This document shows positions 1-56,688 of a stretch of DNA of 56,688 bases, piece by piece (position 1 is the first letter of the stretch; the number at the start of each line of letters is the position of its first letter). Source of the DNA: Methanobacteriota archaeon (GTDB taxonomy: Archaea > Thermoplasmatota > Poseidoniia > Poseidoniales > Thalassarchaeaceae); contig WTHQ01000020.1 of the NCBI GenBank assembly GCA_011523055.1, positions 23,426 through 80,113 on the forward strand, in the 5' to 3' direction. A program made the translations under genes and the position numbers. Under the pieces are notes generated by a model, which was not told the origin of the DNA, searched no databases, and saw nothing but the letters and a program-made list of their open reading frames with translations.

Positions 1-230
1 GTCCATTCCTCGACTGCCAATGTGCGACTCATGGTATGAGGATTGCCGCTGCACCGACTAATTGCGGTGGTGAAATCTGAAACATGGCAGCCCCAAACCA
101 CCGTTTTGATGCACTCTGATCTTTCAAGCGTCAGCCTTAATCTCATCGCACTAGGGTAATTCTAGGTATAGTTTGGAGATATCTAAGATCCCAACGCGCC
201 CCCGAAAACCAATGACGACGAACAGGCTAA
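1..230. other. left-edge intergenic region, no convincing gene
   Basis: No ORF with coding character and no tRNA-like cloverleaf is visible here. On the minus strand an ATG at 32 opens about ten codons that run off the left edge (MSRTLAVEEW). It could be the start of a neighbouring gene, but it is too short to judge. No frame here contains a His-Arg-Gly motif that could be the missing N-terminus of the GDPD-like gene that follows: the frame of that gene is closed by TAA at 228-230. Confidence 0.5.
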
Positions 231-260
231 TTGATTTCCTGTACCCGACCTAGACCCTCC

Positions 261-1319
261 ATGGCCGGGACGGACTGGGAGAGGCCGCGGGAGAATTCCA
301 TTGCTGCCCTAGAGCACGGGATGGAACATGCAGATGGGGTCGAATTGGACCTCCGCCTGACTGAGGAGGGGGAGGTCGTCATCCATCATGACCCACGGAC
401 TCCTTCTGGAATGTACCCCGAGAGGAGTAGTTACGATGACATAAAAGGGGAAGCGGACCTATTTGATGATCTGCTAGCCAAGAACACATTTGTCGACAGA
501 TGGGTCAATGAGGCACGTTTCGTTTGTCTTGAGCTCAAGGCCCCACATCCCTCTTCTGGTGCTGGCGGTGGTTGGTTGAGAGGAAGGAGGATGCACGACC
601 ACATGTCCCAGCTCATGGCATCAGTTCGCACGAAGATCGAGACACTCCGAATCCCTGTTTCCTCAACAGTTTTCTATTCCTTCGACCCGTATATCAGCAA
701 GGTAGCGCAAAAGGATTCTGGCAAATACAGGCATGCCAGGTTGATGCCGAAATTGAGGCAATGGGGCAACTGGAGCGTTCAACGGGCAGTGGCCTCACCC
801 TCATTCTTGTCCAGATCAGTCCCCCGACTTCTCGCTAAACAGAGGAGGTTGGGGGCCCCAATGTTGCCATTGGCATTGGAGTACGTCCATGGATGGACGC
901 GCCACCTGCCCCTAGGACAATCAATCGGGTTAGAAGGTCGTGCCTTAGATCGTTTCAATGCGGTTAGAAGTGGCCACCCAGTATACGTTTGGCCAGCCCC
1001 CCTTAAGTTGGAACCTAGATTGCTTGAAGTGGGGCTTTCTTGCATTTCGGACAGTATGGATCCAAACCTAACGAATACTGATGGGTCGAGTAGGTGCATG
1101 CGGCCGGGCACTATGCCTGAAATAGAGGGTGAACGCCAACCATGGCACGAGATCTCAGATGCAGAGAGGAGAGATGTGATGTTGAGATACAGAAAAAAAT
1201 GGAAGTGGCAGACCTCCGTGGAAGATTTGGACTACCTCGCGTCTGCGACCACTATGCCATGGGAGGTGCCTCGTTTGATTGGGCACAGAGGCACTGGCAA
1301 GGATAAGGGCACCCTATGA
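261..1319 (+). CDS. glycerophosphodiester phosphodiesterase-like protein, apparently circularly permuted
   Basis: Belongs to the GDPD TIM-barrel family, which hydrolyses glycerophosphodiesters to an alcohol and glycerol-3-phosphate. I chose ATG 261 (352 aa); an in-frame TTG at 231 adds ten residues. Counting from 261, the ENSIAAL helix motif is at about residues 11-17, the metal-site Glu and Asp of VELDLRL at 28 and 30, the catalytic His pair of VIHHD at 42-43, and the LELK Lys at 93. Later the SFDPYI and VYVWPAP barrel-strand motifs are recognisable. The family's diagnostic HRG motif, normally the first strand, is absent from the N-terminus and appears instead in the last 20 residues as PRLIGHRGTGK (His342-Arg343). 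That is what a circular permutation with its break between strand 1 and helix 1 would give. The alternative is loss of the N-terminus with a truncated second copy at the end. The gene overlaps the convergent citrate synthase by 6 nt. No signal peptide is seen. Confidence 0.75.
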   Translation: MAGTDWERPRENSIAALEHGMEHADGVELDLRLTEEGEVVIHHDPRTPSGMYPERSSYDDIKGEADLFDDLLAKNTFVDRWVNEARFVCLELKAPHPSSGAGGGWLRGRRMHDHMSQLMASVRTKIETLRIPVSSTVFYSFDPYISKVAQKDSGKYRHARLMPKLRQWGNWSVQRAVASPSFLSRSVPRLLAKQRRLGAPMLPLALEYVHGWTRHLPLGQSIGLEGRALDRFNAVRSGHPVYVWPAPLKLEPRLLEVGLSCISDSMDPNLTNTDGSSRCMRPGTMPEIEGERQPWHEISDAERRDVMLRYRKKWKWQTSVEDLDYLASATTMPWEVPRLIGHRGTGKDKGTL

Positions 1320-2489
1320 CTCGAGTCGCCTGACTGGTTGGTTTCTCGGTATGTACTTTGGCCTGTATATTGGAGTCCCCCTTCCGCCCCTAGCTCCCCT
1401 CTCATCGAGTATTTGAGCGGTTATTCCCGCAACTCTTGACCATCCAAAGAATGTCGTGTAGTAATCTGGTTTCCTGAATCCCACGGATTGCAATAAAGCC
1501 CCACTAGCTATGTCGACATTCGGGTAGGGGTTGGAGATCTTTGGGATCTCAGACAAGATGGGCGGCACTACCTCCCTCAGTGTTTTGACCGTCCTGAAGT
1601 CAGAATCATCAGGGCATATCTCCTCTCCAAGTTCGATAAGAAGCCGTGCCCTTGGGTCCTCTGCCCGCAGGACCCCGTGGCCGAAGCCGTAGATTGGCCT
1701 CTTAGAGGAGAGCTCCCCCCTAACAAAACTCTCGATCTCCTGAGGGTCATCCGATCCGATTCTCTTCACGAACTCAAGACATGATTGGTTGGCTCTGCCA
1801 TGGAGGGGTCCGGACAATGCTGACATGGCTGATGAGATAGATGCGTAGATCGAGGCCCTCCCCGATGCGACTGCTTTTCCAGAGAAGGTTGACAGGTTCC
1901 CTCCACCGTGGTCCATGTGTAGGATGAAGAAGAACCTCAGTACTCTGTTCATCCTATCTGCCTCCTTGCCGCTTATCCCGAGCATGTGGGTGAAGTTTTC
2001 CACGAGTCCGAGATCAGGCCTCGAGTCGCGAGTTTGGAGTTTTTTACCCCCCCTCAGATGAAAAATTCTGGCCATGAGCTCTGGCATTCTTGCTACCAAA
2101 TTCATTGAGTCGGTCCTGAGGTCTCCAGTGGTATCAGATATGCCCAATGCGAGGATGCCCGTCGAGAGCCAGTCCATGGGATGGCCTGCACCAGGAGTCA
2201 ACGATTCCAAGACCCTCAGGGCACCTGTTGGCATTTCCTCGGCCCTGTGCGCCAACTCCGCTCTGAAATCCAGGCTTTCTTGCTCAGTTGGAAGTCGCTT
2301 ATTGAAAAGGAGGTAAATTACGTCTTCCTCCTCCATGTTGACTAGGTCTTCAACGGGGTAGCCTACGTAGTGAACTCCCTTTATTGGGTCGACGAAGGAC
2401 GTCTGACAGGTTCCCACAGGAATGCCCCGCAGGCCCGAGTCGAGGTGATTCTCCCGAATCTCAAAAATAGGCGGCTCGTCATCTCCCAC
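1314..2489 (-). CDS. gltA: citrate synthase
   Basis: Condenses oxaloacetate and acetyl-CoA to citrate, the entry step of the TCA cycle, in the cytoplasm. The start is GTG 2489 (391 aa). The catalytic triad is visible: His in GPLHGRANQ, His in GFGHGVLRAEDPRA and Asp in NPYPNVDIASG. The oxaloacetate-site segment HMDHGGGN is also present. Three segments (H-x-D-H-x-GGN, GPLHGxANQ and GHxVLRxxDPR) resemble the mitochondrial-type enzyme more than the usual bacterial HADHxxNAST/GHRVYK form. A 2-methylcitrate synthase activity cannot be excluded from sequence alone. It lies 63 nt downstream of the alpha-oxoamine synthase on the same strand and may be cotranscribed with it. Confidence 0.93.
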   Translation of the reverse strand: MGDDEPPIFEIRENHLDSGLRGIPVGTCQTSFVDPIKGVHYVGYPVEDLVNMEEEDVIYLLFNKRLPTEQESLDFRAELAHRAEEMPTGALRVLESLTPGAGHPMDWLSTGILALGISDTTGDLRTDSMNLVARMPELMARIFHLRGGKKLQTRDSRPDLGLVENFTHMLGISGKEADRMNRVLRFFFILHMDHGGGNLSTFSGKAVASGRASIYASISSAMSALSGPLHGRANQSCLEFVKRIGSDDPQEIESFVRGELSSKRPIYGFGHGVLRAEDPRARLLIELGEEICPDDSDFRTVKTLREVVPPILSEIPKISNPYPNVDIASGALLQSVGFRKPDYYTTFFGWSRVAGITAQILDERGARGGRGTPIYRPKYIPRNQPVRRLES

Positions 2490-2552
2490 AAGGAGGGCCT
2501 AACGATTTCCATATCATAATCTCTCCGCATACAGGGTCGTTGAACAGGAGAT

Positions 2553-3731
2553 TCAAATGAGGCCCAGTTCCCTTCCAACTTCCTCGAAATGGGAGAGGAC
2601 ATCGTCCAGCTCCTGACGAGAGAGGCCAGATGACATTTGAGTTCGGATTCTTGCCTTGTCCCTAGCGACCATCGGGAAGACGATTGCTCCAACCATTACC
2701 CCTCTCTTCCTGAGCTCGCCGGCGAGGTTTTTTGCCATTATGCTGTCTCCGCACATGACAGGTATAATTGGTGTTTCAGACACTCCTGTATCGAATCCAA
2801 GTGATGCAAGTTCCCTCTTGAAATATTCAGTATTTTCCCACAACTTCTGCACGTGTTGTGGCTCATCCCTCAATACTTCGATCGAGGCTTTCTGCGCAGC
2901 AGCTACCCCAGGGGGTTGGCTCCCAGATAGCAACCAAGACCTGCTGTGATTCAAGGCGTGATTTCTCAGATCCTCTGATCCGGCGATTATTCCTCCTTGT
3001 ACACCAAGTGCCTTGGAGTATGACCCCCCTTCAACAGTAACTCTGCCTTGGAGATTGAAATGGGCAACAATCCCCCTCCCATCTCCCAAGACGCCTTCTC
3101 CGTGACAATCATCAACCATCACCATAGCATCGTGCTCCTCGGCGAGTTCGACTATCTCATCCAATGGGGCTATGTCCCCATCCATGCTGAAAACCCCGTC
3201 TGTGATTACCAACTTCCTCTCAGCACCTCCAGAATTCCTCAATGCATTTTCAAGGCCACTCATGTCATTGTGGGGGTAAACTGCCCTCTGGGCTTTGGTC
3301 AGTCTAACGCCGTCGATTATAGAGCCATGATTCAACTCATCTGAAATGATCAGATCCTGGGGCCCTCTTACCAGAGTGGGGATTAATCCAACGTTTGCTG
3401 TGTACCCTGCCGAGTAGATCAACGCGGCCTCTACACCCTTAAAATCCGCTGCAGCCCTCTCCGCCTGAAGGTGGATGTCCAAAGTACCAGCGATTGCTCG
3501 TACAGAACCAGAACCAGCCCCATACTTTCTAGTCGCTTCAATAGCTGCATCAACAACCTTCGGATGAGTGGTTAGGTTGAGGTAATTGTTCGATGATAGC
3601 ATGATCATTTCCTTTCCGTCGATGGTGCACATCGGTGAGTTCGCAGACTCCAATGTAGGTGGTTCCCATGCCAGGCCGCTCTCCAACAATTTTTCATGCC
3701 GCTCCTTCATCCATGAAAGGTCAGTCGCCAT
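2553..3731 (-). CDS. kbl: alpha-oxoamine synthase, 2-amino-3-ketobutyrate CoA ligase-like
   Basis: PLP-dependent enzyme of the alpha-oxoamine synthase family. KBL joins acetyl-CoA and glycine or runs the reverse reaction in threonine breakdown; BioF and serine palmitoyltransferase are close relatives. Visible motifs: LSSNNYLNLTTHP near the N-terminus, the SDELNHGSIIDG block, VDDCHGEGVLG (the Asp that pairs with the pyridine nitrogen), and GGSYSKALG with the Schiff-base Lys. Length (392 aa) matches the family. ATG 3731 is preferred over GTG 3737 because a TATA-like box sits about 25 nt upstream of it. No threonine dehydrogenase or biotin gene is adjacent, so the acyl-CoA substrate stays open; kbl is the best guess. 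Citrate synthase follows on the same strand, which fits a shared acetyl-CoA connection. Confidence 0.82.
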   Translation of the reverse strand: MATDLSWMKERHEKLLESGLAWEPPTLESANSPMCTIDGKEMIMLSSNNYLNLTTHPKVVDAAIEATRKYGAGSGSVRAIAGTLDIHLQAERAAADFKGVEAALIYSAGYTANVGLIPTLVRGPQDLIISDELNHGSIIDGVRLTKAQRAVYPHNDMSGLENALRNSGGAERKLVITDGVFSMDGDIAPLDEIVELAEEHDAMVMVDDCHGEGVLGDGRGIVAHFNLQGRVTVEGGSYSKALGVQGGIIAGSEDLRNHALNHSRSWLLSGSQPPGVAAAQKASIEVLRDEPQHVQKLWENTEYFKRELASLGFDTGVSETPIIPVMCGDSIMAKNLAGELRKRGVMVGAIVFPMVARDKARIRTQMSSGLSRQELDDVLSHFEEVGRELGLI

Positions 3732-3750
3732 GGCCACAGCCTAACAGCGG

Positions 3751-3760
3751 AAGTAAATGG
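3751..3760 (-). promoter_or_regulatory. putative TATA box for the kbl-citrate synthase unit
   Basis: Read on the minus strand, this is an AT-rich ATTTACTT-type element centred about 25 nt upstream of ATG 3731. That spacing would put transcription initiation at or next to the start codon, the usual arrangement for a leaderless archaeal mRNA. Assigned by eye from position and composition only. Confidence 0.4.
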
Positions 3761-3819
3761 CTATTACCAAAAAATGGTACTCAATAAGATAGAAGTGCTA
3801 TTCGCCCTTGGGTCGATCT

Positions 3820-4158
3820 ATGTCGCTATATGAGAAAATGGAAAGTTCGATGGAAGAGAGGGACGCATTGGCTTATGCCGAGATATTGCACCCCGACTAT
3901 CGATTTGTCCGACACCAATCAGGGACAGAAATGTCAAGAGATCAGATGGTAGAGATGCTCAAGATGATGATGGACAATGAGAATGTCGTTATACAAAATC
4001 CAAGATGCTTGTATGAAAATGAGGACATCCTAGTAGAACACTCCCTCATGGACTTCCCAGATGGCTCTAGGGAGGCTGTCATGAGTGTTCATACCAAAAA
4101 AGAGGGCTTAATCTACAGGACTGAAACCGGGGCGACATTGATTGAGAAGGGGGATTGA
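3820..4158 (+). CDS. NTF2/SnoaL-like small protein
   Basis: A 112-residue soluble protein starting at ATG 3820; an in-frame TTG at 3808 is less likely. The pattern resembles the NTF2-like/SnoaL fold: an N-terminal helix with LYEKMESSMEERDA, then LHPDYRFVRHQSG, a middle helix, and beta strands with an EHSLMDFPDG segment. Such domains serve as small enzymes, binding modules or immunity-type proteins, and the sequence does not say which. It is divergent from kbl, and an AT-rich AATAAGATA stretch at 3783-3791 may carry its promoter. The specific role is unknown. Confidence 0.6.
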   Translation: MSLYEKMESSMEERDALAYAEILHPDYRFVRHQSGTEMSRDQMVEMLKMMMDNENVVIQNPRCLYENEDILVEHSLMDFPDGSREAVMSVHTKKEGLIYRTETGATLIEKGD

Positions 4159-4226
4159 ATCTCCACAATGTAATGTGATTGGGCCCATACGGGGTATTAA
4201 TTGCGTCACACGGAGTGGGATCACCA

Positions 4227-4661
4227 ATGGAGCTGTCTGGTACAGTCGCAAGTGGGCTGGGGCGTGCCCAGATCTTCATGGCTCAGACCCACTATCAGGA
4301 TCAATTTAGGGAGATACTGGGGGCGACAGCTTGGCCTGGCACACTCAACATCGAGCTATCTGGATCCGATCTAGAGAGCTACCGGCAGCTTCGTTATCTT
4401 GCTGGCCTCGAAGAAGTTGGGGGCGAGGGGGGTGCGCGCCCACTTAGGGTAAATGGATTTGAGAGAGAAGGGCGTTCGTTTGGCGGCGCAACCGCATTCC
4501 TAGCCAGAGTCTCCAGTAACGGGGAGAGGTGGAAGAATTGTGCGATATTAATCCCGGATCTTACAAGGCACACAGAGACTGCGGAGATTATCGCTTCATC
4601 GTTCTTGAGGGAATTGCTCCCTGCGAATGACGGTGACGAGATCCACCTTGTCATTGAATGA
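4227..4661 (+). CDS. ribK: CTP-dependent riboflavin kinase
   Basis: Archaeal riboflavin kinase (former DUF120), which makes FMN from riboflavin using CTP rather than ATP. Starting at ATG 4227 (144 aa) gives MELSGTVASGLGRAQIF, which matches the family's N-terminal G-x-V-x-SGLG nucleotide loop. The family's PGTLN motif is present in WPGTLNIEL after the YQDQFREILG segment. The C-terminal strand-helix-strand RHTETAEIIA...LREL...DGDEIHLVIE also matches. The longer frame from 4179 adds 16 residues with no family counterpart. It lies about 49 kb from the ribB-ribL-ribE-ribH operon in this window and completes that route to FMN. It is convergent with truA, overlapping it by 11 nt. Confidence 0.88.
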   Translation: MELSGTVASGLGRAQIFMAQTHYQDQFREILGATAWPGTLNIELSGSDLESYRQLRYLAGLEEVGGEGGARPLRVNGFEREGRSFGGATAFLARVSSNGERWKNCAILIPDLTRHTETAEIIASSFLRELLPANDGDEIHLVIE

Positions 4662-5550
4662 GCTTTCTGGTCCACTCAGACTCCAATAGATGCCTAATCT
4701 CAGCTAGCGCCATGATCCTCCATCTCTCGACAACCCTGGGCTCGGCGTGTGATGGAAGAGGTATCGCTGCTACCTCCGGGGGCTTTGTTGACCAAGAGTC
4801 TGGTGCGTCTTGGTGATCTATGCCCCACAATATCAATGCATCAGCCGGCGCCCTCCCGAAATCAGGGGCTTTATCAGGAGAGCCAAGGGCCCGCTCAATC
4901 TCAGTGATGTCAATCGAACCACGTCCTACTTGCATTAGGGCCGAAGCTATTTTCCTGACCTGGTTCCAGAGGAATGACTCCGCTGTTATCCTGAATCCAA
5001 TCACATAGCCATCATCCCCCCTCCACAAATCACATTCATCCACCGTTCGAATAGGGGACCTGTCCCCATCTTCCCTGGAGAATGCTGAGAAATCATGATT
5101 TCCGATGAACAGCTCGCAAGCTTGTTCCAAGATAACAGGGTCCGAGTCGGATCTCCATCCCTTGATCATGTCTAGACGGTAAAGGTAGGTCCTCGACTTG
5201 GCGACCCTCACAGGGATTTTGCTTCTTCTCTTCCGGGCCCCCCATAGGCACAGATCTGGGGACACCCTATCGCCGAGAGCCCTGAGGATCATTTGAGAGT
5301 CTAGCTTGTCCATCAATTGATCGTCCAACTTCAAGTCAATTAGGTTCAATCTTGAGCTGACGCCAGAGTCAGTCCTGGAGGAGACCCTGACTACGCCCCT
5401 GCCTCCCCACTCAAGGTCCACTAGTGCGGCTTGGACCTCTCCTTGCACGGTGGTCCCATTGGGTTGTATTTGTGAGCCGTAGAAGGCAGAGCCGTGATAA
5501 CCTGCTGCGATCAGAAAGCTCTCGCCCTCAAGGCCCCCTGACACACTCAA
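4651..5550 (-). CDS. truA: tRNA pseudouridine synthase A
   Basis: Isomerises uridines 38-40 of the tRNA anticodon arm to pseudouridine. The catalytic Asp lies in SSRTDSGVSS (family GRTDAGVHA) at about residues 58-67. Further family marks are FYGSQIQPNGTTVQGE near the N-terminus, the YLYRLD segment, the NHDFSAFSR block and SFLWNQVRKIASAL. At 299 residues it is slightly longer than the bacterial enzyme, with a C-terminal tail. Its start overlaps the stop of the upstream TPR gene (ATGA), so it is probably translationally coupled and the last gene of the long minus-strand run that begins with aconitase X. Confidence 0.9.
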   Translation of the reverse strand: MSVSGGLEGESFLIAAGYHGSAFYGSQIQPNGTTVQGEVQAALVDLEWGGRGVVRVSSRTDSGVSSRLNLIDLKLDDQLMDKLDSQMILRALGDRVSPDLCLWGARKRRSKIPVRVAKSRTYLYRLDMIKGWRSDSDPVILEQACELFIGNHDFSAFSREDGDRSPIRTVDECDLWRGDDGYVIGFRITAESFLWNQVRKIASALMQVGRGSIDITEIERALGSPDKAPDFGRAPADALILWGIDHQDAPDSWSTKPPEVAAIPLPSHAEPRVVERWRIMALAEIRHLLESEWTRKLIQ

Positions 5551-6089
5551 TCCTCGATCAGGTATTCCATGGCCTCATCAGCAGATTGGAAACCGAGGCC
5601 TAACAAGGAGAACTCGACTGCGTCCTTGATGAACTGTCGCGCGATAGGCGCACTCCTGTCGAAATTTGTCTTCACGTCGATGGATTCGATCAGCAACCTA
5701 GCTGCCTCGTAGAGGTGGAAAGAGATGTCCACCTCCTCAGAGGCCGAGCCGAGGTCGACAAGTTTTCTCAGTTCCCTGACGGCCATTGGTATCCTGTCGA
5801 ACTCAATCAGTGCATTGGCGTATGCTGCTCTGTAGTCTGCGTTGTCCGGAGCCAGGGAGCACGCCCTTCGTAGGTAGGACTGCACCTGTCCCTCGTTTAT
5901 TCTATCATTCCCCTTTTCATCGAGGTTCCCATTCTCTTGTATTTCAAAAAGGGCTGCCTCGGCCCATCCATGATACCCAGATGGGTCGTCGGGATTGTCG
6001 CTGATGTGCGCTTCAAAAGTTGACATGGCCCCCATGTAGTCGCCTTGCGTTATTTGTTGGGCCGCTGTCGTCACTATGTCATCGGTCAT
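5547..6089 (-). CDS. TPR-repeat protein
   Basis: A soluble protein of about 180 residues beginning at MTDDIVTTAAQQ (ATG 6089). The frame runs further upstream into the preceding gene, which I reject because that part lacks coding character and overlaps it. Helical-repeat signatures typical of TPRs are visible: GDYMGAMSTFEAHISDNPDDPSGY, YLRRACSLAPDNADYRAAYANAL and VRELRKLVDLG. TPR proteins scaffold protein-protein interactions; no enzymatic motif is seen. It sits between the PH-domain membrane protein and truA, with an ATGA overlap into truA. It may assist the envelope operon rather than tRNA modification. Confidence 0.65.
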   Translation of the reverse strand: MTDDIVTTAAQQITQGDYMGAMSTFEAHISDNPDDPSGYHGWAEAALFEIQENGNLDEKGNDRINEGQVQSYLRRACSLAPDNADYRAAYANALIEFDRIPMAVRELRKLVDLGSASEEVDISFHLYEAARLLIESIDVKTNFDRSAPIARQFIKDAVEFSLLGLGFQSADEAMEYLIED

Positions 6090-6159
6090 TGCTACTTCGC
6101 TCCTGATATCGGCTGAATGCTTTTTGGTTATCAACGATATGTCTGGCGCTCTGGGTGAT

Positions 6160-7095
6160 TCAGCTCGCTCCACCTTGTTTGAAGGCATCCGAGGCCTGGT
6201 TGATTAATTGGTGGATGCTCTCTGGGGAGTGGATGCCGTAGATGCAGGACTCTGGAGTGTTGACTGTCCTTGGCCTACTTCTCTTGTAGGAAATGAGCAA
6301 TCCTACCCTGGAGAGGATCTTGTTTCCACCGCTCCCATTGTCCTGGGGGGATGGGTCAGTAACAACTCCGATTGAGCCGGATGTTGACTCTGAGCCTACG
6401 TTGAGGCCGGATGCAGTTAGTATCTGGATGGTGCCGAATCTCAGGATCCTTCCAATCACGGTGGTGTCCACGATCAGGTTCTCTATCCTGTCATAGGCTA
6501 TACTCTGACTAGAGGCGTCCACGTACAAGAATTTCTTGATCAGATGAATCCTCTTGTCAGTGATGGCATAGGTGAATGACCTCTGGTAGATCACAGATAT
6601 GATCAACATCGAGGAGGAGAAGATCACGCCGAGCAGGAGATAATGCCCTTCGCTGAAAGCTGGTATTGGCGATGTATCGGAGCTGAAAATCCCTGCGATA
6701 CTGAACCCAGTTTCTATCCCAGTCCAGAGAATTGGCGCTGAAGCCGATAGCAGGGTCCAGGAAATAGTCCACTTTCCCGATAGGGGGCCATTTTGGAAGT
6801 GGACGATCTTGGCAACCACCAACAAGGTCACAAATATCCCTACGACCCCTGTGAGATCCGCAGCAATGTGGGACGATTTCACGATAAAGGCAACCTGCCC
6901 GTCCCCAGTCGGCCTATCGACTACATTTGCCCACCAGAAAACGAGGTATGTTGCGAGTATGAAGCCGCTCAGCAGGTACCTCCCGAACATGCTTCGAGAA
7001 GTTGGCCCCCCCATCCAAAGGATCTCCTCGCTTTCCGTCATTGTTGGTATCTTCTGTCTGATTGGCTTGACGAGGGTGGAATCGGAGCCAGCCAT
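6160..7095 (-). CDS. membrane protein with bacterial-type PH (bPH2/DUF304) domain
   Basis: 311 residues. Three or four hydrophobic segments occupy about residues 40-190, including GRYLLSGFILATYLVFWW, AADLTGVVGIFVTLLVVAK and HYLLLGVIFSSSMLIISVIY. They are followed by a typical bPH2 block: YAITDKRIHLIKKF, then IAYDRIENLIVD and ILRFGTIQILTASG. A cytoplasmic tail ends with a short helix. The family is common in bacteria and archaea as membrane-associated modules of unclear biochemistry. The next 70 nt lead to the TPR gene. Its place below two ABC transporters and a lipocalin-like protein suggests work at the cell envelope. ATG 7095 is used; MTESEEILW at 7041 is an alternative start. Confidence 0.72.
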   Translation of the reverse strand: MAGSDSTLVKPIRQKIPTMTESEEILWMGGPTSRSMFGRYLLSGFILATYLVFWWANVVDRPTGDGQVAFIVKSSHIAADLTGVVGIFVTLLVVAKIVHFQNGPLSGKWTISWTLLSASAPILWTGIETGFSIAGIFSSDTSPIPAFSEGHYLLLGVIFSSSMLIISVIYQRSFTYAITDKRIHLIKKFLYVDASSQSIAYDRIENLIVDTTVIGRILRFGTIQILTASGLNVGSESTSGSIGVVTDPSPQDNGSGGNKILSRVGLLISYKRSRPRTVNTPESCIYGIHSPESIHQLINQASDAFKQGGAS

Positions 7096-7116
7096 GGTTC
7101 AGCCTGATGGCTTCTT

Positions 7117-8298
7117 TCAATTTAGGATTCCCCAAGCATGCTCGGCATTGCCCCTGATCCAGCTGTAATCATTCATCTGCCTCACCCCATTCTCGTCCTC
7201 GATCTTTAGTGACTCTACTTCGAGGGGGTATTCGTTGTATGTCAGGTGGCTGGTGAATCCCGCTCTCGTAGGCTGGTCGAAGGACCAATGTGCCCGCGAA
7301 GTAGCTCTCACCTGTAGCGCCACACTCGTGTTTTCGTTGTTTAACTTGATCTTGAACCGTGGGAGGGGGTGCCCATCAGAATCAAGCAGAGGATCCCCCT
7401 CATCGGGTCTCAATAGCTCCACAGTGCCGACGTCCAGCATCTCAGTTGTATCCCTTGACCTATCATGCATGAGTCCCCTGGCATTGCTCGGCCACCTGAT
7501 TGAGTCCCTTTTCGACCAAGGTATCGAGTCCTTCTTTGTCATCGACCAAGATACGTGAGGGAGGAACCAATCGAGGTATGTGCCATCGTCGAAGTGGAGG
7601 AAGCCCCAGAACCATGGGACGCTTGGGGCCTGGACAGTCACTTTCTGAAAGTAGGCGGACCCCTGAACTTCCTCATCGTCAATCTTCACGCTTGCCCTCA
7701 TGCCGTGTATTCTGAGGATGTCATATCCCATGCCGAGTGCGTAAACGTTGTTGGCATATGTGGCAGTACTGGGGCGGTGCCACCAAGGGGTCATCTCGGC
7801 TTGAAAGGACTTGGGCAGCGATGGATCTGCGTCTGGACCGGGCTTGAACGAGAGCCACATCTTGCTCAAGTCGGGGCTCATTCCGAATGATAGGTCATCT
7901 TCGAGTATCGGTACAACTGCCCCTCCCCCAGCTCCTAACCCCTCACCTGGCCAATCTGGGTGTTTGTCGTCCATCGCCGCGATTCGACACTCTGTCATCC
8001 TGGCAGGCTCGAACATCTGCTCCCCGTCATACCACCACGCACACACCATGCCTGGCAACACATGTCCAAAATGCTCGTCTATCGCCATTCTGGCTCCAGG
8101 GGACCACCAATGGTCGTTGACTCTGATTGATGGGGTCTCCTTCGTGGACCACAGCACCATCAGTTGACGAGACCTCTCGGGATTTCTGGGGTCTGGTAGA
8201 ATGAGGATGAACCACCACCACCACCATGAGAGTCGCTTGATAGGCGGCAGCACGTCAAATCTCCACAGTGTTGTGAGATCCCCCTCGAACTTGTTCAT
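7117..8298 (-). CDS. unknown protein, possible CrtC/AttH lipocalin-like fold
   Basis: Starting at ATG 8298 (393 aa) leaves 8 nt after the permease stop; the open frame reaches back to 8514 inside the permease, which I treat as noncoding. It is very rich in Trp, with a run of five Trp at about residues 23-27 (RLSWWWWWFILILPDP). Segments such as GYDILRIHGMRASVKIDD, EVQGSAYFQKVTVQ and WFWGFLHFDDGTYLDWF resemble the barrel strands of the CrtC/AttH (hydroxyneurosporene synthase-like) lipocalin group. This is tentative and rests on pattern only. I see no signal peptide or full-length TM helix. It is inserted between ABC transporter genes and the PH-domain membrane protein, so handling a lipid or isoprenoid is a reasonable guess but not shown. 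Confidence 0.5.
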   Translation of the reverse strand: MNKFEGDLTTLWRFDVLPPIKRLSWWWWWFILILPDPRNPERSRQLMVLWSTKETPSIRVNDHWWSPGARMAIDEHFGHVLPGMVCAWWYDGEQMFEPARMTECRIAAMDDKHPDWPGEGLGAGGGAVVPILEDDLSFGMSPDLSKMWLSFKPGPDADPSLPKSFQAEMTPWWHRPSTATYANNVYALGMGYDILRIHGMRASVKIDDEEVQGSAYFQKVTVQAPSVPWFWGFLHFDDGTYLDWFLPHVSWSMTKKDSIPWSKRDSIRWPSNARGLMHDRSRDTTEMLDVGTVELLRPDEGDPLLDSDGHPLPRFKIKLNNENTSVALQVRATSRAHWSFDQPTRAGFTSHLTYNEYPLEVESLKIEDENGVRQMNDYSWIRGNAEHAWGILN

Positions 8299-8306
8299 AT
8301 CAGCGC

Positions 8307-9941
8307 TCAGTCTATTTCCCTCCTCTTGAAGATGGACTGGCCGACGAGTATTGGGAGGGATATGAAGGCTATCAAGACCATTGAGCTGACCACGATTGCG
8401 AGCTCGGGGGAGCCTGTCCCAAAGGTATGGATAGGGGGTCTCCAAAAAATATCTATTCCCGAGTCTATGTTGAACGCAGTGGCCATTTGGGAAAGCATAA
8501 TTGTGTCTGGCCATGCGACTAATACGACGGCATCGATCATCTGGAGGGCCCAGTGAGAGACGGACACAACAGGCACCAACTCTGCCCCAAGGAGTGTCAT
8601 CACAGCCATGGCAAACTCATAGACGCCGTAGATCAGTGCTAGATACACGCCGTACTTTGGGGAGAGCAGGCCAAGTGCATTGAATATCGACCCATAGGCA
8701 GCCAGTGAGAGGACAGTGACCACCCCGATTCCGAACCACACGTTAACGTCACCTAGGCGATTTCCGTCTGGCCCGAGGAATATGGTTACCAGTGCCATCG
8801 CTAGTGACATTAACAAGACGAAGCCCCCTGAGAATATCAGGTAGCCAGAAAGCCTGTAGACGATGAACTCGCCCCTGTGAATGGGTTTTGAAAGCAGGTA
8901 GTGCAGTGTTCCGTTCTCACCCTCATCCCTGATGAGGCCCAGGGCCAGGAATAGCGGGAGGAATATCCCTATAATCATGGCGAAAGCGATTTTCCCCGTG
9001 ATGATGATGAATGACCTGTGCGATGACTCCCCCATCAATTCTGAGTCCACGGGGTCCTCATCGACCAACATGTCAGGCTGTATCTGGATCACTGATCCGT
9101 CTGTGGCTCTGATCCATTGGACGTCGCATGGGATTCTGTTCCTGTTCGAGTCGTCTCTGTCAGAGGAGATTTGCTCTGGATACTCGGATCTTGTGCAGTC
9201 TCCATCATCATCGAAGCCTTGGCTGGTTGATGGATCGTTAGGGTCCCAGTCTATGCCATCCTCATCGATGTAGGCCTCGGGGGGGTCTGGAGCCACATCA
9301 AATCTCTCAGTTGTGATTCCGTACACGGCATACCACCCTTCAGCGACGGTTAGAGTGCCATTGCCATCAAAACTCAGAAACTGGACGTACCTATCCCCAT
9401 TCTCCATCAAGCAAGAGAATGGGGCCCAGTTGGAATATGGGGCGTCCTCTAGGTTCTCATCGATTGCGTCAGGGCATGGCTCATCGGCTTCGAGATACTC
9501 GAGTCGAATGCTGTCCCATGGGCCCGAGAAGAAGGATGGGCCATCTGCGTTCCATGTGTGATTGCCAGTATGGGACCTAGCACCATTGTAGTATATCTGG
9601 CCCTCTGGGATGAACAATCCGGACCCAGGGTATTCGCTCGGGTCGAAGTCACTGGATCCGTACTTCCTTTCTTGCCCCAGGGGGTATCCATCGCCGTCGT
9701 AGTCAACAGAGTCGCCATCATTGTCAATGGATTCGAACCCCTCTCTGACAGAGTCGATGTAGAAAGCGGACAGAAGGACCAGGAGAAGCATAGAGACGCC
9801 TAATACAGTCCATGTGGACGTCTTGTTCCGAAGTTGCTTTATCGTCAATTCAATGATTGCCCCAGCCTTCCTGTCCAATGCGGTCCAGACTGTGGTTGAG
9901 AGTTCCCTTCCCTCTGGATCATTTGTCTTGGGTTTCGACAT
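8307..9941 (-). CDS. ABC-2 type permease with large Asp-rich extracellular domain
   Basis: 544 residues from ATG 9941, which shares one base with the upstream ATPase stop (TGATG). One TM segment (TWTVLGVSMLLLVLLSAF) near residue 45 is followed by an extracytoplasmic domain of about 250 residues. Six or so TM helices then occupy about residues 300-535, including the ABC-2 segment GENGTLHYLLSKPIHRGEFI. The extracellular domain carries DxDxDG-like clusters (IDNDGDSVDYDGDGYPLGQ, then FDDDGDCTRSEYPE) of the kind seen in calcium-binding dockerin and thrombospondin-3 loops, plus several Cys. It pairs with the ATPase just upstream. The substrate is unknown; the domain suggests export or assembly of something at the surface. 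Confidence 0.82.
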   Translation of the reverse strand: MSKPKTNDPEGRELSTTVWTALDRKAGAIIELTIKQLRNKTSTWTVLGVSMLLLVLLSAFYIDSVREGFESIDNDGDSVDYDGDGYPLGQERKYGSSDFDPSEYPGSGLFIPEGQIYYNGARSHTGNHTWNADGPSFFSGPWDSIRLEYLEADEPCPDAIDENLEDAPYSNWAPFSCLMENGDRYVQFLSFDGNGTLTVAEGWYAVYGITTERFDVAPDPPEAYIDEDGIDWDPNDPSTSQGFDDDGDCTRSEYPEQISSDRDDSNRNRIPCDVQWIRATDGSVIQIQPDMLVDEDPVDSELMGESSHRSFIIITGKIAFAMIIGIFLPLFLALGLIRDEGENGTLHYLLSKPIHRGEFIVYRLSGYLIFSGGFVLLMSLAMALVTIFLGPDGNRLGDVNVWFGIGVVTVLSLAAYGSIFNALGLLSPKYGVYLALIYGVYEFAMAVMTLLGAELVPVVSVSHWALQMIDAVVLVAWPDTIMLSQMATAFNIDSGIDIFWRPPIHTFGTGSPELAIVVSSMVLIAFISLPILVGQSIFKRREID

Positions 9942-10873
9942 CAAGCATCACCTACCAGATAGCCCAAGAGGGACTCGAGATTGTCATCGGGGTTCTCAAT
10001 CGAATAGATGGGTATCCGGGACTCAAGGATTAGTGACGGGAGGAGCTGGTGGGCCTCGGATAGGTTCTTTGTCATGACCTCAAGGCTCTCGCTGTCGATG
10101 AATCTGACGCCATAGACGGGTTTTTGATCGATAAATATAGCTGCGAGGGCCCTTGAGTCAGCACACCGAATCAAAATCCGGTGAGGGTGTTGGTCCAACA
10201 TCGCTCTGATTGCGTGCAGGTTTCCGAGGGCGACCAATTTGCCGGAGTGCAGGATCACGATCTGTTCGGTAATCCTCTCGATCTCCTCCAGAATGTGGCT
10301 CGAGACAAGGACGGTCTTGCCCCTGGAGCCCATCTCGCGTATGATGTTCATTATGCTGGTTCTTGCGAGTGGGTCGCAGCCATGCAACGGTTCATCGAGG
10401 ATCAGGAGGTCCGGATCATGCACCAATGCTGCGGCAATTTTCACCCTCTGCCTCATTCCCTTGCTGTATTTCCCAATCTCCTTGTTCAGGACATTCTCCA
10501 GGTCAACGAAGCTCAGTGCCTGTTCCGCCCGCTTCTCGGCCTCGTGTCTGGTCATGCCGTGCAGCCTGGCGAGGGTTGAAACGAAGTCAAGAGAGGTCAT
10601 CCAGTCGTACATCTTCTCTGACTCACTGACATAACCAACTCGACGATATGGCGATGTGGATTCCCAGGGGTCTGTTCCAAAGAGCCTGACTGCTCCATTG
10701 CTCGGCCTCAACCTCCCCATTAGTAGCTTGAAGAGGGTGGACTTTCCTGCCCCATTCATGCCGAGTATGCCGGTAACGCCCCCGTCGATCGCCAGTGATA
10801 CGTCGTTCACACCTATGACCTGGCCGTACCACTTCGAGACCTGATCAAAGGCTATGGCAGGAGTCGACTTCAT
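9941..10873 (-). CDS. ABC transporter ATP-binding protein
   Basis: 310-residue ATPase of the ABC-2 exporter type. Walker A is LGMNGAGKST, the signature is YSKGMRQRV, Walker B is LLILDEPLHGCDP and the H-loop is VSSH. The C-terminal extension of about 90 residues after the switch region is typical of drug/polysaccharide-type ATPases. It overlaps the preceding permease by ATGA and the following permease by one base, so the four ABC genes form two ATPase-permease pairs in a single coupled unit. The transported substrate cannot be read from the sequence. Confidence 0.9.
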   Translation of the reverse strand: MKSTPAIAFDQVSKWYGQVIGVNDVSLAIDGGVTGILGMNGAGKSTLFKLLMGRLRPSNGAVRLFGTDPWESTSPYRRVGYVSESEKMYDWMTSLDFVSTLARLHGMTRHEAEKRAEQALSFVDLENVLNKEIGKYSKGMRQRVKIAAALVHDPDLLILDEPLHGCDPLARTSIMNIIREMGSRGKTVLVSSHILEEIERITEQIVILHSGKLVALGNLHAIRAMLDQHPHRILIRCADSRALAAIFIDQKPVYGVRFIDSESLEVMTKNLSEAHQLLPSLILESRIPIYSIENPDDNLESLLGYLVGDA

Positions 10874-11877
10874 TCCCTCGTCACCTCCAATGACGATACT
10901 CGGCTGGCGAAAATGGACAGAGCTGCGGCATTCATCGCCAGCAAGGACACGATTGAGAGGGTCAGGGAGTGGTCATAGTTCAACGGTAGGCCGACTAACC
11001 ACTGGCCCAGATGCGCAAGGCAGTCATACGGGCTCAGGAGATAGACGTAGGTCGTCTCGAACTGTAATTCCACGAGCCATGCGACTATCTTGGAGCCTAG
11101 TACTAGCCCCAAGAAGGATACTGAAGCGGTGAATCTGCTCGTGCTGATGCTGGAAAGGGCTATGCCTATCGAGGTGTATGTAATCACTAGGAGGAGGCCG
11201 GCGACCAAGCCCCCCATGAAGATCGGGATCGTATCTGCGATGAACGACCAACCCTCGCCCTTGAAAACCACTGCTGCAGAATAGTACAACATGTAGGTGA
11301 GAAGTATGACCGCTGCCAACACAGAGGCGGCGCTCAGCCACTTCATGAAGGCGTAATCTAACCTTGAGACTGGTCTTGAGAAGTATAACGCACTCGTCCC
11401 ATTTCTTCTGTCGTCGGAGACCAACCCGCCAACAACCAGAGCGGTTAGCAGGGGCCACATGCAAAGGTTTCGAGGGAAGTACCCCAGGACATTCCCCCAA
11501 AGGTTGTACCGATTCACCCCCCACATTCTGTTTAGGAAGCCACTCGCATCACCGCTTATCATGGATGACAAGAGCAACATCAGGATTGGGGTCATGGATC
11601 CGAGTATGACCACGAGGAGGGTCAGTCGTACAAATGGGTGATATCTTCGATGGCCAGATCCTGAGATTATGCCGTATACGTGGTGCCTGTAAATTGCGTA
11701 ATTCCTCACCCATCTTGGACCGAGTGGTCCGTCCCAGGGGCGATAAACCTGCTCGAGTATCTGGCCTTGTGGAGCTGATGCGACTGTTGCAGAGATGTCT
11801 TCATCTCCGTCGCCTGATCCATATGCAGCCTCTATCCTTGCTTCTCCGAGATTGTCGGCCTCCGTATTCTCACTCAT
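10870..11877 (-). CDS. ABC-2 type permease
   Basis: 335 residues with a hydrophilic N-terminal stretch of about 80 residues and then six hydrophobic segments. These include FVRLTLLVVILGSMTPILML, LCMWPLLTALVVGGLVSDD, SAASVLAAVILLTYML, MGGLVAGLLLVITYTS and a final LSIVSLLAMNAAALSIF. The RRNGTSALYFSRPVSRLDY segment after TM2 is the usual coupling region of ABC-2 permeases. It starts in an ATGA overlap with the first ATPase and ends in an ATGA overlap with the second, which supports one polycistronic message. It probably pairs with the upstream ATPase at 11874-12839. Confidence 0.85.
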   Translation of the reverse strand: MSENTEADNLGEARIEAAYGSGDGDEDISATVASAPQGQILEQVYRPWDGPLGPRWVRNYAIYRHHVYGIISGSGHRRYHPFVRLTLLVVILGSMTPILMLLLSSMISGDASGFLNRMWGVNRYNLWGNVLGYFPRNLCMWPLLTALVVGGLVSDDRRNGTSALYFSRPVSRLDYAFMKWLSAASVLAAVILLTYMLYYSAAVVFKGEGWSFIADTIPIFMGGLVAGLLLVITYTSIGIALSSISTSRFTASVSFLGLVLGSKIVAWLVELQFETTYVYLLSPYDCLAHLGQWLVGLPLNYDHSLTLSIVSLLAMNAAALSIFASRVSSLEVTRE

Positions 11878-12839
11878 GAGTCCGACCTCCCTTTCAAATC
11901 CGATGAGCCCTTGGCGGATCTCCCTAGTTTCCGCATGATCAACAAAAATATGTCCTCAAGATCTGGTTCGTACTCCTTTAGCACTCTGACCTGTGCACCG
12001 GTCTCAGTCGCTGCCTGCAGTATCGCCGTGATCGTCTGGTCTCCATTGTGCTCAACCCTCATTATTCTCCCCATTCTTCGAACCTTGTGTCCGTTCACCA
12101 GTAGCCATTGCTCCAGGTTGGATGCCCCGCCCCAAACTGAGATCTCGATCTCCCTTGTGATCTGTCGGGCGAGTTCATCTATGCGCCCCTCGATTACCAC
12201 CTTTCCCCCAGACAACATTACCACTCTATCACACACACCCTGGATGTCTTCCATCACATGACTGGTCATGATCACGGTTCCACCTCCATCCGAGATCGTT
12301 CTACGTAATGTGTCCAACATGAATTTCCGTGCAGAGGTGTCGAGCCCGTTCGTAGGTTCGTCACAGAAGAGTATTTGTGGATCGTGTACTATCGCACATG
12401 CAAGTTTGGTGGCCTGTTTCATCCCAGTGGAAAAACTCTCTATTTTTCGGTATCGTTGGTCTTGGAGCCCCACGTATTGTAGCACCTCATGAGCCCTTTG
12501 AGTCGCCTGATCAGGCCTCATTCCAAGCAGCTCCCCTGCATATCTTACTTGATCGACAGCAGAAAGGCCTGGATCGAGTGAGTCGTATTCAGCCATGTAT
12601 CCTATCTCGGATCTGATGTCTGGCCCCATTGTGACAATGTCGTTACCAAGCACCTCGCCTCCCCCCTCGGATATCTTGATTAGGCCTAGTATGCACTTGA
12701 ACAAAGTTGATTTTCCAGAGCCATTAGGCCCGAGGATGCCGACACCTCCTGTACCGATGTCGAGGTCTATTCCATCGAGCGCAACATGTGGCCCGTAGAG
12801 TTTGCGAAGCCCCCGAATCCTGATGACTGGACTTACGAT
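11874..12839 (-). CDS. ABC transporter ATP-binding protein with noncanonical or disrupted start
   Basis: ABC-2 type ATPase of about 320 residues: Walker A LGPNGSGKST, signature FSTGMKQ, Walker B ILFCDEPTNGLD, H-loop MTSH. The only canonical in-frame start is TTG 12704, but it lies after Walker A, so the real protein must begin upstream. The reading frame stays open to a TAG about 30 nt before 12839 and encodes a normal N-terminus (VIRIRGLRKLYGPHVALDG), with no ATG, GTG or TTG ahead of Walker A. A Shine-Dalgarno GGAGG at 12847-12851 is 7 nt from an ATC at 12839. An ATG at 12844 is out of frame and hits TAA after three codons; a single-base deletion near 12837 would explain this. I set the start at 12839 provisionally. 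The stop overlaps the permease start (ATGA). Confidence 0.8.
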   Translation of the reverse strand: MVSPVIRIRGLRKLYGPHVALDGIDLDIGTGGVGILGPNGSGKSTLFKCILGLIKISEGGGEVLGNDIVTMGPDIRSEIGYMAEYDSLDPGLSAVDQVRYAGELLGMRPDQATQRAHEVLQYVGLQDQRYRKIESFSTGMKQATKLACAIVHDPQILFCDEPTNGLDTSARKFMLDTLRRTISDGGGTVIMTSHVMEDIQGVCDRVVMLSGGKVVIEGRIDELARQITREIEISVWGGASNLEQWLLVNGHKVRRMGRIMRVEHNGDQTITAILQAATETGAQVRVLKEYEPDLEDIFLLIMRKLGRSAKGSSDLKGRSDS

Positions 12840-12846
12840 GTCATGA

Positions 12847-12851
12847 CCTCC
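12847..12851 (-). promoter_or_regulatory. Shine-Dalgarno sequence that decides the ATPase start
   Basis: GGAGG on the minus strand, 29-33 nt after the tgtA stop. It is 7 nt from ATC 12839 and 10 nt from GTA 12836, but only 2 nt from the out-of-frame ATG 12844. The spacing favours initiation near 12839 rather than at the ATG or at TTG 12704. Confidence 0.5.
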
Positions 12852-12879
12852 GCTGTTTGGAAGAACCTATGTCATTGGC

Positions 12880-15027
12880 CTATGAATCAATCGCAGCGTT
12901 GTTGGCTCCATCCTTCGGCAAGGCCCCATCCCTTACTTTGACCGCCACGCCCTTCAGCATTAATTCCATCTCATCAGAGGTGGCGTTGGAGATGCCATGA
13001 GCGATTAGGTTGTCATCCGAGTCCACTACCAGGCATGGTTGACCTACGATGATCCATGGATCTGCCTTGAGTATGAAGCCGTGCATGACATTTCGCCCAG
13101 CTCCAACATAGGGGACAGCATCTGGGTGAATGGTCACTCTTGGAATCCCAGGATGGTCCCTGTTCATAATTTTCCTTTCTCCTACTACGTCACTAGCCTC
13201 GCCCAACTTCATCGAATTGTGAATTGCTCTTGCACCCTCTAGGGCCAAGGAAATGCCACCATCGTTGAGCCTGGGTGAGAGGAAATGTGCCTCATCTCGA
13301 TACACGTTGACGGGCCTATTGGTGTTTGATCTCCTGATTCTGACGCCATTCGTGATCTCGCAGCCGATGGTTGGGCTCACGCCGCACAACACCGCGAGTT
13401 TGTCGACCAATGAACACCTCTCCATCCAATCTGATATCGACTTGTTCTGCTCATGTTCGGCATCCTCTGGCCTCATTACCAACACTGGAACCGCGCCCAA
13501 GCCCATCGTTTCAAGATCCGCCGCGTAGTGTCCCGCCACTGCATCCTCGGTCTTTTGTCCGAATGAGCCCTCTATCCTGCACCAAGGAGAGAGGTCCTCC
13601 AATGAAAAGGGCACCAACCCAATTTGAGTATCGATGAGTACCACGGTTCTTGGATCCTCTGCAAGGGCCCTTTGCACTGTCGGCCATTGTGACGTCCTCC
13701 ATGGGGGATTTCCATCTTTCATCACGATGACTCTTGATGGGGGCCCAGTTGATCCATCGTGCCACGACCCAGGGGGCCTCCATCTTTGTAGCAAAAGTGA
13801 CTTGGCATGAATGATGTGAGGCCTCGATAGGATATCATCACTCAAGGGCTCAGATGAGGGCCTCACAGGGTCTGTAGACCTGATTATCGATTGCATCCTA
13901 ATCGACGAGGGTTGTTCAGGATCGGACTGTCCGTTGATGATCTCCAGGAAAGCCTCTCGTAGATATGGTGATGAATGGCTCCTCCTTTCGGCTAAGCTCC
14001 AAATGGATCCGCTTCTAACCGCCTCTCGGCATCTGGCGAGCTCCCTCTGGGTCACTTCCAGATTGTGCATGGCCAGGAGTCTTGTCCTATCGGGCTTGCT
14101 CATGGATCTAACCTGCTCAGGGGTATGTCCGGAGATGTGAGTTGAGTGGGTTGGCCATTCCTTCATGGATTCTATCCGGTGAGTCCCCTCCTCTGAGAGT
14201 AAACGGCCATCCTTGGCGAACAGCGCATAGGCTGCAGAATCGAATAGATCCGCTCCAACTGCTATGCACATTGGAAAAAGCATGGGGTGCCCACATCCAA
14301 AAATGTGCATCGGCCGGTTTGCAGGCAAATTCGATGATGACGAGAGGATGGCCTGTATCAGTTCACGGTATCTTTGTGATTCCATGAGTGGAACTATCCC
14401 CCCTATGGGATGGACGGAGAAACCGTTGTGACCGGATGTTGATTGGGCCATCATCTTGGCGGATTGGGCCCTGAGGTCCTGATGCAGCCCCCCCTGCACT
14501 GGTCCATTCAACATGATCCTTGAATCAGCAGCCTTCAACGATGGCTTCGCTCTTTCTGCAGTGAGTTGGACTGCCTCCTCAATCTCCTCCCTGGTCATGT
14601 CAGGTCGTCCGAATACATCGAGCATCGTTCCGATATCCACGCCTATGTCGCATTGGAACTTGACGATCTCCTCCACGCTTACATCGATGTCCCCGTAAAC
14701 ATAGGATTGGAAGGTGCCAGAGTCAGTCATGACTACGCCTGGGAAGTCCAACAGTTCGTGGATTCCTTCGTTGACGGCCCTATCACGAAGCTTTTCGTGC
14801 TTCCATATGACGTAGGAATTCGTGATTAGGGCTTTGAAGCCGAAGTCCTCCCAAAGCGACCTCGGCTCAATCGTCAGTATGTTAGGGTTGACTACCGGGA
14901 GGAGTGCGGGAGTCTCTAAGATGCCGTGATTCGTGAATAGTCTGCCCAGTCGGGCTGCCCCATCCCTCTGTACAATCTCAAACTTCCCAAGATCCTGTGG
15001 CCTGCAAGGGACTGGGCTAGGTTTCAT
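12880..15027 (-). CDS. tgtA: archaeosine tRNA-guanine transglycosylase with PUA domain, zinc ligands replaced
   Basis: Exchanges guanine 15 of tRNA for preQ0, the first tRNA step of archaeosine synthesis. The TIM-barrel catalytic domain covers about residues 10-350: nucleophile region MTDSGTFQSYVYGD, GPVQGGLHQDLR and the second catalytic Asp in ADLFDSAAYALFAKDGR. A linker and DUF5591-like region follow (about 380-620), then a C-terminal PUA RNA-binding domain (IPRVTIHPDAVPYVGAGRNV onward). At 715 residues it is longer than usual for the family. Where the family carries the CxCxxC...H zinc site, this protein has THSTHISGHTPEQV...AMHNL: the cysteines are gone and His residues lie nearby. Its ATG overlaps the aconitase X stop (ATGA). 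Confidence 0.88.
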   Translation of the reverse strand: MKPSPVPCRPQDLGKFEIVQRDGAARLGRLFTNHGILETPALLPVVNPNILTIEPRSLWEDFGFKALITNSYVIWKHEKLRDRAVNEGIHELLDFPGVVMTDSGTFQSYVYGDIDVSVEEIVKFQCDIGVDIGTMLDVFGRPDMTREEIEEAVQLTAERAKPSLKAADSRIMLNGPVQGGLHQDLRAQSAKMMAQSTSGHNGFSVHPIGGIVPLMESQRYRELIQAILSSSSNLPANRPMHIFGCGHPMLFPMCIAVGADLFDSAAYALFAKDGRLLSEEGTHRIESMKEWPTHSTHISGHTPEQVRSMSKPDRTRLLAMHNLEVTQRELARCREAVRSGSIWSLAERRSHSSPYLREAFLEIINGQSDPEQPSSIRMQSIIRSTDPVRPSSEPLSDDILSRPHIIHAKSLLLQRWRPPGSWHDGSTGPPSRVIVMKDGNPPWRTSQWPTVQRALAEDPRTVVLIDTQIGLVPFSLEDLSPWCRIEGSFGQKTEDAVAGHYAADLETMGLGAVPVLVMRPEDAEHEQNKSISDWMERCSLVDKLAVLCGVSPTIGCEITNGVRIRRSNTNRPVNVYRDEAHFLSPRLNDGGISLALEGARAIHNSMKLGEASDVVGERKIMNRDHPGIPRVTIHPDAVPYVGAGRNVMHGFILKADPWIIVGQPCLVVDSDDNLIAHGISNATSDEMELMLKGVAVKVRDGALPKDGANNAAIDS

Positions 15028-16784
15028 TTTCCATCCGTCCTGCTTGGGTTGCTTGCTCTTTCGATGACCTCCACCTCCACTACTCCGTCTGCAAGGCGCA
15101 TCCTGACGAGATCTCCCGTGTTGATGTTCGAAGTTGGATCGAAATCGAAGCCATGTCCGTACGGCGTAGCATGAAGAGACGCTGCTGGAAGGGTGAGGGG
15201 ACAGACGTCGCGGTTTAGGATCCCCTTCGGGCCAACGCCATGATAATTCATTCCCATAAGTACGTAGGGGGCCACAGTGGATCCTGATCCTTTCGGGTAA
15301 ACCACTATTTTTCCGGCCATTGATTGGCCCTCTAGAGGATGGCCCTTCTCGATAATGACGCCCGTCTCGGGGTCTACATACCCCAGGTAAGTTATGGGCA
15401 CATCGGTTGAGACTGCCCTTGCTGTTACGTCAAAGGACTCTTGGCTGGGCAAACCTGTTCCAACCATTTTTTCAGATTCGATCGTCGATTTCTTCTCCAA
15501 CCTGTGCTGCTTGGATTTTACCTTGTTCAACACGGGTCTGGGCCCCACTGAGAGCTCAGGGTCGAATGCATGTGCGATACAGTCCGGTATCCTTGCAACA
15601 CTGGTTGGCATTGAGTTCAATCCACTCTTGAGATAGTGTTCGGCTTTCATTGAGTTTGTTAGGATGTGATTGTACCGTTTCCTGTTGTACGGAGTTACTT
15701 CGGGGCATGTGTCCTTCAGAAGCAGGGCTCCAGCCTCCTCGAGAATGTCAAGAGATCCGTCTAAGCTCAAAACCTCATGGTTCCTCGATGACGTGAAGAC
15801 CCATAACCGGTTATCGGGTATTCTCTGACCGAGCTCGACTCTGCCGCGGACCTCTGCAACAACTGATCTGACCTCTCCAATGCTAGCCTGGGGACAGCCA
15901 ATTACGACCAGGTCCACCGTCCCCTTGGGCCCCAGCCTGTCATATGCGCCCTGAAGGTCCTCAGATGTGAATTCGACGAGCCCGAGGTAGCCCTCGTTTG
16001 AGGGTTGGGGGGATATGCCGTCGAGCCAAAGCATGGGGCATCCGAAATTAGCTGCCGCCGCCGTCAATGCCTTGCGCTTTTCGAAGGAGATGCTCTTTCC
16101 GAGCCCGGAGATAAACGGCATGGGTCCGAAGGGAATATCCCAGCCAGGTTGAATCTGGCTGCCTATCCAGTCTCCAAGTATTGAGAAATCAGTCTCGGAA
16201 TGGAGTTCGCAGTTCACATTGACATGCAGGTTAGGGACTCTATTCCCTTCTAAGTGAAGCCCCCACATGGGGGCCCAACCAGTCAGTGCAGTTGACAAAG
16301 CGGATAGGCCCGATTCCCGATTTGTGACAAGGTTCGTGTATGTATTTGCAAAGCAAACCGCGTTTGATTCAGCCCAACAGCCAATCCCGTCTGGGGCCTC
16401 ATTCGGATGGTCGTAGGGAGTGCATGACAGCGTAGTTTCGATCCCCATTTCCCAGTATGCAGAAATTATCTCTGTCTGCAGCCTAAGGAAGTCAGGGAAA
16501 TCAATTCCCATTCTTTCGAATTGGGATGAGTCGCACCCTGCGGAGTTCAACGTAGTGGGAATGGCCACTTTCGCTTCTGAATCAGAGGACAGGTCTGCAA
16601 GAAACCTCCTCAACCCGATTCCCCCTGTGATTACCGAAACACCTGAGACGTGTGCACTGACCGCTTTCGTGAAATGCTCAGCGCCCGCTACGTACCCTAG
16701 ATCGGTGACTAATCTCGCAGCCTTCTGCTTTGTAGGGCCCAGCTCACCTGCTAGCATGTTCCGCAGCTCTGCTGGGACCTCCAT
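15024..16784 (-). CDS. aconitase X, fused large and small domains; candidate phosphomevalonate dehydratase
   Basis: Aconitase-X family, with the DUF521 catalytic and DUF126 swivelling parts in one chain. In archaea this family includes phosphomevalonate dehydratase, which makes trans-anhydromevalonate 5-phosphate in the modified mevalonate pathway. Start ATG 16784 (MEVPAELRNMLAGELG, 586 aa) fits the family N-terminus and sits below a TATA-like box. Fe-S ligand candidates are Cys in ETTLSCTPYD, VVIGCPQAS and LLKDTCPEV. The C-terminal part shows the swivelling-domain Ser region KIVVYPKGSGSTVAPYVL. Archaeal versions are commonly two genes, so the fusion is notable. Mevalonate kinase in the same window supports the lipid role, but hydro-lyase action on another substrate (e.g. 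a hydroxyproline derivative) cannot be excluded. It is the first gene of the long operon and is coupled to tgtA. Confidence 0.8.
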   Translation of the reverse strand: MEVPAELRNMLAGELGPTKQKAARLVTDLGYVAGAEHFTKAVSAHVSGVSVITGGIGLRRFLADLSSDSEAKVAIPTTLNSAGCDSSQFERMGIDFPDFLRLQTEIISAYWEMGIETTLSCTPYDHPNEAPDGIGCWAESNAVCFANTYTNLVTNRESGLSALSTALTGWAPMWGLHLEGNRVPNLHVNVNCELHSETDFSILGDWIGSQIQPGWDIPFGPMPFISGLGKSISFEKRKALTAAAANFGCPMLWLDGISPQPSNEGYLGLVEFTSEDLQGAYDRLGPKGTVDLVVIGCPQASIGEVRSVVAEVRGRVELGQRIPDNRLWVFTSSRNHEVLSLDGSLDILEEAGALLLKDTCPEVTPYNRKRYNHILTNSMKAEHYLKSGLNSMPTSVARIPDCIAHAFDPELSVGPRPVLNKVKSKQHRLEKKSTIESEKMVGTGLPSQESFDVTARAVSTDVPITYLGYVDPETGVIIEKGHPLEGQSMAGKIVVYPKGSGSTVAPYVLMGMNYHGVGPKGILNRDVCPLTLPAASLHATPYGHGFDFDPTSNINTGDLVRMRLADGVVEVEVIERASNPSRTDGK

Positions 16785-16810
16785 GGTGTGTCTGACATGG
16801 TGGCAGGAGA

Positions 16811-16820
16811 TCAATATAGG
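16811..16820 (-). promoter_or_regulatory. putative TATA box for the aconitase X operon
   Basis: CCTATATTGA on the minus strand, centred about 31 nt upstream of ATG 16784, in the short region separating this operon from the divergent bcp gene. The position fits an archaeal promoter giving a leaderless or nearly leaderless transcript. Confidence 0.4.
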
Positions 16821-16871
16821 GTTCCTTGGAGCCGTACGAGGCTTCATTTGGCTGGGTTAGCACGGCAGCGC

Positions 16872-17354
16872 ATGCTAGAGCCAGGCCAGAAGGCACCGAT
16901 GTTCACCGCCAAAACGCAGAATGACGAGGAGGTTTCTCTTCAGGAGGTTCTCTCGAGTGGAAGTGGGCTTGTCCTATTCTTCTACCCCAAGGATAGCACG
17001 CCTGGGTGCACAACGGAGGCATGTGATTTCAGAGACGCGTTTGTAGAATTCAGGGAGGCGGGATACCAAATTCTAGGGGTTTCCAAGGATTCGGCGCGTT
17101 CACATCAGAAATTCATGGAAAATAACAAACTCCAGTACGACCTGATAGTAGATTCTGACCTATCTCTCCAAGAAGCGTATGGAGTTTGGCAGGAGAAAAC
17201 AAACTATGGGAAGACATACATGGGAACTGTTAGGTCAACGTTTGTAATCGAAAGTAACGGCATATTGTCCGTCGCGAACTACAACGTCCGTGCAAACGGT
17301 CACGTCGATCGGCTGTCGAAGGAACTGGGTATTTCCTCCTCCGACAGCGAGTGA
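16872..17354 (+). CDS. bcp: Bcp/PrxQ-type peroxiredoxin
   Basis: Thiol peroxidase that reduces hydrogen peroxide and organic hydroperoxides using thioredoxin-like donors. Start ATG 16872 (MLEPGQKAPMFTAK, 160 aa) matches the family; the frame upstream lacks homology and overlaps the divergent operon promoter. The active site is FFYPKDSTPGCTTEACDFRD, with peroxidatic Cys in GCT and the second Cys five residues later, as in atypical two-Cys Bcp enzymes. The resolving-side segments ILGVSKDSARSHQKF and VRSTFVIESNGIL follow. A thioredoxin reductase at the right end of the window could belong to its reductant chain, though they are not linked. The stop is one base before the next gene's GTG. Confidence 0.92.
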   Translation: MLEPGQKAPMFTAKTQNDEEVSLQEVLSSGSGLVLFFYPKDSTPGCTTEACDFRDAFVEFREAGYQILGVSKDSARSHQKFMENNKLQYDLIVDSDLSLQEAYGVWQEKTNYGKTYMGTVRSTFVIESNGILSVANYNVRANGHVDRLSKELGISSSDSE

Positions 17355-17355
17355 G

Positions 17356-18207
17356 GTGCGGCAATTGATCGAACAAGACAAAGAGGCAATCGAAGGCTTC
17401 CTCAAGAAGTGCGTTGAGTACGCCGACCTATCAATACAGAGGAAAATGGAGAGGGGCGATCCCGAGGCCGAGATATCAGGGTGGAAATCCTACAGAGAAT
17501 TCACGGCCTATTCCATATCCGAACTGAAGTCCGGCAAACTTGATGATTGGCTGGAGGGCGAGGGGGCTGAGGCTCTTCCCCATGGATCTGCATGCTTACA
17601 AACTGGATACTCGAAAGAGGTCTTTTCCGAAATGCAGCACACTAGAAGGGTGGACCTACTGGGATCGAACATGGGGCCCCGTCCAGTTTTTCTTGTAGGG
17701 ACCGAAAGTCCAGCAGGCGTCCAAAATCTTGCTCCGATGTCATCAATCAGCGTCTTGTCCAATTCACCACCTTTGATATCAATGAGCGTCTCACAGAACC
17801 GTGGAGGGCGCGTGAGGGACACGCTCCTCAATATCCGGGAAGGGGGGGTTGGGTGCAAAGTTTCCATACACTGCCTTAGGGGGGACATAGCAAACGCCAG
17901 AGATGTCAACGCTGCAGCTAAGGACGTGCCAAGGGACGTAAGTGAGTGGAGCTTGGTTTCCGGCTCGCCAATCTCCGATCCTTCAGGGGACCTGCTTTCC
18001 ACAGCGATAGCGACCATATCTGCAGAGGTGGTTGAGTTGAGGCAGCTACCCGATTCCAGTAAGGCGTTCCTGGTGATAATGCGAGCAAACTCAATATTCG
18101 CTATTCCAGATTCTGATAAGCCGATGTCCAGACTTGTTCAAGTCAGTAATGGGGTCCTATCTGGCAGCGCAAGCGGTTCGAATTGGAAATTCAACCTAGA
18201 TTGGTGA
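17356..18207 (+). CDS. flavin reductase-like (FMN-binding split barrel) protein
   Basis: 283 residues from GTG 17356, immediately after the bcp stop; TTG 17365 is an alternative. An N-terminal helical region of about 110 residues with no recognised domain precedes the flavoredoxin-type split barrel. The barrel is recognised by GPRPVFLVGTESPAGVQNLA, APMSSISVLSNSPPLISMSV and the VRDTLLNIREGG segment, which in this family form the FMN-binding surface. Relatives reduce FMN with NAD(P)H or carry bound FMN for electron transfer. Being next to a peroxiredoxin suggests a redox or oxidative-stress role; this is inferred. Its 3' end overlaps the convergent sepF by 12 nt. Confidence 0.72.
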   Translation: MRQLIEQDKEAIEGFLKKCVEYADLSIQRKMERGDPEAEISGWKSYREFTAYSISELKSGKLDDWLEGEGAEALPHGSACLQTGYSKEVFSEMQHTRRVDLLGSNMGPRPVFLVGTESPAGVQNLAPMSSISVLSNSPPLISMSVSQNRGGRVRDTLLNIREGGVGCKVSIHCLRGDIANARDVNAAAKDVPRDVSEWSLVSGSPISDPSGDLLSTAIATISAEVVELRQLPDSSKAFLVIMRANSIFAIPDSDKPMSRLVQVSNGVLSGSASGSNWKFNLDW

Positions 18208-18672
18208 CGAGACCTCGTCTCGCTCCTCCCTCCAAACAGCCGTCCCAAGAGAGTGCTGTTTCTGATCCACCCTGACCCCTGTGCCGGGGACTACTATCAG
18301 GCAGCCCTCAGGGTCTATCTTGAAGGCTGGCTTACCGATGTTGTTCGCGAGGTCTGCGATCCTTTTCCTGAGTGCCCTCCGTTGGGTATCAACGTGCAGA
18401 AGGTCATGCAAGTCGATGATCAGAGTTCTACCTTGGATCATTGATTTTTCAAGTTCCTTCAAATCGAGTCTAAATCTGTCATTAGGTCTGAAGTAACTCA
18501 CAGATCTGCTCTTTCTTGGCATTTGGCGGTTTGTCCGCTCGGACCACATGGCGGAGTCCAGTTGGTGAAACGGTTGGCTTGGCGTGACTTCTCCTTGGAG
18601 GCTGAGGGAGATTTGGTTGGCTCTTTCCTCTGAGTGGTCCGGAAGGCCGAGTATGCGATGCAGCCACTTCAC
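18196..18672 (-). CDS. sepF: SepF-like cell division protein
   Basis: 158 residues from GTG 18672. SepF in archaea anchors FtsZ to the membrane. The N-terminus MKWLHRILGLP is short, basic and amphipathic, like the SepF membrane-targeting helix, and is followed by a polar linker of about 45 residues. The C-terminal domain SVSYFRPNDRF, LKELEKSMIQGRTLIIDLHDL, ALRKRIADLANNIG, KIDPEGCLIVVPGTGVRV follows the strand-helix-strand order of the SepF/DUF552 core. Identification is by pattern and order, with low sequence identity expected. It begins 17 nt after the stop of the giant PKD surface protein, so the two are likely cotranscribed. No ftsZ is in the window. Confidence 0.62.
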   Translation of the reverse strand: MKWLHRILGLPDHSEERANQISLSLQGEVTPSQPFHQLDSAMWSERTNRQMPRKSRSVSYFRPNDRFRLDLKELEKSMIQGRTLIIDLHDLLHVDTQRRALRKRIADLANNIGKPAFKIDPEGCLIVVPGTGVRVDQKQHSLGTAVWREERDEVSSPI

Positions 18673-18689
18673 GTGCGCCGATACCGGCC

Positions 18690-21600
18690 CTACTCAATCA
18701 GTTCTTCCCTCAGTGATCTAGACAACTCATCCAGTTCAGGGGTCTGGGCGCGGGCGCCAGACTGTCCTTGTGAGCCGTAGAGTTTCTCGGCGAGTTCCTC
18801 CATTGAATCCCTTATTGGGTCATCATTCACCACCTCTCTCGAGATCGGTTTTGGATCGCTGGGTGACATGGGTTTCTTCGACCGACTGGGCCTTCGTGGT
18901 AGGCCGATCGTATCGTCCCCAGATGAGGCCCCCCTACGTCGGAAGATCGTGGCTGCCCCCAACAAGGCCACTATCAGTATTCCTGCCGAGGCGATCAATA
19001 CGCCCATGGGCTGGGGTGCGGGGTCTACTCTGATCACGATGTCAAAATTCGTTGTCTCGGTTCCGTCGCTGACCAATAGTCGCACGGTTCTAGCCCCATC
19101 ATCGGCAAAGGCGACCTGGATAGAATAGCCCACCATATCCCTATCATTGCCCGGGTCCCCATCCCCATCAGAGTCGGAGTCAGTATCCAAGTCCCAGGCA
19201 TAGTTGAGAAATGGCAGATCCGAGGGGGTGTCGGTTGACCCAGTTGCAGATAGAATGACTAGATCCCCCTCAACTATTGTTTCACTCGAGGATTCGCCTG
19301 CAGCGATCGGTGGTTTGTTTTTGATCGTGATCGGGATCTCGACAGAGACGGTTGACCCATCATCGTCAGTGGCATGGAGCAGGATGGTATCCGGAGACAG
19401 GGACGAGTCACCCCATGCAAATACGAAATTAGGGCCCTCGTAGTCGCAATCATCATCCATTAGGCCAGATCCTGAGGAGTCCGATCCTAGATCCAAGTCC
19501 CAACAAACTGTCATCGTCTCAAGGTCAGTCAGTGTGTCCCTGATTGTTGCCGAAAGGGAGATCTGAGAGTCCTCGAAGACAGGCAGGGGCGGTGATATTG
19601 GATCGATTGACGGTGGCAAGTTTGTCACCTCTATTGGGATTGTGAAAACACCGGTAGTTGCGTCGTCATTGTCAAATGCCTCGAAGGCCAGTAGGTGGAA
19701 TCCGGATTTCGAAAAACTGTGTTCGATTTCGAAATCCGGACCATAGTCCTCTATGGCCAACGCAGGGAGGATGTCCGCATCTGGGCGCCATATCGCTCTG
19801 AGAGAATCCATATCGCCATCGGTGTCATCGACTTTCGCAGTAAATCTCAGGCTCTCCCCCTCGTTGATGGAATACAGGCCTCGTGAGTCTGCAGAGAGTC
19901 GATTCGGACCCATCCAAACATGTAGGTTTACTAGCTCAGGGGGGGCGTTCAACACCACGACAGTGGAATTGGCATTGGTAGAGGCCCCATCGTCATCAGT
20001 CGCAGTGACCGTGGCGGTGTAAGAGCCCTCTGAATCGGGTGTGAATGTGCATGAGGTGGTGATCCTGCCCTCCAAGCAAGGCTCGTCCCAAAGGATGCTG
20101 ATGGGGGAAGATGGGGTGGTGGTGTCCATGTCCCCATAAGTTGCAAGTGTCAGCGTAACTTGTTCACCAATTACGATTGATTCTGTTGGCTGGGATATGG
20201 AAATTTCAGGGGGCCTGTTGAGTATCTCAATTGATGAGGATGTTTCTGTGGTGTCACCCTCATTGTCCGTGACCGTCAGCATTATGGAAAATATTCCATT
20301 ATCGGACCAGCTATGATTTTGTAGGCACCCGCTCAGCGTTAGGTTCGTGCCACCGGGGGTTTCGATATCAATCCTGCAATTGATGTCCCCGCCATCCGGA
20401 TCAAATGATGATGTGGCATCTATTACAACGTCTGAGTGTGTCATTTGGCTTTCCAAGACGTCTATGGCCGCATATGGTAGTCTACCCACATACAGGAATA
20501 CTTCTGTGATGTCATTTGTGGGGTTGTCGTCTGATGGATCTGCCTCCAGTACGAAAGATATCAGTTCGGACCCAACTGTCTCTGGCACAAGCCATTGGAA
20601 GACCGAGATAAATGACTCCGAGGGCGAGAGGAGGGGAAATGACTGGACGCCGATGGTGCCAGTCCCTGCATGAGACGTGATTGTGCCGCCGGGGGAGCTC
20701 CTAAGTCCTCCGTTAGTTATCGGGACGGTGATGGTCAACAAGTCCCCGGGAACAGAATTGAACGGGGCTGAGATGGACTCAACGACCCCGCTCCTGTTTC
20801 TCTGGAACGAGATGGATGATGAGTCGATGCCCAAGTCAATGTCGAAGATATCGGGATCCAAGGTTACTGTGGATACGCCGATGTGGTCTGTGCTTCCAAT
20901 TCTGGCTACGATCCCATGTGACCCATGTTCGCCAACAACCTCGGAGTCATCGCCCTCTGATCCGTAGTTTAGGGTCGTAAACGCAGACCCATTGGCCTCG
21001 GTGGTCAGTGTCTGAACCTCGCCAAGGGGGCCGTATCTCAATTCGATTGTTTGACCTGCCAAAGGCATGCCACTGGCATCACTTGCATTTACCCACACAG
21101 GGGATACGAAGTCATATGGGGCAAGGGGGTATTGGGGCCGGACCTCGATGACGTAAGGTCGAGCAGATAGTGCGGAGTAGTCAATTTCGTGCTTGGCCAT
21201 GAGTCCCAGAGTAACTTCATTCAGGGTCACTACATCGTTTTTCATGGAGTCACAATGCCATCCATATCCTACTACGCTGCCATTCACGTCAGTGGATGTA
21301 ACGTTGTAGCTCACTGAGCACCCCGATTGAGAGACCCCGGGGTATCCGGCTTGTACGACAGTAGACGTAGTCTCCACCTGCTCGCTTGTGGGCTGGGGAA
21401 TGGAGACGTAGCTTGAGCTGCCTGAGTACGTGGTGTTCACGGTGTAATTGTTTACCCAGGAGTCTCCTACTCTCAGCGGAAAATCATGCCTCTCCAGTGG
21501 CGGCCAGTACTCGTTGGAAGCGGTGATGGAGGCTATGTCACAGGAAATTAGCCAACAAATCCAACTAAACGCTGGATCGAACTCAATGTCGATCGTGGCC

Positions 21601-22052
21601 GTTTGAGAGATCACGGCCATGTCGCTCACGCGGATTAGCGAGGTTGTGTCCATTTCCACGACGACATCGCCGTTCTGGCCTTCGAGTTGGATGTTGTTGG
21701 CCCTGTAGTCCCCCGTACCTGCTACAGTGTAAGCGAGAGTTTGGACTCCGCCCACATCGACCAGTGTGAGGCTATCCACTTGGACGTCCAAGCTTCCTGT
21801 AAGGGTGTTGACGTTTGTGGATACGCCGCTGTTGACTATGAAATCATACACATCCAGCTCTCCAGAGTAGACCCATCGATCATTTATTTTCCACGAAGGA
21901 ACATCGACGACGGAGTTTGGGGGTACGGTCGAAAATGAATCTGGATCTTGTGGCAATACCCTCTCAAAATCCTGAAGGGGTGTGATCGAAACCAGAATTA
22001 GGACCAGTCCGGCAGATATCGCACCGAATCTGGTATTCGAGTTCGGTTTCAT
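18690..22052 (-). CDS. giant PKD/CARDB surface protein with C-terminal membrane anchor
   Basis: 1120 residues. A signal-type N-terminus (ISAGLVLILVSITPL) is followed by a region of about 270 residues specific to this group. An Ig-like segment near 310-370 comes next (PLAGQTIELRYGPLGEVQT), then a CARDB-like domain near 420-520 (SEPSDDNPTNDITE-type end), and at least five PKD/Ig repeats recognisable by DATSSFDPDGGD, TVTDNEGD, TATDDDGA, ATDDDGS and LSATGSTDTPSD. One TM helix (MGVLIASAGILIVALLGAATIF) precedes a cytoplasmic tail of about 95 residues ending in LSRSLREELIE. Most of the chain is extracellular and acidic. The conserved-looking cytoplasmic tail and the adjacent sepF suggest it could link envelope and division machinery; this is inference. 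It follows tbp by 40 nt. Confidence 0.8.
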   Translation of the reverse strand: MKPNSNTRFGAISAGLVLILVSITPLQDFERVLPQDPDSFSTVPPNSVVDVPSWKINDRWVYSGELDVYDFIVNSGVSTNVNTLTGSLDVQVDSLTLVDVGGVQTLAYTVAGTGDYRANNIQLEGQNGDVVVEMDTTSLIRVSDMAVISQTATIDIEFDPAFSWICWLISCDIASITASNEYWPPLERHDFPLRVGDSWVNNYTVNTTYSGSSSYVSIPQPTSEQVETTSTVVQAGYPGVSQSGCSVSYNVTSTDVNGSVVGYGWHCDSMKNDVVTLNEVTLGLMAKHEIDYSALSARPYVIEVRPQYPLAPYDFVSPVWVNASDASGMPLAGQTIELRYGPLGEVQTLTTEANGSAFTTLNYGSEGDDSEVVGEHGSHGIVARIGSTDHIGVSTVTLDPDIFDIDLGIDSSSISFQRNRSGVVESISAPFNSVPGDLLTITVPITNGGLRSSPGGTITSHAGTGTIGVQSFPLLSPSESFISVFQWLVPETVGSELISFVLEADPSDDNPTNDITEVFLYVGRLPYAAIDVLESQMTHSDVVIDATSSFDPDGGDINCRIDIETPGGTNLTLSGCLQNHSWSDNGIFSIMLTVTDNEGDTTETSSSIEILNRPPEISISQPTESIVIGEQVTLTLATYGDMDTTTPSSPISILWDEPCLEGRITTSCTFTPDSEGSYTATVTATDDDGASTNANSTVVVLNAPPELVNLHVWMGPNRLSADSRGLYSINEGESLRFTAKVDDTDGDMDSLRAIWRPDADILPALAIEDYGPDFEIEHSFSKSGFHLLAFEAFDNDDATTGVFTIPIEVTNLPPSIDPISPPLPVFEDSQISLSATIRDTLTDLETMTVCWDLDLGSDSSGSGLMDDDCDYEGPNFVFAWGDSSLSPDTILLHATDDDGSTVSVEIPITIKNKPPIAAGESSSETIVEGDLVILSATGSTDTPSDLPFLNYAWDLDTDSDSDGDGDPGNDRDMVGYSIQVAFADDGARTVRLLVSDGTETTNFDIVIRVDPAPQPMGVLIASAGILIVALLGAATIFRRRGASSGDDTIGLPRRPSRSKKPMSPSDPKPISREVVNDDPIRDSMEELAEKLYGSQGQSGARAQTPELDELSRSLREELIE

Positions 22053-22092
22053 AGTTGCTCTAGGACTATTGATCTAATCAACTGTTGTGTGA

Positions 22093-22809
22093 TCAAAGCA
22101 AATCAGCGAGTTCGTCTTGGATGAATTGTACGGCTTCCAAGATCTCGTCCTTCCGCCTTGCTCCTGTAATCACCATCTTGCCGCTTCCAAAGATCAGGCA
22201 GACGACGCGGGGGAAGTCCAGTCGATAGATGAGGCCAGGGAATTGTTCTGGCTCGTATTCGACTTTGTCAAACGGCAGGTGGAAGGTAAGGTTGTTCAGG
22301 TTCAGTTTCCGAGGCATTGTTGCCAAGGGCTCCCCCTGTTTGATGCCCCTAATTCTTGAGTCTTCTGCTTCGATTTCTTCGTCGGTTGCAGGCCTAATTT
22401 CCCCTCCATCAAGATCGATAACACGAGTGTTGATGTCATCCATCTTTGCGGTGCCGTCATAGTCCTCCGGGTAGTGTAGCGCGTAGGTAGCGACCATGTT
22501 CTGGACTTCGATTTTTACATCCTCGACCTCCCATGTGTCTATCCCTGCCGCCCTTAGGTCACCAATCATTCTCGTGATGCCCTCTTGTATGTTTTCCTCG
22601 TTCTTTCCTCCGGTGCAAACCGCGCGGCCGGATCTGAACATAAGGATCGCCAGCTTGGGGTCAACTACCCTGTAAACGACTCCTGGGAACTGTTCAGGCT
22701 CATACTCGCAGTTGAGTTGGATAGCAATGTCAGGTAGGTCAAGTTCTTCTGCCACTCTTGTTGATGCGACCACGTTTACAACCGTCAGTCGTTCCTCATC
22801 GCTCTTCAT
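22093..22809 (-). CDS. tbp: TATA-box binding protein with a long acidic insertion
   Basis: General transcription factor that binds and bends the promoter TATA box to recruit TFB and RNA polymerase. The two pseudo-repeats are clear: repeat 1 VVNVVAST...EYEPEQFPGVVYRV...LMFRSGRAVCTGGK and repeat 2 VQNMVATY...EYEPEQFPGLIYRL...CLIFGSGKMVITGARR. At 238 residues it is about 50 longer than usual. Aligning the repeats places an extra 54 or so residues, rich in Asp and Glu, at about 113-166, between the first strand and first helix of repeat 2. The rest of that repeat is intact (RKLNLNNLTFHLP). A TATA-like box lies upstream, so TBP could affect its own promoter. mvk precedes it by 43 nt. Confidence 0.95.
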   Translation of the reverse strand: MKSDEERLTVVNVVASTRVAEELDLPDIAIQLNCEYEPEQFPGVVYRVVDPKLAILMFRSGRAVCTGGKNEENIQEGITRMIGDLRAAGIDTWEVEDVKIEVQNMVATYALHYPEDYDGTAKMDDINTRVIDLDGGEIRPATDEEIEAEDSRIRGIKQGEPLATMPRKLNLNNLTFHLPFDKVEYEPEQFPGLIYRLDFPRVVCLIFGSGKMVITGARRKDEILEAVQFIQDELADLL

Positions 22810-22830
22810 AATGCCCCGCGTTTATAGATC

Positions 22831-22840
22831 GTATTTAAGT
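22831..22840 (-). promoter_or_regulatory. putative TATA box for tbp
   Basis: ACTTAAATAC on the minus strand, centred 26 nt upstream of the tbp ATG. It is the cleanest leaderless-promoter arrangement in the window and lies in the 43-nt gap after mvk, so tbp may have its own transcript. A second AT-rich stretch (22821-22826) is too close to the ATG to be the box. Confidence 0.5.
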
Positions 22841-22852
22841 CAGTGCAATCAA

Positions 22853-23821
22853 TCATGGCTCGATAATTCTCGCTCCATCGCTGAAAAAAGGGGTTATCAT
22901 CGCTTTTCCGCCCGCCATCTCTATGCTCTGAGCGACCCTATCAGCATCGTAGGTCAGTGCCATCATGCACCCCCCACCGCCTGACCCTGTGAGTTTGGCC
23001 CCCAAGCTATGTGGCCTTACAGCGGAAATTAGATTCTCCAACATGGGTGTGCTGAGGGCCAATGACCTCAACTTATCATGACACGCGTCCATTGTCATGC
23101 CGACTGCTTCCCAAGCTCCAGACCTTAGGGCAACCAAACCCATGAGGGTCAATTCCCCTATCGAGTCGAGATCGCGCTTCCTATCCTCATCCCCAGATAT
23201 CAAGGCGGCGACCATGGACACCATTTTTCCAGTTTGAGAGGGTGTCCCGGAGTAGCCCAACACCAACACAGGGGGCTCTTCTTCAGTTTGTAGCGAGACT
23301 GGTCCTACATCCCATCTCCTAGTGCCACCAGGCACCTCAAGCGTTGCTTGAAAGGTTCTTTCTGCCGTGCCTTTGAGGTCATTCGACACCACGACACAGC
23401 CGCCCATCGAGCTGGTTGCCGTGTCTGTTGGGCTTGCGAGCCCAGACTGCGCATGGGCCTCGGCTTGGTGGGCGAACAAGGCAGCCTCGATCGGGTTGCT
23501 GGGTAGCCCCTCGGACCTCGAGAGGGCCAGTTGCATAGCCACGGAAAGGGCTGCGGATGAGCCCTGTCCAGCAGCAGGGAACAGCCCACTGGATATCTTA
23601 ATCGACATGGGCTTGTCAGTAACGCAGTTTTTCTCTATGAGCCAATTGATGTGTGGATGTCGACTTGGGCTCAAGGGCCGGTTCTCTACAGACCATGAAT
23701 CTGACTTCGAGAGGGTCACTGTAACCCCCTTGCTAATGGCCACGGCAATCGCTGGATGGCCATACACCACAGCGTGTTCTCCGAAAAGAATTGCCTTACC
23801 TGGTGCGTAAGCGCTGACCAT
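22853..23821 (-). CDS. mvk: mevalonate kinase
   Basis: GHMP-family kinase that phosphorylates mevalonate at the start of isoprenoid (archaeal lipid) synthesis. Motif 1 SAYAPGKAILFGEHAVVYG at the N-terminus, motif 2 PAAGQGSSAALSVA (Gln where many have Leu), catalytic Asp in SGLASPTDTATSSMGG, and motif 3 KLTGSGGGGCMMAL near the C-terminus are all present. Start ATG 23821 gives 322 residues; ATG 23833 adds four. It is divergent from the FadF-like gene and upstream of tbp. With the aconitase X of this window it suggests the anhydromevalonate-phosphate version of the pathway; the other enzymes are not here. Confidence 0.93.
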   Translation of the reverse strand: MVSAYAPGKAILFGEHAVVYGHPAIAVAISKGVTVTLSKSDSWSVENRPLSPSRHPHINWLIEKNCVTDKPMSIKISSGLFPAAGQGSSAALSVAMQLALSRSEGLPSNPIEAALFAHQAEAHAQSGLASPTDTATSSMGGCVVVSNDLKGTAERTFQATLEVPGGTRRWDVGPVSLQTEEEPPVLVLGYSGTPSQTGKMVSMVAALISGDEDRKRDLDSIGELTLMGLVALRSGAWEAVGMTMDACHDKLRSLALSTPMLENLISAVRPHSLGAKLTGSGGGGCMMALTYDADRVAQSIEMAGGKAMITPFFSDGARIIEP

Positions 23822-23926
23822 GAAGGCCCGCATGCGTCATCAGGGATAGTGGCTTCGCGCGGGATAGCATCATTCAAGGGCTCGCGTCGCCCATGGGGGG
23901 TCAGCGGGACATATCCCGAGGACGTG

Positions 23927-25945
23927 ATGACGGTCGAACATCCTCTCCTAATCCACTATTTCGGAGTCCCCGGTTGGATGCTACTCCTGGCAATCGGAGG
24001 GGCCTCTCTAGGGTTCTTCGTGTACCAAGTGCAAAAGGCAATCAGGTTGGTTCTAGTCGGCGGCCCAGACCATCGGACTGATGCTTGGTTCAGCAGGGTT
24101 ATCGAGGTGGCCACAGGATGGCTTGGACAGAAGAGGGTGCTTGAAGACAGAGTTGTTGGGGTCCTGCACGTTCTAATGTTCTGGGGGTTCTTGATGCTCT
24201 CGAGCGACATGCTGGACCTAGCTACCGCCAATTGGTTCTCGGGGAGCCTTCTCCCAAGCGCCTTGGTCGGGCCATGGAATGGAATGGTCGAGCTTGGGTA
24301 CGCTTCAGCCTTGGTCGGGTGTGTAGCCGCCCTCTCCCGAAGGGTTCTCTTCACTCCCGAGAAGTTGAAGGGCAAGTCTCAACTGGAAGGGAACGCGATC
24401 CTCCTACTGATCCTAACGATTACATCCACATCATTCGTAATCGAGTCTGGTGAAGGGCCATCGAAATTTTGGGAGCCTCTGGGGTACTTGGTCTCCCAGT
24501 TAGGGCCGACGCAGACCCTCATCATCGCCTCGTATTGGTTGCACATGATCGCGATTTGTAGCTTCCTGATCCTGATACCACTCTCCAAGCACATGCATCT
24601 TGTGATGGCCCTCCCTAACGTCTTCTTCTTCGATCGAACACCAATGGCTAAAATGCGCCCTCTGGCAGTCGGCGACGACGGCTATGCAGTCCCGCTCGAA
24701 GACCTAGACATCGACACCTTCGGAGTCAGCACCTATGATCAATACAGCTGGAGGCAGTTGATCGATGGATGGGCATGTACCTCTTGTGCTAGATGCCAGG
24801 ATGTCTGCCCCGCATACGAATCAGGAAAGTCACTAAATCCAATGCAGATCGTTCACGATGTAAGGTCATTCGCAAACGATCACGCACCAATACTACTCAC
24901 AGGCGACACCCCTGATGAGACGATGATGCAACGATTGACCGCTGACGCTGTTTGGGCGTGTACGACTTGCCACGCCTGTGTAGATGCATGCCCCCTCTAC
25001 ATCGAGCATGTGCCAAAGCTTACCGATCTAAGAAGAAATGCGATGATGGAGACTATGGAGTATCCCGAACAGCTCAATGTAGCCATGGGGAACCTTGAAT
25101 CTGGATCGAACCCATATGGATTTGGGGCCCACGAGAGAGGGGATTGGGCAAAGGGGCTGGACATCAAGATAGGGGAGCCTGCAGAGTATATCTATTTCGT
25201 AGGGTGTGCGGCGAGCTTCGACGAGCGCAATCAAAAGGTCGCAAGGGCAACCATATCTCTACTCAAGGAAGCTGGTCTTGACGTCGGAATTCTAGGGATG
25301 CAGGAGGGGTGCTCCGGAGACCCAGCCAGACGAGCCGGAAATGAGTACCTATTCCAGATGCTTGCAGAGTCGAACGTGTCGACCTTCCAGGAATTGGGCG
25401 TAAAGAGGATCGTAGCTTCTTGCCCGCACTGTTTCCACACACTTGGAAAGGAATACCCGGATTACGGCGCCGACGAATTAGAGGTCCTTCACCATTCCCA
25501 AATCCTTGCGAAATTGCAGGACGAGGGCAAGTTGCCTACGATTGATGATCGTGGAGATGAGAGCGTGACGTTCCACGACCCCTGCTATCTAGGCAGAATA
25601 GGAGGGGAAACTGAAGCTCCACGCTCCGTCCTTGGTGGTGTCGATGTGGAACCTGACAGACATGGTTCTGACTCATTCTGCTGCGGGGCCGGGGGCGCGC
25701 AGATGTGGATGGAAGAAGAAGCAGACAAGAGAGTCAATGTCATACGAGCCAAGGAATTAGCAGAGACAGGTGCAGACACAGTTGCAATTGGGTGTCCATT
25801 TTGCTCGGTCATGGTGAAGGACGGATTGGATTCTATTGGCTGCGACATGGATGTCAAAGATCTTGCGGAAATTCTCTGGGAGAGGATTGCCAAAGACGAG
25901 GATCTAGCCAGCTCCTCTACGGTCGAGGCTAACAAAATTAGCTAG
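23927..25945 (+). CDS. membrane Fe-S oxidoreductase, FadF/HdrD-like with NarI-like N-terminus
   Basis: 672 residues from ATG 23927; the longer frame from 23756 overlaps mvk and lacks homology. The N-terminal half has about six TM helices resembling the NarI/heme-b type anchor, with His in GVLHVLMFWGF, YWLHMIAI and LSKHMHLVM. Two 4Fe-4S motifs follow (CTSCARCQDVCP and CTTCHACVDACP), then two CCG-type cysteine domains (EGCSGDPARR...CPHC and CYLGRIGGE...CCGAGG...GCPFC). The order matches FadF-type proteins proposed to pass electrons from ETF/acyl-CoA dehydrogenases to quinone; HdrD-like heterodisulfide reductase function is the alternative. No coenzyme M/B gene is near, which favours the former. 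No etf genes are in the window. Confidence 0.85.
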   Translation: MTVEHPLLIHYFGVPGWMLLLAIGGASLGFFVYQVQKAIRLVLVGGPDHRTDAWFSRVIEVATGWLGQKRVLEDRVVGVLHVLMFWGFLMLSSDMLDLATANWFSGSLLPSALVGPWNGMVELGYASALVGCVAALSRRVLFTPEKLKGKSQLEGNAILLLILTITSTSFVIESGEGPSKFWEPLGYLVSQLGPTQTLIIASYWLHMIAICSFLILIPLSKHMHLVMALPNVFFFDRTPMAKMRPLAVGDDGYAVPLEDLDIDTFGVSTYDQYSWRQLIDGWACTSCARCQDVCPAYESGKSLNPMQIVHDVRSFANDHAPILLTGDTPDETMMQRLTADAVWACTTCHACVDACPLYIEHVPKLTDLRRNAMMETMEYPEQLNVAMGNLESGSNPYGFGAHERGDWAKGLDIKIGEPAEYIYFVGCAASFDERNQKVARATISLLKEAGLDVGILGMQEGCSGDPARRAGNEYLFQMLAESNVSTFQELGVKRIVASCPHCFHTLGKEYPDYGADELEVLHHSQILAKLQDEGKLPTIDDRGDESVTFHDPCYLGRIGGETEAPRSVLGGVDVEPDRHGSDSFCCGAGGAQMWMEEEADKRVNVIRAKELAETGADTVAIGCPFCSVMVKDGLDSIGCDMDVKDLAEILWERIAKDEDLASSSTVEANKIS

Positions 25946-26015
25946 TTGTTCACATAAAAATGGAATTGGTTGACATTTCTACAGAGAACTTTGGTTTGCC
26001 AATAGGTGGAGAGGC

Positions 26016-26024
26016 TGATAAATC
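26016..26024 (+). promoter_or_regulatory. putative TATA box
   Basis: TGATAAATC centred about 25 nt upstream of ATG 26045, in the 99-nt gap after the FadF-like gene. It would start a leaderless message for the membrane protein and the two C26 genes that follow. Confidence 0.35.
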
Positions 26025-26044
26025 GCAACCCCTTCCGTGGTAAC

Positions 26045-26446
26045 ATGGTCGACGAGTTCAAACAGTGGGGAATCAGCATCCCTAACCTATCGAAGATTTT
26101 CGGAGGCATTCTCACATTGTGGGGCGCATTTTCATACTTCGCCCAAAGTGCTGATCCGCCATCGATAACAGCATTGATCCCAGCTTTCATGGGCTTTCCA
26201 TTGCTAATGCTTGGATTGTTATCTGATTACAACCCTGCCAACAGACACCACTTCATGCACGCTTCGATGGTCATTGCATTGCTAATGGCCCTCGCAGGAG
26301 GGCTAAGACTTGCCACGAACTTCTCAGACATGTCAACGCTTGTGCTCGTGTCGCATGTGTTGCTGACTGGACTAGGGGCCGCGTTCATATTCGCAGGCGT
26401 GAGATCATTCAGACACGCCAGACTCCGTCGCGGGGACGCGCAATGA
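26045..26446 (+). CDS. small membrane protein, four TM helices
   Basis: 133 residues from ATG 26045. Four hydrophobic segments: IFGGILTLWGAFSYFA, TALIPAFMGFPLLMLGLL, FMHASMVIALLMALAGGL and LVLVSHVLLTGLGAAFIFAG. A basic tail (SFRHARLRRGDAQ) should lie in the cytoplasm. No catalytic motif is seen and I do not recognise the family. It overlaps the next gene by ATGA, so it is coupled to the first C26 hydrolase. Confidence 0.6.
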   Translation: MVDEFKQWGISIPNLSKIFGGILTLWGAFSYFAQSADPPSITALIPAFMGFPLLMLGLLSDYNPANRHHFMHASMVIALLMALAGGLRLATNFSDMSTLVLVSHVLLTGLGAAFIFAGVRSFRHARLRRGDAQ

Positions 26447-27141
26447 AGCCTAAGATAGGAGTGACCTCCTCTGTAAACATAAGGAACTATGAGTCCGATG
26501 ACAGAGAGGTAGTGATGCTTCCGTGGAACTATCCATCCATGATTGAGGAGTGCGGTGGAATCCCTTTGATCATCCCAGAGGGCGGTGATCCGAGCTCTAG
26601 CCTAGATGCCTTGGATGGATTGATAATCGCCGGTGGCAGGGATGTTGACCCCTCGAATTACGGCCAAGAATCTGAAGCCGAAACGACAGACACACGCCTG
26701 ACACAAGATCATTGGGAGATCGCCCTCATCAATGAGGCAAAAAGAAGGGGCATGCCTGTCCTGGGAATCTGCAGGGGCCATCAACTGATTGCGGTTGCTC
26801 ATGGGGGGGCCCTACATCAGCACCTCCCTTCCACAACTCCTTTCGAGTCGCATGGCGCTTGGGGCGGAGAATGGTCCAACCACGAGGTTGAACTTGTCGA
26901 AGGAACATCTTTGTCAACGATTCTGAATAAACGTTGCATGGTCAACTCCGCTCACCATCAGGGGGTTTCGGACCCTGGGACTCTGACAGTAAATGCAAGG
27001 TCCGATGATGGGTTGATTGAGGGATTGGAGGACAGTGAATCCGAATTCTTCTTGTCAGTGCAATGGCACCCAGAGGCATTGGGCCAGAAGCAATTGATTT
27101 CCGCACTTGTTGATGCATCGCAAAACAAATCGTTGGCTTGA
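26443..27141 (+). CDS. class I glutamine amidotransferase-like hydrolase (peptidase C26), copy 1
   Basis: 232 residues of the gamma-glutamyl-gamma-aminobutyrate hydrolase (PuuD-like) group, which cleaves gamma-glutamyl amides. The oxyanion region LDGLIIAGGRDVDPSNYG, the nucleophile Cys in VLGICRGHQLIAVAHGG, and the His-Glu pair in SVQWHPEALG complete the triad. The ASHHQG-type loop appears as NSAHHQGVSD. A paralogue follows directly, with the same motifs but differing elsewhere. Polyamine degradation is the known role of PuuD; no polyamine genes are adjacent, so the substrate is open. The start overlaps the upstream membrane protein (ATGA). Confidence 0.85.
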   Translation: MKPKIGVTSSVNIRNYESDDREVVMLPWNYPSMIEECGGIPLIIPEGGDPSSSLDALDGLIIAGGRDVDPSNYGQESEAETTDTRLTQDHWEIALINEAKRRGMPVLGICRGHQLIAVAHGGALHQHLPSTTPFESHGAWGGEWSNHEVELVEGTSLSTILNKRCMVNSAHHQGVSDPGTLTVNARSDDGLIEGLEDSESEFFLSVQWHPEALGQKQLISALVDASQNKSLA

Positions 27142-27178
27142 GGGATTAGTTCATTGGCACCCGCTCCCACCGTCGCAC

Positions 27179-27874
27179 ATGACACGCCCGATCATTGGGG
27201 TTACTGGCCCCACCAGGCTGACCAAGTGGGGGCCTTGGGACATGGATGCCACCGTAGTCCCATCGACATATGCAACAGCAATTATCGAATCGGGCGGGAT
27301 CCCAGTCATCCTTCCCCCAGAGGACGGGGTACCAGATGTCATTCGGGCATTGGACGGCTTGGTGATTTCGGGGGGCCCGGACATTGACCCATCATCATAT
27401 GGGGCTGAACTCGATCCCAACACCCAAGACACCTACCCCTCGCAGGACTCCAGAGAAATTGCCCTGATCAGGGCCGCAATAGAATCAGACCTCCCTATCC
27501 TAGGCATTTGTAGAGGAATGCAGATGATGTGTGTCGCAGAAGGCGGAAGTATGCACCAGCACTTGCCTCAAACCAAAGGTCATGAGTCACATGGACTATG
27601 GAACGGTGGAGTTTCAGAACACTATGTTGATCTGGTGGATGGGTCGCTTGTAAATATCGAGCTAGGTGGGAAGATCTCAGTGAATTCAACCCATCACCAA
27701 GGAGTCAGGGATGCGGGCAGACTGACGATAACTGGCAGGGCTTCCCATGATGGTTTGATCGAAGCCGTCGAGAAGCCCAGTCATCGATTTTTCCATGGGG
27801 TGCAATGGCACCCGGAAAGAATAAATCAGTTCCAGATGTACTCAGCGTTGGTTCGCGCCGCGAGAGGTTCATGA
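27179..27874 (+). CDS. class I glutamine amidotransferase-like hydrolase (peptidase C26), copy 2
   Basis: 231 residues from ATG 27179 (MTRPIIGVTGPTR). The same triad as copy 1: ALDGLVISGGPDIDPSSYG, nucleophile Cys in ILGICRGMQMMCVAEGG, and GVQWHPERI near the C-terminus, with the NSTHHQGV loop. The shared Q-x-H-x-x-x-SH-x-x-W segment (KGHESHGLWNGG versus FESHGAWGGE) shows recent common descent by tandem duplication. The gap to copy 1 is 37 nt and to cysS 22 nt. Two copies may act as a heterodimer or have split substrates; nothing here decides it. Confidence 0.85.
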   Translation: MTRPIIGVTGPTRLTKWGPWDMDATVVPSTYATAIIESGGIPVILPPEDGVPDVIRALDGLVISGGPDIDPSSYGAELDPNTQDTYPSQDSREIALIRAAIESDLPILGICRGMQMMCVAEGGSMHQHLPQTKGHESHGLWNGGVSEHYVDLVDGSLVNIELGGKISVNSTHHQGVRDAGRLTITGRASHDGLIEAVEKPSHRFFHGVQWHPERINQFQMYSALVRAARGS

Positions 27875-27896
27875 CTGATGCCCCCGGGGGATTATT

Positions 27897-29330
27897 GTGG
27901 TACTGAGGCTCTATGACACGTTATCAAGAAGGAAAAAGGAGCTTTCCTACTCCGGAGACGAGGTCACGATCTACGCTTGCGGCATAACGCCGTATTCTCC
28001 CAGCCACATAGGCCACGCTCGCCAAGCCATTGCCTTCGATACGCTTGTTAGATGGCTCAATTTCAATGACATACCGACGAAATATGTAACCAATTTCACA
28101 GACATATCGGACACGATCATACAAGCAGCGGCTGATGAGGGTGTCGAATTCACGGAGATCTCGGAAAGGCACATAGACAGCTACATGAAGTCCATGGCTG
28201 CACTCAACGTGCTACAGGCAGATGCCTACCCACGTGTTACCGAGAGCATTGACAGTATTATCAAGATGATAGAAAAATTGGTGCGCAAAGGGCATGCATA
28301 CATTGCCGATGATGGAGTTTATTTCGAGATAGACACTGCTCCTGAGAAATATGGGGCATTAACAGGGCAAACCCTCGAAATGGTTCGTTCAGGTGCGGGG
28401 GGGCGGGTTGACAACACTGGCTTGGGCAAGAGGGATCCCAGGGACTTTGCATTGTGGAAACTCGCCAAGACGAATGAGCCTTTCTGGGAAAGTCCCTTTG
28501 GGGCCGGGAGACCGGGGTGGCACATTGAGTGCTCTGCAATGGTGTTTGATCAGTTTGGGGAACAGGTAGACATCCATGGCGGGGGTTCAGACCTCATGTT
28601 CCCCCACCATGAGGCCGAGATATTCCAATCTGAGTGCTGCCATGGGGCCCAGCCGTTTGCCAGGCATTGGATGCACAATGGGATGATAAACATAAACGGC
28701 GAGAAGATGTCCAAGTCCCTAGGGAATTTCTGGACCGTGGCAGAGGCCATTGATGTAATCGGGCCGTTGGTACTCAGGTATGCACTCATCAATGCCCCAT
28801 ATCGACAGCCAATAGACTTCAATCAAGTCCTGTTGGAAGATGCGAAAAAGAATCACCGAAGAATGATCGACAGCATCAAGGAGGGCGGTGGACTCAGTGC
28901 TGGGACGAGTTGGCAAGAGCACCAATCTCTTTTGGATTCAGAGCGAAAGTTGGTGAAGGGGATGAATGACGACCTAAACACAAGGGTCGCGATCGCTGAG
29001 ACCCAATCTGTTGTTCGTGCACTCAACCGTGCCAATTCATCGGGTAATTCTTCGCTCGCCAAAGCCTGTATTGGGTGGTTGTCAGCCTTTGCAGGAGAGA
29101 TTCTTGGAGTTATCCCTGACATGGAAAAGATGGACGAGGAGATATCCTCAAAAAATGAAAAGCTGGGGTTGATTGAATCTGAGGTCATTGAACTCATAAA
29201 ATTGAGGAATGTGGCACGGGAGGCCAGAAACTGGCAAGAGGCCGATCGTATAAGGGAAGTGTTGTCAAACCTCGGAGTCGAACTTCAAGATGGGGAGCGC
29301 GGCACGACTTGGAACCTAAAAGATGACTAG
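27897..29330 (+). CDS. cysS: cysteinyl-tRNA synthetase
   Basis: Class I aminoacyl-tRNA synthetase charging tRNA-Cys. HIGH motif PSHIGHARQ at about residues 35-43 and KMSKS in EKMSKSLGNFW. Zinc ligand candidates are Cys in YACGITPY, Cys in WHIECSAM and His in MFPHHEAE. The C-terminal DALR helical domain and the anticodon-binding end (EADRIREVLSNLGVELQD) are present. At 477 residues it is full length. The start is GTG 27897. Its TAG stop is shared in a CTAG palindrome with the stop of the convergent lamin-tail gene. Confidence 0.95.
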   Translation: MVLRLYDTLSRRKKELSYSGDEVTIYACGITPYSPSHIGHARQAIAFDTLVRWLNFNDIPTKYVTNFTDISDTIIQAAADEGVEFTEISERHIDSYMKSMAALNVLQADAYPRVTESIDSIIKMIEKLVRKGHAYIADDGVYFEIDTAPEKYGALTGQTLEMVRSGAGGRVDNTGLGKRDPRDFALWKLAKTNEPFWESPFGAGRPGWHIECSAMVFDQFGEQVDIHGGGSDLMFPHHEAEIFQSECCHGAQPFARHWMHNGMININGEKMSKSLGNFWTVAEAIDVIGPLVLRYALINAPYRQPIDFNQVLLEDAKKNHRRMIDSIKEGGGLSAGTSWQEHQSLLDSERKLVKGMNDDLNTRVAIAETQSVVRALNRANSSGNSSLAKACIGWLSAFAGEILGVIPDMEKMDEEISSKNEKLGLIESEVIELIKLRNVAREARNWQEADRIREVLSNLGVELQDGERGTTWNLKDD

Positions 29331-30403
29331 CGATTTCGCCTCCAATTCGATAAGAGGGCAGTCAAGGAACTCGAGGCTAAGCCGATTAGGCTGGCCACAC
29401 CTATCCAATAAATTGTGCTAGACACCTCTCCGCCAGTCGACGAGTACTCTGCTGCGGGGGGCTCAAGCGGATCAAGCGGGTACTCGTGGAATGCCCATGC
29501 GTCTCGGCACATGACGCCCTCCGGAGTATTTTGGTCTGAGCAGATTTTGCCTGGGACGGTAATGGCATCGGAAACTCCGATCTCACAGAAATTACCTGAC
29601 TCGGTCTCGAGGCAGCCGAATCCAAACGTCGTTTTTTGGTAGATCGCCCCGCACACCAACTGGCTTCCCTCGGGGATTTGAGGAATGTTCTCTGATTCAA
29701 AAATTAGGGCCTCGGAATTGCAAATTTCTAGGTGTACCCCCTTGTCCATCTGCACAGGATGAGCCACAGTCGCCCCAATTGGGCCATATGTCGGTAATGT
29801 TTCCGGGAGGGGAATATGTTCGTTCGAACATGTGCCTTTTGTGTGATTCGTCCCGATCCAAGGCTGATCATTTGGGCTCCCTGGTGTTGGGGCAACTGAG
29901 AGGCTGATCCAGGACCCATTGGAGCTGATGCCAAATGATGACCCTAGTGGTCCATTGCTGGACGAATTCCCGTGGCCCTGGCTAGGTAGCCCCCTAGAAC
30001 TGATCTGAGATCGGAAACTGTCGGATAGGGTTGCTGTATCGCCTTCAAAGAGATCCAGTTCGATTCCTGTCTGGGCCCTGTAGAAGACCATGTACGCCCC
30101 AGGTTGAATTGTGGTTCCGAATTCAATGGAACACGGAGGGGATCCGGTCTCAATGCCATCATCGATCCACCATCCACTGAGGTCCACAGGAATCTCAAGT
30201 GCGTTGTAGATCTCTATGAATTGGTCTGAGGAATGGTCAACTTCTCCATCGCCGTTCCAATCGATCAAATTATCGTAGGTGGAGTTTGATGCGACGGAAA
30301 TCTCAGTGATGATTACACTGGGTGTTTGTTCCTCGCCTGTTGTCACATGGGAGATTTGAATCGCGATCAACAGACCGGTCAGAATGAAGGTCGCCCTGCC
30401 CAT
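29327..30403 (-). CDS. secreted lamin-tail-domain protein with C-terminal membrane anchor
   Basis: From ATG 30403 (358 aa) the N-terminus MGRATFILTGLLIAIQIS is a good signal peptide; ATGs further upstream (to 30508) would bury it. After it comes a lamin-tail (LTD) beta-sandwich of about 115 residues: SVIITEISV, DQFIEIYNALEIPVDLSGWW and GAYMVFYRAQTG. A Cys-rich region with about ten Cys, probably disulfide-bonded, follows, then a TM helix (TIYWIGVASLIGLASSSLTAL) and a short basic tail. Extracellular LTDs occur in envelope proteins and nucleases; no nuclease domain is seen. It is divergent from the BNR lipoprotein next door. Confidence 0.7.
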   Translation of the reverse strand: MGRATFILTGLLIAIQISHVTTGEEQTPSVIITEISVASNSTYDNLIDWNGDGEVDHSSDQFIEIYNALEIPVDLSGWWIDDGIETGSPPCSIEFGTTIQPGAYMVFYRAQTGIELDLFEGDTATLSDSFRSQISSRGLPSQGHGNSSSNGPLGSSFGISSNGSWISLSVAPTPGSPNDQPWIGTNHTKGTCSNEHIPLPETLPTYGPIGATVAHPVQMDKGVHLEICNSEALIFESENIPQIPEGSQLVCGAIYQKTTFGFGCLETESGNFCEIGVSDAITVPGKICSDQNTPEGVMCRDAWAFHEYPLDPLEPPAAEYSSTGGEVSSTIYWIGVASLIGLASSSLTALLSNWRRNR

Positions 30404-30507
30404 GACTCGTAAGCCATGATCGTCGATATCAAACCATCCACTCTGGTTCATCTCACAGTGAACCGGAACGGGAAATTTCCAATAACAGGAGGCTTTGACA
30501 TTTGACA

Positions 30508-31926
30508 ATGGGCAAGTACTGGACGGCGTTAATTTTGTCTTGTCTAGTTTTCAGCGGATGCATCGGAGAGGGCTCTGAGGAATTCGATGACTCTGCTAGA
30601 TGGGACAAGGACATGGTTCAATTTCCATTAGATGGTTTGGACGACGTCCGGAACTTCTCGGTCGGATTGGGTTTAGAAGATCATTCTGTAGGGGAGTCAA
30701 ATTGGGCTGTTTTCGGCAACGAAGAAGGTGGTAATTGCTGTGAACACTACTTGGCCGTCACCAAGGAGGGTTGGATACTCAACTTTGGTGGGGAATATCC
30801 AACATGGTCGGAAGATAGGGGAAGGACTTGGCAGGAGTATGTCCCTTCCATGTTTTCTCAACTCGGCTGTCTCGAGCCAAAGCCCACAGTCCCTGGCCAG
30901 GAAGGACTCGGAGAGGGGAGCATCGTCCAGGCTACGAATGGCGATCTAATTGCAATGGGTTGGTTCCCCTATCCTTCTTCATCAGGGGCTGACCAGTTCT
31001 ATGCCTTCTTCTACGATTCGGACGACAAGGAGTGGAGTTGGTGTTTCAACAGAACGCCTGAGCCATTCTACGACCGGTCCTGGCAAGTCGAAGTGATAGG
31101 TCCTATCAGTGGAGGCATTTATGGGAATGGGCCCTATGCCAGCCTAGTAATCTCCAACTTCTGGCACCAGGTACAGAATGTGGGTGGGCAGATATCCACT
31201 GACGGTCTGAATTACGACTACTTCAGCTTCCCAGACAGGGATGCCAATTTGGATTCAATCGAGGTTGATCTCTCTCCAGGGGCGCTTGGAGTAGAGTGGG
31301 ACTACACCAAACCACACAAGGAGATGAGGGGCTTCCCGGTGCCATCTGGTGGGCTTTACTTCCCAGATTATTTCCTTGACGGTAGCGATGCCTACCTCGA
31401 TACTTCGCTAAACTGGTGGACTGGACTGACAGAACATGGGGGGTCGCTACCGTCGCAATATTGTGCCTTCGACTCCAGTGGAACGCTGCATTGCGTTATA
31501 GCTGATGGAATCTCAATCACACACATGGCGTCCATAGATGGGGGAGCGTCCTGGCTGAACCAGACTTACGACCTCTCTGGCAAAGCAACGGAATTGGAAG
31601 AATGGGAATTTCACTCCAATGGCGTTCATGATCTGTTCGTCCTTAACGTCAGGTATCAATCATCAGCCGGCCCTGATGTAGATATTTCATGGCAAGTCAG
31701 GGATTATTCTGATTCTTTGATTCCAGATACTTGGACGAGTCTGGGGCTTGGAGATCTTGACTCGACAAGTGGGGCAGGGAATGACATTCGTTTCGATTTT
31801 GCCTCCATGGGCATTCTCCCAGATGGCGGCTCCGTAATAGCCTATCACGACTCTACCGATCCAGATCCGTTGTTCGCAGTTGAAACTCTGCTGCCCGCAG
31901 AATATAGTCACCATCTAGAAAATTGA
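30508..31926 (+). CDS. lipoprotein with BNR/sialidase-like repeats
   Basis: 472 residues from ATG 30508. The lipoprotein signal peptide ends in the lipobox LVFSGC, so Cys near residue 19 is probably lipid-modified and the protein sits on the outer face of the membrane. Asp-box (BNR) motifs of beta-propellers appear as SEDRGRTWQEY and SIDGGASWLNQ. The general layout resembles sialidase-fold proteins, but I could not find the Arg triad or Tyr-Glu pair that would support sialidase activity. It may bind glycan or be purely structural. It is divergent from the lamin-tail gene. Confidence 0.68.
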   Translation: MGKYWTALILSCLVFSGCIGEGSEEFDDSARWDKDMVQFPLDGLDDVRNFSVGLGLEDHSVGESNWAVFGNEEGGNCCEHYLAVTKEGWILNFGGEYPTWSEDRGRTWQEYVPSMFSQLGCLEPKPTVPGQEGLGEGSIVQATNGDLIAMGWFPYPSSSGADQFYAFFYDSDDKEWSWCFNRTPEPFYDRSWQVEVIGPISGGIYGNGPYASLVISNFWHQVQNVGGQISTDGLNYDYFSFPDRDANLDSIEVDLSPGALGVEWDYTKPHKEMRGFPVPSGGLYFPDYFLDGSDAYLDTSLNWWTGLTEHGGSLPSQYCAFDSSGTLHCVIADGISITHMASIDGGASWLNQTYDLSGKATELEEWEFHSNGVHDLFVLNVRYQSSAGPDVDISWQVRDYSDSLIPDTWTSLGLGDLDSTSGAGNDIRFDFASMGILPDGGSVIAYHDSTDPDPLFAVETLLPAEYSHHLEN

Positions 31927-31952
31927 TAACGACTCAGGAGGGGTCATCCAAT

Positions 31953-32687
31953 ATGGATCTGAGCATAATGATACTAGTCGCCGCATCGGCATTCTTGGCT
32001 GCAGCATTGACTGTTCCAGCTGGCTTTGGCCTCTCCACCATACTGACGCCAATAGTTCTCCTTGTCCTACCTCCACATGAAGCAGTCGCTGTAGTGGCAC
32101 TGGTACATGCCGCCCACAATGGGGCAAAGACCATCTCAATGTGGGAGAGCATCGAATTCTCAGCGTTGAAGAGGTATGGGGCATGGCTAATTGTTGGTTC
32201 AGTGATCGGAGCCTCGTTGCAGGGCCTGGTTCCCCAAAAACCAATGCTGGGATTGATGGGGGCCTTCCTCGTGTGTCTTCCCATTCTCGCCCTCTCAGAG
32301 TCATGGACCGGGTACAGAATTCCTGAGGCGAATGACCGGTTGGGTGGATTCGGATCGGGTTTCATGGGGGGCCTATCTGGGCACCAAGGAGCAATCCGCG
32401 CCATGTTCTTATCACGGCGTTTACCTAACAAACTGAATTACGCTGCAACCGCAAGTATCCTCGCATTGTGCGTTGACCTAACAAGAATTCCAGTCTACCT
32501 CCTGTATCGTCCTGACGCGATCACCGGCGAATTGGCAATTTCCTTGGCACTGGTAATTTCAGCCGTATCAGGGGTGCGATTGGGGAAGATTTGGCTTAAA
32601 TCTCTCGAATCTGATCTCATTCAAAAATTTGTAACGTCTGGGATAGTGCTTAGTGGAGTCTATTACATTCATGCCGCCATGTCCTGA
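31953..32687 (+). CDS. TauE/SafE (TSUP) family transporter
   Basis: 244 residues from ATG 31953, which has AGGAGGGG ten nt upstream as a ribosome binding site. Hydrophobic throughout with about seven or eight TM helices in two repeats. Family marks: the N-terminal VPAGFGLSTILTPIVLL repeat motif and the matching GFGSGFMGGLSGHQGAIRAMF in the second half. Members move sulfite, sulfonates or other small anions across the membrane; the substrate here cannot be told. It follows the BNR lipoprotein by 26 nt and may be cotranscribed. Confidence 0.8.
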   Translation: MDLSIMILVAASAFLAAALTVPAGFGLSTILTPIVLLVLPPHEAVAVVALVHAAHNGAKTISMWESIEFSALKRYGAWLIVGSVIGASLQGLVPQKPMLGLMGAFLVCLPILALSESWTGYRIPEANDRLGGFGSGFMGGLSGHQGAIRAMFLSRRLPNKLNYAATASILALCVDLTRIPVYLLYRPDAITGELAISLALVISAVSGVRLGKIWLKSLESDLIQKFVTSGIVLSGVYYIHAAMS

Positions 32688-32730
32688 TCCTCCAATTTTT
32701 CCTCCCTTCAGTTAGCGGATGACTGCTCCA

Positions 32731-32740
32731 TACTAAATAC
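32731..32740 (+). promoter_or_regulatory. putative TATA box for the DEAD-box helicase
   Basis: TACTAAATAC centred 23 nt upstream of ATG 32759, in the 71-nt gap after the TSUP gene. The spacing fits leaderless initiation. The GGAAGG directly before the ATG is too close to act as a Shine-Dalgarno. Confidence 0.4.
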
Positions 32741-32758
32741 GAGTGAGGGCGCGGAAGG

Positions 32759-34090
32759 ATGAGGAATAGGTTGGTTCGATTTACAGACATAGGGATCGAA
32801 CCTCGTTTGGTCAAGGCACTTCGAAGAGAGGGCATAAAGGAACCCTTTGAAGTTCAAATGGAAGCGATACCTGATTCCCTGTTAGGAAGAGACGTTTGTT
32901 GCAGGGCCCCAACGGGATCAGGGAAAACACTGGCCTTTGGTTTACCGTTGTTATCAAGGACTGCCGCTGCGAAGCCAAAGCGGCCAACTTCATTGATTCT
33001 GACGCCCACCAGAGAGCTCGCGGAGCAAATCAGAGTCGTTCTAGGCCCCTTGGCCAAGTCATTGGGGCACAGGATCATGTCAATCTACGGCGGAACCCCC
33101 TACAAAGGCCAAATTAACAAGTTGGCCAGTGGAGTTGAGATAATTGTAGCTTGCCCAGGGAGGCTCCTAGATCTGATAAATAGGAAGGCACTATCCCTAG
33201 GCGCCATTGACATTGTCGTCCTTGATGAAGCAGACAGAATGGCCGATATGGGGTTCATGGACCCAGTGTGTGACATACTAGACAGATGCAATCGGAGCCG
33301 CCAGACGATTTTGTTCAGTGCCACACTTGATGACGAAGTGGCTGATTTGGTAGAGTCCTACCAAAGCGATCCTGTTGTCATAGAAGTTGGTCCAAAGGAG
33401 GTTAGTATGGACTCAATGGAACACATCTTCTGGAAGGTGGACTCCAGCAACAAACTAGTCCTTTCGGAATACATCTCACAGAACTTCAGCCCCTCCATAA
33501 TATTCTGCAAGACCCGTGCAGGATCCAACAGACTCGGAAAGCAGCTTACCGATTTGGGAGCATCAGTGGCCGTTCTTCATGGAGGAATGAATCAAAAACA
33601 AAGGGACAGGTCAATGAGGAAATTCAGCGCTCAAAACGTACGGACCCTCATCGCTACCGATGTCGCTTCTAGAGGAATAGACATCCAAGGCGTCAACTGC
33701 GTCCTTCATTTCGACCCACCGGAGAATGGGAAGGCGTACAAACACAGAAGCGGAAGAACTGCAAGGGCTGGGAAGAAAGGAATTGTGGTGTCCTTGGTGC
33801 AAAGGTCACAAATGCGGTACTACAAGAGGATACAGAAGCAAGTTGGGATCTCAAGCGAGATTACAGAGCCAAGACCCGAGCTACTAGACTTTGAAATTGG
33901 GCAGGTCGACCCCCGAGAGGGTGGCGTTGGGGGTTCAGCAAAAAATCGTCGTCGGAAAAAGAAGAATGACCATGGGACCAGGAAGGAGGGACGGGATCCC
34001 GGGAACAAAAAAAGGATCAAGAAAAAGAATGGGGGGCGCCATCGGCAAAGGGGCGCCAAGCCCAAGCAGAAGAGGCGTAGAAGGACGTGA
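32759..34090 (+). CDS. DEAD-box RNA helicase with basic C-terminal tail
   Basis: ATP-dependent RNA unwinding for ribosome assembly or RNA turnover. All motifs are present: Q motif PFEVQMEAIP, I APTGSGKT, Ia PTRELAEQ, II VLDEADRM, III FSATL, and VI HRSGRTARAG. A two-domain core of about 370 residues is followed by a tail of roughly 60 residues made almost entirely of Lys, Arg and Gly, probably for nonspecific RNA binding. At 443 residues the size is normal. It stands alone behind its own promoter; a 63-residue hypothetical gene follows. Confidence 0.93.
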   Translation: MRNRLVRFTDIGIEPRLVKALRREGIKEPFEVQMEAIPDSLLGRDVCCRAPTGSGKTLAFGLPLLSRTAAAKPKRPTSLILTPTRELAEQIRVVLGPLAKSLGHRIMSIYGGTPYKGQINKLASGVEIIVACPGRLLDLINRKALSLGAIDIVVLDEADRMADMGFMDPVCDILDRCNRSRQTILFSATLDDEVADLVESYQSDPVVIEVGPKEVSMDSMEHIFWKVDSSNKLVLSEYISQNFSPSIIFCKTRAGSNRLGKQLTDLGASVAVLHGGMNQKQRDRSMRKFSAQNVRTLIATDVASRGIDIQGVNCVLHFDPPENGKAYKHRSGRTARAGKKGIVVSLVQRSQMRYYKRIQKQVGISSEITEPRPELLDFEIGQVDPREGGVGGSAKNRRRKKKNDHGTRKEGRDPGNKKRIKKKNGGRHRQRGAKPKQKRRRRT

Positions 34091-34144
34091 AAGGTTCTAC
34101 CCCAGATGGCAGAGATTAAATCCCCCTCGATTTGCGCTGTGCCC

Positions 34145-34336
34145 ATGTCAGACTGGATTAAAGTGGTCACCGAAGGCGGGATAACGAGGATCAAGATGAA
34201 GGCAATCTGTGCGTATCAGATCACTGAAGACATGAGTCAATTGTTGATCTACACCAAAGACAATTCATTGTTCCAGGTCACAAAGGATGCAAAGGCTAGC
34301 TTCGAATCACTGGACTCTCACTTCAAGATTGAATAA
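34145..34336 (+). CDS. small hypothetical protein
   Basis: 63 residues from ATG 34145 (MSDWIKVVTEGG). Alternating hydrophobic strands and charged turns (RIKMKAICAYQI, QLLIYTKDNSLFQV) suggest a small beta-rich fold. No TM segment or known motif. It is two bases from the convergent methyltransferase stop. Length and composition are compatible with a real gene, but I do not recognise it. Confidence 0.45.
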   Translation: MSDWIKVVTEGGITRIKMKAICAYQITEDMSQLLIYTKDNSLFQVTKDAKASFESLDSHFKIE

Positions 34337-34338
34337 TT

Positions 34339-34956
34339 CTAGTTCTTACTCCCAACAACAACCAACGTCCCTGACCAGTTTTCTCTGACCTCCACCCTTG
34401 ATGATTCGACGTTTGTGAATCCTGCGTCCCACATCGAGGAGACCCAATCTTTCTCGGAAAGGGTTGCCAACTCCAGACCAAGGGATGATGGCCACGATAG
34501 GCTCGAAGGGTTCTCAGCATAGTGGTCTATGCCAAAAGCCAAACAACCCTTTGGCCCTAGCCAATCATCGTGGATCGTTTTCAGAAAGGAAAATGGGTCC
34601 TCTAAGTAGTACATGAACTCCATGCTTATTGCAAGGTCATAGGAATCAGCAGGGGCCCAATTCGGAAGTCCAGCAAGCACGTAATCTCCTTCCGGATTGG
34701 TTTTCCTTGCCTTGGCGATCATCTCATATGAGCCGTCCACGCCAGTGGATTTATTGCAGTCGGGGGCTTTTTGAAGCTCCCTGACCAACCATCCGTTCCC
34801 ACATCCAATGTCAATAGCAGAGAAGTTCTGAGGTAGCCTCGCTCGGACCATGTCAATTATACTCATTACGCTGGCGTAATGGCCTTTCTCCATCCCCTCG
34901 TCTCTTCCTGCCTTGGCCCATGCACTGAAAAGTTCCACTGCAGTGTATTTAGCCAT
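34339..34956 (-). CDS. class I SAM-dependent methyltransferase
   Basis: 205 residues. The SAM-binding motif I is AIDIGCGNGWLVRELQ, the acidic motif is STGVDGSYEMIAKA, and motif post-II is YDLAISMEFMYYLEDP, all in normal order. An N-terminal helix region (FSAWAKAGRDEGMEKGH) probably forms part of the substrate pocket. The substrate cannot be predicted. It is convergent with the small protein at 34145 and behind a short promoter region at its 5' side. Confidence 0.82.
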   Translation of the reverse strand: MAKYTAVELFSAWAKAGRDEGMEKGHYASVMSIIDMVRARLPQNFSAIDIGCGNGWLVRELQKAPDCNKSTGVDGSYEMIAKARKTNPEGDYVLAGLPNWAPADSYDLAISMEFMYYLEDPFSFLKTIHDDWLGPKGCLAFGIDHYAENPSSLSWPSSLGLELATLSEKDWVSSMWDAGFTNVESSRVEVRENWSGTLVVVGSKN

Positions 34957-35023
34957 ACTCTCTCGTGGAATTCAGAGTATTTGATTCATGCCTATCGATT
35001 CGGCCTGAGGGCTCTCACCAAAA

Positions 35024-35287
35024 TCACTCAACAGGCCCGATGGCAGATTGTTTGGCCATCTTCTTTTTCCTATTCTGCCGTTTTTTGTAGAGTGGGTAAA
35101 TCGGCCACTTGGCCAGTCCAGTCCACATCACCAAGAAGACAAAGCTCGTCGAGACGAACTTGTCGATTTCAGCGGACCAAGCAGTTTCTATCCACCCATA
35201 CTCAACGTAAGCGATCCTTGAGTGGTAAATTACCAGCATCAGACCAGCAGCTAGGTGGACATATCTCCATGTTTTGTTCCAATTCAT
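35024..35287 (-). CDS. small membrane protein
   Basis: 87 residues with two hydrophobic helices (YVHLAAGLMLVIYHS and FVSTSFVFLVMWTGLA) and a very basic C-terminal cytoplasmic stretch (LYKKRQNRKKKMAKQ). No enzyme motif; the family is not recognised. It lies alone between the methyltransferase and the CoA-transferase. Confidence 0.5.
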   Translation of the reverse strand: MNWNKTWRYVHLAAGLMLVIYHSRIAYVEYGWIETAWSAEIDKFVSTSFVFLVMWTGLAKWPIYPLYKKRQNRKKKMAKQSAIGPVE

Positions 35288-35341
35288 AGCGATGATTGTG
35301 CAACGATGATTTTTAAAATATCACAATGAGAAGTACTCCAA

Positions 35342-36421
35342 TCATTCCAATTGGAAGCTAGTCGTGGTATCGGACCTTGGTCTTGCGGGAGTTAGCGACA
35401 TGCCTCTCAGTGGATTTGCCAGAGTATCTACTCCATTGATTTTCCAAATCGCCCCCCTCGCCGCTGATTGATGGTCCCCGAGAGCCTGGCCAATTGTGTT
35501 CACGGGCGCAATGGGCAATCCGGACAATTTTTCTTCCCAGTGACTTCTTGTCCTCTGGATAAAAATGGCCGCCAGCCTGGACTCCAAATTCGATCTATCT
35601 TCGACTCTGCCGGCATTGTACTTCCAATTAGCGTTCTCCTCGATGTCGAGGGCAACGGAGGCTCGGTGCCACTGATGGTCGCTTCCCACCGCAAGTACGA
35701 ACCAGCCATCAGATGCTTCGAACGCCCTGTAGGGGACTAGGTTAGGGTGCCCACTTGCCATTGGCTTGGGGTCCCTGCCAGTTGCAATTCGGTTTTGTGC
35801 TTGGTTGACAAGGGCAGCAATAGCGCAATCCCAAAGGCTAATGTCTATTCTCTGGCCATTTCCCGTCCTCTCCCTGTGGTATAGTGCAGCCATTACTGCC
35901 GTGGTTGCTTGTAGTCCGGTCATTACGTCGATCCATGCAACACCGACCTTGACTGGTGGCCTACCTTCCTCCCCAGTTATCGACATCACGCCAGATCTGG
36001 CTTGTAGGGAAAGGTCATACCCTGGTTCTGAGCTTCTGGGGCCCGTTGCGCCGTATCCTGATATCGAGCATAGGATCTTGTCTTTTGGCAACTCTGGGAC
36101 GAGCCTGTCGAAAGTACCAGGGCGGAAGTTTTCGATTATTACGTCAGCTTGAGAAATCAATTTCAAGAGTTTGGAATTCTCTTCCTTAACATTCATCCTC
36201 AGGATTGTCTTCCCCCTGTTGCAGGATAGAAAGTACGCTGCAACCTCATTTCCCTCGAAATCTGTGGCGAAAGGGGGGCCCCATGTCCTCGTGTCATCAC
36301 CCCAAGGTGCCTCTATCTTCAGAACATCGGCTCCCATGTCTGCTAGGTTCTGGGCTGCATATGGCCCCGCGAGTACGCGAGATAAGTCCAACACCCTGAT
36401 TCCGGCGAGCGCCCCATCCAT
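35342..36421 (-). CDS. CaiB/BaiF family III CoA-transferase
   Basis: 359 residues. Moves CoA between carboxylic acids through an enzyme-bound anhydride. N-terminal GIRVLDLSRVLAGPYAAQNLADMG is the family signature, followed by ADVLKIEAPWGDDTR. The catalytic Asp is in PGYDLSLQARSG. The GNGQRIDISLWDCAIA segment and a C-terminal interlocking-dimer arm are also present. The donor and acceptor acids are unknown; relatives include alpha-methylacyl-CoA racemase, a possible alternative. It lies 31 nt after ileS on the same strand. Confidence 0.88.
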   Translation of the reverse strand: MDGALAGIRVLDLSRVLAGPYAAQNLADMGADVLKIEAPWGDDTRTWGPPFATDFEGNEVAAYFLSCNRGKTILRMNVKEENSKLLKLISQADVIIENFRPGTFDRLVPELPKDKILCSISGYGATGPRSSEPGYDLSLQARSGVMSITGEEGRPPVKVGVAWIDVMTGLQATTAVMAALYHRERTGNGQRIDISLWDCAIAALVNQAQNRIATGRDPKPMASGHPNLVPYRAFEASDGWFVLAVGSDHQWHRASVALDIEENANWKYNAGRVEDRSNLESRLAAIFIQRTRSHWEEKLSGLPIAPVNTIGQALGDHQSAARGAIWKINGVDTLANPLRGMSLTPARPRSDTTTSFQLE

Positions 36422-36452
36422 GCCCGTGACAGGCAGGGGCAGTGGTTCAATA

Positions 36453-39400
36453 CTATGTTTGGGAGACCGTGAATCCGATAGTTGCCCCGTCTACCAAGAA
36501 GTGGAGTTCGGTAGAGTTCAGATCCCCTGTCTTCTTTCCAGAAATGGCCCTTGTCTCATTGAGTATGTGGTTCCAATCCTCCTCGGCAAGCTGAGGGGAC
36601 TCTGGTCCGAGGGCGACTACGAGGGCGATCTCGGCTTCTATCCTCAGGTCCATCTCCTTCCTTTTCGCCTGGATCCTTCGGATGATGTCCCGCGCTAGGC
36701 CTTTAGACAGAAGGTCGTCATCCAATGACATATCGAGCACCAGGGTGACGTTCCCCTGATCTGCTTCGATCGTCGCGGCTGCATAGCCCTCCTTCTCGAC
36801 CCTCTGTATCTCAACATCCTCCATGGTTATGGGATACCCACCAAGAAATGCGATGCCTGCATCTATCTCTAGAAGCAACGACTCTGGGTCGACATCAGCA
36901 AGTTCCTTGAGCACACCTGGTAGATCAGTAGTACATTTCTTTCCAAGACTCCTTCTGTTTGGTTTGAGCTCTATTTTCTGGAATCGTTCAAGATCGCTCT
37001 CCAACTCTAGCGACCCTACGTTCAGTTCCTCCGATAGTATCTCCGAGAGGTCGCCTACACCCGATCCTCCAACGATCCAACCTCTCTTGCATGGCAAGCG
37101 CTGTCTTCTGGATGACTCGACCCTGATTCTACGTCCTGCCTCAGCGAGGTTCCTTGCCAACTTCATCCTTGATTCCAGATCAATGTCCCTCGGAGGGAGG
37201 TCGGGCTCAATCAAATCAGAGCCACATGGCCAGTCTGCCAGGTGGACAGAGGAGCCAAACAGATCTCGGTGGATTTTGTCTGGCATAAAGGGGGAAATTG
37301 GAGCCATTAGTTTGCAGATTATGGCCAGGACCTCGCGCAAGGTATGATGGCATGCAGCCTTGTCATCACTTTCGGCTTCGTCCCAAAGCCTCCTCCTGGA
37401 CCTGCGAACATACCAGTTCGAGACGTCATCCACTACGAATCGCTCAATCTCCCTCCCCGCTTTGTGGAAATCCCATTGTTTGAACAGTGTTGAGACTTTC
37501 TCGGCGGTCGCACTTGCCTGTGAGAGTATCCATCTGTCCAAAGATGGCCTGAGAGAGGCCTCTGGAGATTTTTTAGCTCCTTTGAATGAGTCTAGTGCGG
37601 CGTAATCAGCATGGAACCTGTAAATGTTCCAGAGTGTTAGAAACATCCTGGCATAGGACTCCCTGACCCCATTTGGATCGAAATTAGTCGGTTGCCACGG
37701 GGAGCTTTGCGTGGTCATGTACCAGCGTATCGCATCTGCGCCCTCTAGGTTGAAGTGATCCCAGGGGTCGACAACGTTGCCTCTGGATTTGCTCATTTTC
37801 TTCCCGTTCTTGTCCAATATGTGGCCTAATGAGAGGCATCGATTGTATGTTGGCTTCTCGAAGACCGTTGTACCCACTGCCAGCAGAGAGTAGAACCAAC
37901 CCCTCGTCTGGTCTACCGCCTCGCAGATGTAGTCCACTGGGAAAGAGGAGGAGAATTTCTCTTCGTTCTCGAACGGGTAATGCCATTGGGCGAAGGGTGC
38001 GCAACCTGAGTCAAACCAGCAGTCCATGACATATGGCTCCCTCTCCATCTCTCCATCGCAGTTCGCCTGGGAGCAAACCAGCCTGACTTCGTCAACATAG
38101 GGTCTGTGAAGTTCTTTGGGCATCTTTGACTTTCCTGAGAGCATCGATTTCATTTCTTCGCGGCTTCCAACACAGTGCTCATGGCCACAGTCTTTGCAGA
38201 TCCACACAGGCAGTGGCGTGCCCCAGTATCGCTCTCTGCTGATGGCCCAATCCTTCAAGTTTGACAGCCATTCGCCCATTCTCCCGGTTCCGGTGGTAGG
38301 GGGGGCCCACTCAACAGAGTTATTATGCTGCAGAATATTTTCCTTGACTGCGGTCATGCGAACGAACCAACTGTCCATGGCATAGTAAAGTAAAGGATGG
38401 TCAGTCCTCCAACAATGAGGGTAGTCGTGGGTATAGACATGTTCCCGATACAGGTTCCCAGACTCCTCTAGGAGGCCCAAGATCACGTCATCGCAGTCCT
38501 TTACGTAGGCACCGTCAAGTTTCGGGTGTGTACCCTGAATGAAGCAGCCGTCCATGCCAACCGTGTGTTGCGCCGGGAATCCAGAGGCCATGCCCAAGTT
38601 GTAGTCGTCTTCACCATACATGACTGCTGTGTGGACGACCCCGGTCCCATCGGTTGTAGTGACGAAGTCCGCCGTGACTATGGACCAGGCTCCAGAGTGC
38701 CCTTCACTATCAATGGCGCCCGGGAATAGGGGGCTGTAACGTAGCCCTGCGAGGTCTTTCCCTTTGACTTCCTCCATGACCTCCACCTTGTGGCGGAGCA
38801 CATGCCCCATCAGGTCCTTTGCCAAAATCAGCTCATCGCCAACCTCAGCGAATCCTCGGCCCTCCCACTTTCCAGAGGGTGGTTCGACGATCTTGACCCT
38901 GACATAGTCAACGTCTGGTCCGACTGCAAGTCCCACGTTGCCCGGGAGTGTCCACGGGGTGGTCGTCCAAGCGAGTATGAATGCTGGGTCGCCTATGATG
39001 TCGAATTTGACGAACACTGCTGGCTCAGACACCTCCTTGTAGCCGAGAGCCACCTCATGGCTGGAGTATGATGTTCCAGTCTGGGGGCAGTATGGCAATA
39101 CCTTGTGTCCTCTGAAGAGTAGCCCCTTCTGGTGCATTTGCTTCAACGACCACCATGCTGATTCGATGTAATCGTCTTCCAGAGTGACGTATGGATTGTC
39201 CATGTCAACCCAAAAACCCATTCTCTCTGTCATCTCACGCCACGCCTGTTCGTAAGTCCACACGCTTTCTTTGCAGGCTTCGTTGAACTCCTTCATACCA
39301 TAGGCCTCTATCGCCTCATTGGACATTAGATCCAATTTTTTCTGAACCTCGATTTCGACAGGGAGGCCGTGAGTGTCCCACCCAGCTTTGCGTTCGACTA

Positions 39401-39635
39401 CATGGCCCTCCATGGTTTTCCATCGACACACCAAATCCTTGTACAATCTTGAGAGTACGTGGTGAATCCCTGGTTTGCCATTAGCCGTTGGTGGGCCCTC
39501 GAGGAATGTGAAGGGGGATCCAATGTCCCTACGGGCCTCTATCGAAGACTGGAATGTGTTCTCTTTCCCCCATAATTCTACAAGTTGGTTCTCGAGAGAA
39601 ACTGGATCCAGGCGCCCGCCTTGGTCTTTGCTCAT
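36453..39635 (-). CDS. ileS: isoleucyl-tRNA synthetase
   Basis: 1060 residues from ATG 39635; the frame extends 22 codons further with no family support. The signature region is EGPPTANGKPGIHHVLSRL, with a HIGH-site variant of the form GIHH seen in eukaryote-like IleRS, and KMSKSRGNVVDP is intact. The CP1 editing domain (TTTPWTLPGNVGLAVGP, DGTGVVHTA) is present. Zinc-binding CKDCGHEHC plus further Cys appears before the catalytic KMSKS end, and the C-terminal anticodon-binding and late domains are complete. This form is usually associated with low mupirocin sensitivity in bacteria; I only note the motif. A TATA-like box lies upstream. Confidence 0.95.
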   Translation of the reverse strand: MSKDQGGRLDPVSLENQLVELWGKENTFQSSIEARRDIGSPFTFLEGPPTANGKPGIHHVLSRLYKDLVCRWKTMEGHVVERKAGWDTHGLPVEIEVQKKLDLMSNEAIEAYGMKEFNEACKESVWTYEQAWREMTERMGFWVDMDNPYVTLEDDYIESAWWSLKQMHQKGLLFRGHKVLPYCPQTGTSYSSHEVALGYKEVSEPAVFVKFDIIGDPAFILAWTTTPWTLPGNVGLAVGPDVDYVRVKIVEPPSGKWEGRGFAEVGDELILAKDLMGHVLRHKVEVMEEVKGKDLAGLRYSPLFPGAIDSEGHSGAWSIVTADFVTTTDGTGVVHTAVMYGEDDYNLGMASGFPAQHTVGMDGCFIQGTHPKLDGAYVKDCDDVILGLLEESGNLYREHVYTHDYPHCWRTDHPLLYYAMDSWFVRMTAVKENILQHNNSVEWAPPTTGTGRMGEWLSNLKDWAISRERYWGTPLPVWICKDCGHEHCVGSREEMKSMLSGKSKMPKELHRPYVDEVRLVCSQANCDGEMEREPYVMDCWFDSGCAPFAQWHYPFENEEKFSSSFPVDYICEAVDQTRGWFYSLLAVGTTVFEKPTYNRCLSLGHILDKNGKKMSKSRGNVVDPWDHFNLEGADAIRWYMTTQSSPWQPTNFDPNGVRESYARMFLTLWNIYRFHADYAALDSFKGAKKSPEASLRPSLDRWILSQASATAEKVSTLFKQWDFHKAGREIERFVVDDVSNWYVRRSRRRLWDEAESDDKAACHHTLREVLAIICKLMAPISPFMPDKIHRDLFGSSVHLADWPCGSDLIEPDLPPRDIDLESRMKLARNLAEAGRRIRVESSRRQRLPCKRGWIVGGSGVGDLSEILSEELNVGSLELESDLERFQKIELKPNRRSLGKKCTTDLPGVLKELADVDPESLLLEIDAGIAFLGGYPITMEDVEIQRVEKEGYAAATIEADQGNVTLVLDMSLDDDLLSKGLARDIIRRIQAKRKEMDLRIEAEIALVVALGPESPQLAEEDWNHILNETRAISGKKTGDLNSTELHFLVDGATIGFTVSQT

Positions 39636-39650
39636 TGTCAACCCGACTCC

Positions 39651-39660
39651 GGTATTTGAT
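39651..39660 (-). promoter_or_regulatory. putative TATA box for ileS
   Basis: ATCAAATACC on the minus strand, centred about 21 nt upstream of the chosen ATG 39635. The spacing is slightly short of the usual 25-27 nt, so the assignment is modest; it does support ATG 39635 over the longer frame. Confidence 0.3.
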
Positions 39661-39744
39661 TTCAATGTCGCCCGGGCCACAGGGCGTCCAGTCACTAACA
39701 ATTGCTAGACAATAGTCCATTAGTCCCCATTCTCTGCGTCAACC

Positions 39745-40515
39745 ATGTCCGCAGACGGGAGCTTAGGGAGTGGCATTGCCGAGTGGATCAGGGAATATGC
39801 TGATTCAAGCGGAATCTCGACTTTGGTCGTAGGAGTTTCTGGAGGAGTGGATTCAGCAGTCACATCGACTCTCTGTGCAATGACCGGAATCAGGACCCTT
39901 GCCCTAAATCTCCCGATAAACCAAGACTCCGATCAGTTTGACCTTGCTAGAGCACACATCAGTTGGTTGGAATCAGGTTGGGATAACGTCGAGGGGGGTC
40001 TGATTGACATATCCTCAACTTTCGAAAAATTCGCAAACGACACAATGTCAGGATTCTCCGTCACCGACTTGGCACTCGCGAACGCGAAGGCCAGGCTGAG
40101 GATGACAACGTTGTACACAGTTTCCGCCTCAAACAACGGCATAGTTGTCGGAACTGGAAATAAGGTAGAGGACTTTGGAGTCGGATTTTACACCAAATAT
40201 GGAGACGGTGGGGTCGACATATCTCCGATAGCTGATCTGATGAAATCTGAGGTTTACGAACTTGCTCGTGAATTTGGGATTCTCGATGAGATTCTGAATT
40301 CACCTCCAACTGATGGGCTCTGGGAGGACGGGAGAACGGACGAAAATCAAATCGGGGCTACCTACGAGGAACTGGAGTGGGCCATGGAGAATTATCCTGA
40401 CAAAGGAAATGAGGGTTGGACACAAAGACAGTCTGAGGTCATGGAAATATTCACCAAACTCAATGCTCAAAACTCACACAAAATGAAGCCGATACCGATC
40501 TACAAGAATTCCTGA
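39745..40515 (+). CDS. nadE: NH3-dependent NAD+ synthetase
   Basis: 256 residues. Amidates nicotinic acid adenine dinucleotide to NAD using ammonia and ATP. The ATP-pyrophosphatase P-loop is VVGVSGGVDSAVTS; the NaAD/ATP site residues lie in VVGTGNKVEDFGVGFYTKYGDGGVD and in PTDGLWEDGRTDENQIGA. No nitrilase (glutaminase) domain is attached, so it uses free ammonia. It is divergent from ileS and starts at ATG 39745. Confidence 0.93.
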   Translation: MSADGSLGSGIAEWIREYADSSGISTLVVGVSGGVDSAVTSTLCAMTGIRTLALNLPINQDSDQFDLARAHISWLESGWDNVEGGLIDISSTFEKFANDTMSGFSVTDLALANAKARLRMTTLYTVSASNNGIVVGTGNKVEDFGVGFYTKYGDGGVDISPIADLMKSEVYELAREFGILDEILNSPPTDGLWEDGRTDENQIGATYEELEWAMENYPDKGNEGWTQRQSEVMEIFTKLNAQNSHKMKPIPIYKNS

Positions 40516-40568
40516 GTTTTTTCCACAGACTCAACGGTTATCAGTGCGGCCCCTGAGTTTCCAACAAG

Positions 40569-41096
40569 ATGGGCATAGAACACCGAAGGTTCGAATTGAT
40601 AAAGATCCATGATGGATTTGAGATTAGGAGATACTCCGATTCAATTCAAGCGATTGTCTCAATGCCGGAAAAAGGCAACGGTGGTGCATCTGAGTCATTC
40701 ATGAGGATTGCTGCTTACATTTTCGGCAGCAACGACCTTTCGATGAAGATCCCGATGACCTCACCAGTTCACCAGTGGAGCACAATGGGTAAATCCAGAA
40801 TGGCATTCATCATCCCTCGAGAATATCAGATCGAGGATTTGCCAATCCCGAATGACGATGGGATTGAACTTGCAGAAGTTCCAGGCGGTTATGCTGCCGT
40901 GCTTCGGTTCTCGGGATTCTCTGGCGCCAGAAAGACGAGTAAGCGCACACTGATGCTCAAGAAGCTGATTGCAGAAACTGGCTACAAGAAGGTCTCGGAC
41001 CCCATACTGGCCGTTTACGACAATCCTAGCACCACTCTGCCATTCCTCAGACGAAACGAGATCATCATACCAATCCAGTGGACACCAGAGGGCTGA
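40569..41096 (+). CDS. SOUL heme-binding family protein
   Basis: 175 residues with the SOUL/HEBP fold: the start FELIKIHDGFEIRRYSDS, the F-x-R-I-x-x-Y-I-F-G segment (FMRIAAYIFGSN), the KIPMTSPVHQ motif, and the C-terminal half repeating the strand-helix pattern (GGYAAVLRFSGF). SOUL proteins bind heme or related tetrapyrroles in eukaryotes; in prokaryotes the role is mostly unassigned. The lack of a signal peptide indicates a cytoplasmic location. The next gene begins 2 nt after its stop and is likely cotranscribed. Confidence 0.85.
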   Translation: MGIEHRRFELIKIHDGFEIRRYSDSIQAIVSMPEKGNGGASESFMRIAAYIFGSNDLSMKIPMTSPVHQWSTMGKSRMAFIIPREYQIEDLPIPNDDGIELAEVPGGYAAVLRFSGFSGARKTSKRTLMLKKLIAETGYKKVSDPILAVYDNPSTTLPFLRRNEIIIPIQWTPEG

Positions 41097-41098
41097 AT

Positions 41099-41833
41099 AT
41101 GCTACCCGGAATGAAGATATCTGGGTCTGAAGAGATCCTGGCGGCATTGGAAAGGGGCGCTAAATTCTCGAGGGTACTGATCTTGAGGGGTGCTTCCTCG
41201 GGCACAACGCGGTCATTGGTTAGGTTGGCCAAAGAGTCAGGGATAGACATAATCGAGGGCTCTGAGAACGACCTGAAGAGAATGAGTGATTCGTCATTCG
41301 ATACCACGCCACCAGAGGCCCTAGGGCTGCTAGGAAGAGACCCCTCACTAAGTCTTGATCAGATAATGGAGCTGAAAGGGAGCATATGGCTCATTGCGGG
41401 TGCGCAGTATCCAGTCAACATCGGCTACGCTATTAGAACCATCGAAGTCAGCGGGGGGGCTGCAGTTATAGTTGACTCAGAGTTAAACTCTGATGGGAGG
41501 AAGGCCTCCTCAAGGGCCTCAATGAAGGCCGACCGATTCATTCCAGTCAAGTGGATGCGATGGCAAGGTGCCATAGAACTAGCGAGGAGGCACGGGTATA
41601 GGGTTGTTGGAATAGAGGACTCGGGGACTTTAGAGCCCTGGGATGTTGATTTAACGGGAGCATGTATGATGATCATAGGGGGTGAACGACACGGGATACC
41701 AGAACAGTTGTTGGACCACTGCGACGTAGTATTGAAAATCCCAATGGGGGGTTTCCTACCATCGTACAACCTGCAGGCCCCACTTGCAGTTGTCGCAACA
41801 GAAGTCTTGAGACAAAAACGCAGCAATACTTGA
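41099..41833 (+). CDS. SpoU/TrmH family RNA methyltransferase
   Basis: 244 residues from ATG 41099, 2 nt after the SOUL stop. SPOUT-class enzyme for ribose 2'-O methylation of rRNA or tRNA. Motif 1 is AQYPVNIGYAIRTIEVSGG, motif 2 MMIIGGERHGIPEQ, motif 3 VLKIPMGGFLPSYNLQAPLAV, which together form the trefoil-knot SAM site. The N-terminal 100 residues resemble the substrate-binding extension of larger members. The target nucleotide is unknown. Confidence 0.9.
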   Translation: MLPGMKISGSEEILAALERGAKFSRVLILRGASSGTTRSLVRLAKESGIDIIEGSENDLKRMSDSSFDTTPPEALGLLGRDPSLSLDQIMELKGSIWLIAGAQYPVNIGYAIRTIEVSGGAAVIVDSELNSDGRKASSRASMKADRFIPVKWMRWQGAIELARRHGYRVVGIEDSGTLEPWDVDLTGACMMIIGGERHGIPEQLLDHCDVVLKIPMGGFLPSYNLQAPLAVVATEVLRQKRSNT

Positions 41834-41858
41834 AAAAACCGTTCATACAGGAATCACT

Positions 41859-42143
41859 ATGGGCAAAATCAGCAGGGTTTCGTCGATAATACTGATCATG
41901 CTGGGTGGCATAGCCCTCATTTCCTGGGCTGGCACTGGCTATGCTGTAGGCATGTATGAGGATGGTATCGAGGAAAACTGCGACTCCACTGTCGGGACTA
42001 TTGCACAGATAACAGAGTGGGACGATGGTCGATGCCAAGATGCCCGAGACACCAAAGAGGCCCTCGAATCTGCCAGGCCGATCATGCTGGCCATCGGGGG
42101 CATGTTGGCGGGTCTGGGCATGATTGTTCTAATCAGGTCCTAG
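41859..42143 (+). CDS. small membrane protein with extracellular Cys loop
   Basis: 94 residues with an N-terminal TM helix (VSSIILIMLGGIALISWAG), an acidic loop of about 45 residues containing two Cys (ENCDSTVG and DGRCQDARD) that could form a disulfide, and a second TM helix (IMLAIGGMLAGLGMIVLI). No known family. It overlaps convergent nth by 11 nt. Confidence 0.5.
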   Translation: MGKISRVSSIILIMLGGIALISWAGTGYAVGMYEDGIEENCDSTVGTIAQITEWDDGRCQDARDTKEALESARPIMLAIGGMLAGLGMIVLIRS

Positions 42144-42795
42144 AGTTGAGCTTCCTAGCCTCCTCGTTGATTCTTTTCTTTGATGCTGCCCAGCTGCAAA
42201 TGGGGCATGATGCCAGGTCGTGCCGGAGTGCAGGGCAGTATTCCCTCCCAAAAAAGATGATCTGGAGGTGTCGCTTATTCCATGTTGACTCTTCAAACAC
42301 TGCTTTCAGATCCCTTTCAGTCCTTGAAACAGTAGTGCCCCTGGATAGGCCCCATCTGGAGGCAAGCCTGTGAATGTGGGTGTCGACGGGGAATGCGGGG
42401 ACATCGAACGCCTGGGCCATGACTACGCCGGCCGTCTTATGGCCCACACCAGGCAGTGATTCTAAGAAATCCCAGTCTGGTAAAACCTCGCCGCCCCTTT
42501 CCACAATCATCTCAGCCATTTTCCTTAGATTTCTGGATTTGGTCGGAGCGAGGCCCACCTCCCTGATGCAAGATTGAATTTCGTCTACCTCTAGGGACGC
42601 CATTTCCACTGGGCTTGAAGCAATGGAAAACAATGCAGGGGTTACCTCGTTTACTTTCTTGTCAGTTGTTTGGGCCGATAGCATCACCGCGACAAGGAGC
42701 GTGTAGGGGTCTGAATGGTCCAATGGCACAGGAGTTTCAGGATATAGCACATCCAGGATCTCGCTGATTCGTGCTGCCTTTTCCGCCCTTCTCAT
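42133..42795 (-). CDS. nth: endonuclease III
   Basis: 220-residue DNA glycosylase/AP lyase that removes oxidised pyrimidines. The helix-hairpin-helix with the catalytic Lys is LPGVGHKTAGVVMAQ and the catalytic Asp is in FPVDTHIHRLASRWG. At the C-terminus, where the family has four Cys for a 4Fe-4S cluster (C-x6-C-x2-C-x5-C), this protein has EYCPALRHDLASCPICSW. That gives three Cys with wider spacing; the fourth position is Lys or Ser. The cluster may be altered or absent. It overlaps the upstream small membrane protein by ATGA. Confidence 0.9.
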   Translation of the reverse strand: MRRAEKAARISEILDVLYPETPVPLDHSDPYTLLVAVMLSAQTTDKKVNEVTPALFSIASSPVEMASLEVDEIQSCIREVGLAPTKSRNLRKMAEMIVERGGEVLPDWDFLESLPGVGHKTAGVVMAQAFDVPAFPVDTHIHRLASRWGLSRGTTVSRTERDLKAVFEESTWNKRHLQIIFFGREYCPALRHDLASCPICSWAASKKRINEEARKLNSRT

Positions 42796-42992
42796 GTATC
42801 AGATTCACCTGACCCCATATACCCTACAATGAATGAGGACAGGATCAGGGCGCCGGGTATGACATAACAGGTCCCGTACTGCCAGCTTTCCCAAGTCTCA
42901 CTTCCACCGAGGGCTAGCCAAGCGCCTAATCCCACCACCATTGCAGGGAGTATCATGACAGATGAGAAAACGAGCGCGCGACCTAGTCCCAT
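42792..42992 (-). CDS. small membrane protein coupled to nth
   Basis: 66 residues from ATG 42992; GTG 43001 adds three. Two TM helices (ALVFSSVMILPAMVVGLGAWLAL and CYVIPGALILSSFIVGYM) and a short polar C-terminus. No recognised domain. The stop overlaps the nth ATG (ATGA), so the two are cotranslated, which may be merely positional. It lies 36 nt downstream of the PolX stop. Confidence 0.55.
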   Translation of the reverse strand: MGLGRALVFSSVMILPAMVVGLGAWLALGGSETWESWQYGTCYVIPGALILSSFIVGYMGSGESDT

Positions 42993-43028
42993 TGGTCTCA
43001 CTAGGTCGCGAGAGGATATGAGCGTTCG

Positions 43029-44963
43029 TCAGCCTCCAAGCAACTGGTCAATCTCCTCGACAGGGAGGGTGTTCAACACATCCTTGGCCTCAAGCCACCC
43101 TTTCCTGGCTATGTCCACTCCATAGGAGACGTCAGATAGGCCCTCGACGCTGTGTGCGTCTGGATTAATCAATAGTGGGACACCGTGGTCGCGGGCAGTC
43201 CTGCACAACCTCCAATCTAAGTCTAGTCTGTAGGGGGATGCGTTGATTTCAATTGCTTTCAGGTAGCCATCTCCGTTGAGCTCCCCCATCCTCTTTATGA
43301 CCTGAAGCATGTCTACAGGGAAGCCCTCTCTGACTTGTAAAACCCTCCCTGTGGGGTGCCCCAGTACAGTGAATGAGGGGTCTTCGATTGCTGAAATCAT
43401 GGCATCGGTGTTCACCTGCTCATCTCTTGATTTCCAAGTATTGATCGCGTGTACGGACCCAATGACGTGGTGGAAAGTTCCCCTGACGTCCTCATTGTAA
43501 TCCAATTTTCCATCGGGCAATATGTCGCACTCGCTGCCGTGGAAGACTCTGAAGGCATCTCCTTGATCTGCCATTTTCCGATTGAATGATTCAATTTCGG
43601 AGGCTTGAATCTCCACAGCGTCTGGATCAACCCCGATACTACGCCCCCCAATCCTCAGTGCGGGGGAGTGGTCCGCGATTCCGATATACTCCCAGCCCAA
43701 TCTACGGGCCTCACCTGCCATCTCTTCAAGCGTGTTCTGCCCGTCAGAGGCTGTTGTATGGTTGTGGAGCGCCCCTCGAATTTCCGTGACTTCGATGAGA
43801 TTTGGAATCGATTTCGACATGGCTGCCTCTATCTCCCCATTGTCCTCCCTCAACTCGGGGGCGACCCAATCTAGGCCAAGATGATTGTATATCTGACTCT
43901 CGTCCTTGCAAATTAGGCTATGCGCTGCTGCATTTATTCCTATGAGGTCACCTATCAGAGACTCTGGCATCAGCCCAAACTCATTGAGCCTCAGTCCCCT
44001 TTCGATTGCTAGCTGCCTCATCCTAATGTTGTGCTCCTTGGATCCTGTGAAGTAGGCCAGGGTGAATGGGAACATCTCTGGAGAGACCACTCTGATTTGA
44101 GCGTCGATAGTTGAGTCTTGGGCCCTGTTGATTATCGCTTCAGAGAGGGATTTGTCCAATTTCCCCCTGGAGGAGTCGGACACCAGAACACTCTGTTCCA
44201 GAATCAAGCTTATCTTTGATCCGCCCGCTCCTTTGACGTCAGCGATTCCAGGGAGGCCTAATATTGATCCAATTACCCCAGATTGATTCTCTGGTGCCGC
44301 AGAAACCACCAAGTCCAAATCTCCGATTGTTTCTTTTCTCCTGCGTGCGCTCCCTGCTAATTCAACCTCCATTACGCCCGGGATCTTAGATATCCTATTT
44401 CTCAGGGCAATTCCAAATCCAAGTCCTATATCTAACCTGGACCTGCCTTGGTTCCTCCTTAGTAAATCAATGCCGTCCAGGTATTTTTTCTGACTCTTGG
44501 CACCAAACCCTTGCAACTCGGCAACCAGGTTCTCCTCGCAGGCAATCTTCAGCCCATCCACACTGCTCACGCCTAACTCCTCGAACAGTGTCCTGGCCCT
44601 CTTTGGGCCGAGGCCGGGTATCCCCACCATCTCAACGAGCCCAGTAGGGACTTTGTCGTAGAGTTCCCCCAATTTTCCCCAGTGGCCTTCCATGACGATA
44701 TCTTTGACAAGCGATGCGAGTCCCTTCCCGATCCCCTTGGTCTGGATCAGCAAGTCCTCACTAACCAAGTCAAAGAGGTCCTTTTCCAATTGCCCCAAGG
44801 CCCGGCTTGCATTTTGATAGGCTCTGACTCTGAAAACATTGGCGCCATCTAATTCCAGCAATATTGCTACCTGATCAAAAACGGTTACGATCTGATTCTT
44901 AGTGTAAAATGGCGCCTTAGAGCGCTTCGATTTGGGAATGCCCCATCCAATGACCTTCGCCAT
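43029..44963 (-). CDS. polX: PolX-type DNA polymerase/PHP exonuclease
   Basis: 644 residues: helix-hairpin-helix 8-kDa-like domain (QVAILLELDGANVFRVRAYQ, VGIPGLGPKRARTLFEEL), family X polymerase palm (AGSARRRKETIGDLDLVVS, FTGSKEHNIRMRQLA) and a C-terminal PHP domain. PHP ligands appear in ALHNHTTASDG, GIADHSPAL, HGSECDI, VIGSVHA, LGHPTGR, EINASPYR and INPDAHSVEG, so 3'-5' exonuclease/AP endonuclease activity is likely. Palm Asp 1 and 2 (GDLDLV) are there, but at the third, where relatives have VDLRVV, this reads DAQIRVV with about 25 extra residues before it, so an Asp is replaced by Gln or shifted by two. Repair function is expected; polymerase activity is uncertain. Confidence 0.88.
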   Translation of the reverse strand: MAKVIGWGIPKSKRSKAPFYTKNQIVTVFDQVAILLELDGANVFRVRAYQNASRALGQLEKDLFDLVSEDLLIQTKGIGKGLASLVKDIVMEGHWGKLGELYDKVPTGLVEMVGIPGLGPKRARTLFEELGVSSVDGLKIACEENLVAELQGFGAKSQKKYLDGIDLLRRNQGRSRLDIGLGFGIALRNRISKIPGVMEVELAGSARRRKETIGDLDLVVSAAPENQSGVIGSILGLPGIADVKGAGGSKISLILEQSVLVSDSSRGKLDKSLSEAIINRAQDSTIDAQIRVVSPEMFPFTLAYFTGSKEHNIRMRQLAIERGLRLNEFGLMPESLIGDLIGINAAAHSLICKDESQIYNHLGLDWVAPELREDNGEIEAAMSKSIPNLIEVTEIRGALHNHTTASDGQNTLEEMAGEARRLGWEYIGIADHSPALRIGGRSIGVDPDAVEIQASEIESFNRKMADQGDAFRVFHGSECDILPDGKLDYNEDVRGTFHHVIGSVHAINTWKSRDEQVNTDAMISAIEDPSFTVLGHPTGRVLQVREGFPVDMLQVIKRMGELNGDGYLKAIEINASPYRLDLDWRLCRTARDHGVPLLINPDAHSVEGLSDVSYGVDIARKGWLEAKDVLNTLPVEEIDQLLGG

Positions 44964-45045
44964 AGCAAATCGAAGGGGCTGATACCTATCTTTTTGTGGT
45001 TTGTTGGGTTGGAATGTTTAGGACAAGTGTCGGGATTGGTGAGAA

Positions 45046-45390
45046 ATGGACATCGTGGCTTTTCTGGAAACTCTCTCGATTTCGCTTTGCGGGCTCGCAG
45101 CTATACTTTGGATGAGCATCGGCACACTAGCACGAACCAGAGCGGGCGAGGTGAACGGTCAAAGATTGATCATGGTGGTATGCATAACTGCGAGCATGGT
45201 CCTGTTTGCAATGCACTACATGGGCGGAGCCTTGTGGGGCTCACGCAATGCCGCCAGGCCTATGGCAGTGTTCTCTCTCGTGTTAGCGGCAGCATCCGTA
45301 TTGAACCTCAAGGGCAAAGAGATTCAAGGCGAGCCTAACCCCCATAGTATCAGAAGATCAAGAGCGCAAGAGTTCAACGAAGAAGAGTGA
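45046..45390 (+). CDS. small membrane protein, three TM helices
   Basis: 114 residues from ATG 45046. Hydrophobic segments are TLSISLCGLAAILWMSIG, RLIMVVCITASMVLFAMHYMG and PMAVFSLVLAAASVLNLKG, followed by an acidic/basic cytoplasmic tail. No known family. It is divergent from polX and convergent with the NifU-like gene, ending 5 nt before it. Confidence 0.5.
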   Translation: MDIVAFLETLSISLCGLAAILWMSIGTLARTRAGEVNGQRLIMVVCITASMVLFAMHYMGGALWGSRNAARPMAVFSLVLAAASVLNLKGKEIQGEPNPHSIRRSRAQEFNEEE

Positions 45391-45395
45391 ATTTA

Positions 45396-45677
45396 CTATT
45401 CTATCCCCAACTTTTCGTTAATGAATGACCTCATGTACGCTGGGAGTTCCCCGTTAACGAATATGACATCGTTCACATCGTCTAGTTTCATGAGTGAATA
45501 GTAGATTTGCATCGCGGTCATGGGAGTGGAACTGCAACCTGTGCAACCTCCTTCCAAGGAAATTGAAATCACCCCGCCAGATGTGTCCATGACGTTCACG
45601 ACGCCGTCATGGGCATCCAATATGGCCTGGACTGGCCCAACCGAGTCCAAGATGGTCTGTCGGTCAATATCAGCCAT
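45396..45677 (-). CDS. NifU C-terminal domain (Nfu) Fe-S scaffold protein
   Basis: 93 residues. The CxxC of the Nfu domain is in LEGGCTGCSSTPMTAMQIYY, flanked by the expected strands (VVNVMDTSGGVISISL). Nfu proteins assemble and deliver Fe-S clusters, which here could serve the FadF-like protein or aconitase X. The C-terminal extension is short. ATG 45677. It is divergent from hppA. Confidence 0.88.
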   Translation of the reverse strand: MADIDRQTILDSVGPVQAILDAHDGVVNVMDTSGGVISISLEGGCTGCSSTPMTAMQIYYSLMKLDDVNDVIFVNGELPAYMRSFINEKLGIE

Positions 45678-45760
45678 GACATCCCGTGAGAAGGGGTACT
45701 ACGATATGAAGCAATTGAGTTCATGTAACGTCTCTGTGATTCAAATACAGGTATATTGGC

Positions 45761-45768
45761 TTAAATAT
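45761..45768 (+). promoter_or_regulatory. putative TATA box for the membrane pyrophosphatase
   Basis: TTAAATAT centred 38 nt upstream of ATG 45803. That implies a leader of about 12 nt, in contrast to the leaderless genes elsewhere. An AAGGTG at about 45792-45797 gives a ribosome binding site that supports ATG 45803 over the upstream in-frame ATG at 45767. Confidence 0.4.
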
Positions 45769-45802
45769 GGGTCGGCGGACGGGCGGTCGACAAGGTGTTA
45801 CC

Positions 45803-47914
45803 ATGATTGAGAATGTTCCAATAATCGCAGCTTTTGTGGCTCTGGCTGGGCTGTCCGTTGCTCTGATGCTCTACAGAAAGAATGATGCAATTGAGATCGA
45901 CAATGAAAAGGTAGCGGAAATCACTGAGGAAATACAGAAAGGGGCCATGGCTTTCCTTACTTCGGAATACAGGTACATTTCGGTCTTCGTACTAATCGTC
46001 GGGGGCATTCTCTTCGCCATAAACGGGGAAGATGGCGGTATTGAGACCGCCATGGCATTTGTGTTCGGGGCCATTGCAAGTGTAGCTGCGGGTTTCTCAG
46101 GGATGAGGGCTGCTACCTCTGCTAATGGCCGGACCGCTATGGCCGCCAAGAACGGTGGGCAACCAGCTGCGCTCGAGGTCTCCTACAACGGAGGAGCAGT
46201 AATGGGCCTGTCTGTGGGTGGACTCGGGCTATTGGGCATCTCTTTGATTGCCTTTTGGCTCGGCAATGCAGACACTGGTGATGCATACACTGGGAGTTCT
46301 CTTCAGTATGCAGCTGGATTCGGAATGGGTGCTAGCAGCATAGCACTGTTCGCGAGAGTCGGCGGCGGGATTTACACGAAGGCGGCCGACGTCGGCGCAG
46401 ACCTTGTTGGAAAGGTTGAGGCCGGTTTGCCAGAGGATGACCCTCGCAACCCCGGGGTTATCGCTGACAATGTGGGAGACAACGTCGGAGACGTAGCTGG
46501 AATGGGGGCGGACATATTCGAGTCATTCGTTGGATCAATTATTGCCGCCATGGTGATAGCACAAGGCTCTGACAACCTATCCCTCTCTGCTAACACGATG
46601 GATTACGTTCTCCTGCCCATACTACTGGGCTTAGTAGGATACATCGCTTCAATCGTGGGGATTTTCTCAATGACGGTGCTGAAGAACGGGAGTGATCCTG
46701 CTGCAGCACTGAGAAACACCACCTTCATTGGAGCCATCCTGTTCTGGGCTGGTGGCTTCGCGGCAATCGAGATATTCGATTTGAACACGGGTGTCGAGCC
46801 AATGTACGCCGTGATCTTGGGAAGCCTGGTCGGGATAATGATCGGTCTCGTCACGGAATACTACACCGGAATTGAACCTGTATTCGGAATAAAGACGAAG
46901 GCGATCCCAAGAATCGGCGAGATGTCCAAGAGCGGTCCTGCGACTAATGCCATCGCCGGCCTATCTGTTGGCATGATGTCGACATTCCTCCCGATACTGC
47001 TGATCTGTGTGGGTATCTTCGGTGCCAACGAATTCATGGGAGGCGGAGACCTTGGCCTCTATGGCATCGCAATGGCGGCTATGGGCATGTTAGCGACAGT
47101 TGGAGTCACCATGACCGTAGATGCTTATGGGCCCGTTGCGGACAACGCAGGAGGGATAGCCGAGATGTCCGAACTCGGAGATGAGGTGAGGGCCATAACT
47201 GATGCACTGGATTCGATTGGCAACACCACAGCTGCTGTTGGCAAGGGTTTCGCGATAGGATCTGCAGCTCTCACGGCATTGGCCCTGTTCGCTGCCTACA
47301 AGACTGCAGCGACTGGCGTGAACCTAACCCTAGATGACCCCATGGTGGTAATCGGCTTGCTAATCGGTGGCTCCCTGCCATTCGTTGTCGCTGCGATGAC
47401 CATGATATCTGTCGGAAAGGCAGCAGGCGACATGGTGGAAGAAATCCGCCGTCAATTCAGGGAAATACCAGGCCTACTTGAGGGGAAGGAAGGAGTCAAA
47501 CCAGATTCCGCTACTTGTGTGGATATCTCAACCAAGGCCGCCCTCAGGGAGATGGTGGCACCTGGCGTCGTAGCGGTACTAGCCCCAATCGTGGTTGGAT
47601 TCGCACTTGGCTCATCAGCGCTCGGCGGGCTTCTAGCTGGGTCGTTGGTCACCGGCGTGCTGATGGCACTCTTCATGGCCAACGCTGGTGGGGCTTGGGA
47701 CAACGCGAAGAAAGCTATAGAACAAGGCCACATCCAAGGCGAGAGCAAGGGAACTGAGGCCCATGCAGCTGCTGTCATCGGCGACACGATCGGCGATCCA
47801 TTCAAAGACACCTCTGGACCATCGCTTAACATCCTGATTAAACTGATGTCCATCGTAGCAGTGGTTATTGCTCCAAACCTAGAAGCAGTAGGATACATCG
47901 GCAACCTAATCTGA
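45803..47914 (+). CDS. hppA: membrane-bound pyrophosphatase, K+-dependent type
   Basis: 704 residues, about 16 TM helices. Couples pyrophosphate hydrolysis to H+ (or Na+) pumping. The substrate-site signature [20 protein letters not shown], the second acidic loop [19 protein letters not shown], and the C-terminal [21 protein letters not shown] are all intact. The K+-dependence position in [18 protein letters not shown] is Ala, as in the K+-dependent clade. H+ versus Na+ specificity cannot be settled by eye. It should regain energy from the pyrophosphate released by biosynthesis. Start ATG 45803 was chosen by RBS. Confidence 0.95.
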
Positions 47915-47961
47915 TTACCAACTAAATGAAAAACCGGTCTCAATGAGGGGAATTCTCAGTT

Positions 47962-48912
47962 ATGCGAAACAACGGCTTGTTGTGGATCATCGCATTCCTG
48001 TCAATTTCCTTCCAGGGGTGCGTGGGGGCGACGAGCGACATCCTCCGCGGCGAGGATGAAATCGAAGTCCCTGAATGGCACGTAGGCGACTGGTGGATTT
48101 ACACATTCACGACACCCGATTTTTTTGACGACTCTGCCAGGTTGGTTGTTGCTACGGTAGATGAAGAGGAGGGGGGGACCGCGTACATGTTAGGGATTTC
48201 CTCAGAAGAAGAGGCTCGAAGGCACGCAGTTTTGAACCACAATCCATTCTTGGGGAGGATTACCCACTCCAATTTAGGCGTGTTTGAGAATGGCGTTGAA
48301 CAGGCGGTACTTTCCTTCCCACTGTCCGAAAAATCGTGGACCTTTACCCTGTTTGAAATAGATTGGGCCGCAAGTGCCGAAGTGGAGGGAGAAAAGGCGT
48401 ACGTCAAAGCAACCTCAACAGATGGAAGCAAGATAACATACACCTATGACCATGAAGTTAGATTCATCACCTCGTTCGTCAGGACAGACCCTGGTGGAAC
48501 TGAGTTGCTCAGGATCTCCCTCTCCCAAAGCGGGTCAGGGTATCAAGGAGATGTTCATTTTATGCGGGGGAGAGATCTGCTTGACAAAGAGTACGAAAAC
48601 AACGGTCCAAACGGCGATGTTGAGGACTCCTTCCTTGTCCAAGATCACCCCAATGACGGATCATGGGACGAGATGATCTACTTGATCTCAGCATCATCTG
48701 GATCTGGGGGGTCATCGATTTCACTGACGCTTAGAGACCATACTTCTGCCTCCGTCCTTGAGAGATTTTGGGGGCCAGGGGCTTCAGAGTCTGGTACGCT
48801 TGGTACAATACCCTCACCTAGTGGCGAGTACACATTGACTGCAAGTTTCACTGGCCAAACAGAGTTGGATGTCATGATCGCAGGTGGCATAGGGTTCTCA
48901 TGGAGCATCTGA
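47962..48912 (+). CDS. lipoprotein of unknown function
   Basis: 316 residues with a lipoprotein signal peptide ending in SISFQGC. The mature part starts with EVPEWHVGDWWIYTFTTPDF, a segment type common in surface lipoproteins of marine euryarchaea, and is predicted to be mostly beta strand. The C-terminal region SGEYTLTASFTGQTELDVMIAGG looks like an Ig/PPC-type domain. No catalytic residues seen. It is one base upstream of the esterase gene and cotranscribed with it. Confidence 0.65.
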   Translation: MRNNGLLWIIAFLSISFQGCVGATSDILRGEDEIEVPEWHVGDWWIYTFTTPDFFDDSARLVVATVDEEEGGTAYMLGISSEEEARRHAVLNHNPFLGRITHSNLGVFENGVEQAVLSFPLSEKSWTFTLFEIDWAASAEVEGEKAYVKATSTDGSKITYTYDHEVRFITSFVRTDPGGTELLRISLSQSGSGYQGDVHFMRGRDLLDKEYENNGPNGDVEDSFLVQDHPNDGSWDEMIYLISASSGSGGSSISLTLRDHTSASVLERFWGPGASESGTLGTIPSPSGEYTLTASFTGQTELDVMIAGGIGFSWSI

Positions 48913-48913
48913 G

Positions 48914-49504
48914 ATGGGTCTGGAAGGCCATCTGGTCATGCTCCACGGCATGACCGGCACCGCCTCAAAAATGACGCCGCTCGCCGAGAGCCTCGTGCCC
49001 CCTGGATGGGGCGTTTACTGCCCAGAGGGGCCGTTTGCCCACCCCTCCGGAGGCAAGGCTTGGTGGATTAATGGATTGGACAGAACGGAGACCGTGCCTG
49101 ACGTGGGATCTCAGATCTCGATTTCAATGGATAAATTGGAGAACGAGCTCCCTCCGGGGAAATTGATCCTTGGGGGCTTTTCACAAGGAGGAGCAATCGC
49201 CTCGGCCTTCACATCTAGGGTCTCTTTCGAAAGAGTGTTGGGGCTAGTTCTGATCGCCACGAAGACAGTCGAGGCGTCTGAATTGGGAAAACGACTCATA
49301 GAAGTAGCCCCTCGACCTGTGATCTGGATGCACGGAGAGAGGGACCCCATCATTCCTATTGATGAGGCCGTTAGGCACATGAATTGTTTCCTGGCAGCAG
49401 GCTGGGATGTCGAAGAGTTTCGCCATGGCAAAGGGCACATGGTTGACTTGAGCCAAAGGGGTGCTATGGTCCGTTCAATAGAGGGCATCGCCAGACCGGA
49501 TTAG
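48914..49504 (+). CDS. carboxylesterase/phospholipase (alpha/beta hydrolase)
   Basis: 196 residues of the acyl-protein thioesterase/carboxylesterase group. The triad is readable: nucleophile Ser in LGGFSQGGAIAS, Asp in GERDPIIPIDEA and His in HGKGHMVDLSQ. The oxyanion region is VMLHGMTGTASKM. The N-terminus has no signal peptide. It hydrolyses short acyl esters or lysophospholipids in relatives. It is convergent with glutaredoxin, sharing 4 nt at the stops. Confidence 0.88.
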   Translation: MGLEGHLVMLHGMTGTASKMTPLAESLVPPGWGVYCPEGPFAHPSGGKAWWINGLDRTETVPDVGSQISISMDKLENELPPGKLILGGFSQGGAIASAFTSRVSFERVLGLVLIATKTVEASELGKRLIEVAPRPVIWMHGERDPIIPIDEAVRHMNCFLAAGWDVEEFRHGKGHMVDLSQRGAMVRSIEGIARPD

Positions 49505-49767
49505 ACGGCCCTCCTAAGCTCGTCAAATCCGCCTACAAATGCGAGCCCTTGCCTTAAGTCAAAGATGATCGGGACCGTTCTATGGCCAGTCTCTTCAACC
49601 AAAGCTGCACGGAGATCGTAGTTTTCTTGCAAATTCACTTCTGTGAAGGTTAGTTCTTTGCCTTTTAGCAAATTCTTCGCTGCTGTGCAGTAACCGCAGA
49701 AATCTTTTGTAAACAAGAGGAAATCGGTATCTAGGCCCTCAAACTGAAACACTGGTTGCTTCGTCAT
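49501..49767 (-). CDS. glutaredoxin-like protein
   Basis: 88 residues from ATG 49767 (MTKQPVFQFEG). Redox-active CGYC lies in FLLFTKDFCGYCTAA at about residues 24-27, with the TVPIIFD cis-Pro and GGFDELRR motifs of the thioredoxin fold. Archaea usually lack glutathione, so its electron donor is probably thioredoxin-like. It overlaps the 3' end of the upstream protease-transporter gene by 29 nt on the same strand. Confidence 0.87.
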   Translation of the reverse strand: MTKQPVFQFEGLDTDFLLFTKDFCGYCTAAKNLLKGKELTFTEVNLQENYDLRAALVEETGHRTVPIIFDLRQGLAFVGGFDELRRAV

Positions 49768-52700
49768 TCGCAATCTCAAGCGCGCCTGGCATGCCTTCTC
49801 CTAAAACCTCTGTTTCATCAGGGGTGCTATCACCGAGGACCTTGTCGGTTTCATCCTCGTCGATGAAGACCAGCATGAAGACCGTGATCAGCGTCAGGGC
49901 CGCTCCGATATAGATCGCAGATGTGTAGTCGAATACGGAAATCATCCTCTCTGTTAGCGTGTATGCAAACACGCCAGAGAGGTTGAACAGGGACATGTAT
50001 GCAGTGAACTGGGTTCCTCCGACCTTGCTCCAAGTGAGCCTCATGCTCAACGAGATAATGCAAATCCACGCCATTCCACCGACGAAGGCCTGGATGATGA
50101 GATAGACCGTCATCACCGGGGTATTATCCCACATTGATTGGAGGAACGCCAATCCTGCATTTGCCAGAGCGAGGGATGTAAATCCGACCATAGCAACTCT
50201 CCTTACTCCGAACCGGTCCCCAAGCAGGCCACCCACGATCTGGCCGATGAGGGTCCCGAATACGACCACTCCACCGATTATTCCATTGTACTTCGCTTGA
50301 GACCATCCAGCTTCGTTGATGAATATATCAATTACAATAGGCCCCACGAAAATGTACAACTCAGAAAGGAGGCATAATCCAATCAACAAAAACGCCGACC
50401 TGACTGAGAATGCCTTGGTGAGGAAGAAGGATGTCTCAGCGACGCCCCTTCTTGTGCTGGGGGGTAGGATGGAGAGTGGATTAGTGACTGTTCTTGAGGT
50501 CAAACTGTGCGCGAAACTGGTGTAAGAAAGCCCTAGCAGTGCCAGGGAGGCTGCGAGCGCGACGTAGGCGATTGGGTTTGTAAGGCCCCTCAGACGGTCA
50601 CCGAGGGCAAAATCGATGGTGAAGACATCGATTGCGAAGCCAGTTACCCAGACCGAAGCCCCGAAGACTGCCAAGTAAGCCGAGATCGTAATCTTCCTGC
50701 TGTCGAGGGTGTATCCCACGGACTTTGCGACTCGGAATCGATCCTCTGAGAGCCATGGGCCCTGAACCTCAGTATCCTCCGCATTTTTATCGCCTTCCTC
50801 GTCTTCAACGGCCCACCAAACGTCATCCGACTTGGACCATGGGAAGAGCTTCACACCAGGCCTTTCCACCATCGTGAGGGGGACGATCAGGATTGCTGAA
50901 AGCAACGCCAGTTGTATGACAATGACTCCGCTGATTCCTATCTTCGTCACCGCGACTCCAAGAACCGCGCCGCCAACGATAATGCCTGCCCTCTTTGCAG
51001 CGAACATGAAGCCATTCGCTTTGGCCACTTCGTCAGGTTTGAGGATCTCGACTGCAAGGGCGTCAGTCCCGACATCCTGTAGTGATGCGAAGATGTTGTG
51101 AATGAACAATAGCCTTGTCACCAACTCTATCTCGGCGTTGAGATCGGGGACTAACAACAGAGTCCCTAGCGTAAGAACCATCCCCAATTGCGCTATCAAA
51201 ACCCATTGGCGCCTGGCACCGTATCGAGGGATGTTCACTGCATCGACCACCGGGCCCCATATCCACTTGAAGGTCCAAGGTAGAGCTACAGTGGCGAACA
51301 ATATGGCAACGTCACCTATCGCAACCCCATTGTCCACGAGATAGGCCGCGAAGGTCACGCTTGCGAATCCCCATGGAAGGCCCTGAGCGAAGTATAGGAT
51401 GCAAAGAGTGAACATCCTACGAGATTTATTCTCCGTTAGCGCTCCGCCGTGTTTCATTTCCAGGGAAAAGGCCCTGATGCCGTTCATTGGATTCCTTACG
51501 AAGGAAGATTCCGGGTCGCCCCCAGTTTTCTTTTCTTCCTCCTTCCTCTTGACGGTGGTTGTGTTCGCCCAGTCTTCCCTAAGAGCAGTGAAGCCGAGTA
51601 GAACAACGGTTGCGAGGAATGGGATCAAGAAGACGTAGGGGCCTAGTGTAGTCTGTCCCCCCGCTCCTGAGCTTGTGCCTGCTTGGCCGTCAATTAGAAT
51701 GACTCTGCGGGCATCGACTGGAGACATCCTGTCCTCGTTTATGACTAGCCGGGAATAGACAGTTGAGTTACCAGACTCTGAGTGGGGTAGCAACTTTACG
51801 TTCCATGAGGACCAGTCATTGGTCGCAGAGAGATCTGCTGCCTGCTGCCATTCGCCTCCGCCGACCTTCACTTGGACGTAACCGACTCCAGGAACACCTC
51901 CTGTTGAGGTTCCTGATATTCTTGATTCGTTCCCGATTTTCTCTAGCGTGGCTAGATCCATGCTCACATTGAGGGATGAATCTATCGCGCCCGCGGATTG
52001 TACGAACAGCAGCGGATCTGCTTGACCGTATCCGAATTCATTATCTGGCCTTGTCTCAAGAAGGCTGCAGTCGTTTAATCCTGGATCGTCAAGTAGTTGG
52101 ATGTCCCTCTCAATCGAGTGCGCGCTGATTATCGACTTGACCTCGTCGTGAGTGATGTCGGGATTGGCCTCAACCATCAGCGCGGCTATCCCCGCCATCA
52201 AGGGAGTGGCCATGCTTGTCCCAGATTTGCTGGTGTATCCATCGGAGGTGGCGGCATCTGGCGCCATGATGTTTGATCCTATAGTGGAGACGTCGGGCTT
52301 GACCCTGCCATCGGAGGTGTAACCCCTGCTGGAGTAGATAGCGAGGCCCAGATCTTTGTCTAGGCTTGCAACTGTGATTGGCAGGTTTGCGTCACCAGGG
52401 CTGTCTATCGTGTTGCACCCCGCAAAAGTGGCTCCGCCGAATTCATTGCCAGCTGAGAGGAACGTGATGATTCCAGATGCTGCAACAGCATCCATCTGCT
52501 GGCTCCATGCAGATGAGCCATCATTGTCGAAGTGGATCTCCAGCTGCTGCTCTCCGAGGGATGACGTAAGTATGTCGATCCCCTTGGCTTCCTTGTTCTC
52601 AATAGCCCATTCGGCGCCTTCAATAATATCCTGAATATCCCCATCACAGCATGCTAAGATATTGATTATCCATGCTCCTGGGGCCACTCCCACGTATCTG

Positions 52701-53557
52701 GATCCATCAGGGGCCTCTTGCCCACCTCCGGTTCCTGCTGCAATACCAGCAACGTGTGAACCATGTGTGCCTGAATCATAGGATTCTCGCGCAGGCTGCT
52801 CAGAATCAGTTATAACCGCATCAAAAAATGCTGAAATCTTCGGGTCACAGTCTATATTAATTGGATTAGGGTTGAAGGGATCTGGATCTGGTTGGTCGCA
52901 GCCAAGAGTGATCTCATCGTCCATGTCATCCAACCCTGCATGGTCCCCCCGTACTCCTGTGTCAAGCACTGCAATGGTGACACCGGTCCCGTCGTATCCG
53001 TATTGGGCCCAGACTTCCTCAACCCCCATGTTTGGAACCGCTTCGTTCATGTGGGTCTCTGCTAGTCCCAAGTCCTCCATCATGACGACACCGGGCAAAT
53101 CTAGTATCGCGGAGAACGGATTGATCATCTCTATTGGGACATTCGCGATGAGACTATCGAGATAAATCGGCCTCATCGTTACTGATACCCCAAGGGCTTC
53201 CAATGCCCTGACATCAGCCGTTGATGGGTGGTGGTCATAGTCAATGAATAGTCTAGCCTGGCCAGGGTCTGCACGCTTCCACCACGATGATTGGAAATCC
53301 TCTGGCTGGGTCAGAAGCCAAGTGAGCCTATCGTCAATTCTGTCATGATTCGCATCTCTGGACCAGTCGTCCCACCAATCATCGTGGATGTCCAGGGAAT
53401 GACGAGGTTGCCATTCTCCAGCGAAGTCGAAGCCCCCTCTTTTGTCCTGGAGATTGATTTGGGAGGCTGTCATGGGGACGATTAGGGTCGCCAGAATTAG
53501 GAAAGCCAATGCCCGGCGGGTTGCTGCCATCAAACGCACGAGGGGCACACCCCTCAT
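49739..53557 (-). CDS. subtilase (S8) fused to an MFS transporter
   Basis: One uninterrupted 1272-residue frame. Residues 1-30 form a signal peptide; an inhibitor-like prodomain (to about 185) is followed by the S8 protease: Asp in IAVLDTGVRGDH (about 197), His in GTHGSHVAGIAAG (about 267) and Ser in KSGTSMATPLMAGIAALM (about 446). A C-terminal domain to about 600 leads to a TM helix (about 642-662, PYVFLIPFLATVVLLGFTAL), a cytoplasmic linker, and a 12-TM MFS carrier from about 714 (RRMFTLCILYFAQGLPWGFA, AmpG-like) to 1245. An acidic cytoplasmic tail ends it. The protease is extracellular, so it could generate peptides taken up by the carrier. ATG 53530 is an alternative start. Two fused genes, or a lost stop, are possible. 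Confidence 0.85.
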   Translation of the reverse strand: MRGVPLVRLMAATRRALAFLILATLIVPMTASQINLQDKRGGFDFAGEWQPRHSLDIHDDWWDDWSRDANHDRIDDRLTWLLTQPEDFQSSWWKRADPGQARLFIDYDHHPSTADVRALEALGVSVTMRPIYLDSLIANVPIEMINPFSAILDLPGVVMMEDLGLAETHMNEAVPNMGVEEVWAQYGYDGTGVTIAVLDTGVRGDHAGLDDMDDEITLGCDQPDPDPFNPNPINIDCDPKISAFFDAVITDSEQPARESYDSGTHGSHVAGIAAGTGGGQEAPDGSRYVGVAPGAWIINILACCDGDIQDIIEGAEWAIENKEAKGIDILTSSLGEQQLEIHFDNDGSSAWSQQMDAVAASGIITFLSAGNEFGGATFAGCNTIDSPGDANLPITVASLDKDLGLAIYSSRGYTSDGRVKPDVSTIGSNIMAPDAATSDGYTSKSGTSMATPLMAGIAALMVEANPDITHDEVKSIISAHSIERDIQLLDDPGLNDCSLLETRPDNEFGYGQADPLLFVQSAGAIDSSLNVSMDLATLEKIGNESRISGTSTGGVPGVGYVQVKVGGGEWQQAADLSATNDWSSWNVKLLPHSESGNSTVYSRLVINEDRMSPVDARRVILIDGQAGTSSGAGGQTTLGPYVFLIPFLATVVLLGFTALREDWANTTTVKRKEEEKKTGGDPESSFVRNPMNGIRAFSLEMKHGGALTENKSRRMFTLCILYFAQGLPWGFASVTFAAYLVDNGVAIGDVAILFATVALPWTFKWIWGPVVDAVNIPRYGARRQWVLIAQLGMVLTLGTLLLVPDLNAEIELVTRLLFIHNIFASLQDVGTDALAVEILKPDEVAKANGFMFAAKRAGIIVGGAVLGVAVTKIGISGVIVIQLALLSAILIVPLTMVERPGVKLFPWSKSDDVWWAVEDEEGDKNAEDTEVQGPWLSEDRFRVAKSVGYTLDSRKITISAYLAVFGASVWVTGFAIDVFTIDFALGDRLRGLTNPIAYVALAASLALLGLSYTSFAHSLTSRTVTNPLSILPPSTRRGVAETSFFLTKAFSVRSAFLLIGLCLLSELYIFVGPIVIDIFINEAGWSQAKYNGIIGGVVVFGTLIGQIVGGLLGDRFGVRRVAMVGFTSLALANAGLAFLQSMWDNTPVMTVYLIIQAFVGGMAWICIISLSMRLTWSKVGGTQFTAYMSLFNLSGVFAYTLTERMISVFDYTSAIYIGAALTLITVFMLVFIDEDETDKVLGDSTPDETEVLGEGMPGALEIANDEATSVSV

Positions 53558-53601
53558 CTTACTTGCGCATCATGGTTCCAGCCAGTGCCCAAAACGCCAC
53601 C

Positions 53602-53611
53602 CTATTTACTT
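53602..53611 (+). promoter_or_regulatory. putative TATA box for the riboflavin operon
   Basis: CTATTTACTT centred about 26 nt upstream of ATG 53632, the spacing expected for a leaderless archaeal transcript starting ribB. No FMN riboswitch is visible: the leader is far too short and the RFN element conserved core is not seen. Confidence 0.45.
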
Positions 53612-53631
53612 GAACCTGCACCCCACTCCAT

Positions 53632-54366
53632 ATGAGCATGCAGCCCGGGCATTCAGTAGTTGAAATTGCCATTCGAGAATTCGCCTTGGGCAAACCGGTC
53701 ATGGTGTTCGACTCCTCATTCAGAGAGAGCGAGACTGATTTACTCTGGCCAGCCCAATTCGCAACCCCAGAAATAATGAGGAGGTTGAGGAAGGACTGTG
53801 GAGGGCTGCTTTTCCTAGCTATTGGGAATGAGATCGGCAGTGTATTCGACCTGCCTTGGCTACAGGATATACACACCCACCCTGCTTTGCTTGAATTGCA
53901 CCCGGTTCTTGATCGCTTGAAGACCAATGACCTGCAATATGATACTAAGTCTGCGTTTACCCTTTCGATTAATCACAGGGACACCTTTACCGGCATCACA
54001 GACAGAGACAGGGCATTGACGACTAGGAGGTTCGGTGAGCTTAGCGGGGAGGTTCTAGGTAGTCAAATGTCAAAGGGGGAGGCTCAAGCAGCATTGGGCA
54101 AGGAGTTCCGTACTCCAGGTCACATACCGGTTTGCAGGGAGTCCCCAGGGGGTCTGTCAAATAGACAAGGTCACACAGAACTCGCTGTAAGCATTGCACG
54201 AATGGCGGGTCTTGTCCCTTGCACTATCGGTGCAGAGATGTTACAACCAGATGGAGATGGGGCCCTACCAGTCAGTGAGGCGAGAGCCTACGCCGAGAGG
54301 CGGTCAATACCAATGTTGACAGGCGAAGATTTGTTGGGATACTTTACCAACCAAGGGGGCGTTTGA
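53632..54366 (+). CDS. ribB: 3,4-dihydroxy-2-butanone 4-phosphate synthase
   Basis: 244 residues. Converts ribulose 5-phosphate to the four-carbon unit for lumazine. Metal and active-site marks are present: the acidic loop FRESETDLLWPAQ (family REGEGDL variant), TFTGITDRDRALT, FRTPGHIPVCRES and RQGHTELAVSIARMAG. No GTP cyclohydrolase II domain is fused, as in archaea. It starts the operon; ATG 53638 is an alternative start. The following ribL begins immediately at the TGA-GTG junction. Confidence 0.93.
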   Translation: MSMQPGHSVVEIAIREFALGKPVMVFDSSFRESETDLLWPAQFATPEIMRRLRKDCGGLLFLAIGNEIGSVFDLPWLQDIHTHPALLELHPVLDRLKTNDLQYDTKSAFTLSINHRDTFTGITDRDRALTTRRFGELSGEVLGSQMSKGEAQAALGKEFRTPGHIPVCRESPGGLSNRQGHTELAVSIARMAGLVPCTIGAEMLQPDGDGALPVSEARAYAERRSIPMLTGEDLLGYFTNQGGV

Positions 54367-54822
54367 GTGACTAGAATAATGGCAGTTGGAGTTTTCGACT
54401 TACTCCACGCTGGGCACTTGCATTATCTAGAGCAAGCCAAACTGCTGGGATCTGAGCTAATTGTCGTGGTTGCCCATGACGACACAGTCCGAACAAGGAA
54501 GCATGAGCCTGTCACCAGTCACGATTTGAGGGCGCGGATGGTTGAAGGTCTGAAGCCCGTTGACGAAGCAATTGTAGGGAATCCCCCCTCTACACCAATT
54601 TACGATATACTCGAAAAGGTGTCCCCAGACATAATTGCACTCGGATACGACCAGAAGCACTCGATCGACTCGGTCAAGGACGGATTATCATCACGGGGGT
54701 ACACTGACGTCAAAGTTACAAGGGTCGAAGGCCTATCAGACGATCTTGACGGGACCAGGAAGATCATTGCGAGGATACTCAATCTATGGCCAAATGAAGA
54801 AGGGGGCCCTTTCGAGGAGTGA
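54367..54822 (+). CDS. ribL: FAD synthetase, archaeal RibL type
   Basis: 151-residue nucleotidyltransferase that transfers AMP to FMN to make FAD. The HxGH motif is GVFDLLHAGHLHYLEQAK at about residues 8-25, with VVVVAHDDTVR and DIIALGYDQKHSID as the C-terminal family marks. Glycerol-3-phosphate cytidylyltransferase is a close relative, but the riboflavin operon context and the GYDQ segment favour RibL. GTG 54367 directly follows the ribB stop; ATG 54379 is an alternative start. Confidence 0.88.
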   Translation: MTRIMAVGVFDLLHAGHLHYLEQAKLLGSELIVVVAHDDTVRTRKHEPVTSHDLRARMVEGLKPVDEAIVGNPPSTPIYDILEKVSPDIIALGYDQKHSIDSVKDGLSSRGYTDVKVTRVEGLSDDLDGTRKIIARILNLWPNEEGGPFEE

Positions 54823-54828
54823 AGTGAC

Positions 54829-55455
54829 ATGTTTACTGGAATTGTGGAAGGAGTTGGTGCCCTACGTTCCTCGGACAAGAGACAAGGATTTACCAATTGG
54901 GTTGTGGAATTCCCCGAAGGTGCTTTAGATGGGATTGAGATTGGCGCCAGCGTCGCCATCGAAGGTGTATGCCTAACAGTGACTTCGATTAACGGGCGAA
55001 GTGCATCTTTCCAAATTATCGAAGAGACGTTGCATAGGTCTACCTTGGGCAACCTACGGCCTGGCGACCCTCTAAATTACGAAAGGTCACTTACCTATGG
55101 AAAGGAGGTCGGGGGCCATCTCGTATCGGGACACGTCATGGAGGTAGGAAAAATAATCAAACGATTGGATTCGAGAGATGAAAACAATGGTGAGGCCACC
55201 TGCAGCATTACAATCCAAACCTCTGAGATGGTTGGAAAGTACATTTTCGAGAAGGGGTATGTATCCATCGATGGAATCTCCCTAACCATCGGAAACACCC
55301 ACAACAATGCATCATTTGATTTGCACATAATTCCCGAGACTCTTCGAAGGACGACACTCGGCCATAAGAAAGAGGGGTCCTTGGTGAATATCGAAATAGA
55401 TTCTATTACAAAGGCCACTGTAGACACAGTGATGCGAATGTCCGATGGAGTATGA
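54829..55455 (+). CDS. ribE: riboflavin synthase, bacterial alpha-subunit type
   Basis: 208 residues with two lumazine-binding repeats: MFTGIVEGVGAL, IEGVCLTVTSI and HLVSGHVMEVG in the first, FEKGYVSIDGISLTIG and TLRRTTLGHK in the second. It dismutates two lumazines to riboflavin. Many archaea use an unrelated riboflavin synthase related to lumazine synthase (RibC type). This one is the bacterial/eukaryotic trimeric form, a possible transfer. It is 6 nt after ribL and runs into ribH. Confidence 0.93.
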   Translation: MFTGIVEGVGALRSSDKRQGFTNWVVEFPEGALDGIEIGASVAIEGVCLTVTSINGRSASFQIIEETLHRSTLGNLRPGDPLNYERSLTYGKEVGGHLVSGHVMEVGKIIKRLDSRDENNGEATCSITIQTSEMVGKYIFEKGYVSIDGISLTIGNTHNNASFDLHIIPETLRRTTLGHKKEGSLVNIEIDSITKATVDTVMRMSDGV

Positions 55456-55459
55456 AAGC

Positions 55460-55858
55460 ATGAAATCAATAGCACTTGTTTGTGGTGAATTCCACAGAAA
55501 TTATGTTGAGGAAATGGTGAATTACGCTAAGGACGAGGCTTCTTCACTCGGCATCGAGATCTCGGATATTGAGTGGGTTCCCGGGTCATACGAAGCCCCC
55601 CTTGCAGCCTCGAGACTGCTAACTCGAGGGGGTGTCCAGGGGGTAGTATGCCTTGGAGTGATTGAGAAAGGAGAGACTGACCACGGACTCGTCATTGGCC
55701 AGGCGGTCTCAGCCGCATTAATGGATCTGCAGATAAAATTTGGAAAGCCAGTGGGTTTGGGCATAATCGGGCCCGGAGCAGAAGAATTCCATATCGGCCC
55801 CAGGCTGGAACCACACGCGAGATCTGCGATCAGAGCAGTTTACTCAATGCTAGATTGA
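55460..55858 (+). CDS. ribH: 6,7-dimethyl-8-ribityllumazine synthase
   Basis: 132 residues from ATG 55460 (MKSIALVCGEFHRNYVEEM); ATG 55445 overlaps ribE and gives five extra residues. Lumazine synthase motifs: GSYEAPLAASRLL, VVCLGVIEKGETDHGLV (the GETxH catalytic region), and VGLGIIGPGAEEFH. It condenses the RibB product with the ribitylamino-uracil. GGAG about ten nt upstream of ATG 55460 and the family's usual start support this start. Confidence 0.9.
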   Translation: MKSIALVCGEFHRNYVEEMVNYAKDEASSLGIEISDIEWVPGSYEAPLAASRLLTRGGVQGVVCLGVIEKGETDHGLVIGQAVSAALMDLQIKFGKPVGLGIIGPGAEEFHIGPRLEPHARSAIRAVYSMLD

Positions 55859-55927
55859 AATTTCTTGAAAACCATCGTCAGGTACCTAGTGTCAATATTC
55901 AAGGGACTCCCGTTACTCCATGGCGAT

Positions 55928-56688
55928 ATGGCCACCGCGCGCAATGTGATAATCATCGGATCTGGACCGGCAGGATACACTGCTGGACTATATTCAGCAA
56001 GGGCAATGATGGAGCCTCTGATGTTTGCAGGTTACATGTCAGGCGGACAGTTAATGCTCACGTCTGACATCGAAAATTTTCCCGGGTACCCCCAGGGAAT
56101 TGGTGGCCCAGAAATGATGCTAGAGCTCCGGGCCCAATCGGAAAGATTTGGGCTTGAGATCCATGACAAGAACGTCGAAAGAGTGGATCTGCGAGAAAGG
56201 CCGTTCGGAGTCTGGGTAGAAGGCGAGGAATACCGGGCAGAAGCCCTAATCATTTGTACTGGCGCCGAAGCAATTTGGCTAGGAGTGGAGGGAGAGGAGA
56301 GCCAGAAAGGGAGAGGCATTTCTACCTGCGCGACATGTGATGGCGCATTTTTCAGGGATGAGGAGGTCATAGTCGTCGGCGGCGGGGACTCTGCCATGGA
56401 AGAGGCAATCTTTCTGACGAGATTCGCCAACAAGGTGACGATAATCCACAGAAGGGATGTTTTCAAGGCCTCCAAGGTGATGCTTGAAAGGGCCAGGAAC
56501 CATCCCAAAATCGAGATATTGACTCACAGGCAGGTAGTGAGGTGGTTGTCTGACGATAAGGGCCTTACAGGTGCTGTAATCGAGGATCCGAGGGACAACT
56601 CAACTGAAGAATTGTCATGCACTGGCGCATTCATTGCGATCGGTCACAAACCTATTACTGATTTTCTTGATGGCCAGGTAGAAACAGA
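55928..56688 (+). CDS. trxB: thioredoxin reductase, partial at right edge
   Basis: 253 codons are visible before the window ends, in a single open frame from ATG 55928. FAD-binding GSGPAGYTAGLYSARA at the N-terminus, redox-active CATCDG at about residues 138-143, NADPH-binding VVGGGDSAMEEAIFL and the HRR segment after it. It reduces thioredoxin-like proteins; the Bcp and glutaredoxin-like proteins in this window are possible clients. Being 69 nt after ribH, it may be cotranscribed with the FAD-making genes. The C-terminal part of the protein, roughly the last quarter, is missing. Confidence 0.93.
   Translation, partial: MATARNVIIIGSGPAGYTAGLYSARAMMEPLMFAGYMSGGQLMLTSDIENFPGYPQGIGGPEMMLELRAQSERFGLEIHDKNVERVDLRERPFGVWVEGEEYRAEALIICTGAEAIWLGVEGEESQKGRGISTCATCDGAFFRDEEVIVVGGGDSAMEEAIFLTRFANKVTIIHRRDVFKASKVMLERARNHPKIEILTHRQVVRWLSDDKGLTGAVIEDPRDNSTEELSCTGAFIAIGHKPITDFLDGQVET

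Follow-up and report, generated by a model that had tools for sequence, protein, structure and literature searches.

Does a marine archaeal gene that seems to join a secreted protease to a membrane carrier really encode one protein, and what would such a chain do for the cell? The window, a 56,688-nucleotide stretch of contig WTHQ01000020.1 from a Thalassarchaeaceae archaeon, holds a single uninterrupted frame of 1272 codons (1272 aa) at exactly the interval given in the original prediction, which had left out the strand. Our ORF scan places it on the minus strand, and the in-frame plus-strand reading of 49739-53557 meets many stops. Since in many relatives the protein starts at the position equivalent to Met10, this is probably the true start, giving a product of ~1263 aa. 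Along the chain run a signal peptide, a probable prodomain, an S8 (subtilase) domain, a beta-rich domain and a membrane helix (TM0), followed by a linker on the cytoplasmic side and a carrier of the Major facilitator superfamily (MFS) that resembles AmpG; the signal peptide, complete S8 triad, membrane helix and linker that had been claimed were all located in the frame by sequence, profile or model. The frame and the features of its protease half are as follows.

49739..53557, minus strand: complete S8-TM0-MFS open frame, 1272 aa, likeliest start Met10 (53530)
53462..53530, minus strand: Sec-type signal peptide MAATRRALAFLILATLIVPMTAS, from Met10, read from the sequence (hydrophobic segment 9-27)
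53048..53260, minus strand: probable N-terminal prodomain, ~residues 100-170, by fold match to the Tk-SP pro-form (3afg), limits inferred
52025..52990, minus strand: Peptidase_S8 catalytic domain, residues 190-511 (Pfam PF00082, E=5.8e-46)
52961..52963, minus strand: catalytic Asp199 (motif VLDTGV)
52763..52765, minus strand: catalytic His265 (motif HGSHVAG)
52445..52447, minus strand: oxyanion-hole Asn371 (motif SAGN)
52214..52216, minus strand: catalytic Ser448 (motif GTSMATP)
51659..51997, minus strand: conserved beta-rich domain C-terminal to the protease (residues 521-633, AF2 strands)

The Pfam match, the motifs and the fold match to 3afg place the Asp-His-Ser triad and the oxyanion Asn in an S8 fold, as in subtilases. 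The nearest solved relative is the archaeal subtilisin Tk-SP (PDB 3afg, 9ues), which has an N-terminal prodomain, its ProN form matching the N-terminal stretch of our protease half by fold, but carries no attached transporter. Of the distinct full-length relatives with the fusion, 64/64 have the Asp, Asn and Ser motifs and 62/64 match a strict pattern for the His motif. Compared with ten relatives, 73-76% of the changes in the S8 domain fall at third codon positions, a range shared by both carrier bundles, and both halves of the chain are under strong purifying selection.

The carrier half occupies the rest of the frame.

49838..51430, minus strand: AmpG-like MFS carrier, residues 710-1240, 14 predicted helices (Pfam, NCBIfam and PDB matches, AF2)
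50525..50686, minus strand: an additional helix pair separating the N bundle from the C bundle, residues 958-1011 (AF2), without counterpart in Poseidoniaceae-type carriers

Pfam MFS_1, BT1 and Acatn match at ~715-1240, and MFS_1 together with the AF2 model gives the two six-helix bundles of the superfamily in a 6 + 2 + 6 arrangement, which corrects the 12-helix carrier of the original prediction to 14 predicted helices. The AF2 model of the whole chain is of moderate quality (mean pLDDT 70.8, pTM 0.53), with a relative placement of the two halves that is not reliably readable. By both sequence (E=2e-27) and fold, in which it ranks best among carriers, the closest solved protein is the muropeptide permease AmpG (TIGR00901; PDB 9j9z, 8zgz, 9c3f), followed by AT-1/SLC33A1. 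The N bundle bears AmpG motifs (G29, the Q131 region, RRxW and FKWxWxPxxD, our alignments being compared by eye with PMC5154545), and AmpG and our carrier have the signatures G-L-P, F-K-W-x-W-x-P-x-x-D and QDxxxDA in common. The helix pair is optional in AmpG too: the P. aeruginosa protein has 14 helices and many AmpGs lack TM7 and TM8 (PMC5154545). The carrier scores 115.9 bits over residues 712-1230 against the NCBIfam AmpG family TIGR00901, below the curated cut-off of 350, and because of this we describe it by its sequence as AmpG-like and do not class it as AmpG. AmpG imports peptide-bearing sugars, and the likeness does not fix the solute of our carrier; archaea in general have no murein wall to recycle, and we know of no AmpG that has an additional TM0 or a peptidase as its ectodomain. 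POT peptide transporters are also among the fold matches, but no POT (PTR2) family match was found in Pfam or NCBIfam, and the likeness to POT/PepT is that of the general MFS fold.

Between the two halves lie the helix and linker on which the single-chain reading depends.

51578..51637, minus strand: TM0, a single membrane helix, residues 641-660 (hydrophobicity, with the segment at 641-659, and AF2), with F-x-P-[FW] as in the TM0 before other ectodomains
51431..51577, minus strand: cytoplasmic linker, residues 661-709, fast-evolving yet coding, with no conserved start codon

Positive residues directly after TM0 (REDW...KRKEEEKK) are consistent with the topology proposed earlier, the protease outside and the linker inside. 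In the comparison with ten relatives, linker substitutions per codon position are 0.47/0.40/0.69, with an excess of synonymous over nonsynonymous single changes (58 vs 55). This codon periodicity and synonymous excess, with the unconserved start codon, answer the concern raised with the original prediction that a stop or start had been lost at the linker, and none of the relatives examined has S8 and carrier as neighbouring genes separated by a stop there. A separate carrier made from an internal start was rejected, as no linker start codon is conserved and ATG, GTG and TTG are all absent from 8/50 linkers. Assembly error, a lost stop or a chimeric contig is likewise excluded by the many independent genomes and by a linker that evolves as coding DNA. 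The S8-carrier fusion is real and no accident of assembly.

The fusion recurs in other marine archaea, where the original prediction had proposed to look for it. In the genomes of relatives and a named genome collection we found 87 closed full-length S8-MFS frames (64 distinct, 1166-1340 aa), from throughout the Poseidoniales family Thalassarchaeaceae and from another order-level lineage within the class, represented by two genomes (L145, L146). Within Thalassarchaeaceae the carrier is present in 109/148 genomes, and in about 67/148 (counted by hand from the genome table) the frame that holds it reaches S8-fusion length, taken as at least 1150 aa. A class-wide search of Poseidoniia recovered the carrier family in 214/340 genomes, and a sample of the phylum outside the class gave none at E<=1e-40. 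Two fused entries, AG-422-I22 and AG-422-I18, bear names that look like those of single-cell genomes.

Elsewhere in Poseidoniia the same carrier clade bears N-terminal ectodomains other than S8, each before a TM0. These are an M28 peptidase (L117, L150-L153, L163, L165-L167, L169), a cupredoxin (L120, L123, L124, L149, L177, L178), a beta domain we call B1 (for example L110, L114, L121, L125) and a lipobox-bearing beta domain, B2 (for example L118, L126, L128). Each M28 metal-binding motif is found in 9/10 or 10/10 forms, and 6/6 cupredoxin forms carry copper-ligand motifs (His, Cys-x2-His, Met). B1 gave nothing significant in a profile search against the PDB, its AF2 fold has only weak matches (TM-score up to ~0.43) that include carbohydrate-binding modules, and no relationship between B1 and B2 was detectable. 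No complete ectodomain-less carrier of this clade was seen among the 340 genomes; the shortest carrier frames end at contig edges in 5/5 cases checked, and the ~450-aa carriers without an ectodomain form a separate branch, which serves as the outgroup in our tree. A homologous TM0 and MFS core are combined with non-homologous ectodomains, a pattern for which we propose a TM0-MFS family with swappable ectodomains; the TM0 match is weaker in some S8 subclades. A TM0 profile built from non-S8 carriers only scores 25-33 bits on the TM0 of the window's genus and less on other S8 subclades; as the profile includes close B1 carriers from Thalassarchaeaceae, it shows that the helix belongs with the carrier but does not speak to the age of TM0. 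In one S8 subclade (L055, L063, L073, L096) the linker is much shorter and the TM0 match weaker, and the idea of a second joint made from the protease's own helix found no match between a profile of the unfused S8 tail and the TM0 region of these four.

The exchange appears to have happened partly in place. In Thalassarchaeaceae the locus is flanked by an hppA pyrophosphatase, a 316-aa lipoprotein and a glutaredoxin gene on one side and by ribB-ribL-ribE-ribH-trxB on the other, and S8-MFS, B1-MFS and M28-MFS forms share this syntenic place (the M28-MFS forms judged on the hppA-glutaredoxin side). In a 36-row carrier-core tree the B1 forms fall at two places among the S8 forms. Constraining the S8 forms to one group costs 121 log-likelihood units (p-AU 4e-73), and the same constraint on the B1 forms of the family costs 112 (p-AU 1e-4), values that are supportive rather than formal, as the groups were picked after the first tree and L154, a B1 row, sits on a long branch. 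As far as these trees can tell, neither the S8 fusions nor the family's B1 fusions form a single clade. A 62-row carrier tree requires at least 11 changes of ectodomain label, and in a tree of the S8 domain unfused proteases of two lineages nest with moderate support within the fused ones, which reads as the protease being released when the carrier gained a new ectodomain. TM0 and carrier form a chassis whose outside part has been exchanged repeatedly, and the swapping suggests a modular machine for processing outside followed by import.

We favour, by a modest degree of belief, the reading that the window encodes a membrane-anchored extracellular subtilase, TM0, linker and AmpG-like importer in one chain that couples digestion to uptake. 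The signal peptide would send the protease outside the cell, where the prodomain would be removed, while TM0 would return the chain to the cytoplasmic side and the carrier would fold in the membrane. At the cell surface the protease would then cleave proteins or peptides, and the peptide-containing products would enter through the carrier beside it, which is probably ion-driven, so that digestion and uptake at one spot would lose little to the sea. The occurrence of M28 in the same position on the same carrier is expected if the carrier takes up products of proteolysis, and the recruitment of two unrelated peptidases to a single family of carriers is support, though not proof, for coupling of digestion to peptide import. 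Poseidoniales have a proteolytic look, lack amino-acid biosynthesis genes and are inferred to depend on external amino acids (PMC6461757), and in the set of PMC6864105 S8 is present in all, with M28 among the commonest predicted extracellular peptidases. Our strongest functional argument is this convergence of two unrelated peptidases in hosts that apparently need external amino acids. The digest-and-import device of the original prediction is partly supported (one chain, protease outside and carrier in the membrane, widely conserved, with M28 on the same carrier in relatives), but its protease-only account does not extend to the cupredoxin, B1 and B2 forms, which have no obvious tie to proteolysis. 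In relatives M28 may trim, and a cupredoxin or beta domain may capture or condition, in the protease's place. A broader reading, which we hold tentatively as something less than probable, is that Poseidoniia possess a family of one-chain machines for processing and import, with interchangeable outside modules (endoprotease, aminopeptidase, cupredoxin and two beta-rich domains) on a common TM0-MFS carrier, swapped repeatedly and partly at one locus, so that each lineage adjusts in what form it obtains organic nitrogen, sulfur or metal from seawater.

That same diversity of ectodomains (protease, aminopeptidase, cupredoxin and two beta-rich domains) is what one would expect if the carrier were a mere tether, importing a solute of its own unrelated to the ectodomain's product while the fusion fixes where, or in what amount, the ectodomain sits. 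Some genera whose carrier bears another ectodomain also have an unfused S8 protease anchored by its own C-terminal membrane helix; because S8 persists there as a separate protein, the covalent linkage is not indispensable. Yet one helix would suffice as an anchor, the full 12-14-helix core is kept under strong purifying selection, the class-wide search found no complete ectodomain-less form, and two unrelated peptidases on one carrier are hard to account for by tethering, which we regard as rather unlikely. The free anchored S8 would also suit a fused gene that yields two proteins, its finished chain being split (the protease itself might do this close to TM0) into an ordinary secreted subtilase and an ordinary carrier; subtilases self-process, and the stretch before TM0 is Gly/Ser-rich. 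A cut before TM0 would nevertheless leave a carrier-type TM0 in place, and Thalassarchaeaceae retain the fused order throughout, so we consider such cleavage improbable. Lantibiotic exporters cooperate with external S8 leader peptidases, and subtilases serve as leader peptidases elsewhere; an outward carrier whose external subtilase matures an exported peptide would have both parts on the sides required. The closest characterised relatives, the AmpGs, are importers, however, an unsystematic look at the syntenic locus recognised no precursor-peptide gene, and the M28 and cupredoxin forms fit poorly, making export very unlikely.

Coupling of digestion to uptake has parallels in known systems. 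The extracellular domain of mammalian PepT1 and PepT2 (SLC15, also MFS) binds trypsin and has been proposed to cluster proteolysis at the peptide-import site (PMC4597091); there the protease is separate, soluble and bound by an Ig-like domain inserted in the MFS fold, whereas here it is covalent and N-terminal via TM0. B0AT1 (SLC6A19) is a nutrient carrier paired with membrane-anchored peptidases, its expression depending on ACE2 and being enhanced by aminopeptidase N (PMC5600382), but these are separate polypeptides and the carrier has another fold. Extracellular S8 and M28 peptidases reported from Marine Group II (PMC6864105, PMC6336850) probably include the genes described here; both papers count peptidases and transporters separately, and we found no mention of a fusion in them. 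The main text of a survey of archaeal fusions (PMC11237513) says nothing about major facilitator proteins, and open-licence full texts yielded no published MFS-peptidase fusion or ectodomain swap series. The parts belong to known families; what is new, as far as the open-licence literature goes, is their combination in one chain and the swap series. If true, the linkage of protease to carrier would explain how a free-living cell retains what its own extracellular enzymes release. Marine Group II archaea, uncultured and thought to live on protein, rank among the most common archaea in surface ocean waters. The swap series on one carrier is also a natural experimental set for the role of ectodomains in MFS transport, a question raised and left open for PepT1 and PepT2.

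The neighbouring genes offer a different kind of clue.

49501..49779, minus strand: glutaredoxin-like gene, a conserved neighbour that overlaps the fusion at its 3' end

This gene is mostly co-directional with the carrier gene, overlapping it or lying within ~20 bp, and trxB is nearby. The carrier might accordingly import cystine- or glutathione-like peptides that the ectodomain releases and the adjacent glutaredoxin reduces; a structure of the related AT-1/SLC33A1 with oxidised glutathione (9mun) points the same way. We think this extremely unlikely, as the neighbours may be passengers, glutaredoxin was not found beside most Poseidoniaceae carriers, and it runs in the opposite direction in the family's M28 forms. 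Reading function from the riboflavin genes, glutaredoxin or pyrophosphatase was set aside on similar grounds: they are syntenic but look like passengers, and the Poseidoniaceae carriers examined sit among different neighbour genes.

The AmpG-like carrier was also found fused to ectodomains other than S8, among them M28 peptidase and plastocyanin-like cupredoxin, the latter with its copper-ligand motifs present at all three loci listed (coordinates are positions within each locus):

L117, 3107-6013, M28 peptidase-carrier fusion, same carrier family
L150, 3062-5704, M28 peptidase-carrier fusion, same carrier family
L165, 2342-4948, M28 peptidase-carrier fusion, same carrier family
L120, 3809-5785, cupredoxin fused to the same carrier
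L124, 3580-5532, cupredoxin fused to the same carrier
L149, 3632-5572, cupredoxin fused to the same carrier

M28-carrier fusions occur in Thalassarchaeaceae-type and Poseidoniaceae-type genomes alike. Tandem pairs of distinct S8 proteases, ~670 aa each and bearing C-terminal membrane helices, were found at six loci (L107, L108, L109, L111, L113 and L114), in genomes of the kind whose carrier bears another ectodomain. The genome of the window's S8 fusion holds at least five more subtilase-like frames (L002-L006, L143), one of 1566 aa, none of which gave a carrier match.

In one S8 subclade (L055, L063, L071, L073 and L096) the linker is much shorter and the single membrane helix ahead of the carrier is atypical; this is a second joint geometry, and perhaps an independent fusion event. 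Second, near-identical fusion copies, cut at contig ends, in genomes G007 (L012/L039, contigs C14 and C7) and G005 (L014/L040, contigs C11 and C17) are probably redundant assembly rather than real duplication.

Three features flank the fusion in the window:

49501-49779, minus strand, glutaredoxin-like frame sharing 41 bases with the fusion's 3' end
53632-56686, plus strand, riboflavin/flavin cluster ribB, ribL-like, ribE, ribH, then trxB, divergent from the fusion
47962-48912, plus strand, putative lipoprotein of 316 aa with an SFQGC lipobox-like motif, flanked by hppA and an esterase-like gene

Within Thalassarchaeaceae the glutaredoxin-like frame is kept beside the carrier, mostly co-directional, and lies on the opposite strand in the family's M28 forms. 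Synteny of the rib-trxB cluster is kept in most family members, and the syntenic position of the putative lipoprotein is also conserved.
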